Shown in pieces: positions 1 to 64,000 of a DNA stretch of 64,000 nt. Location: contig JAIQFH010000005.1 of the NCBI GenBank assembly GCA_020073385.1, positions 62,001-126,000 of the forward strand, written 5' to 3'. Position numbers and translations under genes: made by a program. The DNA comes from Terriglobia bacterium. GTDB lineage: Bacteria > Acidobacteriota > Terriglobia > Terriglobales > Acidobacteriaceae. The stretch's first letter is position 1; each line of letters begins with the position of its first letter. The notes under the pieces were generated by a model that made no database searches, was not told the DNA's origin, and saw nothing but the letters and a program-made list of their open reading frames with translations.

Positions 1-701
1 AGGCCCGGCTGCAGGAAATCCTTCACAACCACAGCCCCCTTCGCGTCGTGATAGGTCACCTGGCCGATGGCACCGAAGAATTGTCCAAAGCTGAAGTGGA
101 AGTGCGCCATGACCAGAATGCTGAGCAGGATCGTCCCGGCCATCAGCAGAACGGCCTTCACGATCTGCACCCAGGTCGTGGCCAGCATCCCGCCGAATAC
201 GACGTAGACGATCATCAGGATGCCGACACCGATTACGGCCTGGTTGTAAGTGACGTATCCGCCGAGCAGCAACTTCACCAGCGCGCCTGCCCCGACCATC
301 TGGGCGATCATATAGAAGGTGCTCACGGTCAACGTGCTCAGCGACGCCATCCCCCGCACCGGCCGCGGCTTCAGGCGATACGCCAGCACGTCAGCCATGG
401 TGTACTTGCCGGCATTGCGCAGCGGCTCGGCGATCACCAGCAGCACCGTCAGATAAGCGACCAGCCATCCCACGGAGAAAAGAAATCCGTCATAACCTTG
501 AAAGGCAATGATGCCCGCAATGCCAAGAAACGACGCGGCGCTCATATAGTCGCCGGCGACTGCGATTCCGTTCTGCCATCCTTTAATCTGCCGGCTGGCC
601 GCGAAGTAGGCAGCCGATCCCGCCGACCGCCGCGAGGCCCAGTAAGTAATACCCAGAGTTATTGCAATAAATATCAGGAACATTACAAGTGAGATATTCA
701 T
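1..701 (-). CDS. actP: Cation/acetate symporter ActP, N-terminal part (runs off the left edge)
   Basis: This is an inner-membrane sodium:solute symporter of the SSS family that would bring acetate and other short monocarboxylates into the cell. About 233 N-terminal residues are visible. They show a first membrane helix at residues 3-21, the family segment GDYMSAASFLG at 50-60, and further helices up to the window edge. The ATG at 701 lies 3 bp after the stop of the DUF485 gene, so the two are translated as a pair, as in the yjcH-actP arrangement of other bacteria. The rest of the gene lies outside the window. A general SSS solute carrier is the alternative, but the DUF485 partner and the nearby acs favour acetate. 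Confidence 0.9.
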   Translation of the reverse strand, partial: MNISLVMFLIFIAITLGITYWASRRSAGSAAYFAASRQIKGWQNGIAVAGDYMSAASFLGIAGIIAFQGYDGFLFSVGWLVAYLTVLLVIAEPLRNAGKYTMADVLAYRLKPRPVRGMASLSTLTVSTFYMIAQMVGAGALVKLLLGGYVTYNQAVIGVGILMIVYVVFGGMLATTWVQIVKAVLLMAGTILLSILVMAHFHFSFGQFFGAIGQVTYHDAKGAVVVKDFLQPG

Positions 702-704
702 GAC

Positions 705-1067
705 TTACTTGTCCCCCTTGTCGGCTTTATCCAAAATGTCCTTGGCGAGCCGGTCGAAATTATTGGCAGCTTTCACGTAGAGGCCGGCGATGATCCACGC
801 CACGAAAAACTGTGAGAGTGCGAACAGGTAGGCCAGATTCACTTTCCCGATCTTGGTGTCCATGAACTGGGGCGCATAGCCAACGAGCACTGGCAGGGCG
901 AAGTAGTAAACGAGGAAGAAGATGAACGCCGGCACGATGAATGTTTTTTTCGTCGCCATCAAATCCTGGAATTCCTTACTCGTTGCAATGCGATCCCAGA
1001 TCGATTGGGACTGAGCCGGTTCCTGACCCGGCCTTGCGGCCTCTAAATCGCGGGCGCCGTTCGCCAT
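705..1067 (-). CDS. DUF485 (YjcH-like) inner-membrane protein, partner of ActP
   Basis: A 120-residue protein with a charged N-terminus and two membrane helices at about residues 42-64 and 77-98. Its size, topology and place directly before actP identify it as the DUF485 family, which accompanies SSS acetate transporters; its own function is not settled. The start is supported by an AAGGAGG ribosome binding site 6 nt before the ATG at 1067. It lies 152 bp after the porin gene on the same strand, so the three probably form one transcript. Confidence 0.85.
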   Translation of the reverse strand: MANGARDLEAARPGQEPAQSQSIWDRIATSKEFQDLMATKKTFIVPAFIFFLVYYFALPVLVGYAPQFMDTKIGKVNLAYLFALSQFFVAWIIAGLYVKAANNFDRLAKDILDKADKGDK

Positions 1068-1219
1068 AAAAACCCTCCTTCACGGGTGAGCTGCAAACGT
1101 TGACATTGCGCGGTGACCCAAAGCCCGTAACCGCGGTTGACGGACAGCTTACTCCCTGCTGTCAAGTTTCTGGCGGGCAACTCGACCCGGGATGCGGCCC
1201 AGACACATTCCGGCTCATG

Positions 1220-3184
1220 CTAGAAGGTGAAGATCGGCCCGAACTCAGATCGAATGTCATGCCACTGCCGGGCCGGGTATCCTTCATACTTCGGGAAGGT
1301 CGCCGATTCCGACAGGCTGGGATTCGCGATCCTCGTTCGGTACATGGACTCTTCGAGCACGAACGAGACCAGGTTGTTCATCTTCCAGGAAAGCGTCGCG
1401 GCCGCCAGATCGTTTTTCGACCGTTGATTGCCCAGGTGCAGCACATCGCTGGTCTTGGCCTGATCGAAGGCATAGTGGAAGTTGATCTGCCATCCCGCAC
1501 TTCGGCTGGCGGGATCCGCGCCAAAAATGCGGCTCAGCGGGAAGGCGACGTCGAGGAAGCCGCCGATGGCACGCACCGGCCGCTGCGGAGCAAACACAGG
1601 CGTGCCAGCGCCGTTCAGGCCGAATGTCAGGCTCGATGCGCCATCGTTCGACGCGCCCGTGCAGAACGCGGGAGCCGCATCCGTCCCGCAGACTTTCGTC
1701 ATTCCCGCGGTATCGTTAAAGTTGGAGTCGAGCGCGCCGACAAAGTACCAGCGCAAATCCGATCCGTTCCAGAACTTGCCGATCACGGTGACGTAGCGCG
1801 TGGGGAGCTGAATCTCTCCGGTCCAGCCGGCTCGGTTCGAAGTCGTCTGCGCGCCCTGGGGAAAAGCCTTTTGGAAAACCTTTGGGTCCGGACAAACCAA
1901 CAGGGCGGTGTTGCTGCACAGCGGAACATCGGACGCCCGCACCATCGCCTTGCGATTGCCTTGTACCCCGCTGAAGATAAGTTGCGCCGGAGCTACACCG
2001 GCGGCCTTATCCAGTTGCCACTGCAGCACGAGGCGTGCCTGCACCTCGGGACGGCCCGAGTCCGCGCCCTGCTTCTCGCCGTAACCGAGTTGGTCGGCTA
2101 CATTCGATGGATCGTTTCCGTAGGCGGGCATCACCACGGCGAACTCTGGCTGGAAGAAAACATTGCGTGAGCTACCAATCTTGTGCCCGACTCCGAAACG
2201 GAATTGCGGAGCGCGCTCGTAGAGCGTTCCGAATCCCAGTCCCAGTCCTGTGGTCTCGAAAATGTTGGGCAGAGTCGACGATCCAAAAGGCGTGAAGTCC
2301 TGTCCGAACAGTCCGAACATGCTGGTGTTGTCGTTGAAGCGGTGATCGATGCGGCCATACGCCAGCCGGATCGAAGCCATGCTGGACCGGATGGTGGAGA
2401 TGTTCCGGTTCAGAGCGCGGGAGAAGTTTCCTTCGAAATCGAACTCCAGCTTGCCGGTGATGGCGTTGTGGCTGCCGGCGACATCCGGCCATTCGAAGTT
2501 CGTTCCCATACGCGCGAAGCGAGCCTTGGCGTGGAACTCGGGGCTGCGCGTTGGACCAGGATCGAAAGTCGTACCTGACGCCGTGAGGAAGCCTGGCAAC
2601 GGCATGTCAGTTCCGTACGGCGCCGAAGTGTCATAGATTACGCTGGTCTTCACCATGCCGTAGACTTTCAGCCGCGCGCCGGATCCGAGTTTCAGGTCGG
2701 GCACCAGCCCATCTGGTTTCGAGGGCTCCAACTGCAGCACGCGCAACGGAGCCACTGCCGGAATCACCTTGGGGGCAGCCGGCTTCGCAGGAGCGGCGGG
2801 CGCTTGTGCTGATTGTGCCGGTTCCACCGGCTTCGCGATTGGCTCCGCCACCACGGACAGTTCCTCGGCGCTGACCACTCCCTTGCGCGCGAGCGCCTCT
2901 ACGAGCATCTGGAACTCAGCGTCCGGAGCGGCATTGCCGATGGCGTTCGCTTCCGCGGGGGCCAGGACTCCCTTCATGACCAGCACTCCCAGCAGGGCCG
3001 TTACATTCGCCTTTCCTGCGATCACAGCGAAGTTGGGCGTCGCTCCAGAGCCTGGTTGAGCGGCTGCATTCACCGCGCTCTCCGGTGTCCCTTTCGCATC
3101 ACTGGCGTCTTTGGTTCCGGCCAGCGCTGGCGCAACCATTCCGATTACAAGTAGCAGGCTTCCCATCCACGGGTTCCACTTCAT
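1220..3184 (-). CDS. DcaP-like outer-membrane porin
   Basis: A 654-residue secreted protein. It has a signal peptide (residues 1-23, ending near APALAG), an Ala/Pro-rich linker at roughly 100-165, and then a long region of alternating aromatic and polar strands typical of a beta-barrel. It ends in Phe (PIFTF), the usual signature for insertion by the BAM machinery. The resemblance is to DcaP-type porins for small organic acids, but substrate choice cannot be read from sequence. I chose the ATG at 3184, not the upstream in-frame start at 3232, because GGAGGAG lies 9-10 nt before it. Being first in line before DUF485-actP and divergent from acs, it may be the outer-membrane entry for acetate. 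Confidence 0.72.
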   Translation of the reverse strand: MKWNPWMGSLLLVIGMVAPALAGTKDASDAKGTPESAVNAAAQPGSGATPNFAVIAGKANVTALLGVLVMKGVLAPAEANAIGNAAPDAEFQMLVEALARKGVVSAEELSVVAEPIAKPVEPAQSAQAPAAPAKPAAPKVIPAVAPLRVLQLEPSKPDGLVPDLKLGSGARLKVYGMVKTSVIYDTSAPYGTDMPLPGFLTASGTTFDPGPTRSPEFHAKARFARMGTNFEWPDVAGSHNAITGKLEFDFEGNFSRALNRNISTIRSSMASIRLAYGRIDHRFNDNTSMFGLFGQDFTPFGSSTLPNIFETTGLGLGFGTLYERAPQFRFGVGHKIGSSRNVFFQPEFAVVMPAYGNDPSNVADQLGYGEKQGADSGRPEVQARLVLQWQLDKAAGVAPAQLIFSGVQGNRKAMVRASDVPLCSNTALLVCPDPKVFQKAFPQGAQTTSNRAGWTGEIQLPTRYVTVIGKFWNGSDLRWYFVGALDSNFNDTAGMTKVCGTDAAPAFCTGASNDGASSLTFGLNGAGTPVFAPQRPVRAIGGFLDVAFPLSRIFGADPASRSAGWQINFHYAFDQAKTSDVLHLGNQRSKNDLAAATLSWKMNNLVSFVLEESMYRTRIANPSLSESATFPKYEGYPARQWHDIRSEFGPIFTF

Positions 3185-3379
3185 GTTGAATATCTCCTCC
3201 AGACTTGGAGTGTGCGGCGGCCGCTCTTTCATGACGGGTGCGAGTCGTGCTTTTCAAGCGGTCGCGCCACGGTGGTGCCAGCTTCGGGCCCCAAGAGCCT
3301 CGCCGAAAATTTCGGGTGCAATGGAATGTCACAGTAGGTTGTAACGCGTTTGCTGGATGTGCCGACACGCACGACCAGA

Positions 3380-3395
3380 TGTGATTTGCATCACG
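3380..3395. promoter_or_regulatory. CRP/FNR-type operator, distal site
   Basis: TGTGATTTGCATCACG matches the CRP consensus TGTGA-N6-TCACA in 9 of 10 fixed bases. It lies about 195 bp before the porin start and 265 bp before acs, so it could serve either promoter or act with the second site at 3576. The motif is seen directly; the regulator is inferred from E. coli-type CRP knowledge. Confidence 0.5.
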
Positions 3396-3575
3396 ACCAG
3401 AGTTCCATTGTGGGAATCGAACGAGCGTTCGATCAATCCGCCCGCGCCGGTGGAATATCGATTCGGAGCGATGGCTATTGACGATTCTCAATATTTACGC
3501 GGACGGGAAATCTTGTTTGTCTTTTCGAGGCTCCCGGCGGAGGGGATTACGCCTTTGCCCCGGGGCACTGCCGCG

Positions 3576-3618
3576 TGTGATCCTAATCACTGCTGACGGC
3601 AGGAGATCGCCGCAGAAT
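3576..3618 (+). promoter_or_regulatory. CRP-type operator with class II-spaced -10 box for acs
   Basis: TGTGATCCTAATCACT at 3576-3591 matches TGTGA-N6-TCACA in 9 of 10 fixed bases. Its centre (3583.5) is 41.5 bp before a start point at 3625. The hexamer CAGAAT at 3613-3618, a 4/6 match to TATAAT, sits exactly where the -10 box of that start would be. This is the geometry of a class II CRP-activated promoter, leaving a leader of about 36 nt before acs. No start site has been measured. Confidence 0.5.
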
Positions 3619-3660
3619 CCACTTCATCTTTACGCACCCGACTGCACGCCGGAGGTTTCG

Positions 3661-5571
3661 ATGAGCGCGCTTCCCATCTCCAAACCAGAGAACATTTCCA
3701 ACCTGCTCAACATGGATGAGGAGTATGCCGCTCCTTCCGTCGTAGCCCGCAACGTTTTGCAGAAGAACTGGAACGGAGCCTGCGAGTACGCAGGGAGAGA
3801 TCCCGAGGGATTCTGGTCAGGATACGCCGAGCAATTCGAATGGTCCCAGCCGTGGAGCAAGGTGCTCGACTGGGATGGCATCCATCACAAGTGGTTTCTG
3901 GGCGCGAAGACGAACATCACGATCAATGCGCTCGATCGCCACGCCAATTCCGAACTCCGCAATCGCGCCGCGTTCATATGGCTGGGCGAAGACGGCAGCG
4001 AGCGGATCGTCACCTACGGTCAACTGCATCGCCTAGTCTGCCGCTTCGCGAATGGCCTGAAATCTCTAGGTGTGTTGAAAGGCGACCGGGTCATCATCTA
4101 CATGCCGCTGACGATCGAAGGCGCGATCGCGATGCTGGCGTGCGCCCGCATCGGAGCGATTCATTCTGTCGTTTACGCCGGACTCGGCCACACTGCGCTT
4201 CGCGACCGCATCACGGACGCGCAAGCCAAGATCGTGATTGCGGGAGATATAGGCTATCGCCGCGGCAAGACGGTTGCATTGAAAGCCATTGTCGATGAGG
4301 CGCTGGAGTCGATCGACTTCGTTGAAAAAGTGATCGTTTACTCCCGCGCCGGAAGCGAAATCAATGCGCCGCGCGAAATCGATTTCAATGATTTGCTCAA
4401 ATTTACCGCCGACTGTCCCGCGGAAGAGATGGATGCCGAAGACCCGCTCTTCCTTCTTTACACCTCCGGGTCGACTGGCAAACCGAAAGGTGTGGTGCAC
4501 GTCCATGGCGGATACATGGTCGGCACCACTTATCATCTGGAGAACTTCTTCGATGTTGGTGACGACGACATTTTCTGGTGCACCTCGGACATCGGATGGA
4601 TCGTCGGCCACTCTTACATCGTCTACGCTCCGCTGTGCGCTGGCGTCACGACCCTATTCCGCGAGGGGGCTATCGACTATCCGAATCCTGGAGTTGCGTG
4701 GGAAATCGTCGAGCGTTACGGGGTCACGAAGATGTTCACAGCGCCGACTGCGCTGCGCATGTTCATGCGATACGGTGAAGCCTATCCCGCTGCGCACGAT
4801 CTCACGACGCTGCGCGTGATTGCCTGCGCGGGCGAACCGTTGAATCCCGAAGCCTGGCGCTGGGCGCAGACTCATCTTGCGGGCGACGGCAAGTGGGGAT
4901 ACGTCGTCGACAACTGGTGGCAAACCGAACTTGGCTGCCCGGCTCTCGGCACTCCGCCTAGTATGGCGATGCGGCCGGGAAAAGTTGGCGTGGCGGTTCC
5001 GGGTGCCGAAGCCGACGTCGTCGATGAAGACGGCAAGCCCGTTCCGCCGAATGTTGGCGGACGCCTGGTGTTGAAGCGGCCCTTCCCCTGCATGCTGCGC
5101 ACGGTCTGGCGCGATCCGGCGCGCTACGAGCGTGACTGGCAATATTTTCCCGGCTGCTATGTCACCGGCGACGTAGCGATGAAAGATAAAGATGGATACA
5201 TAGCGGTGCTCGGCCGCTCCGATGATGTGCTCAACGTCGCCGGACACCGCATCGGCACCGCGGAAGTCGAGAGCGCGCTGGTGTCGCATCCTGCAGTCGC
5301 GGAAGCGGCGGCGATCGGCGTTCCTGATTCGTTGAAGGGGGAAACGATCAAAGCGTTCGTGCAGGTGCGAGTCGATCACGTGCCGTCCGAGGCGCTGGCT
5401 GCCACGCTCATCGAACATGTGCGCCGGGAGCTGGGACCGATCGCGACGCCGTCGAGTTTGGAGTTCGTGGCCTCGCTGCCGAAGACGCGGTCGGGGAAAA
5501 TTCTGCGGCGGTTTTTGAAAGCCAAGGAGCAAGGAGTGGACGCGGGGGACGTGTCGACGATGGAAGGGTAG
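3661..5571 (+). CDS. acs: Acetyl-CoA synthetase (AMP-forming)
   Basis: A 636-residue cytoplasmic enzyme making acetyl-CoA from acetate, ATP and CoA through acetyl-AMP. Visible family signatures are the ATP-binding loop LLYTSGSTGKPKGVVH, the segment WWQTELGCPALGTP that shapes the acyl pocket, GRSDDVLNVAGHRIGT near the hinge, and KTRSGKILRR near the C-terminus, which holds the lysine commonly controlled by acetylation. The start at 3661 has GGAGG 5 nt upstream; an in-frame extension to 3478 has no such support. It is divergent from the porin-DUF485-actP set, giving uptake and activation in one locus. Propionyl-CoA synthetase activity is possible, but the length and tryptophan-containing pocket motif favour acetate. 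Confidence 0.93.
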   Translation: MSALPISKPENISNLLNMDEEYAAPSVVARNVLQKNWNGACEYAGRDPEGFWSGYAEQFEWSQPWSKVLDWDGIHHKWFLGAKTNITINALDRHANSELRNRAAFIWLGEDGSERIVTYGQLHRLVCRFANGLKSLGVLKGDRVIIYMPLTIEGAIAMLACARIGAIHSVVYAGLGHTALRDRITDAQAKIVIAGDIGYRRGKTVALKAIVDEALESIDFVEKVIVYSRAGSEINAPREIDFNDLLKFTADCPAEEMDAEDPLFLLYTSGSTGKPKGVVHVHGGYMVGTTYHLENFFDVGDDDIFWCTSDIGWIVGHSYIVYAPLCAGVTTLFREGAIDYPNPGVAWEIVERYGVTKMFTAPTALRMFMRYGEAYPAAHDLTTLRVIACAGEPLNPEAWRWAQTHLAGDGKWGYVVDNWWQTELGCPALGTPPSMAMRPGKVGVAVPGAEADVVDEDGKPVPPNVGGRLVLKRPFPCMLRTVWRDPARYERDWQYFPGCYVTGDVAMKDKDGYIAVLGRSDDVLNVAGHRIGTAEVESALVSHPAVAEAAAIGVPDSLKGETIKAFVQVRVDHVPSEALAATLIEHVRRELGPIATPSSLEFVASLPKTRSGKILRRFLKAKEQGVDAGDVSTMEG

Positions 5572-5656
5572 ACTTCAACTTCTCGCGTACGGAGCGTGCC
5601 AGGAGCGGGTTTCAGGGCTGGATTTGTGGTCGGGGCTGCTGGGCTTCGCCCTCGCA

Positions 5657-5683
5657 GGACAGCCGAGGCGGCTGTCGCCACAT
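5657..5683. repeat. GGACAGCCG...CGGCTGTC palindrome (family with 43007, 43163, 51287, 57665)
   Basis: A short hairpin between the convergent acs and sugar-binding-like genes. The same GGACAGCCGCC-TTCGG-GGCTGTCC-like unit, usually next to GTGG or CCAC, occurs in four other gaps of this window. Confidence 0.6.
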
Positions 5684-5738
5684 GAGCAGTGGGGCTCACC
5701 ACGGGACGCCGATCGTTGCAACTCTGAAGCTCTACAAC

Positions 5739-6665
5739 TTAGACCTTCGCTGACTTCGCCATTTTTCCTGTCGCCGCCAGTTCTGCCAGCGAGGGCATTG
5801 ATTCCGGTTCGGTCACCTTGCGATCGGGCAGCATGGTGCCGCTCTTGAACGCATCCACCAACGTCTCAATCGCCAGGTCCGTGTTCGGGCGAATGTAGAT
5901 CGTCGCCGCCAGGCTTCCGTTACGGACCCAGGCTTGGCCTGTCTTCGGCATCCCGTCGCAGCCAGTGATAGGGATCTTCATCCAGCGCGCGCGATCGGAT
6001 TCCGCAATCTCGCTGAACGCTTTGCGCGCTCCCATGGCCATGCTATCGTCTTGCGCGCCGACCAGATCGATGCGGCTATGCTGCGAAGTCTGCAGCCGCA
6101 GCCACGAACTCACTGCTTTATAGGAACTCTCCTCGGTCCAGTTCGCCCGGAGTGTCTTCACTTGAACATTCGCGGGCTTGTTCTTGTTCATCCCGACAGA
6201 GCGCTGTTTGGCCGCGGAGCTGTTGTTCGGTCCTTCGATATATAAGACCGATCCGCCGTTGGGCAGGAGCGCGGCAAATTGCATTCCCTGAATCTTGCCG
6301 ATTTCCTCGTGATCGGAGGTGATGCTGCACATCGGAACCTTAAATTGGCGGCGCAACTCCGGGATGTAATCCACGTCAAAATTCAGCACTACCCAGCCGA
6401 TGCCGGCTGCAGCCGCCGCTCGTGCCACCTGGGGAAACGCCGTTCCGCCGGCCGGCTCGAACATGATCGCGTCGGGCTTCGCTGTGGAAGAATCTTGCAC
6501 ATATTGCAGCAATTGCTGGCTCTGCACGATCGGATCATTGTTGGCATGGATGATCTTGACGTCGACGCCCAGCCGCCGCGCTGCCTTCTCCGCGGCCGCG
6601 GCTTGCTCCTGCTGATAGTCGTTATCGTTGTTCGTGAGAGAAATCAGAAAGCTGAGCCGCTTCAT
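5739..6665 (-). CDS. Periplasmic-binding-protein-like sugar-binding protein without a signal peptide
   Basis: A 308-residue protein with the fold pattern of family-4 periplasmic binding proteins (ribose/rhizopine type). It has an N-terminal beta-strand (MKRLSFLISLT), a PDAIMFEPAGG segment, a VPMCSITSDHEEIGKIQG segment and GSLAATIYIRPNTD near the end. It starts directly with the mature fold, with no signal peptide or lipobox, and no ABC ATPase or permease is nearby. Either it works in the cytoplasm as a ligand sensor, or the export signal was lost. It also lacks the DNA-binding helix-turn-helix of LacI regulators. Ligand unknown. Confidence 0.65.
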   Translation of the reverse strand: MKRLSFLISLTNNDNDYQQEQAAAAEKAARRLGVDVKIIHANNDPIVQSQQLLQYVQDSSTAKPDAIMFEPAGGTAFPQVARAAAAAGIGWVVLNFDVDYIPELRRQFKVPMCSITSDHEEIGKIQGMQFAALLPNGGSVLYIEGPNNSSAAKQRSVGMNKNKPANVQVKTLRANWTEESSYKAVSSWLRLQTSQHSRIDLVGAQDDSMAMGARKAFSEIAESDRARWMKIPITGCDGMPKTGQAWVRNGSLAATIYIRPNTDLAIETLVDAFKSGTMLPDRKVTEPESMPSLAELAATGKMAKSAKV

Positions 6666-6782
6666 GGCAGATACCTCTTGGCTCGATCATAGACCCCACG
6701 CATCCGGGAGCTATGTAACGAGAGTAACCAGAATCTCCGATGGCCTCGCTCGGCCACGGCGGCGAAGTTGGTGGAAAGAGGA

Positions 6783-6804
6783 AAGGCGTCCCGGGGGACG
6801 CCTT
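6783..6804 (-). terminator. Terminator-like hairpin after the first PilZ gene
   Basis: AAGGCGTCCC pairs with GGGACGCCTT around a 2-nt centre, and the minus strand continues with a pyrimidine-rich TTTCCTCTTTCC tract. It lies 20 nt after the stop of the leftward gene 6824-7255, so it probably ends that transcript before the sugar-binding-like gene. Confidence 0.6.
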
Positions 6805-6823
6805 GGATTTCGAGAAATGGTTT

Positions 6824-7255
6824 CTACGCTCCGGCCGCTGCGCCCTTCGCGGCTTCTCCCAGGAACGTCTTCAGCTTGGCGTCGAGAATGTCGCGGCTAT
6901 TCTCCGGAAGATTGACGAAGCGGAAAGGCTGCATCCAGCCTTGCGTCGCCCACATGGGAAACAGCATCTGCGCCTTGCTGCGAATGGTCGCTTTGCTGAT
7001 GTGAAAGATCATTTCTACTTCCAGCTTTTCGTCGAGGGGTTTCTCCAGATGAATCACGCCGCCGCTGGTGGAGAGTTGATGAATCGCCGCGCGCACCGCA
7101 CGCTTGTTGGGAAGACGCACCAGCACCAGCACCGATCCGCGTAACTTTACGCGGAAGGGGCGCTCCACCGGTGCGGCCTGAGCGGGCTTGCTCTCAGGAG
7201 GTTTGATCTCCGCCACGGGCAGTAGTCGCGCTGAGGATTCGAATTCGTCTTCCAT
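6824..7255 (-). CDS. PilZ domain protein (c-di-GMP receptor candidate)
   Basis: A 143-residue cytosolic protein with a 30-residue Pro/Ala-rich lead and then a PilZ-type barrel. The two c-di-GMP signatures are recognisable but imperfect: RVKLR for RxxxR (residues 35-39) and QLSTSGG for D/NxSxxG, with Gln for the acidic residue. It may bind c-di-GMP weakly or be a structural PilZ variant. No motility or polysaccharide genes are adjacent, so the output is unknown. Confidence 0.62.
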   Translation of the reverse strand: MEDEFESSARLLPVAEIKPPESKPAQAAPVERPFRVKLRGSVLVLVRLPNKRAVRAAIHQLSTSGGVIHLEKPLDEKLEVEMIFHISKATIRSKAQMLFPMWATQGWMQPFRFVNLPENSRDILDAKLKTFLGEAAKGAAAGA

Positions 7256-7316
7256 AGGCTTTGCCCAAGTATGGCAGCCCGCGAAGCTCTGGCGAAGTTA
7301 CGGAAGAACAAGACCG

Positions 7317-7349
7317 TTCACCACGAAGGGCACTAAGTTACACGAAGGG
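7317..7349. repeat. Single arm of the ACCACGAAGGGCAC repeat family
   Basis: TTCACCACGAAGGGCAC with a following CACGAAGG is a degenerate member of the family that forms full hairpins at 24417 and 32796 and a single arm at 55317. It lies in the 280-bp gap between the two PilZ genes. Confidence 0.6.
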
Positions 7350-7383
7350 AAACGGGGCTTTAGGTGCGTGCGGGAGAAGTTTC

Positions 7384-7468
7384 AGGCGTCCCTCCGGGGC
7401 GCGCTCAGCGTTCCACTTTACCCGGCGCTCAAAGCGCCGGGCTATTCTCAGACGCCCCTCCGGGGCGC
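7384..7468. repeat. Composite GC-rich palindromes with flanking CCTCCGGGGCGC direct repeats
   Basis: The hairpin CCCGGCGCT-caa-AGCGCCGGG at 7421-7441 is framed by two copies of CCTCCGGGGCGC, at about 7391-7402 and 7457-7468. It lies between genes and resembles REP-type elements. Confidence 0.55.
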
Positions 7469-7535
7469 AAATCCTGCCGCTTGTCCCACAGCGCGGATTG
7501 AAACGCGGTTCTCACACACTCTCTTTAGGGATGAC

Positions 7536-7994
7536 TTACTTTCGTCCGGGATGGACTTCGGCGCCTTCAGAGAACAGGTTATAGGGCCAGGACTTCTTCT
7601 GGACGGCGGACTTCGGGACGCTCGCCGGCTGCGGACGCGCTGCCACGGGATCATTCTTCGCCGAGATATTCCAGTCTTCCGGAGCGTCGGCGATGCCCCA
7701 GACATTTCCGTGGTTGTAGAGGGCGGCGCCGATGAGGAAACCGTCATTACCAAGGGGAAGGCAGTTTGCGACACGCGCGGTTACGCTGCCTCCGCCGGGC
7801 AGATCGCTGATCATGACCGGCGTCTCGAGTTGCAGCGCCCGCGTGCTGCGGAAGCCACAGCCTTGGGCGCTCGCCACCAGCACGACGCACCGCTCGGCAA
7901 ACGGACGCTGCCGATCGAGACTGGTCACACTGACCGGAATCTCGACCCGCAGCCGCGTGCTGCGGCGCATCATTTTAGGCGTGTGCACTTCCAT
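7536..7994 (-). CDS. PilZ domain protein
   Basis: A 152-residue cytosolic protein whose N-terminus carries the basic PilZ signature MMRRSTRLRVEIPV (RxxxR at about residues 9-13), followed by beta-strands and an ASAQGCG turn in the position of the second c-di-GMP motif. The C-terminal 45 residues are low-complexity and probably disordered. It shows little sequence likeness to the PilZ gene 280 bp downstream, so this is a neighbouring pair and not a recent duplication. c-di-GMP binding is inferred. Confidence 0.6.
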   Translation of the reverse strand: MEVHTPKMMRRSTRLRVEIPVSVTSLDRQRPFAERCVVLVASAQGCGFRSTRALQLETPVMISDLPGGGSVTARVANCLPLGNDGFLIGAALYNHGNVWGIADAPEDWNISAKNDPVAARPQPASVPKSAVQKKSWPYNLFSEGAEVHPGRK

Positions 7995-8236
7995 AAGCTG
8001 GGGATTGACGGAGTCTCCTTAGTTATTGTGGCAGATTCATCGGGTGAGGGGAGGGTGACGAAGGTAACCCGTCGCGGAGAGCAATAGTACTTAGTTCCCT
8101 TATGTTCCCGTCCACGTCATCGACGCCTTCCGCCGACGTACGGTCCCTCACGGCGGCTATGCCGCCGTTCAGGATGACATCGGTGGGGACTTTGCAGGTG
8201 ATATAGCAAGTGACATTGTGAGCCACATCGCAACTT

Positions 8237-9031
8237 TCATTTGGCGTTTCGGCGGGCTTGTGCGATGCCGGCGGACACGCCTTTCCGGACGACGCGGGCA
8301 TAGCCGGCCTTGTCCATCGCGGCCATGGTTGCTGCCGCGATTCCTCCGGGGGTAGCGGCTTCGTGCAAGAGTTCGTCGAGTTCCAAGCCGCTCTCCCGCC
8401 AATATGCGATGCCATCGCTGAGCGCGTGAGCTGCGGCGATCAATGCCGCCTTGCGGTTCAGCCCGGCGCGATGCGCCGCTTCGGCCAGATTCGCCAGCGC
8501 ATGATATCCGTGCGTGGGCGAGTGCGTGGCAGTAATCGCATCCATCTGCGATTCGGGCAAGTCGATGACCGGGCCCACCAGTGCGAACAGTTTCCGGATG
8601 CGCGGGCGATCGCTCTTCGCGACACCGCGGTCGAAACTCACCGGAGTCAGTCCTCTTCCGATTCGGCACACAGGACTCGGCATAGCACGCACCCAGCGCA
8701 CCGGGGGGCCGAGCCACTTCCGCAAATTGCGTAAGGGAATTCCTGCAGCCAGGCTGACGCAAAGCGCGGGGGGCGCTGCGCCACAGGCTTCGACCTCGCA
8801 GAGCATCTCTTTTACCGACCCAGGCCTGACCGCGATGATCAGTAGTCCGGCTTTTGCGACTGCCGATTTCAAATCGCGCGCGATCTCGACGCGCGATTCA
8901 CGGCGTAGCGCCTTCAGCTTTTCCGGATTTCGGTCATACACCACAATCTCGCACTGATCCCCTGCCAGCCGAAGTCCAGCGCATAGTGCTCCCGTGATAC
9001 GCCCGCCGCCAAGAAAAACCGTTGCCTTCAT
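8237..9031 (-). CDS. proC: Pyrroline-5-carboxylate reductase
   Basis: A 264-residue enzyme for the last step of proline synthesis, reducing 1-pyrroline-5-carboxylate with NAD(P)H. The N-terminus FLGGGRITGALCAGL is a Rossmann dinucleotide loop. The middle has VRAMPSPVCRIGRG, matching the family's RxMPN-type motif with Ser for Asn, and the C-terminal helical domain ends in the family stretch HEAATPGGIAAATM. Its ATG overlaps the stop of the upstream SDR gene (TAATG), so the two are probably translationally coupled. Confidence 0.85.
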   Translation of the reverse strand: MKATVFLGGGRITGALCAGLRLAGDQCEIVVYDRNPEKLKALRRESRVEIARDLKSAVAKAGLLIIAVRPGSVKEMLCEVEACGAAPPALCVSLAAGIPLRNLRKWLGPPVRWVRAMPSPVCRIGRGLTPVSFDRGVAKSDRPRIRKLFALVGPVIDLPESQMDAITATHSPTHGYHALANLAEAAHRAGLNRKAALIAAAHALSDGIAYWRESGLELDELLHEAATPGGIAAATMAAMDKAGYARVVRKGVSAGIAQARRNAK

Positions 9032-9792
9032 TAGTCCGCGGTGCCTCCGCCATCCACTATCAGCGCGGCACCGGTCATGAACGACGAGTCATCGGACGCG
9101 AGAAACAACACCGCTTTCGCAATTTCGTCCGCCGTGCCCACACGTCCCAGCGGCCGATTCGCGCAACCGGCGATGTAATCATCCCACTTCTGCCCGCGCA
9201 TCTTTGCGTCGGCGGGAAGCATTGGAGTTTCCACGTCGCCGGGACAAACGCAATTCACGCGAATTCCCTGTGTTCCATGGTCGATGGCCATCGCCTTCGT
9301 CATCAGGACCACGCCGCCCTTCGACGCACAATAGGCGACCGCGTGGTCACCGCCAACGATACCCCATCCCGAAGCGTTGTTGATGATCACTCCGCGCCGC
9401 TGCGCGATCATCACCGGCAAGACGAACTTCGACATCAGAAATGTGCCCTTCAGGTTGATGTCAATCTGTTCGTCCCACTCCTTCTCCGAACATTCCAGCG
9501 TCGTGTGCGGATAGAAAACTCCTGCGTTATTGAACAGAATGTCGAGACGCCCGAAGGCCTCCATCGTTTCCTCGACGGCCCGGCGGCAATCGCCCGCCAT
9601 GCTTACATCCGCGTGGATGAAGATGGCCTCGGGTCCGACGTCTTTTATTCGCTTGACCACCGCAGCACCGCGCTCCCGATTCCGGCCAGTGATTGCGATC
9701 TCCGCACCTTCTTTCGCGAATAGCAAAGCTGTCGCCTCGCCGATGCCGGAGGTGCCGCCTGTGATCAGAGCAACTTTATCGTTAAGTCGCAT
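9031..9792 (-). CDS. Short-chain dehydrogenase/reductase
   Basis: A 253-residue classical SDR. It shows the cofactor loop TGGTSGIG (11-18), NNAG (88-91), and the catalytic set Ser141, Tyr154 and Lys158 in YCASK. The segment RVNCVCPGDVETPM and the ending GAALIVDGGG are standard for the family. The lack of an acidic residue directly after the second beta-strand leaves cofactor preference open. It sits between proC and another SDR gene on the same strand. Substrate is not predictable; a role in sugar or hydroxy-acid oxidation is possible. Confidence 0.85.
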   Translation of the reverse strand: MRLNDKVALITGGTSGIGEATALLFAKEGAEIAITGRNRERGAAVVKRIKDVGPEAIFIHADVSMAGDCRRAVEETMEAFGRLDILFNNAGVFYPHTTLECSEKEWDEQIDINLKGTFLMSKFVLPVMIAQRRGVIINNASGWGIVGGDHAVAYCASKGGVVLMTKAMAIDHGTQGIRVNCVCPGDVETPMLPADAKMRGQKWDDYIAGCANRPLGRVGTADEIAKAVLFLASDDSSFMTGAALIVDGGGTAD

Positions 9793-9870
9793 ATGGAGTT
9801 GAAAGTAACTTCATTGCCGCTGATGAACGCGGATCTGTGTTATCCGCGTAAATCCGTGGCTCGATTTGAC

Positions 9871-10623
9871 TCATCGACTGGCCAGTCCTCCCGCCGTCTC
9901 GCCGCCATCGAGTGTGTACACCTGTCCGGTGGCGAAGGCCGCGTCATCCGATGCGAGATACGTAAACAGCGCCGCGATTTCCTCGGGTGACGCATGTCTT
10001 CCCAGGGGAATCTTGGCGTTCACCTCGGCCAGCATCGCGTCAGAATATTCCGCGCGCTGCATGGGAGTCAGCACATATCCTGGGGCCACTGCGCAGACGC
10101 GGATTTTTGGAGCCAGTTCCAGAGCCATCGATTTCGTCAGCTCGATCACACCCGCCTTGGTCGCGTTGTAGTCGGCGTAATAGGGATATCCCATGACACC
10201 ATTGGTCGACGCGGTCTGGAGAATCACACCGCTGCCGCGCTCCCACATGTGGCGAGCCGCGGTCTGGGCGACGTAGAAGACGCCGGTCAGGTTCACGGCG
10301 ATCACACGATCCCACTCCTCCGGGGTGATGTCCAGGAATTTGTGGCGTATGCTGACCCCGGCGTTGTTGATGAGAATGTCAACGCCGTCCATGAGGCGGA
10401 TGGCCTCGGCGAAGGCGGCCTCGACCTGCATGAGATCGGTGACGTCGGCGATGATGGCTTCGCCCAGGGCAGGGAGTTCATGCTTGATGCGCGCGCCGGC
10501 GGCATCGTCGCGATCGAGCACGCAGACGCGTGATCCTTCTTCCAGGAAGCGGGCAGCAGTGGCGGCGCCAATGCCGCTGGCTCCGCCGGTGATTAATACT
10601 CGCTTGTCCTTCAATCCACGCAT
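9871..10623 (-). CDS. Short-chain dehydrogenase/reductase, probably NAD-dependent
   Basis: A 250-residue classical SDR with TGGASGIG (12-19), an Asp at the end of the second strand (VCVLDRDD) that favours NAD(H), NNAG (86-89) and catalytic Ser139, Tyr152 and Lys156 (YNATK). It ends with VYTLDGGETAGG. It is about as long as its neighbour at 9031 but clearly diverged from it. The pair may oxidise a sugar or polyol, but no transporter or kinase nearby fixes the substrate. Confidence 0.85.
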   Translation of the reverse strand: MRGLKDKRVLITGGASGIGAATAARFLEEGSRVCVLDRDDAAGARIKHELPALGEAIIADVTDLMQVEAAFAEAIRLMDGVDILINNAGVSIRHKFLDITPEEWDRVIAVNLTGVFYVAQTAARHMWERGSGVILQTASTNGVMGYPYYADYNATKAGVIELTKSMALELAPKIRVCAVAPGYVLTPMQRAEYSDAMLAEVNAKIPLGRHASPEEIAALFTYLASDDAAFATGQVYTLDGGETAGGLASR

Positions 10624-10645
10624 GGGATCTCCTTATCAGCCATGA

Positions 10646-10706
10646 GTAATGAGCACATTGAGCGATGAGCGAAACTGTTGTCTCATTAGCTCATTGCTCA
10701 CCGCTC
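10646..10706. repeat. Hairpin built from repeated ATGAGC words
   Basis: The left side repeats AATGAGCA, ATTGAGCG and ATGAGCGA. The right side carries the inverse (CTCATTAGCTCATTGCTCACCGCTCGC), so the two halves pair imperfectly. Similar word-built hairpins occur at 23267 and 33795. Confidence 0.5.
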
Positions 10707-10785
10707 GCTAGCATCCCGCCGACCGCACGGATGGATGTCGCATACGCAGCGTCGCGCGTGGCTAGCGTGGCCACTCGCTTCGCTC

Positions 10786-10809
10786 GGGACGGACGAGGGC
10801 GTCCGTCCC
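10786..10809. repeat. GGGACGGACG...CGTCCGTCCC palindrome
   Basis: A 24-bp hairpin between the serA and SDR genes, preceded by a CTCGCTTCGCTCG unit. A near-identical copy is at 14281-14304. Confidence 0.65.
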
Positions 10810-10816
10810 TACATAA

Positions 10817-12010
10817 TCAACATCCTGCCGCTCTTACCGATATCGTGTGCGGCACTGCGCGCAATTGGGTCATCAACTCTGCGTCGCAGGGACGGTTAAT
10901 GTCGTAGATCGCATATCCCAGCGTGGCGCGCGTATTCAACGACTGGCGCTCGATGTTGATGCCGCGATCGCCCAAGATGTCGTTGATGGCTCGCAGGATT
11001 CCCGGAACATTATGATGGATGTGCATCAGGCGGTACGATCCTTCTTCATATTCCAGATGGCATTGCGGCAGGTTTACGCTCAGTGTCGAATCGCCGCTCC
11101 GCACGTAGTCGATCAGCTTCGCCGAAACGAACTGCCCGATGTTTTGCTGGGCCTCCTCGGTCGAGCCGCCGACGTGCGGCGTCAGGATCACGTTCGGCAG
11201 TCCCTGGAGCGCGCTTTCGAATCCTGCGCCGCTCTCGGGCTCCTTCGGGAAGACGTCGATGGCTGCGCCGGCGATCTTACCGGATTTCAGACACGCCGCC
11301 AGCGCTTCGTGGTCGACCACAAATCCGCGGCTTAGATTGAGGAAGCATGCGCCGTCCTTCATGGCCGCGAATTCCTCTGCACCGAACAGGTTCCGGTTTT
11401 GCGGGTTGCCGTCGACGTGCAGAGTCACTATGTCGGCCGTTTCGAGCAGTTCGCGGAATCCGAGGCCGCGGGCGTTGCCCCGCGCCAGCACGTGCGATAC
11501 ATCGTAGAAGACCACGCGCATGCCCATCGCCTCGGCCAGGTCGGAAAGCTGAGAGCCGATCTTGCCATATCCCACGATGCCGAGCGTGAGCCCGCGGACC
11601 TCGTGCGCGCCGGCCGCCGATTTATTCCACACGCCGCCGTGCATCTCGGTCGAGGCCTGGAACGTACGCCGCAGCAGCACGATGATCTCTCCCATGGCGA
11701 GTTCGGCTACCGAGCGAGAGTTGGAGTGGGGATCGTTGAATACCGCGACACCGCGTTCGCTCGCAGTAGTGCGGTCAATTTTGTCGACCCCGATGCAGAA
11801 CGCGCCCACGGCAACCAACTCCTCCCCGGCCTGGATCACGGTCTTCGAGACGGGAGTCTTCGAGCGCACGCCGAGAATCGCAGCGTCGCGAATCTTCTCG
11901 ACGAGTTCCCGTTCTTCAAGCGCTGCCTTGTGCGACTCGACTTCGTATCCGGCGGCGCGAAACTGCTCGACCGCCACCGCGCTGATGTTTTCCAGCAACA
12001 GAACCTTCAA
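10817..12010 (-). CDS. serA: D-3-phosphoglycerate dehydrogenase
   Basis: A 397-residue enzyme that commits 3-phosphoglycerate to serine synthesis using NAD. It has a split substrate domain around a nucleotide-binding domain with GYGKIG at 147-152. The catalytic Arg lies in LNLSRGFVVD and the catalytic His in TPHVGGST. The C-terminal region from about residue 325 is an ACT domain (HHNVPGILRAINDILGDRGI), as in the short E. coli-type enzyme whose ACT domain binds serine. Feedback inhibition by serine is likely but not provable here. It runs in the same direction as the SDR-proC genes, with a 193-bp repeat-containing gap. Confidence 0.92.
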   Translation of the reverse strand: MKVLLLENISAVAVEQFRAAGYEVESHKAALEERELVEKIRDAAILGVRSKTPVSKTVIQAGEELVAVGAFCIGVDKIDRTTASERGVAVFNDPHSNSRSVAELAMGEIIVLLRRTFQASTEMHGGVWNKSAAGAHEVRGLTLGIVGYGKIGSQLSDLAEAMGMRVVFYDVSHVLARGNARGLGFRELLETADIVTLHVDGNPQNRNLFGAEEFAAMKDGACFLNLSRGFVVDHEALAACLKSGKIAGAAIDVFPKEPESGAGFESALQGLPNVILTPHVGGSTEEAQQNIGQFVSAKLIDYVRSGDSTLSVNLPQCHLEYEEGSYRLMHIHHNVPGILRAINDILGDRGINIERQSLNTRATLGYAIYDINRPCDAELMTQLRAVPHTISVRAAGC

Positions 12011-12262
12011 GTCTCCTCCCTAGAGCCGGTTGGAAAACAGAAAGACGCCGACGTTCAGGATAAACAGCAAATGGGATTTGCGGGTAGAAAGTTGCAAACG
12101 CCTGAACCGAGTCGCTCGCCATCATTCCAGCGGGGGCCGATCGGGGTGTGGGGGAACAGTGAATCCGTTACGCTCCTGAGGTTTTCGCCTGTCCTACACG
12201 CTGCCAGTGCTACGATTCCCTCGTCGAGTGGATGATTGTAATCTACGTTTGAGGGTTCGTTT

Positions 12263-13606
12263 ATGCACAGTGCTCGTCGTGGGACGGTTGCTGTTCTCTT
12301 GCTACTCGTTGCAAGTCCATTGCTTTCCCAGTCTGCGAAGGCTGCTGACGCGCATGTGGTCGTGGTGCGGGCGGCGAAGATGCTGGATGTGAAGGCGGGA
12401 AAGGTTGTGGCGAATCCCGTGGTCATTATTGAGGGAGAGCGCATCAAGGAGGTCGGTCCGGGGCTTGCCGTTCCTGCGGGTGCGAAAGTTATCGATCTGG
12501 GCGGCGGGACTTTGATGCCCGGTCTGATCGATGCGCACACGCATCTGCTGCAGAACTATGACTTCGCCTTCCGTGACGACGACAACAACATGGTGCTGAC
12601 GGTGGCGCAGATGAGTCCGGCGGAGCGGGCGCTGCTGGGCGCGAAGATGGGGCGCGAGGACCTGGAAGCAGGAATCACGACAGTTCGCGACCTGGGGAAT
12701 TCCGGCATCAACGGGGATGTGGCTTTGCGGCGGGCGATCAATCACGGCTGGGTGACGGGGCCGCGGATTGTCGCTTCTACGAGAGCCTTGGCGGCGGCCG
12801 GTGGGCAGTTTGGCAAGCTGCAGCACGACGCGCAGGCTCTGGTGGAGCAGGAATATGTCGAGATTGCGACGGTGGATGATGCGCGACGGGCGGTGCAGCG
12901 CGCCTTCTATGACGGCGCGGATTGCATCAAGGTGATCGTCAATACCGGTCCGCGGGTGGTGTCGCTCGAGGCGATGAAGGCAATTGTGGAGGAGGCGCAT
13001 CGCGTTCATAAGAAGGTGGCGGCCCATGCGATTGGGGATGATGCGACGCGGATTGCCGCCGAAGCGGGAGTCGACTCCATCGAACATGCCTACATCGTGC
13101 CCGACGACGTGCTGAAGATGATGGCATCGAAAAAGATATTTATGGTCCCTACCGATTATCCGGAGAAGTTGTACACCGAGTTTGTTCCGGCAACTGCGAC
13201 GACGGAAGAGCGGAAAGAGACAGAGGCGAGAATGAAGAAATTCGCGCAAGACAACCATGACCGGTTGAAGCGCGCGGTGGCCGCGGGCGTGCGGATTGCC
13301 GCGGGATCGGACGAGTACTATCAGATGGGAAAGCGCACCCGGGGCGAAAGCAGCACTCTAATTTATGAGGCGTATCGCGATTCGGGCATGACGCCGTGGC
13401 AGATCATCGAGGCGGCTACCGTGAATGGCGCAGAATTGCTGGACCGGCAAGACCGGATCGGGTCGATTGAGGCGGGGAAATTTGCCGACATCGTGGCGAC
13501 TTCGGGAGATCCGTCACTGGACGTGACGGAGTTGGAGAAGGTCAAGTTCGTGATGAAGGGCGGGGAAGTGGTGCGAAACGATTTCACCCAGCCACCCGAA
13601 CGATAA
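12263..13606 (+). CDS. Secreted imidazolonepropionase-like amidohydrolase (metal-dependent prolidase/peptidase type)
   Basis: A 447-residue exported enzyme of the amidohydrolase superfamily. Residues 1-28 form a signal peptide. Metal ligands are visible in LIDAHTHL (HxH), a Lys in DCIKVIVNTG, His in KKVAAHAIGDDA and SIEHAYIVPDD, and Asp in AAGSDEYY. The pattern matches the Sgx9260-like group, whose members cleave Xaa-Pro or other dipeptides, or N-acylated amino acids. The real substrate is unknown. It stands alone, divergent from serA. Confidence 0.82.
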   Translation: MHSARRGTVAVLLLLVASPLLSQSAKAADAHVVVVRAAKMLDVKAGKVVANPVVIIEGERIKEVGPGLAVPAGAKVIDLGGGTLMPGLIDAHTHLLQNYDFAFRDDDNNMVLTVAQMSPAERALLGAKMGREDLEAGITTVRDLGNSGINGDVALRRAINHGWVTGPRIVASTRALAAAGGQFGKLQHDAQALVEQEYVEIATVDDARRAVQRAFYDGADCIKVIVNTGPRVVSLEAMKAIVEEAHRVHKKVAAHAIGDDATRIAAEAGVDSIEHAYIVPDDVLKMMASKKIFMVPTDYPEKLYTEFVPATATTEERKETEARMKKFAQDNHDRLKRAVAAGVRIAAGSDEYYQMGKRTRGESSTLIYEAYRDSGMTPWQIIEAATVNGAELLDRQDRIGSIEAGKFADIVATSGDPSLDVTELEKVKFVMKGGEVVRNDFTQPPER

Positions 13607-13677
13607 GGTGGGTCGCAGAGCCTTACTGCTGAATTCTGACCAAGTTACTATTGTGAGGCTTGGGGTCATCCTAAGTG

Positions 13678-13707
13678 TTGACAGCTTTTGCAATCGGAAC
13701 GTAGAGT
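13678..13707 (+). promoter_or_regulatory. Possible sigma70 promoter for the cupin gene
   Basis: TTGACA at 13678 is followed after 18 nt by TAGAGT (4/6 to TATAAT). It would start RNA about 45 nt before the cupin ATG at 13758. The spacing is acceptable but the -10 box is weak. Confidence 0.35.
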
Positions 13708-13757
13708 CGGCGAAGGTTTTCAAAACAAAGTAAAAAGAGCTCGGTCAGGAGGCAGGT

Positions 13758-14207
13758 ATGCGGTCGAGGCTATTCTGGGCGGGGGCCTTCGTGTGTTTAG
13801 CTGCGGCTTTCAGTGCGGCGCAGGATCCAACCAAAGTCGAGCCCAGGCACTACAAGCTGGATTTCGAAAATGACAAGGTGCAGGTGGTCTCGGTGCACTA
13901 CGGGCCGCACGAGAAGTCGGCCCTGCACGAGCATCCGGGCGGGGTAGTCGTGATCCTCACCGCGGCGCATCTTCGTTTTACCGATGAAAACGGCAAGACG
14001 CGGGAAGTTTTTTCCAAGCCCGGAGAGGCACGCTGGTATCCGCCGTTTCATCATCGCGTGGAGAACCTGGGAGACACGGCGTACGACGCGGTGTATGTGG
14101 GGATCAAGGGCATGAGCGCGTCGAATGGATCGAAAGATCCAATGGAAGCGATGGATGAGGAAACGAAGAAGATCGTCGCGCAGTTGATGGCGTCGACGAA
14201 ACAGTAG
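13758..14207 (+). CDS. Secreted cupin-fold protein
   Basis: A 149-residue protein with a signal peptide (cleavage near residue 21, FSAAQD) and a single cupin barrel. The motif HEKSALHEHPGGVVVIL gives the His/Glu metal-binding set, and HHRVENLGD provides the second motif. It may bind a metal and act as a small dioxygenase or isomerase, or as a storage or binding protein. The substrate is unknown. AGGAGGCAGGT lies just before the ATG. No co-transcribed partner is evident. Confidence 0.75.
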   Translation: MRSRLFWAGAFVCLAAAFSAAQDPTKVEPRHYKLDFENDKVQVVSVHYGPHEKSALHEHPGGVVVILTAAHLRFTDENGKTREVFSKPGEARWYPPFHHRVENLGDTAYDAVYVGIKGMSASNGSKDPMEAMDEETKKIVAQLMASTKQ

Positions 14208-14265
14208 GGTAGAGCGTTATACGGGTTGCCACGCGCATTCTCGAAAGGTTCTGCGACAGTTAAAC

Positions 14266-14304
14266 GCGGGCTTCGCCCGCGGGACGGACGAAGGCGTCCG
14301 TCCC
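14266..14304. repeat. GCGGGC-ttc-GCCCGC plus GGGACGGACG...CGTCCGTCCC hairpins
   Basis: Two adjacent hairpins lie between the cupin and ROK genes. The second (14281-14304) differs by one base from that at 10786, and both are followed by CCCT-C/A-CA. Confidence 0.65.
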
Positions 14305-14399
14305 TCCACAAACTCATCTCCTTCCGCCAGTGTGTACATTCCCGTTTAGAATTCAAGCCAGCTTTGAGCAGGGATCAGAATGAGTGACGGGAAAATCTC

Positions 14400-15317
14400 A
14401 TGATCGGTGCGGTCGACATTGGCGGAACGAAAATCGCGGTCGGCGTGGTCGATGACTGCGGGCGAGTGCTTGCCCGGGCGGAAACACCCACGGACGCACA
14501 TGAATATTCGAACGGACTGGCAGCGATTGTCCGTATGCTGGGCGAAACGGCGCGTGCGGCGGGAACATCCGTTAGCGGCATCGGGATCGGAGCGACTGGG
14601 CCGGTGGACCCGATTGGCGGCGAGTTCGGGGACGTGGATTTCCTTCCCGGGTGGAGGGGCAAGAATCTGGTCCGCGATCTGGAGCAGAACTTTTCAGTGC
14701 GCGTGGCTATGGAGAATGACGGCGACGCCGCAGCTCTGGCCGAGGCCGGATGGGGCGCGGGGAGGAACCGCGCGCGCTTGATTTACGTCACCGTTGGAAC
14801 GGGGATCGGCGGCGGGATCATTCTGGATGGAAAGCTTTATCGCGGAGTGGATGGGGCGCACCCGGAGGTTGGTCATCATGTGGTCGATCCTTCGGGACCG
14901 CAGTGCTCGTGCGGATTTCGTGGCTGCTGGGAATCACTGGCCGCGGGACCGGCCATGGTGGCCTGGATGGAAAAGCACGCACCGGTTGGTTATCTGCACC
15001 GACAGGACATCACCGCGAAGCGAATCTGTGAACTGGCCCAGCAGGGAGACGAACTGGCCGCGCAGGCGGTCGAGCATGAGGGCTACTATCTGGGGTTGGG
15101 GCTGGCGAATCTGATCAGCCTGTTCACGCCGGATGCAATTGTCCTTAGCGGAAGCGTGATGAAGAGTGCGCCGTTGTTTATGGACCGGATCCGCGAGGTG
15201 ATTCGTTCGGGCTGCCGCTTTGTGCCGGCTGCCAAGACAGAGCTGATGCTGGCGTCGCTTGGGGATGACACGAACCTGATCGGGGCGGCCCGCGTGTGGC
15301 ATTACCGCTTTTCGTAG
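14400..15317 (+). CDS. ROK-family sugar kinase (glucokinase-like)
   Basis: A 305-residue cytoplasmic kinase. It carries the phosphate loop DIGGTK (6-11), the catalytic Asp107 in ENDGDAAAL, TVGTGIGGG (131-139), the sugar-contact EVGHH (156-160) and the ROK zinc motif with Cys169, Cys171 and Cys176. The ExGH motif is typical of glucokinases and N-acetylmannosamine or N-acetylglucosamine kinases; no DNA-binding domain is present, so it is not a NagC-type repressor. A second, distant ROK kinase is at 33897. Glucose is the most probable substrate. Confidence 0.85.
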   Translation: MIGAVDIGGTKIAVGVVDDCGRVLARAETPTDAHEYSNGLAAIVRMLGETARAAGTSVSGIGIGATGPVDPIGGEFGDVDFLPGWRGKNLVRDLEQNFSVRVAMENDGDAAALAEAGWGAGRNRARLIYVTVGTGIGGGIILDGKLYRGVDGAHPEVGHHVVDPSGPQCSCGFRGCWESLAAGPAMVAWMEKHAPVGYLHRQDITAKRICELAQQGDELAAQAVEHEGYYLGLGLANLISLFTPDAIVLSGSVMKSAPLFMDRIREVIRSGCRFVPAAKTELMLASLGDDTNLIGAARVWHYRFS

Positions 15318-15402
15318 GGCTCCGGCTCCAGGCATCCTCTCCGCCAGCGGGGTCGAGACGCCGGCACTACCGATCTGATACTGTTTCCAGTTCGCTTCTT
15401 TC

Positions 15403-15418
15403 TGTGACGCATGTCACA
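15403..15418. promoter_or_regulatory. Perfect CRP-type palindrome upstream of pntAA
   Basis: TGTGACGCATGTCACA matches TGTGA-N6-TCACA in all 10 fixed bases. It lies 103 bp before the GTG start of pntAA. The -10 position expected for a class II promoter (15440-15445, AAGGAT) is poor, so the promoter may be class I or the site may repress. Confidence 0.55.
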
Positions 15419-15520
15419 GATTTTGCGCGCTGGCCGTGAAAGGATTCCTCCCCGGAGCAGCACGCGATTGTTGCCGAGGCCGCCGGGTTCAATGCGGCCA
15501 CGGAAAGGACGAGAGCCCAA

Positions 15521-16696
15521 GTGATCGTCGGAGTTCCGAAAGAAAGCTATCCCGGGGAACGGCGGGTTGCCCTTGTTCCCCTCGTCATTCCCAATCTCAC
15601 CAAGGCCGGACTGGAAGTCGTGGTTGAAGCCGGAGCGGGTGAACAGGCCGGGTATCCGGACGCCGTGTACGTCGAGAAGGGCGCGAAGATTCTGCCGGAC
15701 CGCGCCGCGGTCTTCAGCGCTGCCGACATTGTTGTGCAGGTGCTCAGCTATGGGTCGAACGACATCACCGGCAAGGACGACCTTCCGCTCTACAAACGCG
15801 GGCAGGCGCTGATTGGATTCCTCAGGCCATTCGGATCGGCGGAAATTGTTCAGCAGATCGCGCAGGCGGGAGTCACCGCGTTCTCCGTGGAATTGATGCC
15901 GCGTACCACGCGGGCGCAAAGCATGGACGCGCTATCCTCCATGGCCACCTGCTGTGGCTATAAGGCAGTCCTGCTGGCAGCCGAGACTTCGCCTCGCATT
16001 TTTCCCATGATGACCACCGCCGCTGGAACTATTACTCCTGCCCGCGTGTTTGTGATCGGCGCTGGAGTTGCTGGTTTGCAGGCGATCTCGACGGCTCGGC
16101 GCCTGGGCGCTGTGGCGTCGGCGTACGACATGCGTCCCGCAGCCAAGGAACAGGTGCAGAGCCTGGGCGGACGTTTCGTCGAGTTGCCGATCGAGGCTCA
16201 GAATGCGCAGGACGCCCGCGGTTACGGCACCGCGCAGGATGAAACCTTCTACGCCCGCCAGCGTGAACTACTGACGCGCGTAGTTGCCGAGAGCGACATC
16301 GTGATCACCGCAGCTGTTATTCCCGGGAAGAAGTCGCCGGTGCTGATTACTGCAGATATGGTCAAAGGGATGGCGCCGGGGTCGGTGATCGTCGATCTCG
16401 CGGCCGAGCGCGGCGGGAATTGCGAACTGACGCAGACAGGTGAAACCGTCAAAGCGCATGGCGTCACGATCATTGGCGCGATCAATCTGGCGAGCAGTGT
16501 GCCGTACCATGCCAGCCAGATGTATGCGCGCAATCTGACCACCTATCTGACGTACATGGTGAAAGACGGCAAGTTGCAGATGAATTTGCAGGATGAGATT
16601 ACGCGCGAGACGCTGATCACCAACGGTGGAGAGATCGTGAATGGGCGCGTGCGGGAGTTCTTCAAACTGCCGGCGCTGGCGCCTGCGGGATCGTAG
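15521..16696 (+). CDS. pntAA: NAD(P) transhydrogenase, alpha subunit part 1 (NAD(H)-binding)
   Basis: A 391-residue cytosolic subunit, domain I of the proton-translocating transhydrogenase that moves hydride between NADH and NADP. It shows the alanine-dehydrogenase/PNT N-terminal domain (GVPKESYPGERRVALVP), the family segment RAQSMDALSSMA (131-142) and the NAD loop VIGAGVAGLQA (178-188). It starts with GTG. The alpha chain is split, with the membrane part encoded by the next-but-overlapping set, as in the three-subunit Rhodospirillum-type enzyme. A repeat hairpin lies in the 169-bp gap before pntAB. Confidence 0.93.
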   Translation: MIVGVPKESYPGERRVALVPLVIPNLTKAGLEVVVEAGAGEQAGYPDAVYVEKGAKILPDRAAVFSAADIVVQVLSYGSNDITGKDDLPLYKRGQALIGFLRPFGSAEIVQQIAQAGVTAFSVELMPRTTRAQSMDALSSMATCCGYKAVLLAAETSPRIFPMMTTAAGTITPARVFVIGAGVAGLQAISTARRLGAVASAYDMRPAAKEQVQSLGGRFVELPIEAQNAQDARGYGTAQDETFYARQRELLTRVVAESDIVITAAVIPGKKSPVLITADMVKGMAPGSVIVDLAAERGGNCELTQTGETVKAHGVTIIGAINLASSVPYHASQMYARNLTTYLTYMVKDGKLQMNLQDEITRETLITNGGEIVNGRVREFFKLPALAPAGS

Positions 16697-16712
16697 GGTT
16701 TCGCATGGAATT

Positions 16713-16830
16713 GTCATCCTGAGCGCAGTCGAAGGACCTCTACCATGCGTCGAGGTTGCGCGTCAGGTAGAGATCCCTCGACTCCGTGGCTGCTCCGCTT
16801 TGCGGACCAGCCACTCCGCTCAGGATGACA
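16713..16830. repeat. GTCATCCTGAGCG inverted-repeat element
   Basis: A 118-bp element whose two ends are inverted copies (GTCATCCTGAGCGcAGT at the left, ACTccGCTCAGGATGAC at the right), with an inner TACC/GGTA-type pairing. It sits between pntAA and pntAB and so would be transcribed within the operon. Confidence 0.7.
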
Positions 16831-16865
16831 GACTGAGAACAGAGAACTGACAACTGAGGGATTGC

Positions 16866-17177
16866 ATGCATTCCGACCTGATCGACGCGCTGTTCGTATT
16901 TATGCTGGCGGCGTTCATTGGATTTGAAGTCATCCGCCACGTTTCTCCGCTGCTGCACACGCCGTTGATGTCGCTCACTAACGCGCTCGACGCGATTGCT
17001 GTTGTCGGGGCCATCGTGCTCGTGGGCGAGAAGAAGAGTACGTTTGCGACTGTTCTGGGCGTGATCGCGATCATCGCCGCCACCAGCAACGTAGTCGGAG
17101 GATTCTTCATCACCGACCGCATGTTGCGCATGTTCAAGACCAGCCGTCCTGCCAAAGCTCAAGGGACGAAATCCTAA
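16866..17177 (+). CDS. pntAB: NAD(P) transhydrogenase, alpha subunit part 2 (membrane)
   Basis: A 103-residue membrane protein forming part of the proton channel of the transhydrogenase. About three hydrophobic helices are visible, at residues 9-27, 41-60 and 62-84, with the family's GFFITDRML segment near the end. Its stop overlaps the pntB start (TAATG), so the two are translated together. Confidence 0.92.
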   Translation: MHSDLIDALFVFMLAAFIGFEVIRHVSPLLHTPLMSLTNALDAIAVVGAIVLVGEKKSTFATVLGVIAIIAATSNVVGGFFITDRMLRMFKTSRPAKAQGTKS

Positions 17178-18568
17178 TGAATCCCGAGTTCGCTGGAAGC
17201 CAATACCTCATCGAAGTCATTTATCTCGTCGCCAGCGCGCTGTTCATTCTCTCGCTGAAGTGGATGAGTTCGCCGGCCACCGCCCGGCACGGCATTCTCG
17301 CCGGTGAAATCGGCATGGTGCTGGCCATTGGCGGGACGCTGCTGCGGCACGGAATCGTCGACTGGAAGTGGATCATTATCGCACTCGTGCTCGGATCGGG
17401 CATCGGTATCCCGCTGGGCATGGTACAGATGACCGCGGTCCCGCAGCGGACGGCTTTGAGCCATGCCTTTGGCGCGCTTTGCGTGACTTTAGTCGGCACC
17501 GCGGAATTCTATCTGCGTTCACCTGACGTGCCGAAATTCATGATGTCGGTGCTGTCGATGGAAGTGATTCTCGGCGGGCTGACGTTCACCGGCAGTTTGA
17601 TGGCGGCCGGAAAGCTGCAAGAAGTCCTGCCGCAACGGCCGATTACTTACAAGGGACAGAATCTAGTCAACTTCTTGTTGTTCACGGTCGCGGTGGGCAG
17701 CGCTGTGTATCTGGTGCTGCACCCTGGAGCGAAAGAACTCTTTCCGTTGGTCGTCGGGATTTCGCTCGTCATCGGTGTGCTGCTGGTGATTCCGATTGGC
17801 GGCGCTGATATGCCGACCGTGATCTCATTATTGAATTCCTACGCCGGGCTCTCCGCCGCGGCGATGGGATTCGTATTGAACTCCAAACTGCTGATTATCG
17901 CTGGTGCGCTGGACGGATCATCCGGCTTTATTCTGTCAGTCATCATGTCGAAGGCCATGAACCGATCGTTCACCAATGTCTTGTTCGGAGCGTTCGGGCA
18001 GGTGCAGACGTCAGCGGCCGCGGGGCAGGAGGCGAAGCCGGTGCGCAGCGCTACGCCGGAAGAGGCGGCCGCAATTCTGGGAGCGGCCAACAAGGTTGTG
18101 GTGGTTCCTGGATATGGTATGGCGGTGGCGCAGGCGCAGCACAAAGTGCGCGAACTCTATGATCTGCTGACCAAGAAGGGAGTGGATGTGCGCTTTGCGA
18201 TCCATCCGGTTGCAGGGCGCATGCCGGGACATATGAACGTGCTGCTGGCCGAGGCGGATATTCCGTATGACCGCCTGATTGAGATGGACGAAATCAACGG
18301 CGACTTCCCGCAGACGGATGTGGCGTTGATCATCGGCGCGAACGACGTGACAAATCCCGCCGCGCGCACCGATCAGTCGAGCCCGATCTTCGGCATGCCG
18401 ATTCTCGACGTGGACAAGGCGCACACGGTGATGGTAATCAAGCGCAGCATGAGCCCGGGATTTGCGGGGATTGATAACCCTCTCTACTACCTCGATCAGA
18501 CGCTGATGCTGTTCGGCGACGCCAAACAGTTCGTGGGCGGGATCGTTAAGGAACTCGGCGGACACTAG
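17177..18568 (+). CDS. pntB: NAD(P) transhydrogenase, beta subunit
   Basis: A 463-residue subunit with about nine membrane helices over residues 5-270 and a C-terminal NADP(H)-binding domain III. That domain shows the motif VVVPGYGMAVAQAQ, the segment FAIHPVAGRMPGHMNVLLAE, a GANDVTNPAA loop and KRSMSPGFAG, all diagnostic of PntB. With pntAA and pntAB it forms the inner-membrane enzyme that uses the proton gradient to make NADPH, or runs in reverse. The CRP-type palindrome before pntAA suggests control by carbon or energy state. Confidence 0.94.
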   Translation: MNPEFAGSQYLIEVIYLVASALFILSLKWMSSPATARHGILAGEIGMVLAIGGTLLRHGIVDWKWIIIALVLGSGIGIPLGMVQMTAVPQRTALSHAFGALCVTLVGTAEFYLRSPDVPKFMMSVLSMEVILGGLTFTGSLMAAGKLQEVLPQRPITYKGQNLVNFLLFTVAVGSAVYLVLHPGAKELFPLVVGISLVIGVLLVIPIGGADMPTVISLLNSYAGLSAAAMGFVLNSKLLIIAGALDGSSGFILSVIMSKAMNRSFTNVLFGAFGQVQTSAAAGQEAKPVRSATPEEAAAILGAANKVVVVPGYGMAVAQAQHKVRELYDLLTKKGVDVRFAIHPVAGRMPGHMNVLLAEADIPYDRLIEMDEINGDFPQTDVALIIGANDVTNPAARTDQSSPIFGMPILDVDKAHTVMVIKRSMSPGFAGIDNPLYYLDQTLMLFGDAKQFVGGIVKELGGH

Positions 18569-18648
18569 ATCGGTCTATGGTGTGAGACGGTTCGCTGTTG
18601 GTCGAGTCGTGTTGTGGGAGTAAACTTAGAGGGCTCGGAGAGCATACT

Positions 18649-18867
18649 TTGCAGTTGTCCAACAATGTCATTATTCGCGATCCCGAAATCCTCGGAGGCA
18701 CGCCCGTCTTCCGCGGCACGCGAGTTCCTTTTCAGACGTTACTCGACTATCTCGAGGCCGGTCAGACGTTGAACGAGTTCCTCGATGACTTTCCAACGGT
18801 AACTCGCGAGGCCGCGGTGCATGCTCTTGAGCATGCGAAGTCGCTTGTTGTCAGCGAACTGGGATGA
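18649..18867 (+). CDS. DUF433 antitoxin-like protein
   Basis: A 72-residue protein matching the DUF433 family: IIRDPEILGGTPVFRGTRVP followed by a small helical part. DUF433 proteins are winged-helix antitoxins paired with DUF5615 PIN-like nucleases. I prefer the TTG at 18649, with GGAG 8 nt before it, over the TTG at 18598, which adds 17 unrelated residues. Its stop overlaps the ATG of the toxin gene by 4 nt (ATGA), the usual layout of these pairs. Confidence 0.8.
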   Translation: MQLSNNVIIRDPEILGGTPVFRGTRVPFQTLLDYLEAGQTLNEFLDDFPTVTREAAVHALEHAKSLVVSELG

Positions 18868-19200
18868 GAATTCTTCTCGACGAGTGCATCCCGAGAAAAC
18901 TCAAGAATAGTTTATCTACTCACGAGTGTAGCGGTGTCTCTGAAGAGGGTTGGGCGGGCAAGAAGAATGGGGAGTTGCTGACACTTGCGGAAAAGATCCG
19001 GGTTCCAAGTTTTCATCACTATCGATCGCGGCATCGAATATCAACAAAATCTCAAGCCTCGAAGCATCGCAGTTCTGTTGGTCCGTACAAAATCTAATCG
19101 TTTGGCCGATCTGCTGCCCCACATCCCCGAGATTCTTAAGATGCTAGGGTCGCTGCAGCCCGGCAAACTTGCCAAGGTAGGCCAAAGAGCAGACTTATGA
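18864..19200 (+). pseudogene. DUF5615 PIN-like toxin, disrupted by a one-base frameshift
   Basis: The first frame begins MRILLDECIPRKLKNSL and runs through GWAGKKNGELLTLAEK, as in DUF5615 (Mut7-C-like PIN) proteins. It then turns to unrelated residues and stops at 19097. The missing half continues in the next frame from about 18996: SGFQVFITIDRGIEYQQNL to the TGA at 19200. One extra A in GAAAAGATCCGGG explains the shift. The second half carries the acidic residue of TIDRG needed by the nuclease, so the toxin should be inactive unless the shift is a sequencing error or is bypassed in translation. Its restored stop overlaps the hexosaminidase ATG. Confidence 0.8.
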
Positions 19201-21233
19201 AAACATGCGTTTTAATAATCGCTGTTGTCCTATTCTCCCTTCTTGCTTTAGCCCAGTCCCAACCACAACTCAACCTGATGCCCATGCCCGCCAGCGTGCA
19301 GCAGGGCAGTGGCACGCTGCCTGTCACGCAATCGTTTTCAGTAAGCGTGACAGGGGCTCACGACGCTGCGCTCGAGGCAGGTGTGCAGCGGTTTGTCGCC
19401 CAGCTTTCCCGGCAGACGGGGATTCCGTTTCATCCCAAAGCGGGTGCGGCTGCGACGCTGACGGTGCACGCTGACAAGGGTCTAGAGGCTGTGCTGAAAC
19501 TCGACGAGGACGAGTCGTACCAACTCACGGTGACCGATGCGGGAGCGCAGCTCTTTGCGCCGACCACGCTCGGCGCGCTTCATGGCCTGCAAACATTTTT
19601 GCAGCTGGTCACGATCACTCAGAGCGGATTCGTCGCTCCGGCCGTCACCATCAAAGACCAGCCTCGATTCCCGTGGCGCGGCCTGCTGATCGACGTCAGC
19701 CGACATTTCATTCCTGTCGACGTGCTCAAGCGCAATCTTGACGGGATGGCTGCCGTCAAGATGAACGTGCTGCACTGGCATTTGTCCGACGATCAAGGGT
19801 TCCGCGTGGAAAGCAAGGTGTTCCCGAAACTCGCCGGCATGGGATCGGAAGGGCACTACTATACGCAAGCGGAGATCCGCGACTTCATTTCGTATGCGCA
19901 TGATCGCGGCATCCGCGTTATTCCGGAGTTTGATACGCCAGGTCACAGCCGGTCCTGGTTTGTCGGTTATCCAGATCTGGCGAGTGGCGAAGGCCCATTC
20001 AGTGTGGAAAACGAAAACGGTCCTTCGTCGGTGACCGACCCCACACGCGAAGAAACCTACAAGTTCATGGACAAGTTCGTCGAGGAGATGGGCAAGCTCT
20101 TTCCCGATGCCTACTTCCACATCGGGGGCGACGAGGTCGATGGCAAATTCTGGGATGGCAATCCCAAGATTCAGGCCTTTAAACAGGCCCACGGAATGAA
20201 AACGAATCAAGATCTGCAGGCTTACTACAATCAGCGCCTACAGAAGATTCTGGCCAAGCATCACAAAACCATGATTGGTTGGGACGAAATTCTCCACCCT
20301 GACTTGCCCAAAACCATCGTTGTGCAGTCCTGGCGCGGACAGGAGTCACTGGCTGCTGCGGCCAAACAGGGATATGGCGGGCTCCTTTCTTACGGATACT
20401 ACGTCGATCTGATGTGGCCGGCCGCGCGTCACTACAACGTTGAACCGATGAGCGGCGGGGCGGCCAGTCTCACGGCGGAGCAGCAGAAGCTCATCCTTGG
20501 CGGCGAGTCGTGCCAGTGGGCCGAGTGGGTGACGCCGGAGAATATCGACTCGCACATCTGGCCACGCAACGCGGCCATCGCCGAGCGGCTGTGGTCACCG
20601 CAGGATGTGACGGACGTGAATTCCATGTACGCGCGGATGCACGCCGTGAGTCTCGAACTCGAATCGCTCGGGCTGACCCACGACTCGACCCGCGATCAAA
20701 TGCTGCAGCGCATGGCGGGGATCTCCGACATCACGGCGTTGCGGGTTCTGGCAGATGTCGTCGAGCCGGTGAAGGATTACAACCGGTGGAGCGACGAGAA
20801 AGGGCCGATCGATTTCCACGCCCCGCTGACTCGTATGATCGATGCTGTGTACCCGGAGAGTGATGCCGCGCGCGAGTTTAGCAATCTCGTACAACAGTTC
20901 GTGCAAAGTGGATACAAAGATCAGGCTGCCGAGGCGCGGATTCGCACCTGGCTGACGCTGTGGCGTTATAACGATGCGAAGCTGCATCCACTGCTGCAGC
21001 AGTCGGCGTTGCTGCAGGAGGATATTCCTGTCTCGCAGAATTTAGCGATGCTGGGCGCAGCCGGCCTGCAGGCGCTCGACTATCTGGATAAGGGGCAATC
21101 CGAGCCTGATCTCTGGAAAGCGCAGCAGATGGCGGTCATCGAGCAGGCGAAGAAGCCAGTGGCTGGACTTCTACTGATGGTGGTGGCGCCGGTGCAGCAG
21201 TTGGTTGAGGCCAGTGGAGAGGCCTCGCGCTGA
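19197..21233 (+). CDS. Beta-N-acetylhexosaminidase, glycoside hydrolase family 20
   Basis: A 678-residue secreted enzyme that removes terminal N-acetylglucosamine or N-acetylgalactosamine from chitin fragments, glycans or peptidoglycan debris. It has a signal peptide (1-20), a GH20 N-terminal alpha/beta domain (about 25-155) and a TIM barrel from about 160. The barrel shows VLHWHLSDDQGFRVE, RVIPEFDTPGHS and HIGGDEVDG, with the catalytic Asp312-Glu313 pair. Later, VQSWRGQESL and GGESCQWAEWV supply the Trp-lined pocket. The ATG overlaps the stop of the toxin frame. A cytosolic sugar kinase for its product could be either ROK protein in the window. Confidence 0.93.
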   Translation: MKTCVLIIAVVLFSLLALAQSQPQLNLMPMPASVQQGSGTLPVTQSFSVSVTGAHDAALEAGVQRFVAQLSRQTGIPFHPKAGAAATLTVHADKGLEAVLKLDEDESYQLTVTDAGAQLFAPTTLGALHGLQTFLQLVTITQSGFVAPAVTIKDQPRFPWRGLLIDVSRHFIPVDVLKRNLDGMAAVKMNVLHWHLSDDQGFRVESKVFPKLAGMGSEGHYYTQAEIRDFISYAHDRGIRVIPEFDTPGHSRSWFVGYPDLASGEGPFSVENENGPSSVTDPTREETYKFMDKFVEEMGKLFPDAYFHIGGDEVDGKFWDGNPKIQAFKQAHGMKTNQDLQAYYNQRLQKILAKHHKTMIGWDEILHPDLPKTIVVQSWRGQESLAAAAKQGYGGLLSYGYYVDLMWPAARHYNVEPMSGGAASLTAEQQKLILGGESCQWAEWVTPENIDSHIWPRNAAIAERLWSPQDVTDVNSMYARMHAVSLELESLGLTHDSTRDQMLQRMAGISDITALRVLADVVEPVKDYNRWSDEKGPIDFHAPLTRMIDAVYPESDAAREFSNLVQQFVQSGYKDQAAEARIRTWLTLWRYNDAKLHPLLQQSALLQEDIPVSQNLAMLGAAGLQALDYLDKGQSEPDLWKAQQMAVIEQAKKPVAGLLLMVVAPVQQLVEASGEASR

Positions 21234-21326
21234 GCGCGGCCAACTGCAATGCAACCTGAGGCCTGTTGACGCAAGGCCCTTGACACTCGTCAATCTGTGG
21301 GTCGCCTGGAAGGCACGGCGAGCCTT

Positions 21327-21427
21327 GTCATTCCGAATGTGAAGCGGAGGAATCTGCTTTTGCTGGCAGCGGGCACACGGTCGAGGACAGCAGATTCCTC
21401 ATGGCAAAGTGCGCCGTTCGGAATGAC
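21327..21427. repeat. GTCATTCCGAA inverted-repeat element
   Basis: The ends GTCATTCCGAA and TTCGGAATGAC are perfect inverses. Inside them GAGGAATCTGCT pairs with AGCAGATTCCTC. The 101-bp element is related to the GTCATCCTGAGC element at 16713. Confidence 0.75.
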
Positions 21428-21486
21428 AACGTGGTGAGGAAGCAGGTTTGGGAAGCAGGGATAAGAAATCCACAACCACGAGCCTT

Positions 21487-21520
21487 GTCATTCCGAACGC
21501 GAAAGCGGAGGAATCTGCTT
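21487..21520. repeat. Left-arm-only copy of the GTCATTCCGAA element
   Basis: GTCATTCCGAACGCGAAAGCGGAGGAATCTGCTT repeats the left arm of the element at 21327 with two small changes. No right arm follows. Confidence 0.7.
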
Positions 21521-21628
21521 TTTGAAGCGTCGTGATATCCTAATAAGACCAGCTGCGCACCGTCTTGGCGGAAATTCCCCCGCGGTTCCTGAAGAAATTC
21601 AGAAGTCAGCAAGAGAGAAGCCACAACC

Positions 21629-23263
21629 ATGCTTTCAGTCAGTAATGTGTCAATGCGCTACGGCGCCAAAGTTCTGTTTGAAGACGTTTCGACGGCGTTC
21701 ACGCCGGGGAAGCGCTACGGCCTCACCGGGCCCAACGGCGCCGGGAAATCTACGTTTATGAAACTGCTCAGCGGCGAGATGGATCCGCAAAAGGGAACGG
21801 TGGTCCGCCCGCGCAAGCTCGGCGTTTTGAGCCAGGACCAGTTTGCCTTCGACGCCCACTCGGCGCTCGATACCGTGATCATGGGGAACAAGCGTCTTTG
21901 GGCGGCCATGCAGGAGCGCGACGCCATTTACGCGAAACACGACATGACCGACGAAGACGGCATGAAACTCGGGGAGCTTGAGGGAATCGTAGGTGAGGAA
22001 GACGGCTACTCCGCCGAGAGCGAAGCCGCCATCCTGCTGGAAGGTCTCGACATTCCCGAGGAACTGCACTCGCGCAAGATGGGCGAGCTGCAAGGCGGAC
22101 AGAAGGTCCGTGTACTGCTGGCGCAGGCTCTGTTTGGCCATCCGCAGGCGCTTCTGCTCGACGAGCCGACGAACCATCTCGACTTGGACTCAATTCACTG
22201 GCTGCAGGGATTTCTGAATGTGTATGACGGTGTCGTCATCGCCATCTCGCACGACCGCCATTTCCTGAACAGTATCTGCACGCATATCGCCGACATCGAT
22301 TACCAGACGATCATCACCTACACCGGCACGTACGACGACATGGTGGTCGCGAAGACGCAGATACGCTCGCAGATCGAAGGGCAAAATGCGCAACGCGAGA
22401 AGAAGATTGCGCAGTTGAACGAATTCATTGCCCGGTTTGCCGCGGGTACGCGGTCGAGCCAGGTGCAATCCCGCCGCAAGGAAGTGGAACGCCTGCAGGT
22501 TACGGAACTGGCGAAATCGAATATTCAGCGGCCGTTCATCAAGTTCGAGCAGAAGCGGCCCTCGGGCAAGCACATCCTCGAAATCGAGCATCTCGACAAG
22601 AGCTACGACGACAACCACGTGATTCGCGACTTCACCGTCAGCGTCGGCCGCGGGGAGAAGATCGCGCTGATGGGGCGCAACGGGGCGGGGAAGACTACGG
22701 TGCTGAATGCGCTGCTGGCTAACTCCCCGACGACGCCGGAATCCGAACTGCGCAAGACCAGCGGATACGATGGGCCATTCGTCGATTCGGGCAAAGTGAT
22801 ATGGGGACACGAGGCGTCAATCGGTTACTTCGCGCAGGACCACCGCAGCCTGATCGAGACGGGTACGACAGCCATCGAGTGGCTGCATCAATGGGATCCC
22901 GCGGCTGTGACGGAAGAGCTTCGCGGGATTCTCGGTCAGATGTTGTTTGCCCGCGAGGAAGCGACGAAATCCACCAGCGTGCTTTCCGGGGGCGAGGCGG
23001 CGCGGCTGCTGTTCTGCAAGCTGATGCTGCAGAAACCGAACGTACTTGTGCTCGACGAGCCGACGAACCATCTTGATCTGGAATCGATCAACGCGCTGAA
23101 TATCGCGTTACAGCGGTACCATGGGACGGTGCTGCTGGTCACGCATGACCATGATCTGATCGACGAAGTTGCCACCCGCATCTGGCACTTCGAGAGTGAT
23201 CATAAGATCACCGACTTCAAGGGGACGTACGAGGAGTATCAGGCAGCGGTAGTGGCGGTGTAA
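21629..23263 (+). CDS. ABC-F ATPase, YbiT type
   Basis: A 544-residue soluble protein with two ABC ATPase domains and no membrane part. The first has GPNGAGKST (34-42) and LLLDEPTNHLDLDSIHWL. The second has GRNGAGKTT, VLSGGEAARLLF and VLDEPTNHLDLESI. The first signature loop reads ELQGGQKVR instead of LSGGQ. The linker region between the domains (IEGQNAQREKKIAQLNEF) is the P-site tRNA interaction motif of ABC-F proteins. Overall likeness, including RQDQFAF-like and GYFAQDH segments, is to E. coli YbiT. The likely role is on stalled or idle ribosomes in the cytoplasm. Confidence 0.88.
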   Translation: MLSVSNVSMRYGAKVLFEDVSTAFTPGKRYGLTGPNGAGKSTFMKLLSGEMDPQKGTVVRPRKLGVLSQDQFAFDAHSALDTVIMGNKRLWAAMQERDAIYAKHDMTDEDGMKLGELEGIVGEEDGYSAESEAAILLEGLDIPEELHSRKMGELQGGQKVRVLLAQALFGHPQALLLDEPTNHLDLDSIHWLQGFLNVYDGVVIAISHDRHFLNSICTHIADIDYQTIITYTGTYDDMVVAKTQIRSQIEGQNAQREKKIAQLNEFIARFAAGTRSSQVQSRRKEVERLQVTELAKSNIQRPFIKFEQKRPSGKHILEIEHLDKSYDDNHVIRDFTVSVGRGEKIALMGRNGAGKTTVLNALLANSPTTPESELRKTSGYDGPFVDSGKVIWGHEASIGYFAQDHRSLIETGTTAIEWLHQWDPAAVTEELRGILGQMLFAREEATKSTSVLSGGEAARLLFCKLMLQKPNVLVLDEPTNHLDLESINALNIALQRYHGTVLLVTHDHDLIDEVATRIWHFESDHKITDFKGTYEEYQAAVVAV

Positions 23264-23266
23264 CGA

Positions 23267-23365
23267 TTTAGCACTTAGCATTTAGCATTTAGCAACTCGC
23301 CCAACCTGCGCCAGGACTTTCGCGGAAGGGCGGCACACCCTATTTGGCCAAGTGCTAATTGCCAA
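23267..23365. repeat. TTAGCATT tandem words with an inverted partner
   Basis: TTTAGCACTTAGCATTTAGCATTTAGCA is an approximate nonamer tandem array. About 60 nt further on, AAGTGCTAATTGCCAATTGCC supplies an inverse of its first part, so a hairpin can form after the ABC-F stop codon. Confidence 0.45.
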
Positions 23366-23466
23366 TTGCCGGTTTATTGCACCATTTTCGTTGCATGTAA
23401 ATTAACCAGGTTCTCCACAGCTCTTCACAGGGTTTGCAGTTGCGTTGCGTTCGCAAGTTGAAGATA

Positions 23467-24405
23467 ATGAACGCGAACGGTCCTCTGAAGGGCATTATGG
23501 GGATTGTGTTCTGTTCCGTGTACAGTCGAGCTGATCTACTCAGGATTCTGCATGTCACGCCGCGCCAGTTGGCGAACTGGGAGCGGAACGGCTTGGTTAC
23601 GTCCGCCGAGGCCTACTCTTTTTCCGATCTGCTGGAAATCAAAAAGGTTCGCGATTTGTGCGCGCTGAGTGTGCGTCCCAACGTGATTCGCCAGTCACTC
23701 GACGCGATGCGGAAGCAGGCGTCGGGGCTGGAGAATCCGCTTTTGGAAGCCACCGCGTCGTCCACGGTAAAGCGCCGTGTGGCATTCCGTCATGATGGCA
23801 AGTTGCTGGAGCCCATCGCAGGGCAGTTCCTGATGGATTTTTCCGGGCGCGAGAAGGTCGTGACCAGCGCTCCGGTCGGCGGCCGGCCGGAGCCGGTGCC
23901 CAACGAGAACGAGGTCAGTTCGTGGTTTGCGCGGGGCATCGCGCTTGAGGAAGATCCCAATACCCATGCCGAGGCGATCGCCGCCTATCATCGGGTGCTC
24001 GAGTTTGCTCCCAATCACGCGGCTGCCCACATCAACCTGGGAACGCTCTACTACAATCGCCAGGAGTTCGCCCTCGCCGAGCGGCACTATCGGGAGGCGA
24101 TCGAGGCCGATCCGCGCTACGCGCTCGCTTATTTCGATCTCGGCAATGTGCTCGACGAAACGGGACGCGTCCAAGAAGCCGTTCAGACCTACAAGACCGC
24201 GCTGCAGCTAGCTCCTACCTATGCAGACGCGCATTATAATCTCGCGCTCGCCTTCGAAAAGCTGCGCGAGCCTCGCAAGGCGCTGAAGCACTGGCAGGCC
24301 TACGTGAAGCTCGATACTTCAGGGCCCTGGTCGGTGCATGCGCGGAGCCAGATCAAACGCATTCTTCAGGCGGATGGCTTGAGGTTGGTTTACAAGCGCG
24401 CGTAG
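23467..24405 (+). CDS. MerR-like DNA-binding domain fused to TPR repeats
   Basis: A 312-residue cytosolic protein. After a short leader, residues about 20-65 form a MerR-type winged helix (YSRADLLRILHVTPRQL, then FSDLLEIKKVRDL). A linker of some 90 residues follows, and then four TPR-like repeats of 34 residues, each with A-x-x-x-LG-x-x-Y-type spacing and ending in P-x-x (EFAPNH, EADPRY, QLAPTY). MerR proteins normally end in a ligand-binding or coiled-coil dimer domain, so the TPR array suggests a protein partner as the signal. Start is uncertain: ATGs at 23467 and 23497 are possible and the TTG at 23434 is less likely. Confidence 0.72.
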   Translation: MNANGPLKGIMGIVFCSVYSRADLLRILHVTPRQLANWERNGLVTSAEAYSFSDLLEIKKVRDLCALSVRPNVIRQSLDAMRKQASGLENPLLEATASSTVKRRVAFRHDGKLLEPIAGQFLMDFSGREKVVTSAPVGGRPEPVPNENEVSSWFARGIALEEDPNTHAEAIAAYHRVLEFAPNHAAAHINLGTLYYNRQEFALAERHYREAIEADPRYALAYFDLGNVLDETGRVQEAVQTYKTALQLAPTYADAHYNLALAFEKLREPRKALKHWQAYVKLDTSGPWSVHARSQIKRILQADGLRLVYKRA

Positions 24406-24416
24406 ATCCAACCCAT

Positions 24417-24502
24417 TAACCACAAAGGGCACGAAGGTTCACTAAGGAAAACCTCTGCCTTGTTGGGTATTCCTTCGTGAACCTTTGTGTCCTTCGTGGT
24501 TC
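24417..24502. repeat. Long hairpin of the ACCACGAAGG repeat family
   Basis: The left arm TTAACCACAAAGGGCACGAA continues for about 32 nt in all, and its near-perfect inverse ends with TTCGTGGTT at 24501. The loop is about 22 nt. Copies occur at 32796, 7317 and 55317. Confidence 0.75.
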
Positions 24503-24562
24503 ATGCTTTTGCCGGAGTGCTACCATAAGAAGTTTGCCGAACTCACCGACGAAGGTGTACCC

Positions 24563-25735
24563 ATGCCCGATACTCTGCAAGCCGCATCACCTGCTCCGCT
24601 GACAACGCTCACCGAAGACGAGATTCTCTTTCGCGACAATATCCGGCAGTTTGCCGACGAGAAGGTTCGTCCGCTGGCGAAAGAGATGGACGAGAAGGGT
24701 GTCTTCGACAAAGACCTGATCCATGATTTCTTCCAGCTCGGTCTGATGGGTATTGAGATCCCGGAACAGTATGGAGGTGGAGGTGCCAAGTTTTTCGAGG
24801 CCATTCTGGCGGTCGAGGAACTCTCGCGGGTAGACGCTTCGTCCGGCGTGATCGTCGATGTGCAGAATACGCTGGTCAACAACGCATTTCTGCGCTGGGG
24901 TACTGAAGAGCAGAAGAAGCGTTATCTTCCGAAAATGGCTTCGGAGATCGTCGGGGCTTATGCCCTCAGTGAGGCTGGGTCTGGATCGGATGCCTTCGCG
25001 CTACAGACGCGCGCTACGCTCAAAGGGTCAGAGTACCTTTTGAACGGCCGCAAACTTTGGATCACGAACGGCAAGGAAGCTGGGCTCTTCGTGCTCTTTG
25101 CCACGCTCGATCCTGCGGCGGGCTACAAAGGGATCACCGCGTTCCTGATTGAAAAGAACTTTCCGGGATTCACCGTCGGGAAGAAGGAAGACAAGCTGGG
25201 CATCCGGGCGTCGTCCACTTGCGAGCTGATTCTGGAAGATTGCCGCGTGCCTAAGGAGAACGTGCTGGGCGAGCCCGGCAAGGGCTACAAGATCGCGATC
25301 GAGACGCTGAACGAGGGCCGCATCGGCATTGGCGCTCAGATGATCGGCTTGGCCCGCGGGGCGTGGGAATTCGCCTGCAAGTACGCGGTCGAGCGCAAGC
25401 AATTCGGCAAGCCTATTGCTGACTTCCAGGGAATCCAGTTCCAGATCGCGCAGATGGCCACCGAAATCGAGGCCGCGCGGCTGATGGTCTACAACTGCGC
25501 TCGCATGAAAGACGCCGGCGTGAATTTCGTGAAGGAAGCCGCGATGACCAAGCTCTTCGCGTCGCAAGTCGCAGAGCGCGTCACCTCGCTCGCTATAGAG
25601 ATCTACGGCGGGTATGGCTTCACAAAAGATTATCCCGTCGAAAAATACTGGCGCGATGCCAAGATCGGCAAGATCTATGAGGGCACGTCGAACATGCAGC
25701 TGGCGACCATCGCCAAGCTAGTCTTGGGAAAATAA
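24563..25735 (+). CDS. Acyl-CoA dehydrogenase, short/branched-chain type
   Basis: A 390-residue FAD enzyme for the first step of fatty-acid or branched-chain acyl-CoA breakdown, passing electrons to ETF. It shows ALSEAGSGSDAFALQT and WITNGKEAGLF at the FAD site, and RKQFGKPIADFQGIQFQIA. Near the C-terminus YGGYGFTKDYPVEKYWRD and IYEGTSNMQ provide the catalytic Glu in the position used by short-chain, branched-chain and glutaryl types. I start at 24563: the longer frame from 24485 reads through a repeat arm. Confidence 0.92.
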   Translation: MPDTLQAASPAPLTTLTEDEILFRDNIRQFADEKVRPLAKEMDEKGVFDKDLIHDFFQLGLMGIEIPEQYGGGGAKFFEAILAVEELSRVDASSGVIVDVQNTLVNNAFLRWGTEEQKKRYLPKMASEIVGAYALSEAGSGSDAFALQTRATLKGSEYLLNGRKLWITNGKEAGLFVLFATLDPAAGYKGITAFLIEKNFPGFTVGKKEDKLGIRASSTCELILEDCRVPKENVLGEPGKGYKIAIETLNEGRIGIGAQMIGLARGAWEFACKYAVERKQFGKPIADFQGIQFQIAQMATEIEAARLMVYNCARMKDAGVNFVKEAAMTKLFASQVAERVTSLAIEIYGGYGFTKDYPVEKYWRDAKIGKIYEGTSNMQLATIAKLVLGK

Positions 25736-25773
25736 CGGCATGCCGGAGCCTGCCAGGTCCGGACTCCGCAGTT

Positions 25774-26100
25774 TTATGGCGTGAAGTGCAGTTCTACACT
25801 CTCCTGCGACTCTGCGCCTGGAGCGTATTTCCATTGGGAAATTGCATTTTCGGCGGCCTGCACCAGAAGTGGGCTACCGCCGACCGGTTCCACTTTCTTG
25901 ACGCTTCCATCGGAGGCAACTACGGCAACAACCCTCACCGTTCCGCCCAGCCCCATCCTTTTTGCAGCCTCGGGGTACTGAGGAGCCACTTTGCGGACGA
26001 CTCGTCGTTTGTTTTCGGGGGCGGGCTGTTGGGCCCGTAAGGCCGGCGCCAGAGAGTAGTCGAGGGCAAATGCAACGATAACTGCGAGCAGACTTTTCAT
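25774..26100 (-). CDS. Small exported TonB C-terminal domain protein
   Basis: A 108-residue protein with an N-terminal hydrophobic signal or anchor (MKSLLAVIVAFALDYSL), a Pro/Arg linker and a TonB C-terminal domain. The domain shows VAPQYPEAAKRMGLGGTVRV, VVASDGSVKKVEPVGGSPLL and AENAISQWKYAP. It lacks the long Pro-rich spacer and the ExbB/ExbD partners of a true TonB, so energy transfer is doubtful. It may instead bind an outer-membrane receptor or peptidoglycan. The ATG at 26100 is preferred to the one 12 codons upstream. Confidence 0.8.
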   Translation of the reverse strand: MKSLLAVIVAFALDYSLAPALRAQQPAPENKRRVVRKVAPQYPEAAKRMGLGGTVRVVAVVASDGSVKKVEPVGGSPLLVQAAENAISQWKYAPGAESQESVELHFTP

Positions 26101-26445
26101 CTTTTTGAATCCTGGTAATAAGAAAATATTATTCACAACGTCTACATTATAAAAATTTTACCGAAGCCGACCTGCTTCGGAAAAGTAACTCCCGTAACCT
26201 CAAAAAAATGCGCAATCGTTTTTCTGGGCAGAAAATTGGGATGTCTCACGGGGCGCCCAGCCTATCCCTCTCCAATCGAGCTTGCTCATAATGTGCAGCG
26301 AGTTGCACTTGGGGAAGTAGCGCGACCGGTGCGCAACGGCAGTTAACAATTTAAAATCAACAACTTGCGTGTTTTCGACGAATTGGCGTCCTGGGTGCAA
26401 TTCCCAGTGTGCCTGCGTGCTTGAGGCAAATGACCGGGGTGCACC
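26101..26445. other. Divergent gap before the orphan membrane-protein gene
   Basis: This 345-bp AT-richer stretch has the TonB-like gene promoter region on its left. On its right is the leader of the gene at 26446, which includes the small hairpin CTGGG-tgcaatt-CCCAG at 26391-26407. I see no further gene. Confidence 0.55.
26146..26180 (-). promoter_or_regulatory. -10 box and overlapping palindrome for the TonB-like gene
   Basis: On the minus strand a perfect TATAAT lies at 26151-26146, about 46 nt before the ATG. The 7-bp inverted repeat CCGAAGC-cgacct-GCTTCGG at 26161-26180 covers the spacer and -35 position, where a repressor would block RNA polymerase. No good -35 hexamer is visible. Confidence 0.45.
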
Positions 26446-26913
26446 TTGACGACTTTATTCGGGACGATCGAATACAAAGAAGTCTCCGCAGTTCCTGAGA
26501 CTCCCCGCAAGAAACTTGGCTGGCTGCCACTGCTGACCGTGTTGTTCATGATCTCTTACGGCCTCATGACGATGCTGATCGTCGAGCAGGGACAGACCAT
26601 CGAATCGCAGCGCGCCCTTATCCGCGAGCTCTTCCGCGACAGCACCGAACTGTCGTCGGTCAAAATGAAGGCGCAGACCGAGCGCAACCATGCCCAGGCA
26701 TTAGCGCAAAACCCGTCATCCCAGAACCCGTCGACCCAGGCTCCGTCTTCCCAGGCTCCATCGATTCAGGCTCCAATGAAACAGGCCCCGTCTTCCCAGG
26801 CAGGACCGCAGCAGCGTGCGCAGAACCAGGCGAAACCGAAAGCAGATTTCCAGATGCCGTCGAAGCCAGCGGCTGATCTGGCCGACCATCGCCGGGCTTT
26901 GATCACGATTTAG
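26446..26913 (+). CDS. Uncharacterised single-pass membrane protein with (x)PSSQ repeats
   Basis: A 155-residue protein of unknown function, starting with TTG. A cytosolic lead of about 24 residues comes first, then one membrane helix (about 25-45, WLPLLTVLFMISYGLM) and a charged helical stretch (TIESQRALIRELFRDSTEL). A Gln/Pro/Ser-rich tail follows, built from six 5-residue repeats, and the end is basic. The tail looks flexible. It is followed 90 bp later by a small secreted-protein gene in the same direction, which may be a partner. Confidence 0.6.
   Translation: MTTLFGTIEYKEVSAVPETPRKKLGWLPLLTVLFMISYGLMTMLIVEQGQTIESQRALIRELFRDSTELSSVKMKAQTERNHAQALAQNPSSQNPSTQAPSSQAPSIQAPMKQAPSSQAGPQQRAQNQAKPKADFQMPSKPAADLADHRRALITI
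26710..26799 (+). repeat. Six tandem 15-bp units inside a coding region
   Basis: Six in-frame units of the form (AA/GC)-CCC/T-CCG-TC-xxCCCAG encode NPSSQ, NPSTQ, APSSQ, APSIQ, APMKQ and APSSQ. The array could change in length by slippage without breaking the frame. Confidence 0.75.
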
Positions 26914-27003
26914 TGAAACACGATTTAGAAAAAAAAGAACGATAGCAGCGATTGCAGTACCTGGTTCTGTTGTTTGACAGCAGGCGCACGCGAATAGGAA
27001 ACA

Positions 27004-27252
27004 ATGAAGGTTCTGACCCTAGCCTTGTTGTTCAGTCTGCATGTGGGGACCCTAACCCCACAGAAGCCCTTGCGCCAGCCCACCAGCCAGCTGTCCAAGC
27101 GCGCCAAAGGCGGCCGCTGGTACTTCGCCGCCAGCGGACACGCCGTCTACTGCTACGGCCCGGTCATGACCGTTCCCGGCGCGAATGGCGAACTGCAAAA
27201 AGTAGCGACCTTCTGCCGTGATGGCAGCGCGGTCGTTCCTCTCAAAGACTAG
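27004..27252 (+). CDS. Small secreted protein of unknown function
   Basis: An 82-residue protein with a short signal peptide (MKVLTLALLFSLHVG) and a compact C-terminal part, KGGRWYFAASGHAVYCYGP then VATFCRDGSAVVPLKD. The two Cys residues (about 50 and 71) could form a disulfide after export. I do not recognise a family. It lies 90 bp after the repeat-bearing membrane-protein gene. Confidence 0.55.
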   Translation: MKVLTLALLFSLHVGTLTPQKPLRQPTSQLSKRAKGGRWYFAASGHAVYCYGPVMTVPGANGELQKVATFCRDGSAVVPLKD

Positions 27253-27507
27253 AACGTGTCTCATAAGTGGTTTTGAAAGGGCGCGGCTTTCAGCAGCGCC
27301 GTAAGAAGCCACAAAAGACGCGGGCTTCAGCCTCTGAGGGAAGAGGCTTAGGTCCAGCAGCCCGATTTGTGAGACCAGTTCTTCGTTCGCGAACCTGCCA
27401 GGGTTTCAATCCGACAAAGAAGGCTCAACGGTTTGCGGATTGGGACTTGGCCCAGGTCTCCAAATCAACAACAGTTGATGTGTGATATATCGCAAGCTGA
27501 TGGAAAA

Positions 27508-29961
27508 CTATTCCTGTCTCAGTGCCGCCATCGGGTCGGTACGCATGGCGCGGCGCGCAGGAAGGTAACAGGCCCCGACCGCCACGATCGCCAGCAGCAA
27601 GGCCATGCCGATGAACGTCAATGGATCATGCGCGCTGACTCCGAAAAGCTGATTGGCCATGAGGCGCGTGAGCCCGAGCGCAGCGGTCGTGCCCAGGGCC
27701 ACACCGACTAACGCCATTCGGGTACCCTCGCCGATTACCAGGCGCAACACGTTGGCACGCTGTGCGCCAAGCGCGATGCGAATGCCGATCTCGTGCATCC
27801 GTTGGCTCGCCATATACGAAATGACGCCGTAGATGCCCACGCACGCGAGCAGGAGCGCCAGCGCCGCAAAAACGCCGAGCAGGTCCATCGCGAACCGGCG
27901 AGCCGCCAGTGAACGGGCAATCGTTTCGTCCATCGTTTCCACGCCGTACACAACCTGCTGGCCGTTCAATTGTCCAACCGTGTGGCGAATGGCGCCCAGC
28001 AGCGTCTCCGGGGGCACACGAGTGCGCATCACGAACTCAGCGCCCTTGGACAGGAGCGGCATGAACTTGTCCGGAACCTGCGCAAGGGGAAAGTAAAATT
28101 GCGCCTGGATCGTCGCGTGCGCGTCATTATCCAGTCCGAAATGCTTGACATGCCCCGTAACGCCGACGATTTCCGCCAACACGCCAAGGAGGCCCAGATT
28201 CAGGCGCTTCCCGATGGGATCCTGGCCGGGAAAGAACTTGCGCGCCAAATTCTCGTCAATCACGATCACCGGCGGAGAGTGCAATGTGTCCTGCGCGTTG
28301 AGAAAGCGGCCTCGCTGCAGCGGAGTTTGCATGGCGTTCAAGTAGCCGGGCTCGACAAGGTAAAAGAGCGCCCAATTCATCTCGCTGTCGCTTGCAGGTG
28401 CCGGCTGCCCTTCCAGCCAGAACGGTAATTCCGAATCGCCCTGCATGGGCAGGCTGCCGCCCATGGCGGAGACAGATTCGACTCCGGGAATCGCTTCCAG
28501 AGCGGCATCTAACTGGAGCGACCGGTTTCGCAACTCGTCGGGCGACGCTTTCATCATCGCAGGCGGATAGGCGATCGAAAAAGAGATCAACTGGTGCGGA
28601 TTGAATCCTGGATCGACAGCCCACAGGCGTGCTAGGCTGCGGATCATCAGGCTTGCTCCCACGAGCAGTACAAGCGCCAGCGCCGTTTCCGTGACAACGA
28701 AAACGCCCTGCAGGCGATGGCGTGCGCCGCTGGAGCCCCGGCCTCCTTCCCTTAGCGTTTCCTGCAGATTGGGCTGGAAGGCCTTGAGCGCTGGCGCCAA
28801 ACCGAAGAGGATGCCCGCGAACAGGGAGAGGCCCAGAGTAAAAAGCAGCACATGCCAGTCGAGTCCCACGTGCTCGGACCGCGGCAACGCTTGTGGCAGC
28901 ACCCGAATGGCCACGCGCGTTCCCCACGCCGCCATCAACAAACCGAGAGTTCCTCCCGTAACTGCTAACAGGACGCTTTCGGTGAGAAGTTGCTGCGCTA
29001 CGCGGCCGCGGCTGGCGCCCATGGCCGCTCGGATCGCGAATTCCCGAGTGCGTCCGGTAGAGCGCGCGAGCAGGAGATTGGCCAGATTGACGCACGCGAT
29101 CAATAGGACGAGGCCCACGGCGCCGAACAAAATGTAAAGCAGGGGCGCGACGTCGCCAACCATGTCCTGCTTGAGCGGAACCAAGGTGATTCCACTGTCC
29201 TTGTCCGCCTCCGGATATGCTTTGGCGAGAGCTTGGGCAACGTTGTCCAGGTCGGATCGGGCTTGCGTGAGCGTTGCGCCCGGTTTCAGCCGCGCGACTG
29301 CGTCCATGCCCATGCCGATACGGCGGTCCAGAAAAGTTGGATCGGCCCACTGTCCTATGGGCACGTAGGCGTCACTCAACCGAAAATTATTGCCCATGAA
29401 AAAGAAACTGGCGGGAATGATGCCGACGACGGTGTATGGCGTGCCGTTGAGGGTAATGGGCTGTCCGAGGATTTGCTGTGAGCCGCCCAGTTTGCGCTTC
29501 CAGAATCCCTCGCTCAAGATCACAACTGGGGCGGCCCCGGCGTGATCGTCTTGCGTGGTGAAGTCGCGCCCCATCAGGGGCGTGACGCCGAGGATCGAGA
29601 AAAAGTCCGCGGAGATCATCTCCGTGCGCACGCGCTCCGGCTCGCCGGCACCGGTGAGATTAAAGTCGTCGGAGCGATAGGCCGCGAGGGAGGCGAGCGA
29701 GCGGTTATTCCGCTGCCAATCGAGGAAATTGGGATAGCTGATGGACGATTGTGCAAAGGTCGACGTGCGGGAGTAAAGCGCGACCAGACGATCCGGCTGC
29801 GGATATGGCAAAGGATTGAGCAGGACGCCATTCACCACCGAGAAGAGAGCGGTGTTTGCGCCGATTCCCAGTGCCAAAGTCAGGATCGCAATGGCCGTGA
29901 ATCCCGGGGACTGCGCTAACATGCGCAGCGCATAGCGGATGTCCTGGAGAAATGGGTTCAT
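27508..29961 (-). CDS. ADOP-type ABC transporter permease (MacB/FtsX fold)
   Basis: An 817-residue inner-membrane protein with two MacB-PCD/FtsX halves. The N-terminus DIRYALRMLAQSPGFTAIA leads into a first helix, a periplasmic domain (about 45-265) and a three-helix FtsX core containing ACVNLANLLLARSTGRTREF. A second set begins with VTETALALVLLVGASLMIRS and ends with SQRMHEIGIRIALGAQ. This duplicated layout with no adjacent ATPase is the acidobacterial duplicated orphan permease pattern. Its role (export, lipoprotein release or signalling) is unknown. The ATG at 29961 has GGAGG 5 nt upstream, so the longer frame to 30033 is not used. Confidence 0.87.
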   Translation of the reverse strand: MNPFLQDIRYALRMLAQSPGFTAIAILTLALGIGANTALFSVVNGVLLNPLPYPQPDRLVALYSRTSTFAQSSISYPNFLDWQRNNRSLASLAAYRSDDFNLTGAGEPERVRTEMISADFFSILGVTPLMGRDFTTQDDHAGAAPVVILSEGFWKRKLGGSQQILGQPITLNGTPYTVVGIIPASFFFMGNNFRLSDAYVPIGQWADPTFLDRRIGMGMDAVARLKPGATLTQARSDLDNVAQALAKAYPEADKDSGITLVPLKQDMVGDVAPLLYILFGAVGLVLLIACVNLANLLLARSTGRTREFAIRAAMGASRGRVAQQLLTESVLLAVTGGTLGLLMAAWGTRVAIRVLPQALPRSEHVGLDWHVLLFTLGLSLFAGILFGLAPALKAFQPNLQETLREGGRGSSGARHRLQGVFVVTETALALVLLVGASLMIRSLARLWAVDPGFNPHQLISFSIAYPPAMMKASPDELRNRSLQLDAALEAIPGVESVSAMGGSLPMQGDSELPFWLEGQPAPASDSEMNWALFYLVEPGYLNAMQTPLQRGRFLNAQDTLHSPPVIVIDENLARKFFPGQDPIGKRLNLGLLGVLAEIVGVTGHVKHFGLDNDAHATIQAQFYFPLAQVPDKFMPLLSKGAEFVMRTRVPPETLLGAIRHTVGQLNGQQVVYGVETMDETIARSLAARRFAMDLLGVFAALALLLACVGIYGVISYMASQRMHEIGIRIALGAQRANVLRLVIGEGTRMALVGVALGTTAALGLTRLMANQLFGVSAHDPLTFIGMALLLAIVAVGACYLPARRAMRTDPMAALRQE

Positions 29962-30115
29962 GATTCCTCCGACGATTCGTTCCAGGCTGGACAAATCGAG
30001 ACCCGCCCATGGATACGAGAACGGGTGGGACAAAGTTCATTAAGACCGCCCTCCACGGAGTGACAAATCGATTTTCGTGTCTGATGGGCATAGCTCGCAT
30101 TCATACGAGGGATTC

Positions 30116-31747
30116 TCAATTCCCCGGCATCCAACTCGAGAACTCCGGCCACTTGCTCATGGCGTCTTTCGCCCATGCTGTGTTCTTGTCTTTGTGGCAC
30201 GACGTGCACGGATTCGGAATCCCGTACTTGTCCGTCATCTCCGGAGAGATGAAGCGGAATGTGTGTGCGTGCACGAACGTCCCGGGCACGCCCTCGCTTT
30301 CAATCGCCGGCATATGACAGGCGACGCACTGGCTTCCGGGACTTCCATCCTTGTGGTGCGTATGAGTCTCGAGGGAAGCCGTGCGCGGGCCGTTCGGGCT
30401 CGAAGGGCCGTGACAATTTAGACAGATCTGCTCCGCGGGCTTTCGGAGTTGAGCGTAGTTCGCAGTCCCATGCACGTCGTGGCACGACGAGCATGTAATC
30501 CCGCGCCGGTACATCACGCTCTGCGCAAAGTCGTTTCCCTGCATGCGATTCTTGTGCGCCGTGCAATCGGGGAAGTAGTAGAACGTTGTCTGACCCAGCG
30601 TGCAGTCCTCCAGTTTCCAATAATCCGCTAGCTTCAGGCCGACGTTATAGCCGACCGGCCAGTCGTAGTATTTCCCCTCGATCGGACTCGATCGCGGCTG
30701 GCCCTGCGAGTGGCACTGAATGCAGGTATCGCTGGCAGCCACCGAATCCAAGAGACCCGGATTCACAATGTTGCTGCGCGATGGATGCGCCACGTGCTCG
30801 CTCCCCGGGCCGTGGCAGCGCTCGCAGCCGACGTTCCACTCCGCCACCTGCTTGGTATGAATGTCGTACCCGACGGAGTGACAGCCGTCGCATGTCGGCC
30901 CCGTGGGGCGATGCATGTTGTCCGAGGGATAGAAAGCGGTCCACCAGTCTCCGCCTTTTTCCGGCACGTGATAGGGGCGCCAGGCGTGATTGGCGAAATC
31001 CCACTGCACCGCCAAAGGGAAGTAGTCATCGCCAACCTTCGTGAAATAGCGCTGCTTCCACAGACTGCCGTAAACGAACGCCACCTGATCTTTCGTGAAT
31101 TTCGCCACATTGTTCGTGGCCAGGTCGGGCGTGATGGCTTCCGGATGTTCGCGCGGATCGCGCACTACGTTGGCCATCGGTGTCTTCTTCCAGCGTGCGT
31201 AGATTTCCTGATGGCACTTCTGGCAGGACTGCGAACCCGTGTAGTGCGCCGCAGCCATGATGGCGGACTGCTGTTGCCGCTCCTCGGGACTGAGCGCGCG
31301 GAGGCTTCTCACGAAGAGGACTAGCTTCCAGATGTCATCTTCCGATCCGGACTTGCTCCATGCCGGCATCCCTGTGAGCTGCACTCCGTTTTCGATGATG
31401 TAGTGAATCTCGCCGTCGGTGAGACGTTGTGTCGGCGACGATCGCAAATCCGGCACCCGCGGATAAAGATTCGACCCGATGGGCGTCTTCCCGCTTCCGT
31501 CGACGCCATGACAGGCAGCACAGTGAGAGAGGAACAAGTCTCTTCCCTCTTCCAGACTGGCGGCGACGGGATTCGTCTTGTAGCGTTCCTCTCCGGGGAT
31601 CGATAAGTTCCGCACTCCTCGCGCCACTTTGATCTCCCATGGCGCTACTGGGGCGTTTGCACGGAAGCCGTGGCGGAGCAGCAGATCGGCTCCGAAAGCC
31701 GCGAGCACGACGATCGTCAAAAACAGTAGAATCAGGCCTTTCCTCAT
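30116..31747 (-). CDS. Exported nine-haem cytochrome c
   Basis: A 543-residue protein with an N-terminal membrane anchor or signal (residues 4-24) and nine CxxCH haem sites. A mono-haem cytochrome c domain comes first (CAACH at 76-80, with the Met ligand probably in GMPAWSKSG). Then comes an eight-haem region: CQKCH, CDGCH, CERCH, CIQCH, CSSCH, CLNCH, CVACH and CTSCH. The second part resembles cytochrome c554/NrfB-like multihaem proteins that shuttle electrons in the periplasm. No reductase subunit is adjacent, so donor and acceptor are unknown. I start at the ATG at 31747; a GTG four codons upstream is possible. Confidence 0.87.
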   Translation of the reverse strand: MRKGLILLFLTIVVLAAFGADLLLRHGFRANAPVAPWEIKVARGVRNLSIPGEERYKTNPVAASLEEGRDLFLSHCAACHGVDGSGKTPIGSNLYPRVPDLRSSPTQRLTDGEIHYIIENGVQLTGMPAWSKSGSEDDIWKLVLFVRSLRALSPEERQQQSAIMAAAHYTGSQSCQKCHQEIYARWKKTPMANVVRDPREHPEAITPDLATNNVAKFTKDQVAFVYGSLWKQRYFTKVGDDYFPLAVQWDFANHAWRPYHVPEKGGDWWTAFYPSDNMHRPTGPTCDGCHSVGYDIHTKQVAEWNVGCERCHGPGSEHVAHPSRSNIVNPGLLDSVAASDTCIQCHSQGQPRSSPIEGKYYDWPVGYNVGLKLADYWKLEDCTLGQTTFYYFPDCTAHKNRMQGNDFAQSVMYRRGITCSSCHDVHGTANYAQLRKPAEQICLNCHGPSSPNGPRTASLETHTHHKDGSPGSQCVACHMPAIESEGVPGTFVHAHTFRFISPEMTDKYGIPNPCTSCHKDKNTAWAKDAMSKWPEFSSWMPGN

Positions 31748-31884
31748 GTGTCTGCCCACTGTCTGTGAAACTTGCCGTGTGTGTCAACCCCAGGTGCGGT
31801 CCCGGCGTGCGTCCAATTTGTGGTCGGACGCATCAATATCTGCGCGTGTATAGCGATATCTCTGCGGGGTGAAAGGGAGCGTCC

Positions 31885-32787
31885 ATGTCGATTCGTCCGG
31901 TGAAGCGCCTGATCAAGTCCAAGCCAACGCTCGAAGGAGCCGGCGTGCATCTGCGCCGCGCGTTTGGCTTCGGCAATACACATGAGTTCGATCCTTTCCT
32001 GTTGCTCGACGACTTCCGCAATGACGTTCCGGAAGACTATCTCAAGGGATTTCCCTGGCATCCGCACCGCGGGATCGAGACGATCACCTATGTTCTAGCC
32101 GGAACTGTTGAACACGGCGACAGCATGGGGAATCATGGCGCCATTGCCGCGGGCGACGTGCAATGGATGACCGCCGGCAGCGGCATCATTCATCAGGAAA
32201 TGCCCAAGGGCGATCAGACAGGGCGCATGCACGGTTTTCAGCTCTGGGCCAACCTGCCGTCCGCGTTGAAGATGACTGCGCCGCGCTATCAGGAGGTGAA
32301 GACCGACGAGATCCCCGAAGTCACTGACGACGATGGGACACACGTCCGCATCGTTTGCGGAAATTTCTGGGGCAAGAAGGGCCCGGTAGAGGGAATTGCC
32401 GCCGACCCGATCTACCTTGATATTTCGGTGCCTCCGGGGGAAAGAAAGACGCTGCCCGTCGAGACGACACGTCATGCTTTCGCTTACGTTTTCGCCGGCG
32501 ATGGGAAATTTTGTAATGCCTCCGGCCCGTTGGCTGTGCCGACAGAAGGCGTGGGATGGGCTGACACGCAGCCGCCATCCGATGCCGAGAATCGCTCGCT
32601 GGTAGTATTCGATCGTGGTGATGAAGTCTCCGTGCAGGCTGGAGAGGACGGCATTCGGTTCCTGCTGGTTTCAGGCAAGCCTCTGGAGGAACCGGTGGCC
32701 TGGTACGGTCCGATTGTCATGAACACGCAGGAGCAACTGCAGCAGGCGTTTCAGGAGTTACAGCAGGGTACGTTTCTGAAGAAGTAA
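31885..32787 (+). CDS. Pirin family protein
   Basis: A 300-residue bicupin protein. The N-terminal pirin domain shows FDPFLLLDDF and the metal-binding HPHRGIETITYVL with a later HGDSMGN and GIIHQEMP (His/His/His/Glu set). The C-terminal pirin domain begins at about residue 175. Bacterial pirins include quercetinase-like dioxygenases and modulators of central metabolism such as pyruvate dehydrogenase. Which applies here is not visible. GGGAG lies about 8 nt before the ATG. Confidence 0.88.
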   Translation: MSIRPVKRLIKSKPTLEGAGVHLRRAFGFGNTHEFDPFLLLDDFRNDVPEDYLKGFPWHPHRGIETITYVLAGTVEHGDSMGNHGAIAAGDVQWMTAGSGIIHQEMPKGDQTGRMHGFQLWANLPSALKMTAPRYQEVKTDEIPEVTDDDGTHVRIVCGNFWGKKGPVEGIAADPIYLDISVPPGERKTLPVETTRHAFAYVFAGDGKFCNASGPLAVPTEGVGWADTQPPSDAENRSLVVFDRGDEVSVQAGEDGIRFLLVSGKPLEEPVAWYGPIVMNTQEQLQQAFQELQQGTFLKK

Positions 32788-32795
32788 CGACAGGC

Positions 32796-32889
32796 TTCAC
32801 CATAGAGGGCACAGAGGTACACAGGGGAAACCAGCACGCGGATTGCACTGGTGGCTTTCCTTCGTGAATCTTCGTGTGCTTCGTGGTTA
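32796..32889. repeat. Long hairpin of the ACCACGAAGG repeat family
   Basis: The left arm TTCACCATAGAGGGCACAGA and the right arm ending CTTCGTGGTTA are inverses over about 30 nt, with an inner CCAG/CTGG stem. It ends 15 nt before the mutM start. Confidence 0.7.
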
Positions 32890-32904
32890 TGATTTTCTAT
32901 CACC

Positions 32905-33792
32905 ATGCCCGAACTCCCCGAAGTCGAAACTATTGCCCGAGGCCTCGCTAAGCGCGTCACGGGAGACGTCATCGAATCCGTCTGGCTCGGCCAGAAGAAG
33001 GAGCCGCTGAAGTCCCCGGCCGCCGAGATCGCCTCGGTCCTCGAGCATAGCCGCATCGTGGAGGTTCGCCGCATGGGCAAGCACATTGTCTTCGACCTCA
33101 ACGATGGGCTCAAGGTGGTGGGGGCGCCCTCACTTGCGAGAGGGCGAAAATCAAAGCCGAGGCTGGAGGAACCAACTCCATCTCCATCACGACCTGCGCA
33201 ATGGATCGTCCACCTCGGCATGACGGGCCGGCTTCAGGTCTGTGATCCGCAAACGGAAGTCGCGAAGCATACGCACGCGATCCTCAAGCTGTCTTCCGGC
33301 AGGGAACTGCGGTTTGTCGATCCGCGCCGTTTTGGCCGTCTGAGCGTAGCGGCCGCCGCCGGATTTTATGCGAGCGGAGTCGAACCGCTCGAGGTCGATC
33401 TCGACCGTTTTGTCGGATTGTTCCACGGCCGCAAGACTCCGATCAAAAGCGCCCTGCTGAATCAGAAACTATTGCGCGGCGTGGGGAACATCTATGCCGA
33501 CGAATCGCTGTTCCGCGCGGGAATCCGCCCGCGCCGCCGGGCGTCATCGATCACCCACGACCAATTGAGGAAGCTTCACCAGTCAATCCAGGAAGTGCTG
33601 AACGAAGCGATTGCGTTGGGCGGCTCGTCTGTTTCCGACTACGTAAACGCGGAAGGCGAAGAAGGATTCTTCCAACTCCAACACCGCGTCTACGGCCGAG
33701 AAGGCGAGCCCTGCCTGGTCTGCAAGACTCTGATCAAGCGGGTTGTGATCGCCGGACGCAGCAGCCATTACTGCCCGAAGTGCCAGAAATAG
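32905..33792 (+). CDS. mutM: Formamidopyrimidine-DNA glycosylase with an internal insert
   Basis: A 295-residue base-excision repair enzyme that removes 8-oxoguanine and formamidopyrimidines and nicks the strand. The mature N-terminus PELPEVETIARGL carries catalytic Pro2 and Glu3. LLRGVGNIYADESLF includes the DNA-binding helix, and the zinc finger CLVCKTLIKR...CPKC closes the protein. Residues 72-99 (APSLARGRKSKPRLEE and on) have no counterpart in the usual 270-275-residue enzyme. They lie between two beta-strands just before IVHLGMTGRL. No clear ribosome binding site precedes the ATG, which follows a repeat hairpin. Confidence 0.9.
   Translation: MPELPEVETIARGLAKRVTGDVIESVWLGQKKEPLKSPAAEIASVLEHSRIVEVRRMGKHIVFDLNDGLKVVGAPSLARGRKSKPRLEEPTPSPSRPAQWIVHLGMTGRLQVCDPQTEVAKHTHAILKLSSGRELRFVDPRRFGRLSVAAAAGFYASGVEPLEVDLDRFVGLFHGRKTPIKSALLNQKLLRGVGNIYADESLFRAGIRPRRRASSITHDQLRKLHQSIQEVLNEAIALGGSSVSDYVNAEGEEGFFQLQHRVYGREGEPCLVCKTLIKRVVIAGRSSHYCPKCQK
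33125..33146 (+). repeat. Palindrome inside the mutM insert
   Basis: CGCCCTC-acttgcga-GAGGGCG is a perfect 7-bp stem with an 8-nt loop, located within the extra codons of mutM (33118-33201). Confidence 0.6.
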
Positions 33793-33794
33793 AT

Positions 33795-33876
33795 TGTTGA
33801 TTTCTGATTGTTGAATGAAACCCCCGGTAGGACGCCTTGCTATTCATCAATCAACAATCATCATTCAACAATGCTT
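33795..33876. repeat. Hairpin of repeated TGATTGTTGA words
   Basis: TTGTTGATTTCTGATTGTTGAATGA on the left pairs with TCATCAATCAACAATCATCATTCAACAA on the right. It fills the gap between mutM and the ROK gene. Confidence 0.55.
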
Positions 33877-33896
33877 TTCTGTTACCCTCATCCGTT

Positions 33897-34916
33897 ATGC
33901 CTGACTACTCAATCGGTGTAGACATGGGCGGCACCAACTTGCGGATTGCCGCCATCACCACGGAAGGCCAGCTTCTGGAGAAAATCACTCTCGGCGTCAA
34001 GGTCGCCATGGGCCGGGACTACGTGATCGGCGAGATGTGCGATGCCATTCACCGGCTCACCGAGCAGTATCGCGGCACTGGACGCTTCGTAGGCGCAGGC
34101 ATTGGCGTGCCAGGCATCATTGACATGGAAACCGGCATGATGCGCAAGTCGGCGAATCTGCCGGGATGGTCCGACTATCCGGTGCGCGATGAGATTGAGC
34201 GTCGGCTCGGCGCCAAGGTCTTCCTGGACAATGACGCCAATGTCGCCGCCCTCGGCGAAAAATGGCTGGGCGCGGGACGCGATGCCGACAATATGGCGAT
34301 GCTGACTCTCGGCACTGGCATTGGCGGAGCTATCGTCCTGCAAGGGAAGCTCTTCTACGGGATGAGCGGCATGGCGGGAGAATTCGGCCACGTGACGGTC
34401 GAACCCAACGGCGTGCTCTGCGGATGCGGAAATCGCGGATGTGCCGAGCGTTATGCCTCCGCCACTGCCATTGTTCGCATGGCTCGCGAGGCGATCGAAT
34501 CCGGTCAAGCTCCCGAACTTGCCAAGGCGGCCAATGCCGATCCCGAGTTCAGCGCGAAATCGATCTACAACCTCGCGATTCAGGGAGACGCCGCAGCCCA
34601 GCGCATCTTCCAGCGCTTCGGCGAGGTACTGGGGATTCTTCTCGCGGATCTGGTGAATGTTCTCGACCTTGACATGTTCGTGATTGGTGGCGGCGTGGTG
34701 AGCGCGTGGGATGCTTTCGCTCCGAGGATGTTTGCAGAACTGAGGGAACGTTCTCTGGTCTATGCCGCGTCGGCGCCGGTAGATCCGCTGGCGAAAAAGG
34801 AAGGCGCGTCGGCTCAAATCGCCAACTACAGCAAGAAGAAGACGATCATCACCCAGGCATTGCTGGGCAGTGATGCGGGACTGTACGGCGCGGCAAGAGT
34901 TCCGGCTTCTCAGTAG
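33897..34916 (+). CDS. ROK-family sugar kinase (glucokinase-like)
   Basis: A 339-residue cytoplasmic kinase. It has DMGGTN (9-14), catalytic Asp113 in LDNDANVAALGE, LTLGTGIGGAIVL, the sugar motif EFGHVTVEPNG and the zinc motif with Cys175, Cys177 and Cys182. The EFGH variant and length favour glucokinase or a related hexokinase. It carries an extra C-terminal part (KKEGASAQIANYSKKK) before the last helix. I start at 33897 because the longer frame reads through the repeat hairpin. It is only distantly similar to the ROK kinase at 14400, so different substrates are likely. Confidence 0.85.
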   Translation: MPDYSIGVDMGGTNLRIAAITTEGQLLEKITLGVKVAMGRDYVIGEMCDAIHRLTEQYRGTGRFVGAGIGVPGIIDMETGMMRKSANLPGWSDYPVRDEIERRLGAKVFLDNDANVAALGEKWLGAGRDADNMAMLTLGTGIGGAIVLQGKLFYGMSGMAGEFGHVTVEPNGVLCGCGNRGCAERYASATAIVRMAREAIESGQAPELAKAANADPEFSAKSIYNLAIQGDAAAQRIFQRFGEVLGILLADLVNVLDLDMFVIGGGVVSAWDAFAPRMFAELRERSLVYAASAPVDPLAKKEGASAQIANYSKKKTIITQALLGSDAGLYGAARVPASQ

Positions 34917-34938
34917 CGCCGCCGTCGCGGCGGCTGTG

Positions 34939-34959
34939 GTGGGGGCGTCTCGCCCCCAC
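34939..34959. terminator. Strong hairpin between convergent ROK and hisC genes
   Basis: GTGGGGGCG-tct-CGCCCCCAC is a perfect 9-bp stem 22 nt after the ROK stop and 27 nt before the end of hisC. There is no U tract, so it is a terminator-like or REP-like hairpin. Confidence 0.45.
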
Positions 34960-34985
34960 TTCCGGACGATTACGCGATGCAGGTT

Positions 34986-36113
34986 TCAGCCGCTTTGTGA
35001 AGATGTCGTTGGTGGGATTTGGCGCATTGCGTCTAGAAACTTCTCATTCTGCTGCGCCGTCCCAATACTCACCCGAATGCAGTTCTGTGCGCCCCAGGCA
35101 CCGAGCGGACGTACGCTGATCCCTTCTGCGCGTAGACGCTGGGAGATCGCCGCTGCATCTTGCCTCAGATCGCAGTAAATAAAATTCGCCCAAGTCGGCG
35201 TAACTTTGAACCCAAGTTCCAACAGGCCTGTGCTCAGACTACTTGCCTGCTCTGCATTGTGCGACACCGACCGCGTGACATGGTCGTCGTCGTCGAGCGC
35301 GGAAATCGCGGCTGCCTGCGCGACCGATGACACCGAATATGTATCCTGCATGCGGCGGCAGTAAGAGAGCAGCTCCGCTGGACCTAGCCCATACCCGATG
35401 CGCAATCCCGCGAGCCCGTGTGCCTTCGAGAATGTTCGCAACACCACCACACTTGCACCCTGCCCTAAGTGCCTGAGCGATCGCGAATACTCGACTTTGC
35501 GCCGCTCCGCAAAATGCGCCGCGAACTCGAAGTAGGCTTCATCCAGAACCACCACCACGTGCCCTGGAATCTCGGCTATGAATCGATCGAGTTCGTTCGC
35601 GTCGAGCAGTGTGCCCGTCGGATTGTTGGGATTCGCGAGGAATACCAGGCGCGTGTTCCGGTTAACGGCAGCCAGAATTGCAGCGAGATTGAATCCATCA
35701 TTCTTCGTCGGAGTCGCGATCAACTCTGCTCCAGTCGCGCGCACCGCCATGCCATAGACGATGAAAGATTTCTCGCTGGTCACCGCGTTCAGCCCGGGGG
35801 CAAGCAACGTGTGACACAGCAGACTGATCATGCCCGTAGATCCGGGCGTCACCATGATCTGTTCGGTAGGCGCGGCATGTAGCTCGGACAGCTTAGCCGC
35901 CAGAGCAGTGCAATCGTTGTCGGGATACGCGTGCGTCTCTGCCAAAGCGCGCTGCATGGCTTCGATTGCCCGTGGAGAGGGGCCGAGTGGATTTTCATTC
36001 GAATCGAGGCGGATGAGATGCGGCTCAGGGGCTACGGATCTCGTCGGAACGCCCGGCTCGTAGCCGCCTATCTCCCGCGCCGGTTTGGTTACGAGATCGA
36101 AAAATCGGCTCAT
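34986..36113 (-). CDS. hisC: Histidinol-phosphate aminotransferase
   Basis: A 375-residue PLP-dependent class I/II aminotransferase that converts imidazole-acetol phosphate to histidinol phosphate, with glutamate as donor. Family marks are RLDSNENPLGPSPRA, ANPNNPTGTLL, VVLDEAYFEF, the PLP-lysine site RTFSKAHGLAGLRIGYG, and FIYCDLRQDA toward the end. The close relation to aromatic aminotransferases means phenylalanine/tyrosine transamination is also possible. No other his genes are in the window. It is the last gene of the leftward trpS-scpA-scpB-rluB run and starts 14 bp after rluB. Confidence 0.87.
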   Translation of the reverse strand: MSRFFDLVTKPAREIGGYEPGVPTRSVAPEPHLIRLDSNENPLGPSPRAIEAMQRALAETHAYPDNDCTALAAKLSELHAAPTEQIMVTPGSTGMISLLCHTLLAPGLNAVTSEKSFIVYGMAVRATGAELIATPTKNDGFNLAAILAAVNRNTRLVFLANPNNPTGTLLDANELDRFIAEIPGHVVVVLDEAYFEFAAHFAERRKVEYSRSLRHLGQGASVVVLRTFSKAHGLAGLRIGYGLGPAELLSYCRRMQDTYSVSSVAQAAAISALDDDDHVTRSVSHNAEQASSLSTGLLELGFKVTPTWANFIYCDLRQDAAAISQRLRAEGISVRPLGAWGAQNCIRVSIGTAQQNEKFLDAMRQIPPTTSSQSG

Positions 36114-36127
36114 CCTGGGATTTTGCC

Positions 36128-36880
36128 TTAACGCTTTTTCTCGCCGCCAGCGCTCGCCGATTTCAATCGTTGTACTTCTTTCAGCGTGAGCGAGCGGTAC
36201 TCCCCCGGCGGAACGTCGAGCGTCAGCGGTCCATAACGGACGCGCTTGATCTTCTCCACGTGATGCCCCACAGCTTCAAACATGCGCCGAATCTGCCGAT
36301 TGCGGCCTTCAATCAGCGTGATCTCGTACCACGGATTCGCAGCTTGCTTCACAATGCGAACCGCGGCGGGACCAGTTCTTACCCGCTTGCCGTCATCAGT
36401 CGCAATGGAAATACCGCCGCGCAGTTTGGCGATCGCTTCCTCGGTTGGTGTACCGGCGACTTTTACCACATAGGTTTTCGGAACGTGCGACGCCGCTTTC
36501 ATCAGACGGTTGGCAAGTTCGCCATCGTTGGTCAGCAGCAGCAGGCCTTCACTGGCGTAGTCGAGTCGCCCGACCGGATAGACGCGTCCCTTCACGCCAC
36601 GGACCAGGTCCATCACAGTAGGCCGCTTCTCGGGATCGTTGACCGTCGTCACGTACCCCTTCGGCTTGTTCAGCAGCAAGTACACGTGACGTTGTTGCTC
36701 GCGCTGCAACAGTTTTCCGTTCACCCGAATGTGATCGGTTTCCGCATCGGCTTTGCTGCCGAGTTCCGTGATGGTGGTGCCGTTGACCTGCACGTGGCCG
36801 GATGTAATAAGTTCCTCGGCCTTGCGCCGCGAAGCAACTCCGGCAGCCGCGATGATCTTTTGCAGGCGTTCCAGTGGCAT
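36128..36880 (-). CDS. 23S/16S rRNA pseudouridine synthase, RluB/RsuA family
   Basis: A 250-residue enzyme that isomerises uridine in rRNA. The N-terminal S4 RNA-binding domain is RLQKIIAAAGVASRRKAEELI. The catalytic domain has VGRLDYASEGLLLLTNDGEL, with the catalytic Asp in GRLDY, and EGRNRQIRRMFEAVGH. The gene's place behind scpB is conserved in many bacteria and supports the RluB assignment (large-subunit U2605 type). The C-terminal 20 residues are Lys/Ser-rich. Confidence 0.88.
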   Translation of the reverse strand: MPLERLQKIIAAAGVASRRKAEELITSGHVQVNGTTITELGSKADAETDHIRVNGKLLQREQQRHVYLLLNKPKGYVTTVNDPEKRPTVMDLVRGVKGRVYPVGRLDYASEGLLLLTNDGELANRLMKAASHVPKTYVVKVAGTPTEEAIAKLRGGISIATDDGKRVRTGPAAVRIVKQAANPWYEITLIEGRNRQIRRMFEAVGHHVEKIKRVRYGPLTLDVPPGEYRSLTLKEVQRLKSASAGGEKKR

Positions 36881-36901
36881 TTGAGAACCGCGTGAATCGT
36901 A

Positions 36902-36930
36902 GAAGAGCGGCCCTTTAGGGCCGCGTCAGG
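36902..36930. repeat. GAAGAGCGGCCCTttAGGGCCGCGTCAG hairpin (copy at 46627)
   Basis: The hairpin core GCGGCCCT-tt-AGGGCCGC is shared almost exactly with 46627-46654, including the flanks TCGT and GTCAG. It lies between scpB and rluB, followed by a second hairpin CAGGGCTTTTAGCCCCTG. Confidence 0.65.
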
Positions 36931-36970
36931 AAGATCTAGTCAGGGCTTTTAGCCCCTGTCTAGAGGAGCA

Positions 36971-37654
36971 TCAACCCGCTTTTTCTTCGGTTACATGCTC
37001 ACTCGCCGTCTCTGCCGACTGAGTGTTGTCGGGCGTGGGCGCTGGCTCGTTCACCGCGGCCGCGCTCTCCGCCGGAACCAACTCTTCCTGGAATGACTGG
37101 GCCACCAACTTCTCGAACTCTTCCATGCTGGGTAACTCGTTGACGTCCTTCAACCCGAATCGCATTAGGAATTCCTTGGTGGTCTTGTAAAGAATCGGCC
37201 GTCCGATCACCTGCTTGCGCCCCGCTGTGGTGATCAGCTTGCGGTCAAGCAGAGTGCCAATAACACCGCCCGAATCGACGCCGCGAATATCGTTGATCTC
37301 CGGCACGGTGACCGGCTGCTTGTAAGCGATGACCGCAAGTGTTTCGAGTGCCGGCAAGGAAAGCCGGACGGGCGGCTTCAGGCTCTTGGCGAACGCACGC
37401 ACAACTTCGTGCTGTTCGGGCTTGGTCGACATCCGGTATCCGCCGGCAACTTCGCGGATCTCTATGCCATGGTCGGGCGAACCGTATTCGCCGACAAGTT
37501 CGAGCAGGCTTGATCGCACGCGGGACTTGATCTCCGCCAGGTCAGAAATGCCGTCTGCGGCAATGGAGTCCTTGACCAGCGCCGTGATCTGCTCCAAAGT
37601 GATCGGCGTTTCCGCCGCATAGATGATGGCTTCGAGTTGAGCTTTGAGTGACAT
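36971..37654 (-). CDS. scpB: Segregation and condensation protein B
   Basis: A 227-residue kleisin-associated protein with two winged-helix domains. Visible are LKAQLEAIIYAAETPITLEQ, the segment ETLAVIAYKQPVTVPEINDI and GVDSGGVIGTLLDRKLI, all typical of ScpB. It joins ScpA and SMC in the complex that organises the chromosome. The last 50 residues are acidic and Ala/Pro-rich and probably disordered. It follows scpA by 75 bp. Confidence 0.92.
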   Translation of the reverse strand: MSLKAQLEAIIYAAETPITLEQITALVKDSIAADGISDLAEIKSRVRSSLLELVGEYGSPDHGIEIREVAGGYRMSTKPEQHEVVRAFAKSLKPPVRLSLPALETLAVIAYKQPVTVPEINDIRGVDSGGVIGTLLDRKLITTAGRKQVIGRPILYKTTKEFLMRFGLKDVNELPSMEEFEKLVAQSFQEELVPAESAAAVNEPAPTPDNTQSAETASEHVTEEKAG

Positions 37655-37728
37655 CAGTTATCAGTACCCGGTACTCAGTCGAATCGTCGCCGCAGTGAAC
37701 CTGGCAACCGACAACTGAAAACTGCTTT

Positions 37729-38607
37729 TCATCTCCAGTCGTCCCTTACCGCCGCCCGTTCGTTCATGACTTCTTCGAAGTGCGAATGCTTGCGAACGGC
37801 AATCTCGCCGAACAGTTTTTCCTGCCGCACCTGAATCGCTTGCAGTCTCACCAATTCCAGCAGCGCCAGGAACATGCAAACCAGCGCCTGCCGCGACGGG
37901 ATACGCATCAAAAGTTGTTTCAGCCGTATCGGACGCTCCTCGAGCGACAACCGCCGGTGCAGATAGTCAATCATCTGCCCAACGGTGACTGTTTCTTCAT
38001 CGACGTTGAGCACCGGACGAGTGCGTACCCGCTCGAGCACCTGCTGAAAAGTCTTGACCAGGTCGATCACGTCGGCCGCTAGTTCGGGCTCCGTGCCCTC
38101 GGCTTCGATGAAATCTTTCAGCGCAGGATTCGTCAGCACCGCGTCCTCGATCTGCTGTTTCTGCAGGAGCATCTGCGCTGCGGACTTGAATTTTTCATGT
38201 TCAAGCAGTCGGTTGACCAGTTCGCTCCGCGGATCTTCCTGCTCCTCTGCCGGCGCCATCGGATCGCGCGGCAGCAGCATCTTCGACTTGATGTGAATCA
38301 GCACGGCCGCCATGTAGATGAACTCTGCCGCGATGTTCACATCCAGTTCCCGAATCTTCTCCACATACGCCAAATACTGCGCCGTGATCTTGGCGATAGG
38401 GATGTCATAGATGTCGATGTCCTGCTTGCGGATCAGGTCCAGCAGCAAATCGAGCGGCCCCTCGTAGACGTCCAGGACGGCAACGGCAAAAGGGAAGTCG
38501 CTTTCTTCCTTCTTGGCCGCGTCCTTCGACTTTGAATCGGTCGGACCAGTCACAATCGCCGGCGAGACCGTCGCATGCCGAGAAACGATTTTTGCTTCTC
38601 CAGTCAT
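37729..38607 (-). CDS. scpA: Segregation and condensation protein A (kleisin)
   Basis: A 292-residue bacterial kleisin that bridges the SMC heads. After a 40-residue Lys/Glu-rich lead, the core starts with YEGPLDLLLDLIRKQDIDIYDI, the SMC-neck-binding helix of the family. It continues with AAVLIHIKSKMLLPRD and ends with a winged helix (FLALLELVRLQAIQVRQ) that contacts the SMC cap. The gene order trpS-scpA-scpB-rluB is common in several phyla. Confidence 0.93.
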   Translation of the reverse strand: MTGEAKIVSRHATVSPAIVTGPTDSKSKDAAKKEESDFPFAVAVLDVYEGPLDLLLDLIRKQDIDIYDIPIAKITAQYLAYVEKIRELDVNIAAEFIYMAAVLIHIKSKMLLPRDPMAPAEEQEDPRSELVNRLLEHEKFKSAAQMLLQKQQIEDAVLTNPALKDFIEAEGTEPELAADVIDLVKTFQQVLERVRTRPVLNVDEETVTVGQMIDYLHRRLSLEERPIRLKQLLMRIPSRQALVCMFLALLELVRLQAIQVRQEKLFGEIAVRKHSHFEEVMNERAAVRDDWR

Positions 38608-38666
38608 CTAGTAGCCTGTCATCCTAAGCAAAGCGAGGGACCTATTAGTCACTCGCGTCGCAACGA

Positions 38667-39701
38667 TTACTTCCCCGGTGCCTCGTACTTCAGCGACATC
38701 CCCATCGACGCGCGCACGTCGTCCATGGTCTCAACCGCGGTCTTGCGCGCTCGCTGCGTCCCAGCTTCCAGAATATCCCAGGCCAGCTTGGGATTCTCCT
38801 CAAATTTCCTACGCCGCTCCTGCATGGGACTCAGCAACTGCACCAGCGCATCGGCCGCCCAACTCTTGCACTCAATGCACCCGATGCCGGCGGTCCGGCA
38901 GCCATCGTTGACTTTAGCCATCGTCTCTTTGCTGCTGAAGATCTTGTGTAGGTCGCCCACCGGACACACATCCGGATTCCCCGGATCCGACCGCCGCACC
39001 CGCGCCGGATCGGTCACCATCGTCTTCAACTTTTGTCGCACGACGGGTTCCGGGTCGGCCATCATGATCGTATTGCCATATGACTTCGACATCTTGCGCC
39101 CGTCCGTTCCGGGCAACTTCGCCGCGGGTGTAAGCAAGGTCTGCGGCTCGGGAAATACGGGCTTCTTCGCGCCATAAAACCCGTTGAAGCGCCGCGTGAT
39201 CTCCCGCGTCAACTCGATATGTGCCGCCTGATCTTCGCCAACCGGGACCACGTCAGCCTTGTAAATCAGAATATCCGCCGCCTGCAGCACGGGATATCCC
39301 AGGAACCCATAGGTCCCCAGATCCTTGTCCTTAATATTCTCCCGCTGCTCCTTATAAGTGGGCACACGCTCCAGCCAGCCCAAGGGCGTGATCATCGAAA
39401 GCAGCAGGTGCAACTCCGCATGCGCCGGAACATGCGATTGCATGAAGATCACCGACTTCTCCGGATCGAGTCCGGCGGCCAGCCAGTCGAAGGCGACTTC
39501 CAGCGAATTTTCTTTGATCTGCGAAGTGTCGGCATAATCGGTGGTCAGCGCATGCCAATCGACCACGCAGAAGTAGCATTCATATTGATCCTGCATCCCG
39601 ACCCAGTTCTGCAGCGCCCCCACATAGTTGCCGAGGTGCAACTTTCCGGTCGGACGCATGCCGCTGAGCACACGTTTACGTTTCTGCGACGAAGCGGTCA
39701 T
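38667..39701 (-). CDS. trpS: Tryptophanyl-tRNA synthetase
   Basis: A 344-residue class I synthetase charging tRNA-Trp. The ATP-binding HIGH-like motif is PTGKLHLGN (17-25) and the second signature is KMSKSYGN (around 205). The segment DQAAHIELTREITRRFN is also typical. The length agrees with the bacterial enzyme. It is the first gene of the leftward trpS-scpA-scpB-rluB-hisC run and is divergent from the amino-acid permease. Confidence 0.94.
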   Translation of the reverse strand: MTASSQKRKRVLSGMRPTGKLHLGNYVGALQNWVGMQDQYECYFCVVDWHALTTDYADTSQIKENSLEVAFDWLAAGLDPEKSVIFMQSHVPAHAELHLLLSMITPLGWLERVPTYKEQRENIKDKDLGTYGFLGYPVLQAADILIYKADVVPVGEDQAAHIELTREITRRFNGFYGAKKPVFPEPQTLLTPAAKLPGTDGRKMSKSYGNTIMMADPEPVVRQKLKTMVTDPARVRRSDPGNPDVCPVGDLHKIFSSKETMAKVNDGCRTAGIGCIECKSWAADALVQLLSPMQERRRKFEENPKLAWDILEAGTQRARKTAVETMDDVRASMGMSLKYEAPGK

Positions 39702-39860
39702 TTTCCAGGAAGCCCCACTTTCAGAGACACGATGGCCCGTGCGGAGGTTTCGAGATCACTCAAATGTAGACGTGTCATGCGGGGCTGGATTTGATACTAA
39801 CACGTGAAATGCGCATTTGGCGCGGGAAACAAAGCCGCAACCAGCACCGCGCGGATGCTT

Positions 39861-39866
39861 TATAAT
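39861..39866 (+). promoter_or_regulatory. TATAAT -10 box of the permease gene
   Basis: A perfect TATAAT lies 32 nt before the GTG at 39898. Transcripts starting near 39873 exclude the upstream frame start at 39817. No good -35 hexamer is visible at 17 nt. Confidence 0.5.
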
Positions 39867-39897
39867 TCGCGCCGCTCCCTCATATCGAACCCGATCC

Positions 39898-41235
39898 GTG
39901 ACTACTCTTGCCCGCAAACTGCGCGCCACCGACTACTTCACGCTGGGATGGGGGACCATGGTTGGCGTCGGCTGGCTCGTCATCATGGACGACTGGCTGC
40001 TGCGCGGTGGATCCCTTGGAACTGCACTCGGATTCTTAATCGGCGGAGCTCTGCTGCTACCTATCGGCTGGGTCTACGGAAAACTCGTCATTGCCATGCC
40101 CGATGCCGCGGGTGAGGTCGCCTACACCTCGGCGGTCTTCCCGCGCGCCATAAGTTTCGCCACCGGCTGGATGATGACCCTCGCTTACTTCATCGTCTGT
40201 CCCTGGGAGGCCGTCGCGGTCGGACGCATCGCTGCCTACATTTTTCCCGGACTCGATTCCATGGAAATTTATCGCATCGCGGGGCGCCCGGTTTATCTTC
40301 CGCACCTGATCGTCGGGCTCACACTCACGGCACTGCTCACGGTTCTCAATTATCGCGGCGTGCGACTCAGTGCAACTTTCCAGAATTGGACCAGCTTTGG
40401 CACGCTCGCGCTGTTTGTTGTGTTCGTCGTCGCGGGTGCAAGCCGCGGCAGTGTTGCGCATTTTCCTCCACTCTTCACGCACGCACCGCTGGTCTCGATA
40501 CTCCTGGTGATCCAGATTGTCCCTTACTTCATGACTGGATTCGAATCAGTGGGTAAGGCGGCGGAGGAAGCCGGACCCGAGTTTCGCGCTCAAGGATTCT
40601 TTCGTGCCATCTGGATGGCAATTCTGATCGGCACTCTTTTCTACGCCAGCATCGTCGCGGCGGTCGCGTTTGTAGCGCCGTGGCGCAAACTGACGGGCGA
40701 GAAATTCATGACGGCGATCGCGTTTGAGCAAGCAGTTGGCAGCCGCTGGATCGTCAACATTATTCTGGCCGCAGCATTGTTGTCGCTGTTCAAGTGTTTC
40801 AATGGAAATTTCGTCGCCGCCAGCCGCTTGTTTTTCGCCTTGGGCCGGCGCGGCATGATTGCGTCGAGCGCGGGAACGGTGCACACGCGATTTCAAACTC
40901 CATCGGCGGCAGTCCTATGCGTCGGAATCGCAACCGGGGCGTGTATGCTGCTGGGCGATGCCATTCTCGTGCCCGTGACCGAGGTTGGCTCGGTCGCGTG
41001 CGCTATCGGTTGGGCAGCCGCCTGCGCAGCGTGCCTTGCATTGGCGCGCTGGAAGCCTGAAGTAGTACCGTTGTCAGCGTTCCAGAAGGCCATTGCACTA
41101 TTTGGTTTGGTTGTCGCAGTTGCGCTGGCGCTGATGAAGATCATCCCGATAGTCCCCGGCCACTTCACGATGTATGAATGGTGGGCCCTAGCAGTCTGGT
41201 GCGTTCTAGGCGTGTTCGCCGCAGTAGCAAAGTAG
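39898..41235 (+). CDS. APC-superfamily amino acid permease
   Basis: A 445-residue inner-membrane transporter with about twelve helices. The start of helix 1 is TDYFTLGWGTMVGVGWLV, the APC consensus unwound-helix region. The segment FMTGFESVGKAAEEAG in helix 6 is the second substrate-binding break. It is probably a proton- or sodium-coupled importer of amino acids or polyamines. I use the GTG at 39898 because the TATAAT box lies inside the 27-codon extension back to 39817; this start is not certain. A secreted D-aminoacylase-like gene follows by 68 bp and may release its substrate. Confidence 0.8.
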   Translation: MTTLARKLRATDYFTLGWGTMVGVGWLVIMDDWLLRGGSLGTALGFLIGGALLLPIGWVYGKLVIAMPDAAGEVAYTSAVFPRAISFATGWMMTLAYFIVCPWEAVAVGRIAAYIFPGLDSMEIYRIAGRPVYLPHLIVGLTLTALLTVLNYRGVRLSATFQNWTSFGTLALFVVFVVAGASRGSVAHFPPLFTHAPLVSILLVIQIVPYFMTGFESVGKAAEEAGPEFRAQGFFRAIWMAILIGTLFYASIVAAVAFVAPWRKLTGEKFMTAIAFEQAVGSRWIVNIILAAALLSLFKCFNGNFVAASRLFFALGRRGMIASSAGTVHTRFQTPSAAVLCVGIATGACMLLGDAILVPVTEVGSVACAIGWAAACAACLALARWKPEVVPLSAFQKAIALFGLVVAVALALMKIIPIVPGHFTMYEWWALAVWCVLGVFAAVAK

Positions 41236-41303
41236 CACCGTCTCGGCAGTTGTGGGGTGGGCGTGTCGCCAGCCTTGCCGGAAGTGCCAATGAAAGAGAT
41301 AGG

Positions 41304-43001
41304 ATGTCATCCATGCTCTCAAAGCGAATCACAGTCACGATAGGCATCATCCTCATTCTTGCGTCCAACTTTGTCTGCGCCCAATCTCAAGGCTCTTTCG
41401 ACATCGTCATCACCAACGGCCACATCATCGACGGCACTGGCTCTCCGTGGTACTCCGGCGACCTTGGCATCCGCGACGGAAAGATAGCGGCCATTGGCCA
41501 TCTCTCTGCCGCCCCGCGCCAACGCACCATCGACGCAGCCGGCAAGGTAGTCGCTCCGGGATTCATTGACATGCTTGGCCAGTCGGAGTTGACGATTCTG
41601 GTCGACCCGCGCCTGCCCTCGAAGATCTACCAGGGGATCACTTCGGAAATTACCGGAGAAGGGAACTCGATTGCGCCGCTCAACGATGCCATCATCGAGT
41701 CCGACCGGGTCGGTTTCGACCATTTCAAGGTCAATCCCGACTGGCGGACGCTGCGCCAGTACTTTGCGCGTCTCGAGAAGCAGGGAATTGGCATCAACGT
41801 CGCAACGTATGTTGGCGCCACGCAGGTTCGCCGCATGGTGCTGGGCGATGACAACAAGCAGCCCACTCCCGAGCAACTCGACCAGATGAAGGCCCTGGTG
41901 CGTGAGGCCATGAAAGACGGCGCTGTCGGCGTTTCCACATCACTCGAGTACGCTCCCGCGCCCTACGCGAAGACCGAGGAACTGATCGCCCTCGCGACCG
42001 AAGCGGGCAAGTCCGGCGGTATCTATGCCACGCACATGCGCAACGAAAGCGACTCGGTGCTCGAAGCCATCGATGAAGCCCTGCGCATCGGGCGCGAGGC
42101 CCACGTGCCCGTCGAGATCTGGCACATCAAGGTCGCCGGCAAGAACAACTGGGGACACATGCCCCAAGTCGTTGCCAAGATCAATGCGGCACGCGCCGGC
42201 GGCGCTGACGTCACCGCCGACACGTATGCGTACACTGCCTGGTACAACGATTTCTCTGCCTTCATCCCCGCTTGGGCGCACGACGGAGGCACGGCAAAAC
42301 TGGTCGAGCGTCTGAAGGATCCCGCCACTCGCGCGCGCATTCGCAAGGACATGCTCACGCCAGCGCGTGACTGGGACAATGAATGGCAAGAAATCCCCGG
42401 CCCCGAAGCCATCATGATCGGCGCCGTTGCCAATCCGAAGTTAGTTCCACTGCAGGGGAAGCGCCTCTCGGAAATTGCCAAGTTGTGGAACAAAGATCCC
42501 ATGGACGCGCTCTTTGATTTCCTCATCGAAGATCCGAACACAGGCGTTGCAGTCTTCGGCATGTCGCAACCCGACGTGACCCTTGCGCTGCAACAGCCCT
42601 GGGTTTCGATTGACAACGATTCGGAAGGCACTTCGCCGGAAGGAATTCTTGGTCAGGCGCACCCACACCCGCGCGCCTACGGCACGTTCCCGCGCATATT
42701 AAGCAAATACGTTCGCGAAGAAAAAGTCCTTACCTTGGAGGATGCAATTCGAAAATGTTCTGCCCTCCCGGCGCAGCGCATGCGCCTGACCGACCGCGGT
42801 GTGCTTAAGCAGGGAATGTGGGCCGACGTCGTGATCTTCGATCCCGCCACAGTGCGCGATCGTGCCACCTTTGACAGTCCCAATCAGCTTTCGGAAGGGA
42901 TGGATTACGTGTTGGTCAACGGAACACCAGTGATCGAGGAAGGGAAGATGACGGGCAGACTGCCGGGAAAAGTTTTGCGCGGTCCTGGGTATGATCGCTA
43001 G
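41304..43001 (+). CDS. Secreted N-acyl-D-amino-acid deacylase-like amidohydrolase
   Basis: A 565-residue exported enzyme of the D-aminoacylase/amidohydrolase-3 group. Residues 4-26 form a signal peptide (cleavage near VCAQS). The small beta-domain begins DIVITNGHIIDGTGSPWYSG. Metal-site residues seen are Glu in SEITGEGNSIAP, His in IYATHMRNES and His in VEIWHIKVAG, followed by ADTYAYTAW. The usual DxHxH after PGFID is replaced by FIDMLGQSE (residues 88-95), so only one of the two metals may bind. It would hydrolyse N-acyl D-amino acids or dipeptides outside the cytoplasm. The preceding gene is an amino-acid permease. Confidence 0.82.
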   Translation: MSSMLSKRITVTIGIILILASNFVCAQSQGSFDIVITNGHIIDGTGSPWYSGDLGIRDGKIAAIGHLSAAPRQRTIDAAGKVVAPGFIDMLGQSELTILVDPRLPSKIYQGITSEITGEGNSIAPLNDAIIESDRVGFDHFKVNPDWRTLRQYFARLEKQGIGINVATYVGATQVRRMVLGDDNKQPTPEQLDQMKALVREAMKDGAVGVSTSLEYAPAPYAKTEELIALATEAGKSGGIYATHMRNESDSVLEAIDEALRIGREAHVPVEIWHIKVAGKNNWGHMPQVVAKINAARAGGADVTADTYAYTAWYNDFSAFIPAWAHDGGTAKLVERLKDPATRARIRKDMLTPARDWDNEWQEIPGPEAIMIGAVANPKLVPLQGKRLSEIAKLWNKDPMDALFDFLIEDPNTGVAVFGMSQPDVTLALQQPWVSIDNDSEGTSPEGILGQAHPHPRAYGTFPRILSKYVREEKVLTLEDAIRKCSALPAQRMRLTDRGVLKQGMWADVVIFDPATVRDRATFDSPNQLSEGMDYVLVNGTPVIEEGKMTGRLPGKVLRGPGYDR

Positions 43002-43006
43002 CTTGT

Positions 43007-43032
43007 GTGGGGACAGCCGCCTTCAGCTGTCC
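43007..43032. repeat. GTGGGGACAGCCGCCTTCAGCTGTCC palindrome
   Basis: This copy of the GGACAGC/GCTGTCC family lies just after the D-aminoacylase stop. A reversed copy is at 43163-43189, so the convergent gap to the AsmA gene is framed by both. Confidence 0.6.
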
Positions 43033-43162
43033 GTCGCCGAAAGGGCGACTATTTTTGCCTGCGTGGGCTGCCATGAAAGCAGTTCTTTCCCCTACTCGAT
43101 TATGCTCGTTATCTGAGCCTGAATTTCCAGTGCAAGGGGCAAAGACAGCCGCTCGCGCTGCC

Positions 43163-43189
43163 GGACAGCCGAAGGCGGCTGTCTCCACA
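43163..43189. repeat. GGACAGCCGAAGGCGGCTGTC palindrome, reversed copy
   Basis: This is the same unit as at 43007 in the other orientation and is followed by TCCACA. The 226-bp gap holds nothing else that I recognise. Confidence 0.6.
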
Positions 43190-43226
43190 AAGTCCTTCCT
43201 TATCTTTCGGGGTGCCGCTGTTACGG

Positions 43227-45761
43227 TTAAGGCTTCAGCCGCGCCTGTTCTGTCCGGTTGACGCGTGCCACGCGTGGTTCGGCGAGAGTTCCGGTGATCG
43301 TATAGGAACTGACTCCTGATCCCACCGGGACTCGCGCCACCTTGAAATCGATTTCTTTCTTCAACGTGGCAGTGCCGCTGACCTCGTAGCTTCCTTCCGG
43401 CGAGTCCAGTTCGCCTTCGCTGACTTCAATCGTGCCGGCGTGCAACTGAGCCTGCGCAGTGAACTTCCGGATCTTCAACGTCTCAGCATTTTCCCTGAAG
43501 AGCACGTGGGGGAGGCTTCCATCGACCACATCTACCTGCAGCGTCCCCTCGGCCGTTTGCCAGAAATCAGCAGAGCAAGGCCCTTGAATTTCGTAGCTCG
43601 TGCCAGCGGTGCCTTCGACCCAATCGTCCTTCATCAACCGGGAAATGTCTCCGAGGGAAATTCCCGTCAGACTGCCGCTGCCGTGGCACAGGGCAGGCTT
43701 CACGGCGAAGTCCGCTTGCCATTTTCCGTGATGCTTGCCGCCAAGCAGGTCCGCGTCCGCCGACGTGACCTCCAGCTTTCCGGCATCGAGGCTGACATTC
43801 GCCGACAGTTTCGAGGCGGTGATTCCGCGAAGCACAAAGCGATCGGCTGTGATGCGCCCCGATGCCCGCACCCGCGCCAACAGCGACGGTGCAGGCTGTG
43901 CGGTTCCCAACCGATACCAGGGCCGACTCTTCGGACTGCGATTCGCCCACTCGTTGGCTTGGCTCAGAGAGATCTCGTCCGTCGCGAGTTGGAAACGAAC
44001 CGGACACTTCTCTGGACTGCCGCAGCCGCGGGGTATTTCCAGCGATCCTTTCCAAACGGTCCCCGCAGCCTTCAGGTTTAACTTGCCAACGTGCACAATG
44101 TCCGGCGAGAGTTGCATTTCGGCCGAGGAGATCTCCACGGGTTCGGCCACACCACGAAGACCGAAGCGGACGTTCCTTAATTTTGCCGATCCCGTGACCT
44201 GCGGTCCTGCGAACGCAGCCGTTCCGCCCTGGCGCATCCACGATCCTGAAATTTGCAAGTTCAGTTGTGCGGTGCCTTCCGCCGCCGAGTTTAGCGTACG
44301 AATTCCAAATATTTTGGCCAAACGTAGAGTCCTGCCCACTTCGGCATCGCCCAGAATGGTGAAGCTATATCCGGAGCGGTCGACCCATCCGCGAACGGCA
44401 GCGCCTCCAGTGCGCGCACGATCGAGCGCGAACGGGCCCAACTCGAATTGCGCATGCGACGAAGTTTGCGTCCTAAATCGGCTTCTCGGAATGCTGGTCG
44501 TCGGGCCTGCCAGAATGATCGGAATCGTGGCCGGACCTAGTTCAACCTTTTCTGATTTAGAACTCAGGCGCAAGCCCGCAATCTCACCATGCCCCTCAAC
44601 TCGATAATGGGCACCGGAGGCAGCGTTCTCTGAAATCGAGAGCTTGCCTCCGAGCGTCCCTTCCAGCAGCAAATCCTCAGGCAGGTCTTTCTTCGCCCGT
44701 CGGGCGAGCGCGCCGATCGCGCTTGCGGGCAGATCCTGTGCAGTCACGGTGAGGTCGAATTTATGCCTGCCGGGAGGGCCCGCATTTCCTGTGATGGTGA
44801 GCAGTCCGACTCCCACGGGAGCCATGCAGGCGATCTGGTGGAACTCATGCTCCTGCGTACTATACTCCCCGTCGCAGCGTCCGGCCAGGCGCAGCGAGGT
44901 TCCGCTCGGTATGTCGTAGCGCCGGAAATCATCCGCAGCAACCGTGCTCGAGATTTTTAGCAGGGCGGGAGTTCCCGTGACCGTGGCGTCAAATCGAATG
45001 TCCCCACGCCAGCCCCGGTCTTTCCCGGTAAAGAATTGTGTCATCTGCCCCAACTGTGCCCGGGCCCACTCGATGTTGAACTGCACCGGAGTGTCGCGAA
45101 AAGTTCCCGCGCGTTGCCAGGTGCCGCTGAGCTGCAGTTGTCCGGTGTCGTTCAGATTCATGTCGCTGCGGAACGGCAGAGCCTTAAGCCGGACGCCCCA
45201 GGTATCTTCGGACTCCTGCCACAACGAAAAATCGGCATTGGTCAGCGCGTAGGGTTTTTTCTCCGGGCCATTCTTGAAATTGATCCGCCCCGATGTTCCC
45301 TGGATGTAAGGGAAACTCGGTCTCGGCTCCGACTTCATTTTTCCGGTGGGCGCCAGCGGCGTGTGCGCGGCGCGCTCCAGCAGGCCCTGAAGGTTCCATC
45401 CTCCGCCTAGGTGGTGCACGAGGTTGAGACTCGGCTCTGTCAGGTCCAGTTTCGATACTTCGAGCTTTCCTCGCAGCAACGAACGCAGGCGAAGATCGGC
45501 CGTTACCGCGCTTGCCCGCAGGATGGGCTCAGAGCCGAACGCGGGATCGTCGTACACGACCAGATTCTCCAGATCAAACCCGGGTTGAGGCAGCAGCCGA
45601 ATGTGAACCGAGCCGAGATCGACGGGACGGCCTACGCCCGCACTGAGAGACGTGATGATCCTGGATTTCAGGCGGGAAGCGCCAGGTCGCACGAGGAACA
45701 GCACCAGCAGCACGAACACAGTCACCGCTGCAACACGGCGTTTGGAGGAGAATATCTTCAC
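43227..45761 (-). CDS. AsmA-like outer-membrane assembly/transport protein
   Basis: An 844-residue protein anchored by one N-terminal helix (about 10-26, VAAVTVFVLLVLFLV), with the rest in the periplasm. Residues 40-130 match the AsmA N-terminus (GRPVDLGSVHIRLLPQPGFD, then LTEPSLNLV). The long beta-rich body and C-terminal AsmA_2-like region (DADLLGGKHHGKWQADF, GTAGTSYEIQGP) fit the bridge-like lipid-transfer and assembly proteins of Gram-negative envelopes. It may affect phospholipid movement to the outer membrane. It ends the leftward run that includes two signal peptidases and RNase III. Confidence 0.82.
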   Translation of the reverse strand: MKIFSSKRRVAAVTVFVLLVLFLVRPGASRLKSRIITSLSAGVGRPVDLGSVHIRLLPQPGFDLENLVVYDDPAFGSEPILRASAVTADLRLRSLLRGKLEVSKLDLTEPSLNLVHHLGGGWNLQGLLERAAHTPLAPTGKMKSEPRPSFPYIQGTSGRINFKNGPEKKPYALTNADFSLWQESEDTWGVRLKALPFRSDMNLNDTGQLQLSGTWQRAGTFRDTPVQFNIEWARAQLGQMTQFFTGKDRGWRGDIRFDATVTGTPALLKISSTVAADDFRRYDIPSGTSLRLAGRCDGEYSTQEHEFHQIACMAPVGVGLLTITGNAGPPGRHKFDLTVTAQDLPASAIGALARRAKKDLPEDLLLEGTLGGKLSISENAASGAHYRVEGHGEIAGLRLSSKSEKVELGPATIPIILAGPTTSIPRSRFRTQTSSHAQFELGPFALDRARTGGAAVRGWVDRSGYSFTILGDAEVGRTLRLAKIFGIRTLNSAAEGTAQLNLQISGSWMRQGGTAAFAGPQVTGSAKLRNVRFGLRGVAEPVEISSAEMQLSPDIVHVGKLNLKAAGTVWKGSLEIPRGCGSPEKCPVRFQLATDEISLSQANEWANRSPKSRPWYRLGTAQPAPSLLARVRASGRITADRFVLRGITASKLSANVSLDAGKLEVTSADADLLGGKHHGKWQADFAVKPALCHGSGSLTGISLGDISRLMKDDWVEGTAGTSYEIQGPCSADFWQTAEGTLQVDVVDGSLPHVLFRENAETLKIRKFTAQAQLHAGTIEVSEGELDSPEGSYEVSGTATLKKEIDFKVARVPVGSGVSSYTITGTLAEPRVARVNRTEQARLKP

Positions 45762-45788
45762 CGCACTCTCACCGAGGATCCGAGCGGT

Positions 45789-46586
45789 TCATTGGACGCT
45801 TCGCAGCGTCCGCTTCCAGCGTGTCTCGTCAAAGAAATGAAGAATTACCTTGCCGAGGAGAAACTTAGCCCGATCGCTCCACTCCGTCTTGAGGTACTGG
45901 TCATCGGGAGTATTAAAAGACCAGTAGATGAACATTGGCCGTCCGATGACATTTTCTTTGGGAATGAATCCCCAATAACGGCTGTCCAGACTGACGCCAC
46001 GATGATCGCCCATGGCGAAATAATGGTTAGGCGGAACTACGATGTCGTCACCCTGGATGTATTGCGGCATGTCGATCGCCCAGTTCGTCCACACATTCGG
46101 ATCGTCGCCGGGTGGAACCGCCGGAAAATTATTGCGGTAGACATCGGCCGGGTTATCTCTGTCCGTGTCGAGATATTTGATTTCATCCAGCGGTTGGCCG
46201 TTGCGAAACACTACGCCGTTCCGCAGGTGGATCTTATCTCCCGGTAAGCCGATGATCCGCTTCACGACATAGAGTCCCGGAGTCTGGGGCGACAAGAACA
46301 CCACGATGTCGCGAAAATGGATATCGCGGTAGGGAAGCAGCGGCCCAACCCATCCACTCTTGGGCGCAAACTGGACCCGATTGACGAAAACGTGGTCGCC
46401 GATCAGCAGCGTATTCTCCATCGAACTGGATGGAATCTCAAACGCCTGCACCACAAACGTAATGATGAAAAGCCCGGTCACCAGCACCGCGGCTAGCGAC
46501 GAAAGAAACTCAACCGTAGTCTCTTTCGGCTTTTCTTCTGCGCCGTTCTTTTCTGCCTTAGCCAGCTTTTCTTCTTTCTTCGCCAC
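45789..46586 (-). CDS. lepB: Signal peptidase I, copy 1
   Basis: A 265-residue inner-membrane protease that removes signal peptides. A Lys/Glu-rich lead is followed by one membrane helix (about 33-49) and the catalytic Ser55 in IPSSSMENTL. The catalytic Lys106 lies in VVKRIIGLPGDK, and the late motif is YFAMGDHRGVSLDSRYWG. The second copy at 46695 has the same core, so the gene pair arose by duplication. The gap between them holds a repeat hairpin. Confidence 0.92.
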   Translation of the reverse strand: MAKKEEKLAKAEKNGAEEKPKETTVEFLSSLAAVLVTGLFIITFVVQAFEIPSSSMENTLLIGDHVFVNRVQFAPKSGWVGPLLPYRDIHFRDIVVFLSPQTPGLYVVKRIIGLPGDKIHLRNGVVFRNGQPLDEIKYLDTDRDNPADVYRNNFPAVPPGDDPNVWTNWAIDMPQYIQGDDIVVPPNHYFAMGDHRGVSLDSRYWGFIPKENVIGRPMFIYWSFNTPDDQYLKTEWSDRAKFLLGKVILHFFDETRWKRTLRSVQ

Positions 46587-46626
46587 AGTCGCTTTCGTCT
46601 ACTCGAATGTTCGTTTTGGTCTCGTG

Positions 46627-46654
46627 GAAGAGCGGCCCTTCAGGGCCGCGTCAG
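46627..46654. repeat. GAAGAGCGGCCCTtcAGGGCCGCGTCAG hairpin (copy at 36902)
   Basis: This matches the element at 36902 except in the loop. It lies between the two signal peptidase genes. Confidence 0.65.
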
Positions 46655-46694
46655 CCGCACCCCACAAGGGGATTTAACCCCGGGACCCGATCAA

Positions 46695-47582
46695 TCAGTG
46701 TACCAGCCGCAGAGTCCGGTTCCACCGCGTGATCTGAAACAGATGGGTGACCGCGTATGCCAGATGATAGAGCCGCCCGCTCAAACTTGAGGATGGATTC
46801 CGGTCCCAGTCCTGTACCGACCAGTAGATCACCAGAGGTCTTCCAATAATATTCTCCTGCGGAACGAAGCCCCAGTAGCGGCTGTCCTGGCTGTCATCGC
46901 GGTTGTCGCCCATCACGAAATAGTGCCCTTGCGGAATAATCAATTCCCCGTCTTCCACCAGTTTCCGCATCTGTAGCCACCACGAGCCTTCCATGTTGGC
47001 CGCCGGAATATCGGTTCTGGGGAAGTCGTCCCGGTAAAGGTTATTGGCCGGCTCCAGAAAATGCACGTACGGCTCGTCGATGGGCTTGCCGTTGATGAAA
47101 ACCCGTTTGTTCACCATGCGCAGCCGGTCTCCGGGCAGCCCGATCACTCGCTTCACAAAATGCTGCTGCGGGTCGACCGGATAATGGAACACGATGATAT
47201 CCCGGCGCGCGATCTTCTGATACGGCATGAGGTGATCGCCTGGCCCCGTTCCTCCGTAGCAAAGCTTGTTCACCAGCAGGTAATCGCCGACCAGCAGCGT
47301 ATTCTCCATCGATTCCGACGGGATCTGGAATGCCTGCACGATAAATGTAATCACAAAGATCGCTATCACCACCGTGCCCATGAGCGATTGCAGGGAACTG
47401 ATCAAGTCTGATCCAAAGCTGCTGGTAACTCTGCGATGGGAAACGGGCGCCGGCTGAGATGGAGAGAGCGCGGGAGCGGCCGTAGGCCCGCTGGAAGCCG
47501 CGACCTCGACCGGCAGATCCGCCGGACTTGGCACGGGCCCCGGCTCGGGCTGCGAAACGATGGGCTGGTTTACGGAATCCAT
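46695..47582 (-). CDS. lepB: Signal peptidase I, copy 2
   Basis: A 295-residue protease with a Pro/Ala-rich cytosolic lead of about 50 residues and one membrane helix (about 68-86). The catalytic Ser91 is in IPSESMENTL and Lys144 in HFVKRVIGLPGDR. The late motif is YFVMGDNRDDSQDSRYWG, with the usual Asn that copy 1 lacks (DHRGVSLD). It starts 9 bp after the RNase III gene, so it is co-transcribed with it. The two copies may differ in substrate preference. Confidence 0.92.
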   Translation of the reverse strand: MDSVNQPIVSQPEPGPVPSPADLPVEVAASSGPTAAPALSPSQPAPVSHRRVTSSFGSDLISSLQSLMGTVVIAIFVITFIVQAFQIPSESMENTLLVGDYLLVNKLCYGGTGPGDHLMPYQKIARRDIIVFHYPVDPQQHFVKRVIGLPGDRLRMVNKRVFINGKPIDEPYVHFLEPANNLYRDDFPRTDIPAANMEGSWWLQMRKLVEDGELIIPQGHYFVMGDNRDDSQDSRYWGFVPQENIIGRPLVIYWSVQDWDRNPSSSLSGRLYHLAYAVTHLFQITRWNRTLRLVH

Positions 47583-47591
47583 GAATCCTAC

Positions 47592-48389
47592 TTAATCCAC
47601 CGGCTGCGGCGAACGTGCCGCTTTCCCTTCCGTATCCTTCGGCCGCGATGCGAGGTACGTCAGCAACTGCCGTGCGGCATCTTGTTCGGCAGTCTTCTTG
47701 GTTGAACCTTGCGCGCGTCCAACAAATTCCGGATTGCGGCTCTCGCGAGTGTGCAGGCGGGCTTCCACGGTAAACGTCTTGCTGTGCTCCGGCCCCGCTT
47801 CCTCGACCAGGACATACGCTGGTTGCGGCAGTCCCAGGCTTTGCACAGCCTCCTGCAGCGCCGACTTGAAATCGGTGATGGGCAGGCTTCCGCCGCCGCG
47901 TTCCATCCGCTCCAACTCGGGCGCAATCACATTGCGTAGAACAAACTCGCGCGCCACTTCCAGCCCGCCATCAAGATAAATCGCCGCCAGAATGGCCTCC
48001 AACGCATCTACCAGCAGGGCCGTCTTGCCACGTCCGCCACTCTTTTCCTCGCCACGTCCCAGGCGGAGGTAATGGCCCAACTCCAACTGCTGAGCCACCT
48101 GAATCAAATGCCGCTCACTCACCAGGTGCGCCCGCAGTTTCGAAAGTTCCCCTTCTCGAAAATGCGGGAAGCGTTGAAACAATTCTTCACTGGTCACCAG
48201 AGCCAGCACCGCATCTCCCAGAAACTCCAATTGCTCGTTGTCGCTGACCTTGTACTTGCTTTCGCCGGCCTGCTGCGCCTCGATTTCGCGCGCCTGTGAA
48301 CTATGCGTGACCGCCTGCTCGATCATCGCCCGCCGCCGGAAATGGTAGCCGAGCCCTGCCTCCAGCGCCGTGATTTCCCGTTCCTTCAT
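47592..48389 (-). CDS. rnc: Ribonuclease III
   Basis: A 265-residue double-strand-specific endonuclease that processes rRNA precursors and regulatory RNA. The catalytic domain contains DNEQLEFLGDAVLALV, the family signature with the Mg-binding Glu and Asp, and VDALEAILAAIYLDGG, the second acidic site. A dsRNA-binding domain from about 180 to 250 shows FKSALQEAVQSLG and GRAQGSTKKTAEQDAARQLL. I use the ATG at 48389; a TTG seven codons earlier is possible. rnc next to lepB is a common arrangement. Confidence 0.93.
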   Translation of the reverse strand: MKEREITALEAGLGYHFRRRAMIEQAVTHSSQAREIEAQQAGESKYKVSDNEQLEFLGDAVLALVTSEELFQRFPHFREGELSKLRAHLVSERHLIQVAQQLELGHYLRLGRGEEKSGGRGKTALLVDALEAILAAIYLDGGLEVAREFVLRNVIAPELERMERGGGSLPITDFKSALQEAVQSLGLPQPAYVLVEEAGPEHSKTFTVEARLHTRESRNPEFVGRAQGSTKKTAEQDAARQLLTYLASRPKDTEGKAARSPQPVD

Positions 48390-48447
48390 AGGTAGAGACG
48401 TTGCTTGCAACGTCTTGCTTCGAACGTCTCGCGCGAACGTCCCGGGG

Positions 48448-49320
48448 CTAATTCTTCGGGGGTGTCGCAGCCTGTCCGGAACTGCCGCCGGGTGTGTATT
48501 TCAGCAGGCGATCCTGCTCCTGCCGCGCTGCCTTTCCGGCAGGCGAGTCGGGGCTATCCTTCGTCAGGTCTACCGCCTGCTGTGCCGCCTTCAAGGCCTC
48601 TGGAATCTTATTCTGGAAGTCGAGCGACAGAGCCAGGTGGTACACCGCGACCACGTCCGGCGACTGCGGCAGCGCGTCAATCGACTTCCTTAGATTTGCT
48701 TCAGCTTCCGGCCAGTTGCTGGCCTTGTACGCAGCCATCCCGATGACAAAGTAGGCCTGAGAGCGGATGAAGTTCTTGTAGTTCTTCAGTTGCTCCTCTG
48801 GATATCCCGCCGTCGGTACGTCCGTGTCTACCGTCACCAGGGCGCGTTCGGCACCTTTCTTGGCTTCGGCTAGACGCTGGTCCTTGTCCAGATTGTCGTC
48901 TTTTGTCTGGTCGACTTCTACCTGGGCCTGTGCTACCAGCGCTTCAGGATCATCCGGATCGATTACCAGCACTTTCTTTGCTATCTCATCCGTCTTGGCC
49001 GTGTTGTTAACCTGCTCATATCGAGCCATGGCCGCCTTGTAGACAATCGTGCGCACCTCGCTTGCAGGATACTTCGCCGCAAAATCATTAGCCGCTTTCT
49101 CGCATTCCGCAGGGTCAGCTACCTTAACCGCTGCTTGGTACGCCGCATATTCTTCCTGGCTGTTCACCTTCGGCGGACGCTTTCCCTGTGGAGCCGCGGC
49201 CTGCCCCGCTCCTTGTCCGGCTGCCTGCCCTGCGGGAGGATTCTGCGCTGCCGGTTTGTCCTGCCCCCAACTCCAAACGCAGATTGCGAGTACTGCCACG
49301 ATGATCGCTGTGCGCTTCAT
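48448..49320 (-). CDS. Exported TPR protein
   Basis: A 290-residue protein with a signal peptide (MKRTAIIVAVLAICVWSWGQ) and a Gln/Pro/Ala-rich linker. An all-helical region follows with TPR-like repeats, for example QAYFVIGMAAYKASNWPEAE and VAVYHLALSLDFQNKIPEAL. It is probably periplasmic and acts as a protein-binding scaffold. The ATG at 49320 has GAGGAG 7 nt upstream, so the longer frame is not used. A second exported TPR-like protein lies 177 bp upstream on the same strand. Confidence 0.75.
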   Translation of the reverse strand: MKRTAIIVAVLAICVWSWGQDKPAAQNPPAGQAAGQGAGQAAAPQGKRPPKVNSQEEYAAYQAAVKVADPAECEKAANDFAAKYPASEVRTIVYKAAMARYEQVNNTAKTDEIAKKVLVIDPDDPEALVAQAQVEVDQTKDDNLDKDQRLAEAKKGAERALVTVDTDVPTAGYPEEQLKNYKNFIRSQAYFVIGMAAYKASNWPEAEANLRKSIDALPQSPDVVAVYHLALSLDFQNKIPEALKAAQQAVDLTKDSPDSPAGKAARQEQDRLLKYTPGGSSGQAATPPKN

Positions 49321-49497
49321 GCGTTCTCCTCGACCCAAACATCCTTCATTTTCATTGGAATCCTGCAACGTGCATTCTATCGCAGCAGCACCGCTGGGTG
49401 CCCCATCCCTTGTCCCGCCGTTGTTTGGCAGGACAGGGTGGGGACTTTGACTTTCTCCAGTAGTGCCGTTCTGTCGTAGCGCCGGCGTTTGGCGGGC

Positions 49498-51234
49498 CTA
49501 TTTCGCTGACTCCTGCGGCTTCGTCTTGGCTGGAGGCTCGTACGCCGCCTGCAACCCGCGCTCAGCCGCGGCCTTTGCTTCCGGCAAATCTGCTCCTGTA
49601 CTCAGGGCCGCCCGATATTCATTCAACGCGGCGTCCCGGTCCGGCGGATCCTTCATATCCAGCATCCGCCCTAGATACACATGCGACCACGCGACAACTT
49701 TCGGATCTTTGGTTGCCTGAATGGCCTTATGGAAATTATCCGCCGCTCCGTCCGGATTTTTATTTGCCACCGCTACCTGCGCCAGGATAAAGAGCGCCCG
49801 TCCTTCGTCCCCGATCTTCTTATCCAGAGCCTGTTGCGCCAGTTCCTGCGCTCCCTTGGGATCGCCCGCCGCCAGCCGCTTTTCGGCCGTCACCAGCATT
49901 CGCCGGTCTTCCAGCCGCGACAATTGCACCAGTTCGGGCGCGGTATTACGGGCAAACTGCACCTCACTCGCCGCCTTTTGCTGCTGCTTGATATCGATCG
50001 CATACAGGATGTCGGAGTACGCTGTCCGCAGCCCCGCCGGATCCTTCTCAAATGCCACGATTGCGTTATAGAAGTATTTGGTCAGGATATAGCCCTGCTT
50101 CTCCGCGTCATCCACAGCCTGCAGCCGCATGGCTTCGGCGGTCTGCTTCGTGCCTGAGGTTCGGATCTCAATCGCCCGCACCAGGCACTCGGTGACCAGC
50201 AGCGAAATGTCGGTCTTGAAGGTCTCCTCCAGCGGCGCCCGCTTGACTGATTGCAGCAACGGTTCCAGCCGCTTGATCGCAGTGAAGTGCTTCTCCGCCA
50301 TCGGATCGAGCAGGTAGTGCAGATATGTATGCCGGATCTGTGGCATCTTCAGCGGATCGACGCTCGACGGGTCCGGCGAAGGGAATACGACGACGTAGTA
50401 ATCGGTGCCGTAGTTGCGGGCGTTCGCCTCATTCGGATCGCCCATGAAATCGAGCAGAACGGTGAACGTTCTCCCGAGATATCCGCCGGACTGCAACTTC
50501 AAGTAGATGTCGGTATCGAAGACCATTTTCTGCAGCGGCACGTGATAGCGCGCCACCAAGGCCGCGTAACTCGCCCGGTGCGCCTCCCAGATGGAGTGCA
50601 GTGCCGCCTTGTCGTAAAAGCGCTCAAGCAACGCCCCAAACGCCGCAATAGGCACGGCATCCGGAGGCATGTCGTCCTCCTTCACCCGCGGCAGAAAATG
50701 CGGAGGTCCCTGCAGATAGAGCGCCAGTGACACGAATTGCGACAGATCGTGCTGCGGATCTTTCCCCTTGCGCGCCTGATACCAGTCGCACATGGACGCC
50801 AGCGCCGCCTGCGCCTCTTCGTTGAAACGCAGATTCTTCTGCACCTCCGCCCGGACGTTCAACCGCTGCGCGTCCGAGACGTTCAGATCGACGTCGTATC
50901 CGCACGAGTTCATTGCGGTGAGCACGCTGAACAGCGTCTCGCTGGTGTCGAGAGTGATCGGGTTCTGGGGCGCAGCTTGGGGCTGAGCCTGGGGTGGAGT
51001 TTTGGGCTGAGTCTGCGGTTGAGCTTGGGGCTGAGTCTGCGGCGGAGCTTGGTCCTCAGGCTTGCTTTCGGTCTGGTTCGGGGCCTGGCCTTGAGCAAGG
51101 CAGACAACCGCAAGCAGCCCTGCCAGAGCCGCAATCAGAAATATTCGAAGTCCAATACTGAGAAAACGACTCAGGAATCCCTCCCGCAGAATGGCCGCAC
51201 GCCCGGCTAGCAATAGAAGATAGGCGGAGAACAT
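49498..51234 (-). CDS. Large exported helical/TPR protein with a PQ-rich linker
   Basis: A 578-residue protein of unknown function. A hydrophobic segment at about 24-46 looks like an uncleaved signal or anchor. Residues about 55-92 are a Pro/Gln/Thr run made of imperfect QPQTQPK-type units. The middle (about 95-400) is helical and unrecognised, with paired motifs such as MCDWYQARKGKDPQHDLSQF. The last 150 residues hold TPR-like repeats (ALFILAQVAVANKNPDGAAD, WSHVYLGRMLDMKDPPDRDA). Starts further inside are possible. It may work with the neighbouring TPR protein or the TonB-dependent receptor upstream. Confidence 0.68.
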   Translation of the reverse strand: MFSAYLLLLAGRAAILREGFLSRFLSIGLRIFLIAALAGLLAVVCLAQGQAPNQTESKPEDQAPPQTQPQAQPQTQPKTPPQAQPQAAPQNPITLDTSETLFSVLTAMNSCGYDVDLNVSDAQRLNVRAEVQKNLRFNEEAQAALASMCDWYQARKGKDPQHDLSQFVSLALYLQGPPHFLPRVKEDDMPPDAVPIAAFGALLERFYDKAALHSIWEAHRASYAALVARYHVPLQKMVFDTDIYLKLQSGGYLGRTFTVLLDFMGDPNEANARNYGTDYYVVVFPSPDPSSVDPLKMPQIRHTYLHYLLDPMAEKHFTAIKRLEPLLQSVKRAPLEETFKTDISLLVTECLVRAIEIRTSGTKQTAEAMRLQAVDDAEKQGYILTKYFYNAIVAFEKDPAGLRTAYSDILYAIDIKQQQKAASEVQFARNTAPELVQLSRLEDRRMLVTAEKRLAAGDPKGAQELAQQALDKKIGDEGRALFILAQVAVANKNPDGAADNFHKAIQATKDPKVVAWSHVYLGRMLDMKDPPDRDAALNEYRAALSTGADLPEAKAAAERGLQAAYEPPAKTKPQESAK

Positions 51235-51286
51235 TAATAAGTTTAAGGGCTTGAGGGCAGAGGGTCAAACGGGAGGAGCGAAGGAT

Positions 51287-51312
51287 GTGGAGACAACCGC
51301 CTTCGGCTGTCC
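51287..51312. repeat. GTGGAGACAACCGCCTTCGGCTGTCC palindrome
   Basis: This is a copy of the GGACAGCCGCC family with one mismatch in the left arm (ACAACC). It is followed by the small hairpin GTCGAGC-gaa-GCTCGAC. Confidence 0.55.
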
Positions 51313-51340
51313 GTCGAGCGAAGCTCGACTGTCGTCACCA

Positions 51341-51371
51341 AAAGAAAAGGGAGGCTCAGGCTGAGCCTCCC
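51341..51371 (-). terminator. Rho-independent terminator of the TonB-dependent receptor gene
   Basis: On the minus strand GGGAGGCTCA-gcc-TGAGCCTCCC is a perfect 10-bp stem followed directly by TTTTCTTTT. It begins about 25 nt after the receptor stop codon. Confidence 0.85.
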
Positions 51372-51395
51372 CCAAGTTAGCAAAAACCCAACCGC

Positions 51396-54300
51396 CTAGA
51401 AAATGAACTTCAAAGCGAGTTGCATCGTCCGGGCATTGCTGGGGAACGTGGTCTTGGCATTGTTGAAGTTTGCTTCGCCAGGCGTGAAGTAAGTGATCCC
51501 TGCAGTCCCATTGTTGAATTGGTTCACTAGATTCACGTAACCGGTTACCCACTGCGGATGGTTAAACGCGTTGAATGCCTGCGCCATAAAGTCGATCTTG
51601 TAGCGCTCTGTGATCGAGAAGTGCTTTGCCACGGAGAGATCGACATTGTTGATCGCTGGCGTTTGCAGGGTGTTGCGGCTAGAGGTAGCGACCGTTCCCT
51701 GCTGAGCAACCACATAACGTGCCGTGGGATCGATTGCCTGGTACGCGACAATGTTGCCAGCCTGCGGGCCGCTTGTGGCGACCAGACCAATGACGTCGCT
51801 TCCTCGCCCCGCAACTCCAGCGGGGTTGTAGATGGCTCGGTCTCCAGCAGCGTCGTAGTTCAGATTGGCATCTACGCCGCTTTGAACTGTGCCCCATTGC
51901 CCCGACTCATACGTGTAGATGGGAGCGATTTCCCAATTCCCCAGTACGTTCTTCTTGAGCATGCTTGAACTGCCTTTGTACCACGGAGCATCATAGATAG
52001 CGGCAATTGTGAGGCGGTGAGCGTGGTCCAAAATAGAGTTACTGCGCTCGGCCGGCAGATTGCGGAAGTCCTGCGGCCGCCGAGGTGAAATGACGGTCGA
52101 AAAGAAATCGGCCGTGCTGTTGTCGATGGCATGGCTCCACGTATACGCTACCTGGAACTGCAACCCGTTAGAGAACCGGCGGTTCACCTGCGTCTGTAGA
52201 CCGTGATACGTGGAAGCACCCCAAGGCATGAATCCCACCACGGCCCCAAAGAAGCCATTGTTGAACCATGCCGGATCGTAGCCTCCGCCCGGAGGCGTCC
52301 CAAAGTCGTTGTATCCCTCCGAAAGGGTGCCGGGCGCATCACCACACGCTCCACATCCCGTGTCGAGGTCGGCGAGATTCAAACCGTTACAATATTGCAC
52401 TCCGCCCGGAGTTGTGGCGAGCGATGTCGGATCGCAGGTCGCCCAAGCATTCGTCAAGCCGTTCACTGTGGCTTGGTCCGGAGCCTGGATGTAGGTAGGA
52501 ACACCGGTCGCAGGAGTTACACCTGTAACGAAGTTCAACCGATTCTGCACATTCAAGTGAACTCCGCGGGTGCCTACGTAGCGTACATCCACGGTGTAGT
52601 TCGAACGGAATACGTGTTGGATACCTAAATTCCAAGACTCTGAGTAGGGATATTTCACATGGGCGGGCAAAAACGCCGAGGTGCTTGCCCGGGCGTCGTC
52701 CGGAGTCAATACCGAAATGCCGCTCACGGTTTGCGGAGGAATGCCGCCGCTGGCTAGGAACGATCCACTTGGGGGGCAATGCGGACCGCTGGGACAGTCT
52801 TCGGTAAAACCAATTTGCGGCGGGCGAGAGAGCGTGCCAATGTTGTCGTACAGCACGTCATAACCAATGCCGAAGCCGCCGCGGATCGAGGTGTTCCCGC
52901 TCGTTCCTGGTGAATATGCGAAGCCAATGCGCGGCATGAAGTCCTTCGTAGGTGCTTGAGGCGAAGCAAAGGTAACGAGACCCGGCACATCGGCTACACT
53001 GTTGAGCGACTGCTGCGTCCAACCATAGGGTGTGCTCATGTACTCGTAGCGCAGCCCCAGGTTGAGGCTTAAGTTGGGTCGAACCTTCCAGATGTCATTC
53101 ACATACGCGAACAGTCCATACTGATCGCCAGAGTACCCCGCACTGCCAAACGCGCGCTCGGCAATGTGGTCAGGCGTTTGGTCGAGCGCAAAGCCCTGTA
53201 GTGTCTTCCAGTCGTAGTCTCCCCGCGAGCGCTGGATGAACTTCTGCGGCGAGATGTTCTTCCTTCCTTCAAACCCGAACTTTAGAGTGTGGTTGCCCTT
53301 CACCCACGACACGTTGTCGATCGCCTGATAGTTGTTCTGAATCGCATATTGTGGTGCATTCGGATCCGGGCCAACGTTCAAGTTTCCCAGATTCTCGACC
53401 GTGAGATTTGGAAAAGCGTCCAGGTTCTGGAATTTTGCGAGATTGCCGCCAGGAACCGTAAAGTCCTGCGCAGTGCGAGTGAATCCGACACGGAACTCAT
53501 TCCCAAGAGCTCCCGAAAAGGTATGGTATTCGCTAAGGGAGATCAAGTGATACGGTTGCAGAAAGGGGGTAAAAAAGATTCCTAACTGCGCACTGGTGTC
53601 CAGCGTCACCAGCTTGTTGTAAATGTAACGGCCGCGAATCTGGTCTTTGTCGCTGAGGTTGTAGTCCATCGACGTGGTTAACGCTCGCGTGTTGTTGTAG
53701 TTCGGCGCAATGAGTGGGAGCACGCCAACTTCAATCGGTGTACCGCTTACACTTACGGCTGTACAAGCGCTGGAATTTGCCGATGGCGCCTGAGCGTACT
53801 GCTGCAAGCCTTGTACGTTGCTAGTCGATACTCCTGCAATACCTAGCAGCGTTGTGTATCCAGCAGCCGTCGGAGCGCAAACGACTGACCCCGAGGCAGG
53901 GGAAAGACCGATCGGGTTGTACTCGAAGTTCGCAAAATAAAACAACTTGTTCTTGATGATTGGACCGCCAATCTGTCCACCGAAGCGATTGTTATCGTAG
54001 CGCGGAACAGTGGTAATGCCCTGGTTGGTCAGTGACGTATCCAGCGCGTTCAAATTGCGGTTCTGGAAGTATTCATACACTCTGCCGTGGATGGTATTGG
54101 TGCCGCTTGCCACAATCGTGTTGAACTGTGCGCCGTTCGAGTGCCCAAACTCCGGGCTAAACTGATTCTGTAAAACCGAGAAATTCTGCACCGCATCATT
54201 GGGCACATAGAGGAGTGGGCCAGTAACGCCTTTGTCGTTGTTATCAACTGCCTCGATCATGAAGTTGTTGTTTCGAGGCCGTTGACCGCCAACGCTAGGA

Positions 54301-54845
54301 CCAGTTCCTGCCCCAAGTCCCCCCGAAGTGCCGACTCCAGCCTGTAACAGTGAAAGGTTCAACACGCCCAGACCGGTGGACGATGTGGGCAGATCTTGTG
54401 TCTCGCGGAGCTCATAGGTCGACTGGATCTGTGCTGTCGTAGTGTCCAACGTCGGCGGCGTTCCTGATACTTCTATGGTCTCTGACGCGGCTCCGGGTTG
54501 AAGCGATATATTGCGGGTGGCGGTCTTGCTAACCTCGATGTCCACCTGCTCACTGATGGTCTTGAAGCCGGTCATCTTAACGCTGACGCGATAAGTGCCG
54601 TTCAACAGGTGCTCGAATCGATATTCACCCGATCCGTTCGTCTTGGTGGTGGCCGAAACGTTGGTAGCCACGTTCGTAACCGTAACGTCTGCCCCCACTA
54701 CCGCGGCACCGCTCGCATCCGTTATGGTGCCGACTACGTTTCCGTCTATTGCCTGGCCTAGCGCGAGGATTGCGCCGAAGGCCACTACGCTGATCAGCGC
54801 GAATAGAAATCCCAAACTTCTCAAGATTCGCACGCCATTTGTCAT
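51396..54845 (-). CDS. TonB-dependent receptor, Oar/CarB-like
   Basis: An 1149-residue outer-membrane protein. It has a signal peptide (about 1-31) and an N-terminal carboxypeptidase-regulatory-like Ig domain (about 32-115, GTITDASGAAVVGADVTVTN). A plug domain follows (SGTPPTLDTTTAQIQSTYEL, then VGGQRPRNNNFMIEAVDNND). The rest is a very large beta-barrel rich in Asn, Tyr and Gly, ending with MQLALKFIF, an aromatic C-terminus suited to BAM insertion. This family is greatly expanded in Acidobacteriota, and most members have unknown ligands, often plant polysaccharide pieces. It lies alone with its own terminator, RBS AGGAGAAAA and long upstream region. Confidence 0.9.
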   Translation of the reverse strand: MTNGVRILRSLGFLFALISVVAFGAILALGQAIDGNVVGTITDASGAAVVGADVTVTNVATNVSATTKTNGSGEYRFEHLLNGTYRVSVKMTGFKTISEQVDIEVSKTATRNISLQPGAASETIEVSGTPPTLDTTTAQIQSTYELRETQDLPTSSTGLGVLNLSLLQAGVGTSGGLGAGTGPSVGGQRPRNNNFMIEAVDNNDKGVTGPLLYVPNDAVQNFSVLQNQFSPEFGHSNGAQFNTIVASGTNTIHGRVYEYFQNRNLNALDTSLTNQGITTVPRYDNNRFGGQIGGPIIKNKLFYFANFEYNPIGLSPASGSVVCAPTAAGYTTLLGIAGVSTSNVQGLQQYAQAPSANSSACTAVSVSGTPIEVGVLPLIAPNYNNTRALTTSMDYNLSDKDQIRGRYIYNKLVTLDTSAQLGIFFTPFLQPYHLISLSEYHTFSGALGNEFRVGFTRTAQDFTVPGGNLAKFQNLDAFPNLTVENLGNLNVGPDPNAPQYAIQNNYQAIDNVSWVKGNHTLKFGFEGRKNISPQKFIQRSRGDYDWKTLQGFALDQTPDHIAERAFGSAGYSGDQYGLFAYVNDIWKVRPNLSLNLGLRYEYMSTPYGWTQQSLNSVADVPGLVTFASPQAPTKDFMPRIGFAYSPGTSGNTSIRGGFGIGYDVLYDNIGTLSRPPQIGFTEDCPSGPHCPPSGSFLASGGIPPQTVSGISVLTPDDARASTSAFLPAHVKYPYSESWNLGIQHVFRSNYTVDVRYVGTRGVHLNVQNRLNFVTGVTPATGVPTYIQAPDQATVNGLTNAWATCDPTSLATTPGGVQYCNGLNLADLDTGCGACGDAPGTLSEGYNDFGTPPGGGYDPAWFNNGFFGAVVGFMPWGASTYHGLQTQVNRRFSNGLQFQVAYTWSHAIDNSTADFFSTVISPRRPQDFRNLPAERSNSILDHAHRLTIAAIYDAPWYKGSSSMLKKNVLGNWEIAPIYTYESGQWGTVQSGVDANLNYDAAGDRAIYNPAGVAGRGSDVIGLVATSGPQAGNIVAYQAIDPTARYVVAQQGTVATSSRNTLQTPAINNVDLSVAKHFSITERYKIDFMAQAFNAFNHPQWVTGYVNLVNQFNNGTAGITYFTPGEANFNNAKTTFPSNARTMQLALKFIF

Positions 54846-55465
54846 AATTTATTTTCTCCTGAACTTCTGGAAGAATTTCGGGCCATCGCAACAGCTGACA
54901 TTTCGTCACAGCCGGTTGAGAGAGCACTCCTGGACAGCATCGGGCAAGCACAGATCAACACTCCGTCCTCACACCTTCTGTGCAAGTCAGAAACCAAAAC
55001 AACGCGTCTGTAAATTGTTTGTTTCCTGTAAGTTATGTCTCGACGGCGGGCATATCATACCAAAATACGGAGATGTCCGGATTAACAATATGACGGTTGG
55101 TATCCGGTGCTTCCTGTAAGCCTGGTCGGGAACTGTCAGTATGCCGTGATTTCGGCCGCAATCCTATAACGCTAACAATCCACGAGTGTTTCCGTTAGGT
55201 GATCGAAAGCAGACTCCGCCCAATGCCACTGGACTGCAAAACTGGAGCTACTTTGTGTAATTCCCCAACTCAATGCCAAGCGTAACGGACTGCGTTCTCG
55301 CATCAAGGGAAGACATTCACCACGGAGGGCACGGAGAGGCACAGAGGAACGTTAATGCGTTTGTGAATGTGTCGCCAACTCTACTCCCTCAAACCGCAAC
55401 TTATCCACGGATAGCTATGCACGTAAAGCGGCCCACGTCGGCTGTGGGCGTACAGGAGGAAGTTA
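54846..55465. other. 620-bp gap upstream of the receptor gene
   Basis: There is no credible gene here. It holds the receptor's ribosome binding site (AGGAGAAAATAAATT before ATG), a 7-bp inverted repeat ATACCAA (55057-55063) / TTGGTAT (55097-55103), and a single arm of the ACCACGAAGG repeat at 55317. GGAGGAA before 55466 serves the next gene. Confidence 0.55.
55317..55349. repeat. Single arm of the ACCACGAAGG family
   Basis: TTCACCACGGAGGGCACGGA followed by AGGCACAGAGGAA is related to the hairpin arms at 24417 and 32796. No inverse partner lies close by. Confidence 0.6.
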
Positions 55466-55858
55466 ATGAAAAATAAATGGACTCGTTTGTTGCTATGTGT
55501 GGTGGTTGCAGGTCTAACGTCGGCGTGGGCGCTTGCACAAGACGACACGAGTAACAAGTCAAAAGGTGAGGTCAGAAGCATCACCGGATGTCTCACAAAG
55601 TCCGGCAGCGGCAATGAATATCTTCTGACCGGCACCGACGGCAGCACCTGGGAGATTCACGAGAACAACGCGGTCGATCTCGCGTCTCACGTGAACCAAA
55701 CGGTCGAAATGCGCGGCGTAGTTTCTAACGAGAAGGCGCACAACATGAAAGAAGACGCCAAGGACATGGCCAGCGACACTGGCGCGACCAAGCGCAAAGC
55801 CGAACATGGACACCTGAAGGCCACCCACCTCCACAAGGTGAGCGATTCCTGCCAGTAA
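55466..55858 (+). CDS. Small secreted protein, DUF5818-like
   Basis: A 130-residue exported protein with a signal peptide (MKNKWTRLLLCVVVAGLTSA, cleavage near ALAQD). It has a compact beta-rich domain (ITGCLTKSGSGNEYLLTGTD, VDLASHVNQTVEMRGVV) that looks like an OB-fold of the DUF5818 type, and a charged Lys/His-rich C-terminus. The family name is from memory and the function is unknown. The ATG has GGAGGAA 6 nt upstream. A strong terminator follows. Confidence 0.68.
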   Translation: MKNKWTRLLLCVVVAGLTSAWALAQDDTSNKSKGEVRSITGCLTKSGSGNEYLLTGTDGSTWEIHENNAVDLASHVNQTVEMRGVVSNEKAHNMKEDAKDMASDTGATKRKAEHGHLKATHLHKVSDSCQ

Positions 55859-55885
55859 ATGCGGTGAAGGAACTAACAAAAATAA

Positions 55886-55913
55886 AAAGGGCGGAACGAG
55901 AGTTCCGCCCTTT
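55886..55913. terminator. Bidirectional rho-independent terminator
   Basis: AAAGGGCGGAAC-gaga-GTTCCGCCCTTT is a perfect 12-bp stem with a 4-nt loop, with A-rich sequence before it and TTTAGCCTTTT after it. It lies between the convergent DUF5818-like and anti-sigma genes and can serve both strands. Confidence 0.88.
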
Positions 55914-55936
55914 AGCCTTTTAACTGAGAACTGCTT

Positions 55937-56647
55937 CTACCCCTTCACATTAATCTTCGAGAACGACAACACCGCACGGCTCGGCGTCGGACGTCCCATC
56001 GACAGCGCCGGACGGAACGTTGTAAAGATCAGCATCTGCTTCACTTTCGGCAGCACTTCCTGTGAATCGTTCGAGTCAGAAAGAATCCGGTAATCCTGTA
56101 CCCGGCCGTTCGCATCGACGTAAGCCTCGATCACCAGAGAATCCTCGTCGATTGTATCCATGCTCAACCCCAAAGCACTTGGCTGCAACTCCGGTCCGGT
56201 GTTGACCATGACCAGCGGCACATCGTTGTCCGCACGCAGCGACGATGGCACTACGAAGTACACCATCGCAATCCCGAAGAGAATTACCGCACTCACAAAG
56301 CCGGCCGCTGCCGGAACCATGAATGCCTGGAATGCATTCTCCAGCCGCACCATGAGCCCTTCAAAGCGGGCTCCCCGTGCGTACGCTGCCTCGCGCGAAA
56401 TCGCCAGGCGCAACTTCAGCCCAAGATCCGCGGGAGCCTTCGGCCGCTCCATGTTCACCAGCAACTGCTGCGTCCGCCGCAGCGCCCGATACTCACCATG
56501 GCACGCCGGACATTGTGCAAAATGATTCTGCAGCGCAAGCATCTCTGTGCCTGTCACCGCTCCGTCCAAGTATGGCGAGAACAATTGCTTCGCCTGGGGG
56601 CACAGCAGTCCCTTTGTTCCCGTGCCCGTCTTATGAATGCCAATCAT
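55937..56647 (-). CDS. Anti-sigma factor with zf-HC2 domain and TonB-like C-terminal tail
   Basis: A 236-residue membrane protein. Residues 12-60 form a zinc-type anti-sigma domain (LFSPYLDGAVTGTEMLALQ with HFAQCPACHGEY, giving His and two Cys). One membrane helix lies at about 111-133. The outer part (about 160-236) resembles a TonB C-terminal domain: LVIEAYVDANGRVQDYRIL, then FTTFRPALSMGRPTPSRAVL. Its ATG overlaps the stop of the sigma-factor gene (ATGA), so it should bind that sigma factor in the cytosol and release it on an envelope signal. Confidence 0.82.
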   Translation of the reverse strand: MIGIHKTGTGTKGLLCPQAKQLFSPYLDGAVTGTEMLALQNHFAQCPACHGEYRALRRTQQLLVNMERPKAPADLGLKLRLAISREAAYARGARFEGLMVRLENAFQAFMVPAAAGFVSAVILFGIAMVYFVVPSSLRADNDVPLVMVNTGPELQPSALGLSMDTIDEDSLVIEAYVDANGRVQDYRILSDSNDSQEVLPKVKQMLIFTTFRPALSMGRPTPSRAVLSFSKINVKG

Positions 56648-57372
56648 GGCATCACCTCGACCCTTCTACCCCCTCCAGCTACCTGTGACCGCGAACCCTG
56701 TTCTTTGGGAGCAGTCAACCCCAGCTCATTTCCTACTTCGCGCACATACGGTGCCAGTCTCTGCCGCAGGGCATCTCGGCCTCGCGTCAGCCTCGACTTC
56801 ACCGTGCCGAGTGACACCTCGAGCACCTCGGCAATCTCTTCGTATGACATCTCTTCCAGGTCTCGCAGAATCAGCGTTGTCCGGTACGGTTCCGGAACCT
56901 TTCGCAGTTCTTCGTCGACACGCCGCTGCACCTCATGATGCGCGACGCTCTCAAACGGAGAATCCGCGTGGTCCGTCAAGGCGACCTGGATCGCACTGTC
57001 CGACACGCCGTTTGCCTCGGTCTCCGGCTCGATCGAAGTCTCCTTCGCCTTGTGTCGGAACCACCAGCGCCGCCGGTTCGCCGCCTCGTGCAGGGCAATG
57101 CGGTAGATCCATGTCTTTAGGCTCGACTCGCCGTGGAAGTGCTTCATGCCGCGAAACACCTTCAGGAACACGTCTTGCGTTGTGTCCGCCGCGTCCGCCG
57201 GATCGTTCACAATCCGGTACACCAGTCCGTACACCGGTTGCTGGAACTCGCCGATCAGCCAGGCGTAGGCGGATTCCGAGCCGGCTTTTAGTTCGGCGAC
57301 AATCGCCGACTCTTCTTGCGACCGGATTCCAATCGCACTCGCTAAATCACCCAAGGTGGTTGCTCCCGCCAT
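56644..57372 (-). CDS. ECF sigma factor (sigma-E/SigW type)
   Basis: A 242-residue RNA polymerase sigma factor. Region 2 contains YRIVNDPADAADTTQDVFLK and region 4 is YEEIAEVLEVSLGTVKSRLT, the helix-turn-helix for the -35 element. A Glu/Asp-rich linker joins them, and a Pro-free tail follows. Its stop overlaps the anti-sigma ATG. A TATAAT on the minus strand at 57392-57387 lies only 15 nt before the ATG, giving an almost leaderless transcript if used. Self-control by its own promoter is usual in the family but not visible here. Confidence 0.9.
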   Translation of the reverse strand: MAGATTLGDLASAIGIRSQEESAIVAELKAGSESAYAWLIGEFQQPVYGLVYRIVNDPADAADTTQDVFLKVFRGMKHFHGESSLKTWIYRIALHEAANRRRWWFRHKAKETSIEPETEANGVSDSAIQVALTDHADSPFESVAHHEVQRRVDEELRKVPEPYRTTLILRDLEEMSYEEIAEVLEVSLGTVKSRLTRGRDALRQRLAPYVREVGNELGLTAPKEQGSRSQVAGGGRRVEVMP

Positions 57373-57710
57373 AGTGGCGTCCTCTGATTATAGGATTTTC
57401 CACCCCTTCGCGCCCTGAAAATTCACGGTCGCCAAGTCCAGCCCAACGGCCCGCGGAGCCAAATCTTTCACCTAACATAGACTCCGCGCAGGTGTCAGGA
57501 GTTCCCACCAACAAGCCATTTATTTTCAGAGAGATCTCAGACCGTAAACCGGCTCACTTTCAGTATGTGGCCCGCAAACGCCAGAAAAGTCGCGAAGGAC
57601 ACCGCACGATAGTTACCTCAGTTCGGTAGACTCCGGCTGTCGCCGGGCGCCGAAGCTGCTTTATGTGGGGACAGCCGCCTTCGGCTGTCCAGCGCCCTGG
57701 AAGAGCCTTG
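57373..57710. other. Gap between the sigma-factor and response-regulator genes
   Basis: This 338-bp stretch has no gene. It contains a TATAAT near the sigma-factor start, and the palindrome GTGGGGACAGCCGCCTTCGG...CTGTCC at 57665-57690 (the family of 5657 and 43007) just after the end of the response-regulator gene. Confidence 0.55.
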
Positions 57711-58130
57711 TTACAACTGCGGTGCGCCTACTCCCGCAGGAACCTCCAACTTCAACCGCCGCAGAATCTCCGCGAGCGCCGTCAATAATGTGTCGCATCC
57801 CTTATCCAACTCCAGAACAGATTTTTCCAGGAATGCGCAAGCCCCATCTTTTTGAAGCCGCACAGCATTCTTATGTGAGAGCGCGGTGAACGCGACCACC
57901 GGAATCGCCGCCGTGCCCTCATCTTTTTTCAGCGCCTTCAGCACATCCGGTCCGGTCATCCCGGGCAGAAGCATGTCCAGCAGAATCACATCCGGCTTCT
58001 CATTCTTCGCCACTTCGATCGCCTTGGCTCCGTCGCTCGCCGTGCTCACTGTGTACCCCGCGCGTGCCAGTGCCCGCTCCGTGGCCATGCGCAAGAATTT
58101 ACTGTCATCGACCAGAAGAATCTTTGTCAT
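57711..58130 (-). CDS. Single-domain response regulator (CheY-like)
   Basis: A 139-residue receiver with no output domain. The acidic pair Asp8-Asp9 (LLVDDSKFLRM), phospho-acceptor Asp52 (DVILLDMLLPGM), Thr in VVAFTALSH and Lys in CAFLEKSV make a complete active site. It would act by protein contact. The hybrid histidine kinase at 60126 is the nearest kinase but is not adjacent, so pairing is only a guess. Confidence 0.88.
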   Translation of the reverse strand: MTKILLVDDSKFLRMATERALARAGYTVSTASDGAKAIEVAKNEKPDVILLDMLLPGMTGPDVLKALKKDEGTAAIPVVAFTALSHKNAVRLQKDGACAFLEKSVLELDKGCDTLLTALAEILRRLKLEVPAGVGAPQL

Positions 58131-58307
58131 GCTCTGCCGTGCGTGCCATTTCTCACGCTTATCCTCACCTTATCCTTATCGGCAGAATTGGACAGCTAAA
58201 GAGGAGGTTGGATGAAACGAGAATGAGAGATTTCTCACCGTCGCCGGGACACGTGATTTTCTAGGATTCTTTAGGCGCTTCTTCGCTGCGTACCATCAGG
58301 AATCCTG

Positions 58308-58877
58308 TCAAGCTGCTTCTTTCAGAAGCGCCCTTACCCCTAGGCGGCAAGCCTCACGCAATGCCTCTTCATGGCCTTCGGGAATCGATTTGGTCAGCAG
58401 CAGACTTGACGTGCCATGCAAGAGGGCCCAGAGTGCGAGCGCGGTTTGCGTGTGGTCTTCTGGCGATCCTCCAAAGTTCTTCGCCAGCAGTCGTTCCGTA
58501 AAATCGAAATTCGGACGTGATTCCCGAATCGGCCGCGGAGCCCCGCGCCCTTTTCGAGGCGACATTAAACCAGCGTGCGTATAGAACAGTTCATACTCAT
58601 TTGGCATTTTGAGCGCGAACTCAACATACGCCTCCGCCATTTGTTCCAGGGTTTCGCCCTGTTCGAATTGCTCCCGGATGCGACTCGCGATCCGCAAGAG
58701 CAGCCCTCGAATCAGATCCTCCCGGCTCTTGAAACGACGGTATACGGCTGGAGTGTTGGTTCCAGCCGCGCGGGCAACGGCCCTCATCGTTAAGGCGCGC
58801 TCCCCTCCTCGCCTCCACAGCCCGTCGGCTGCTTTCAGTACGCGTTCCTCCAGATCCGGATCAGGATGCCGCGGCAT
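58308..58877 (-). CDS. TetR-family transcriptional regulator
   Basis: A 189-residue repressor-type protein. The N-terminal helix-turn-helix is RALTMRAVARAAGTNTPAVYRRFKSRE, shown here only by its core AVARAAGTNTPAVYRRF. The C-terminal two-thirds is the ligand-binding helical part (YVEFALKMPNEYELFYTHAG, WALLHGTSSLLLTK). Ligand and targets are unknown. An 8-bp palindrome GTGTACAC lies 46 nt upstream of the ATG and may be its operator. Confidence 0.85.
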   Translation of the reverse strand: MPRHPDPDLEERVLKAADGLWRRGGERALTMRAVARAAGTNTPAVYRRFKSREDLIRGLLLRIASRIREQFEQGETLEQMAEAYVEFALKMPNEYELFYTHAGLMSPRKGRGAPRPIRESRPNFDFTERLLAKNFGGSPEDHTQTALALWALLHGTSSLLLTKSIPEGHEEALREACRLGVRALLKEAA

Positions 58878-58916
58878 CGTTCCTCCTACGCCAACATTAT
58901 CTCCGCCAAAATTTCA

Positions 58917-58947
58917 TTGACAGTGTACACGTAACGTTGTTAATAAT
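58917..58947 (+). promoter_or_regulatory. Possible promoter and TetR operator
   Basis: TTGACA at 58917-58922 is followed, after a 19-nt spacer, by AATAAT (5/6 to TATAAT). The 8-bp palindrome GTGTACAC (58923-58930) sits directly after the -35 box, where TetR binding would block transcription. Confidence 0.38.
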
Positions 58948-58994
58948 AACCATACGAGTCCTCCCCCCATCAATCCCTTGTCGGTCAGAGGGTA

Positions 58995-59022
58995 CGGCCG
59001 CCGCGAACAGTCCCGGCGGCCG
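58995..59022 (+). terminator. GC-rich terminator-like hairpin
   Basis: CGGCCGCCG and CGGCGGCCG are perfect inverses around a 10-nt loop, followed by CTTTGCTTTCT on the plus strand. The U tract is interrupted. Confidence 0.4.
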
Positions 59023-59098
59023 CTTTGCTTTCTCCTCCCGGTGCGCCATCCTTGTCGCGTCTTGTGCGACGGCATGGGATTTCTAACTCTTGAGATCC

Positions 59099-59182
59099 GA
59101 CCCACGGTGCAGTCAATTTCAGCGGAATAATAATGTTGACACCGTAAACAAAACAATGTATAAAAAATACGTCCCGTGGGTC
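59099..59182 (+). promoter_or_regulatory. Strong sigma70 promoter framed by 9-bp inverted repeats
   Basis: TTGACA at 59136-59141, a 17-nt spacer and TATAAA at 59159-59164 form a near-ideal promoter with a start near 59171. GACCCACGG (59099-59107) and CCGTGGGTC (59174-59182) are perfect inverses on its two sides. They may be operator halves or part of a leader hairpin. The leader to the GTG at 59223 is about 50 nt. Confidence 0.72.
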
Positions 59183-59222
59183 CCCCTGTGATTTCCAGCT
59201 GAAATGAAGGAGTTAGTTCGCT

Positions 59223-60008
59223 GTGTGCTCGTTTCAAAATCCTGACAATCGAATTTCCATCCTGCAGATGAACTCCGAGCTCGAGCATGCTCAACTTGAG
59301 CTGCTCGGTGCCCACTGCGCGGTTCATCAGCTTCGACTTCACTATTCTTCCGACGACCTCGCTCGCTTCGGACGGCGCGATGTTCTGCGCAAGTCGGCCG
59401 AGGCTGCTACTGCCCTCCGCGACTTTTACGCCGCCATCGAAAGCAAGATTCCCCACGCCGGGCCGAGTTTCTCTGTACCCCAGCCCAGCGCCGAGCAGAT
59501 TGGTCAGGCCATCGACTGGCTCGCCGGTTATCTGCGGGAACAACGCGAGCATCATTCCGCCGTGGCTACTCCACTCACCAACGAGGGCAAGGCCCGGCTG
59601 TGGCCGTTTTTCTCCGCAGATCTGCTCGACCGCATTCGCATCATCGAACTTCGGGGCGCGAGGGTGCGCGTGCCGGATTTTTTCGCCAAGGTGCGCGCCC
59701 TCGGCTTTGAGCCACCCGAGATCACGCATATGGACTCAGTCACGTTTCTCGACATCATCGCGTTCAATCAACACGTGTCGGAGCGCGCCCTGTTTCACGC
59801 CTTAGTGCACGCCGTGCAGATTGATACTCTTGGGCTGCAGCGCTACGCAGAACTCTGGGTGCACGGGTTCCTTAAGACCAGGACGCACTTTACTGTCCCG
59901 CTCGAAGTGCACGCGTTCTCCTTGTCATCGAAATTCCTGCGGCCCATGACGGAAAGATTTTCAGTCGAGGATGAGGTCCTCCGCTGGGTAGCTGACGGCC
60001 GCTACTGA
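59223..60008 (+). CDS. Uncharacterised protein with a zincin-like HxxxH but no catalytic Glu
   Basis: A 261-residue cytosolic protein with no signal peptide. Residues 1-115 are helical and unrecognised. The C-terminal half contains FHALVHAVQ (191-199), which resembles the HExxH-VQ helix of zinc proteases such as DUF4157 but has Ala193 in place of Glu. It also has PLEVHAFSL (227-235), whose Glu228 or His230 could be a third ligand. So a metal site may remain while proteolysis is unlikely. It is tentative as a family and has no recognised name. GTG at 59223 has AAGGAG 10 nt upstream. It has its own strong promoter and lies between a TetR gene and a convergent hybrid kinase. Confidence 0.7.
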   Translation: MCSFQNPDNRISILQMNSELEHAQLELLGAHCAVHQLRLHYSSDDLARFGRRDVLRKSAEAATALRDFYAAIESKIPHAGPSFSVPQPSAEQIGQAIDWLAGYLREQREHHSAVATPLTNEGKARLWPFFSADLLDRIRIIELRGARVRVPDFFAKVRALGFEPPEITHMDSVTFLDIIAFNQHVSERALFHALVHAVQIDTLGLQRYAELWVHGFLKTRTHFTVPLEVHAFSLSSKFLRPMTERFSVEDEVLRWVADGRY

Positions 60009-60037
60009 TCGAGTTGTTCCACCCCCACGCAAAGAGA

Positions 60038-60060
60038 AGGGCGGCGCACTCGGCCGCCCT
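60038..60060. terminator. Hairpin between the zincin-like gene and the hybrid kinase
   Basis: AGGGCGGC-gcactcg-GCCGCCCT is a perfect 8-bp stem 30 nt after the stop at 60008. It lacks a U tract but lies between convergent genes. Confidence 0.5.
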
Positions 60061-60125
60061 GATCTTCCGGTTCCAAAATTACCCTCGTCGAAACATCGCG
60101 GTCGACGATGGCTAACGACCAACGA

Positions 60126-62285
60126 CTAAGATCTAGCCCGCACCTCCTCATCCAGCACCTGCCGCACTCTCCCCGCAAGCGTCGAGGGAGTGAACGGCTT
60201 TGCCAGAAACGCGATCTCCGGATCCAGCACTCCCTGGTGCACGATCGCGCTGTCGGTGTAGCCCGACATGAACAGCACCTTGATGTCCGGCCGCACTTTC
60301 TGCACCCTCCGCGCCAGGTCCGGACCGCTGACTTCCCGCATCACGACATCGGTCAGTAGCAGATCAATTTCTCCGTCATGCTGCTGGCATACCTGCTCTG
60401 CGTCATTCGCGTTTTCGAGTTCCAGTACATGGTATCCGCATGCCCTCAGGATCGCCACGGCCAGATCCAGCACCTGGCGATCGTCCTCGGCGACAAGAAT
60501 CGTTTCTTTTCCCTGCATCGCGGGCTGCTGCACCGGCGAAGCTGGAAGCGGCTCGGCCACTTCCCCGGTCCGCGGCAGATAGACCTTGAACGTGCTGCCT
60601 CGTCCGGGCTCGCTGTAGACCGATACGTGGCCTCCGCTTTGCTGCACCACTCCATACACGGTGGCCAGCCCCATCCCCGAACCTTTACCCATTTCCTTGG
60701 TCGTAAAAAATGGCTCAAAGATGTGCGCTTGCGTGTCCGCATCCATGCCGATGCCAGTATCGCTGACCGCGAGCATCACGTAAGGCCCGGGACGCACGCC
60801 GGCGTGCTCATCGGCGTATGCCTGGTCGAGTTCCACGTTCGCAGTCTCAAGGGTGAGCGTGCCGCCATGCGGCATCGCATCGCGGGCGTTGATCAGCAGG
60901 TTCAGCAGAACTTGTTCGATCTGACCCGGGTCGGCCTTGATCGCGCCCAGCTTCGGGGCCGGGCGGGCCACAATCTCCACATTCTCGCTGATCAGGCGCC
61001 GCGCCATCTTGTCCACGTCCACGATGATCGCGTTGAGATTGACGACGCTCGGCTGCAAAACCTGCTTGCGGCCGAACGCCAGCAGTTGCCGCGTCAACGA
61101 CGCCGCCCGGTTGCTCGCCGTAATGATCTGGCTCGCATTGTTCTGCACCGCGTCCGGAGTGGCGTCCGGAAAATCGATCAACTGCTGCGCAAACCCCATG
61201 ATCACGGTCAGAATGTTGTTGAAGTCGTGCGCGACTCCGCCTGCCAGTCGCCCGATCGCCTGCATCTTTTCCGCCTGCACCAGTTGCTGAAACAGCAGCC
61301 GGTAGCGTTCCTCCGAAGCCCGCAGCGCGGCCACGCTCTGCTGCTTCCGGTGCTGGCTGAGGGTCAGGTGCGCGCCATAACACGCCAAAGAGACGATCAC
61401 GCTTCCGTAGGCGATAATCCGGTCGTGATCTCCCGCGCGCAGCGCCAGCGCCCACACACTCAACGGCACGATGGCGAGTCCGGCACTCTTCAGCAGGAAC
61501 CGCCGCTCGTTCCAATCGGCGGGCGCAACTTCTTCGTGGCGCTCTTCCGGTTGTTCATATCCGGCGGCCAGCATCGCCGCAACCAGGAAAGGCACAGTCC
61601 AAGCCAGGCTCGTCCAGCTTCCCGAGTTGGTGTGAACGAACGTGAGCGCGTAATCCCCGACTCCCGCCGCCAGCGCATACACGACGAAGTACACCGCCAT
61701 CCTGCGGGATAGGCTCCGAACCAACGACCCGCGCCCCCAGTAGGATCGCGCCAGGAACGCTCCCGCCAGAAGGAAATTGACAGCGTTGGTCGTAGCCTGT
61801 TCCATCACGTCCAGGCTGTGCGGCCCGGCTTCAACCGCTCGCAGGAACAGGAAGTCGTAATACAGCAGAAAGGCCACCAACAGCATCTGGACGAAGTCCA
61901 GCGACCTCTGCCAGTCCAATCCGGACGGATCTTCCCCCTCGCGCAGGAACAGCGCCATCACGATCGGCGCGTCATAACACAGGTAAAGAAACTGCGAGAT
62001 CGGAGACGACGGCACCGTGGTATGCAGCCAGTTCTCGTAATAAGTCCATACGATGTTGGACGTTCCGTATGCCAGGAAGGCCAGGCCGAACAGTCCCCAA
62101 AAGGTGCGCGCTAGATCACGGCTGCGGCGCGCAGCGGAGAAGGAAAAAGCAGCCGCAGTAAGGCAGCAGAGTACTTGGACGACGTTGGAAGCAAGCGAGC
62201 GCTGCTCTTGCGATCGAAGCAGCAGGAAGGCGCCGATTTGAATAGCCAACAGCAGCCAGGCTGCCTGTGCGATCCGCCGTCTCAT
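60126..62285 (-). CDS. Hybrid sensor histidine kinase/response regulator
   Basis: A 719-residue inner-membrane sensor. Residues 1-310 contain about eight to nine membrane helices with short loops, so the signal is probably within the membrane or a small ligand. A short coiled segment leads to the kinase core, with the phospho-accepting His in LAGGVAHDFNNILTV. The ATPase domain has N-box NLLINARDAM, DTGIGMD and GMGLATVYGVVQ. The C-terminal receiver (about 595-710) has VAEDD and the acceptor Asp in LLLTDVVMR. There is no HPt or DNA-binding domain, so a partner is needed elsewhere. It converges on the zincin-like gene. Confidence 0.9.
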   Translation of the reverse strand: MRRRIAQAAWLLLAIQIGAFLLLRSQEQRSLASNVVQVLCCLTAAAFSFSAARRSRDLARTFWGLFGLAFLAYGTSNIVWTYYENWLHTTVPSSPISQFLYLCYDAPIVMALFLREGEDPSGLDWQRSLDFVQMLLVAFLLYYDFLFLRAVEAGPHSLDVMEQATTNAVNFLLAGAFLARSYWGRGSLVRSLSRRMAVYFVVYALAAGVGDYALTFVHTNSGSWTSLAWTVPFLVAAMLAAGYEQPEERHEEVAPADWNERRFLLKSAGLAIVPLSVWALALRAGDHDRIIAYGSVIVSLACYGAHLTLSQHRKQQSVAALRASEERYRLLFQQLVQAEKMQAIGRLAGGVAHDFNNILTVIMGFAQQLIDFPDATPDAVQNNASQIITASNRAASLTRQLLAFGRKQVLQPSVVNLNAIIVDVDKMARRLISENVEIVARPAPKLGAIKADPGQIEQVLLNLLINARDAMPHGGTLTLETANVELDQAYADEHAGVRPGPYVMLAVSDTGIGMDADTQAHIFEPFFTTKEMGKGSGMGLATVYGVVQQSGGHVSVYSEPGRGSTFKVYLPRTGEVAEPLPASPVQQPAMQGKETILVAEDDRQVLDLAVAILRACGYHVLELENANDAEQVCQQHDGEIDLLLTDVVMREVSGPDLARRVQKVRPDIKVLFMSGYTDSAIVHQGVLDPEIAFLAKPFTPSTLAGRVRQVLDEEVRARS

Positions 62286-62712
62286 GACTGCTGCTCACCG
62301 CAGAGCGCGTCCCCACTGTCTCCCGAACCCAAGCTGCAGCCCATCCGCTCACACCGCATCCAACGACCTCCAAGCCCTTGCGAAAGATTAGGAGCTCAAA
62401 CAAACGAGAGTCTTCCAGGATTTTTGACTTTCTTTGGTATGAAACGAATGCTATTGGTCCATGGATAACGGAGTCAAACACAATAGGGACGCCGTCAGCT
62501 TCCAATAACTCATCTCGTGAATGGTTTTGGGAAGAGGCATGGCTTTGGCCGTGCGTCCGAGACCCGCTTAATTCAATTTTGTGCTGCCGCCCCTGAGGGT
62601 CAACAAGCGCCGAGCCCCAAAAAATCGTTTACGAGATGAGTTCGACTAGTTCCAGGCGGTTCGTCAGCGCCCATGACTGCGAAACGTCTACAATAGTGGG
62701 ACGAGTTCCGCC
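62286..62712. other. Gap before the small membrane-protein gene
   Basis: 427 bp with only short open frames that show no protein features. I see no repeat of the window's families here and no clear promoter. Confidence 0.5.
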
Positions 62713-63054
62713 ATGCCAGATGATCCCATTACTATCTCCCCCGGCCCGCAGTTTCGCCTGGCCATGTTGCTGGCCATCGTTGCGGATGCCCTTCAGCTTG
62801 TGATTTTTCCCGCGTTTGTGGAAGGGGCGCTGTCGCCCGCCGACGATCTTCTCGACTTCGGTATTGCAGCCGCAATGGTGCGTCTGCTGGGATGGCACTG
62901 GGAATTTCTGCCGACATTTTTCGTCAAGCTCGTGCCCGGCGTCGATCTGGTCCCCTTCTGGACAATCGCCGTAGCCAGCGTCTGGCGCAAGGCCAAAGCC
63001 GCTGGCGTCACTGGCGAAGTGCCTGCTCCCGATAAAAAGTTCCTTCCACACTAG
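62713..63054 (+). CDS. Small membrane protein of unknown function
   Basis: A 113-residue protein with two hydrophobic segments, FRLAMLLAIVADALQLVIF (about 15-33) and FVKLVPGVDLVPFWTIAVAS (about 70-89), joined by a loop with DDLLDFGIAAAMVRLLGWHW. The LVPGVDLVPFW stretch recalls small YkvA/DUF1232-like membrane proteins, but I cannot place it. It is convergent with the His-rich protein gene. Confidence 0.6.
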   Translation: MPDDPITISPGPQFRLAMLLAIVADALQLVIFPAFVEGALSPADDLLDFGIAAAMVRLLGWHWEFLPTFFVKLVPGVDLVPFWTIAVASVWRKAKAAGVTGEVPAPDKKFLPH

Positions 63055-63096
63055 GGCGCGGATAGCGAGCCTGCATCGGGAGGCGTTGCCTCAAAC

Positions 63097-63432
63097 TTAG
63101 TCGCGATCGTGATCGCGGTCATCCCAGTCGCGTTGGTCATGCCATCGCCGCTCGTGCTCATCCCACCAGCGATGATGCTCACGCCAGCATCGTTCCCGCA
63201 CCTCCCGCAATTCGCGGCGTTCGTGATCCGCCTGCCGGCTGTGCCGCCCGTGATGCTCAATCGCTTCATGCAACTCGTGGTCGGCATGGGCGACCCGTCG
63301 CTGGCAGCGCTCATCGATTTCTTCTTGTGACTGCGCGAACGCTCGCGGCGCCGCGCTCGACGCCGCCAGCGCCGCCACCATGCCCATCGACAACATCCAG
63401 GATTTCATCCGTCCAAAAGACATACGATCCAT
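63097..63432 (-). CDS. Secreted His/Arg/Glu-rich small protein
   Basis: A 111-residue exported protein. A signal peptide (about 1-33, AALAASSAAPRAFAQ) is followed by a single helical, highly charged region with repeated HxxH/ExHxR patterns (AHADHELHEAIEHHGRHSRQ, then a Trp/Asp-rich tail). Two Cys remain. It may bind metal ions in the periplasm. I use the ATG at 63432, which has GGAGG 6 nt upstream; the open frame runs further back to 63780 without a ribosome binding site. Confidence 0.65.
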   Translation of the reverse strand: MDRMSFGRMKSWMLSMGMVAALAASSAAPRAFAQSQEEIDERCQRRVAHADHELHEAIEHHGRHSRQADHERRELREVRERCWREHHRWWDEHERRWHDQRDWDDRDHDRD

Positions 63433-63858
63433 GCCAATCCTCCAACAGGGTGATTTGGTTTCTAACCGCGGATTGGATAGATGCGGATCGTGACCCCGGT
63501 GCGCTACGGTGAATCCGGTAATTCCCGAATCAGGTCGACGCACACAACTTCCTCGGAGTCCCAGCTTGTGTAGGGGCGAACGCCTCGTCCGCCCGGCGGC
63601 CCAGCAGTATCGGGCCGCAGCCGTCGGCACAAGGATCAAGCCACACGAAAAATGCACGAAATCGGCTTTTTGACGCTTCAGATGAAAATTCCCACTTCTC
63701 GCAAAATCGGCCAGAAGTGGGCACCCACTGCACTGTGCCCACATGGATTCTCTCCTGTATGGAACATTTTCGATCTTCATTCTCCGGACCGTGAGTTTCA
63801 GAGGTGTGATGACCTAACTCTTCTCCGACCGTCCAAGGGATTAGTTTTGGAGACGACG
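63433..63858. other. Gap upstream of the last gene, with nested hairpins
   Basis: 426 bp without a credible gene. It has a GC-rich palindrome-like stretch near 63564-63640 and the mutually exclusive hairpins at 63691-63742, listed separately. GGAG at 63849 serves the last gene. Confidence 0.5.
63691..63742. promoter_or_regulatory. Two overlapping, mutually exclusive hairpins
   Basis: Hairpin A pairs CCCACTTCT (63691-63699) with AGAAGTGGG (63713-63721). Hairpin B pairs GTGGGCAC (63717-63724) with GTGCCCAC (63735-63742). They share 63717-63721, so they cannot form together, which is the geometry of an attenuator-type switch. No U tract follows. Confidence 0.45.
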
Positions 63859-64000
63859 GTGACTACCATGCCCATCCCCATGAACACGCTCCGAAGGAAT
63901 ACACTCCGAGGTTTGCCGCTGCCGGTTCTGACACTGACAGTTTGTCTGTTTGCCGCGCCGCTGTTCGCCGCTCCTCTGACCGATACGGACCGCGAACACC
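63859..64000 (+). CDS. Start of an exported protein (runs off the right edge)
   Basis: About 47 residues are visible. The GTG at 63859 has GGAG 6 nt upstream; ATGs at 63868 and 63880 are alternatives. The sequence is a signal peptide (LPLPVLTLTVCLFAAPLFAA) followed by PLTDTDREH at the edge. The mature protein cannot be assigned. Confidence 0.6.
   Translation, partial: MTTMPIPMNTLRRNTLRGLPLPVLTLTVCLFAAPLFAAPLTDTDREH

Follow-up and report, generated by a model that had tools for sequence, protein, structure and literature searches.

Described relatives of the cytochrome reported here are OcwA of Thermincola potens, the octahaem sulfite reductase MccA and the tetrahaem cytochrome c554. According to the structural comparison in the OcwA paper, haems 1-4 of OcwA superimpose on c554, haems 5-9 on NrfA and haems 1-4 plus 6-9 on MccA, whose eight haems represent this OcwA set (PMC6703420). 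The same account names haems 2 and 5 as the open sites of OcwA, with haem 2 being also the active site of MccA, and mentions an extra beta-sheet domain common to both proteins, the reduction of nitrite by OcwA and both reduction and oxidation of hydroxylamine (PMC6703420). For MccA of W. succinogenes a long CX15CH haem motif is described (PMC7096707).

Searches of an open-access library yielded no description of a layout of mono-haem plus octahaem, which is not proof of its absence from the literature. The layout is encoded on the minus strand of the window, the 64,000-nucleotide stretch of DNA analyzed in this work, and consists of the following elements:

30116..31747, minus strand: coding sequence of the nonahaem cytochrome, 543 amino acids, with homologues sharing its layout
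31676..31732, minus strand: hydrophobic segment near the N-terminus (residues 6-24) that is predicted to anchor the protein in the membrane (best 19-residue hydropathy 2.65)
31310..31558, minus strand: mono-haem domain, a class I cytochrome c spanning residues 64-146 (Pfam PF13442 and PF00034)
31508..31522, minus strand: C76-H80, motif of haem 1 in the mono-haem domain, invariant in 19/19 aligned fused mono-haem domains
31367..31369, minus strand: M127, predicted distal ligand of the mono-haem by analogy with class I cytochromes, invariant like H80 in 19/19
30119..31246, minus strand: octahaem region, residues 168-543 (Pfam and PDB matches)

The open reading frame runs from an ATG at 31747, which is residue 1 in our numbering and has an in-frame GTG beside it at 31759, to a stop codon ending at 30116. 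The first-pass annotation had counted nine CxxCH motifs in one chain, and this number was confirmed in the 543-residue product; 2000 shuffles of its own residues contained 0.03 motifs on average and never more than one. The nonahaem cytochrome is a conserved gene and not a chance arrangement. From the N-terminus onward the chain contains the hydrophobic segment, the class I mono-haem domain and the eight-haem region. The annotation was also right about the combination of a class I mono-haem with eight further haems, as Pfam places Cytochrome_CBB3 (PF13442, E 2.5e-14) on the first haem and the multihaem families Cytochrom_c3_2, Cytochrome_C7, Paired_CXXCH and Cytochrome_C554 on the remaining ones. 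A generic doubled-CXXCH domain is the sole NCBIfam family above its cut-off, and a repeat search of the gene revealed nothing of note.

A search of solved structures with a profile built from 26 octahaem sequences returned OcwA (6i5b) as the best solved relative of the octahaem (E 6e-38); 6qvm (7e-19), 5ze8 (7e-6), MccA (4rkm, 5e-4) and c554 (1bvb, 1.5e-3) are further relatives, and the match to 6r2q (E 5e-13) covers paired-motif stretches only. The identification of 6i5b as OcwA is ours and draws on the HH380/381 pair of the paper, which could be matched to the chain. These sequence matches place the octahaem within the NrfA-type superfamily, in the branch of OcwA, MccA and cytochrome c554. 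Its haem motifs are located as follows:

31211..31225, minus strand: octahaem haem a, C175-H179, equivalent to OcwA haem 1 (36-row alignment, PDB alignment)
30878..30892, minus strand: octahaem haem b, C286-H290, CDGCHS, equivalent to OcwA haem 2 and candidate substrate site (alignments; PMC6703420 for the OcwA site)
30812..30826, minus strand: octahaem haem c, C308-H312 (36-row alignment)
30710..30724, minus strand: octahaem haem d, C342-H346 (36-row alignment)
30479..30493, minus strand: octahaem haem e, C419-H423, equivalent to OcwA haem 6 (36-row alignment, PDB alignment)
30410..30424, minus strand: octahaem haem f, C442-H446 (36-row alignment)
30314..30328, minus strand: octahaem haem g, C474-H478 (36-row alignment)
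30194..30208, minus strand: octahaem haem h, C514-H518 (36-row alignment)

Haems 1-4 and 6-9 of OcwA align with all eight octahaem motifs, and the alignment spans the haem 1-2 stretch, in which OcwA carries its extra beta-sheet domain. In contrast, OcwA haem 5 has no counterpart, with no CxxCH between haems d and e, and the C-terminal three-helix bundle of OcwA is missing, as the chain stops 25 residues past the last motif. The nonahaem protein further differs from OcwA by Met instead of His at residue 191, by the fused mono-haem and the anchor and by its acidobacterial origin. Similarity to MccA is weak overall and local at haem a, including an EHP segment; MccA has His at the place of M191, and its CX15CH motif is absent from 36/36 octahaem sequences, each of which has eight CxxCH. 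Cytochrome c554 (1bvb, 1ft5) matches best over the haem b-c region and presumably also has His at this place. As for NrfA, PF02335 is not among the Pfam matches at E<=10 and CxxCK occurs in 0/36 octahaem sequences.

The comparison with octahaem hydroxylamine or tetrathionate enzymes that had been proposed by the first-pass annotation led elsewhere, as the octahaem aligns instead to OcwA, MccA and c554. Membership in one family with HAO was rejected, since neither Pfam nor NCBIfam gave a match to an HAO family at E<=10. In octahaem tetrathionate reductase, a lysine is the distal ligand at the active haem. Taken by its sequence, the protein fails the defining features of OcwA, MccA, NrfA and HAO, yet it is clearly kin to OcwA, MccA and c554. 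Two repeat-tailed acidobacterial octahaems (L042, L044) have eight CxxCH in similar order; inspected by eye, they differ by His at the M191 place, by the lack of the HKNRMQ run described below and by a long C-terminal repeat-like part.

AlphaFold predictions reached a mean pLDDT of only 37 for the full-length protein (alignment of 10 sequences) and 38 for the octahaem alone (alignment of 11 sequences). The sole and weak rise, with block means of 59-75, is found at residues about 208-267, a block of beta strands which falls roughly where OcwA and MccA carry their extra beta-sheet domain.

Conservation was evaluated in 36 octahaem sequences with pairwise identities of 49.6-99.7%. Duplicates (L046, L047, L049 and L050 of L017, L018, L020 and L019; L080, L094 and L095 of L028, L027 and L021) had been dropped before counting, as had L029, which is cut by a contig end, and L075, which is interrupted by two stop codons in frame; the set retains L054 despite the frameshift in its mono-haem, and L086 and L087 are nearly identical. 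Two further elements stand out:

31175..31177, minus strand: M191, Met in 36/36 and His in OcwA, 6qvm, MccA and 5ze8
30539..30556, minus strand: HKNRMQ, residues 398-403, candidate pocket over haem b, invariant in 36/36

CDGCHS and HKNRMQ are the two longest invariant runs, and haem b is the only haem with both X residues invariant. HKNRMQ would sit about where HH281/282 covers haem 2 in OcwA, a placement for which we relied on where the alignment ends and on a numbering offset that was itself inferred. The histidines outside the motifs that are invariant in the 36 sequences are H318, H398, H426, H462, H465 and H495, while H464 is His in 32/36. With these six and H464 for eight haems, at least one haem is left without an invariant distal His, and judging by this count and the OcwA alignment, haem b may be five-coordinate. 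At the place of M191 after haem 1, His is found in all four solved relatives aligned there (6i5b, 6qvm, 4rkm and 5ze8). As the equivalent His of c554 ligates haem 3, we predict that haem c of the octahaem is His/Met-ligated through M191.

Conservation is strongest in part at the haem which OcwA and MccA use as active site, and this speaks for catalysis. We assume, with a probability of about 0.5, that the nonahaem cytochrome is a periplasm-facing oxidoreductase, tethered to the inner membrane and connected with the cytochrome c pool through its own mono-haem. Layout, sequence homology, conservation and distribution of the family are observations, and catalysis, topology, geometry of the pocket and direction of electron flow are deduced from them. 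The eight-haem core would be a trimmed OcwA/MccA-type module comprising OcwA haems 1-4 and 6-9, in which haem b (CDGCHS), covered by the invariant HKNRMQ, is the candidate site for the substrate, and this would most likely be a small N or S compound.

The periplasmic multihaem relay envisaged by the first-pass annotation is a serious, though less probable, rival. In a pure relay, the nine haems would not catalyze any reaction but transfer or store electrons on their way between the membrane chain and a second protein of the periplasm. Such a role would be in line with c554, which is called an electron-transfer protein (PMC7096707), and with a chain that ends 25 residues past the last motif and lacks the helix bundle present in the enzymes. 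Furthermore, haem c has better conserved flanks than haem b (0.86 vs 0.74 over 16 flanking columns), and conservation can serve electron transfer too. However, an invariant polar HKNRMQ together with an invariant CDGCHS at a haem that is open in OcwA argues for more than a relay. The gene surroundings weigh on both sides: no partner gene was found in 31 loci, which suits a relay, but a relay would also need a recurrent partner gene for the octahaem to serve, and none occurs in these loci.

Returning to the tethered oxidoreductase, a hydrophobic segment with a hydropathy of 2.1 or more is present in 18/19 intact fused rows, with L017 as exception, where it is not in frame. This anchor segment suggests a location of the cytochrome at the inner membrane. 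The N-terminal part scores 53.8 bits with PF13442 against a cut-off of 27, which makes it a class I mono-haem. The "quinol-linked" cytochrome domain of the first-pass annotation found no support, as the mono-haem is class I and neither NapC nor NrfH families are among the Pfam matches of the nonahaem cytochrome at E<=10. The NCBIfam NrfH family matches only weakly (E 3.8, far under its cut-off), and the weak match to NrfH in the PDB (2j7a, E 0.002) is confined to a short paired-motif stretch of the octahaem. The mono-haem also matches 6f0k_E, which is titled as mono-haem subunit of a quinol:cytochrome c oxidoreductase, and therefore a link to such a complex is possible.

Standalone relatives of the mono-haem were fetched from 12 loci (43-49% identical). 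Three of them, L100 (G004), L103 (G013) and L108 (G044), have a multicopper oxidase gene, identified by Pfam, in the same gene row as the cytochrome; in the other nine, no multicopper oxidase was seen by eye. An outer-membrane efflux protein lies between oxidase and cytochrome, as found by Pfam in L100 and by eye in L103 and L108, and DUF5666 follows in L100 and L101. An RND efflux gene was also seen by eye in L100. The standalone cytochromes of L100, L103 and L108 have the same domain type and the N-terminal hydrophobic segment of the mono-haem part but, unlike the nonahaem protein, no fused octahaem. As anchored relatives stand alone in such multicopper oxidase/efflux rows, the mono-haem module looks like a general anchored carrier grafted onto the octahaem. 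In the proposed oxidoreductase it would replace a separate partner and give the enzyme an electron port of its own to the cytochrome c branch of respiration. The potentials of class I His/Met haems usually lie well above those of bis-His multihaem chains, and for this reason we slightly favor electrons leaving via the mono-haem, i.e. substrate oxidation; the reduction of a high-potential acceptor would be nearly as likely.

The copper setting of these relatives raises the question of a copper-related redox function, in which the mono-haem would stem from a copper-efflux setting and a pair of cysteines would bind copper near haem b in the manner of the haem-copper site of MccA, where two cysteines bind copper at haem 2. 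The residues concerned are:

30602..30604, minus strand: C382, together with C395 in 11/36 sequences
30563..30565, minus strand: C395, together with C382 in 11/36 sequences

The protein described here belongs to these 11, the cysteines are never found singly, and this strict pairing as well as the multicopper oxidase in 3/12 gene rows would fit a copper function. However, 25/36 sequences lack both residues, and the pair was gained or lost once on the octahaem tree, so the co-occurrence counts as one event. A disulfide is the simplest reading of the pair, and no copper gene was seen by eye beside the window gene. We consider a copper function of the protein very improbable. An MccA-like copper site throughout the family is unsupported, as there is no invariant non-motif cysteine and the pair occurs in the 11 sequences only; a copper site restricted to this subgroup is conceivable.

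The absence of an adjacent catalytic partner, also stated by the first-pass annotation, holds for both flanks of the window gene: a MacB/FtsX permease is located 82 bases downstream on the same strand, and the other neighbor is a divergent gene which appears pirin-like by eye. No operon shared with a donor, transporter or substrate gene was found in 31 loci including the window. The neighborhood count, which listed clusters present in three or more loci and missed the focal genes of L077, L084 and L094, returned recurrent neighbors that reflect synteny among close kin, permease-type genes without a consistent pattern and, in three loci, the DUF2231 gene. In 297 genomes, of which part of each genome's first-look candidates was scored so that some presences may be missed, carriers of the octahaem were not enriched in NrfA (2/19 vs 78/297 overall, Fisher p 0.17), NirK (1/19 vs 9/297, p 0.45) or DmsE (6/19 vs 140/297, p 0.23). 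Thus, no pathway is indicated by the gene neighbors or by the genomes that also carry NrfA, NirK or DmsE.

The DmsE counts also bear on the idea that the protein catalyzes the last step of extracellular electron transfer, a role which has been proposed for OcwA. This idea draws on OcwA being the closest solved relative and on one Granulicella contig with a fusion of a DmsE-type decahaem and a GSU2204-like region about 2.6 kb away. It conflicts with the N-terminal anchor, which suggests the inner membrane, with the frequency of DmsE in carriers given above and with the window genome, in which DmsE/MtrA had no match at E<=1e-30 among the 8/51 first-look candidates scored, and we consider it very unlikely. 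The fusion itself (L054:12073-15330, from a Granulicella MAG) is a 1086-residue protein whose DmsE-family decahaem scores 202 bits, over the cut-off, and whose GSU2204-family match is weak (43.9 bits, under the cut-off) in a region without Pfam match; a single-chain porin-cytochrome conduit is possible.

Elsewhere, the window genome contains one match to NrfA, two of NirK type and an octahaem that resembles HAO. The NirK-type matches (G000:C128:25796 and G000:C87:98001) are 645-residue frames over the family cut-off. The HAO-like protein (L096, G000:C67:13545) is a separate eight-motif protein matching solved HAO-type proteins, namely 6h5l_A (E 2e-31), hydrazine dehydrogenase (1e-29) and HAO (1e-28).

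A scan of genome contigs yielded ten loci, nine of them with an intact nine-motif frame: two from Candidatus Sulfotelmatobacter, five from other Acidobacteria MAGs, one from Terriglobus roseus DSM 18391 and one from a MAG titled Betaproteobacteria. The tenth, in the Granulicella MAG (L054), has a frameshift in the mono-haem part. Nine-motif fused relatives are 54-91% identical to the window protein, and 14/61 related genomes match at E<=1e-140. The octahaem is present at E<=1e-40 in 19/297 genomes of an even sample of Acidobacteriota, and a search of viral contigs found no relative.

Three architectures of the octahaem were observed: a fusion with the mono-haem, a secreted protein without it, and a likely lipoprotein whose gene has DUF2231 as neighbor. 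Fused rows account for 20/36, including L054 with its broken mono-haem. In the tree of the 36 rows, these 20 and the standalone L027 are on one side of a branch with a support of 89/89, which is not decisive, and the main fused group, which includes L027, has a support of 100/99.6. A clade of fused rows excluding L027 was rejected (p 0.00024), and therefore L027 has probably lost its mono-haem domain. The octahaem tree is compatible with one fusion event; the mono-haem tree does not distinguish between one and two fusions (p-AU 0.51).

Tentatively, and with somewhat less than even confidence, we suggest that these proteins form an undescribed acidobacterial family of periplasmic enzymes, with a His-to-Met octahaem and HKNRMQ over a five-coordinate CDGCHS haem, of which one lineage would have gained a class I cytochrome and become single-chain and self-wired. 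If catalytic, the family would represent a redox reaction of the periplasm that has not been characterised so far, in soil bacteria among which is the complete-genome strain Terriglobus roseus DSM 18391. As an example of a multihaem module without haem 5 and helix bundle of OcwA and with a grafted mono-haem, it bears on the evolution of multihaem enzymes and on how electron partners are acquired.

In the third architecture, found in 3/36 sequences (L085, L088 and L093), the octahaem with a lipobox recognized by eye lies directly before a DUF2231 membrane protein, which is perhaps an alternative membrane link or electron partner. The DUF2231 genes were identified by Pfam downstream of the lipoproteins at L085:8003-8503, L088:9333-9806 and L093:9649-10128. 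The window genome has three DUF2231 matches, all located on other contigs.
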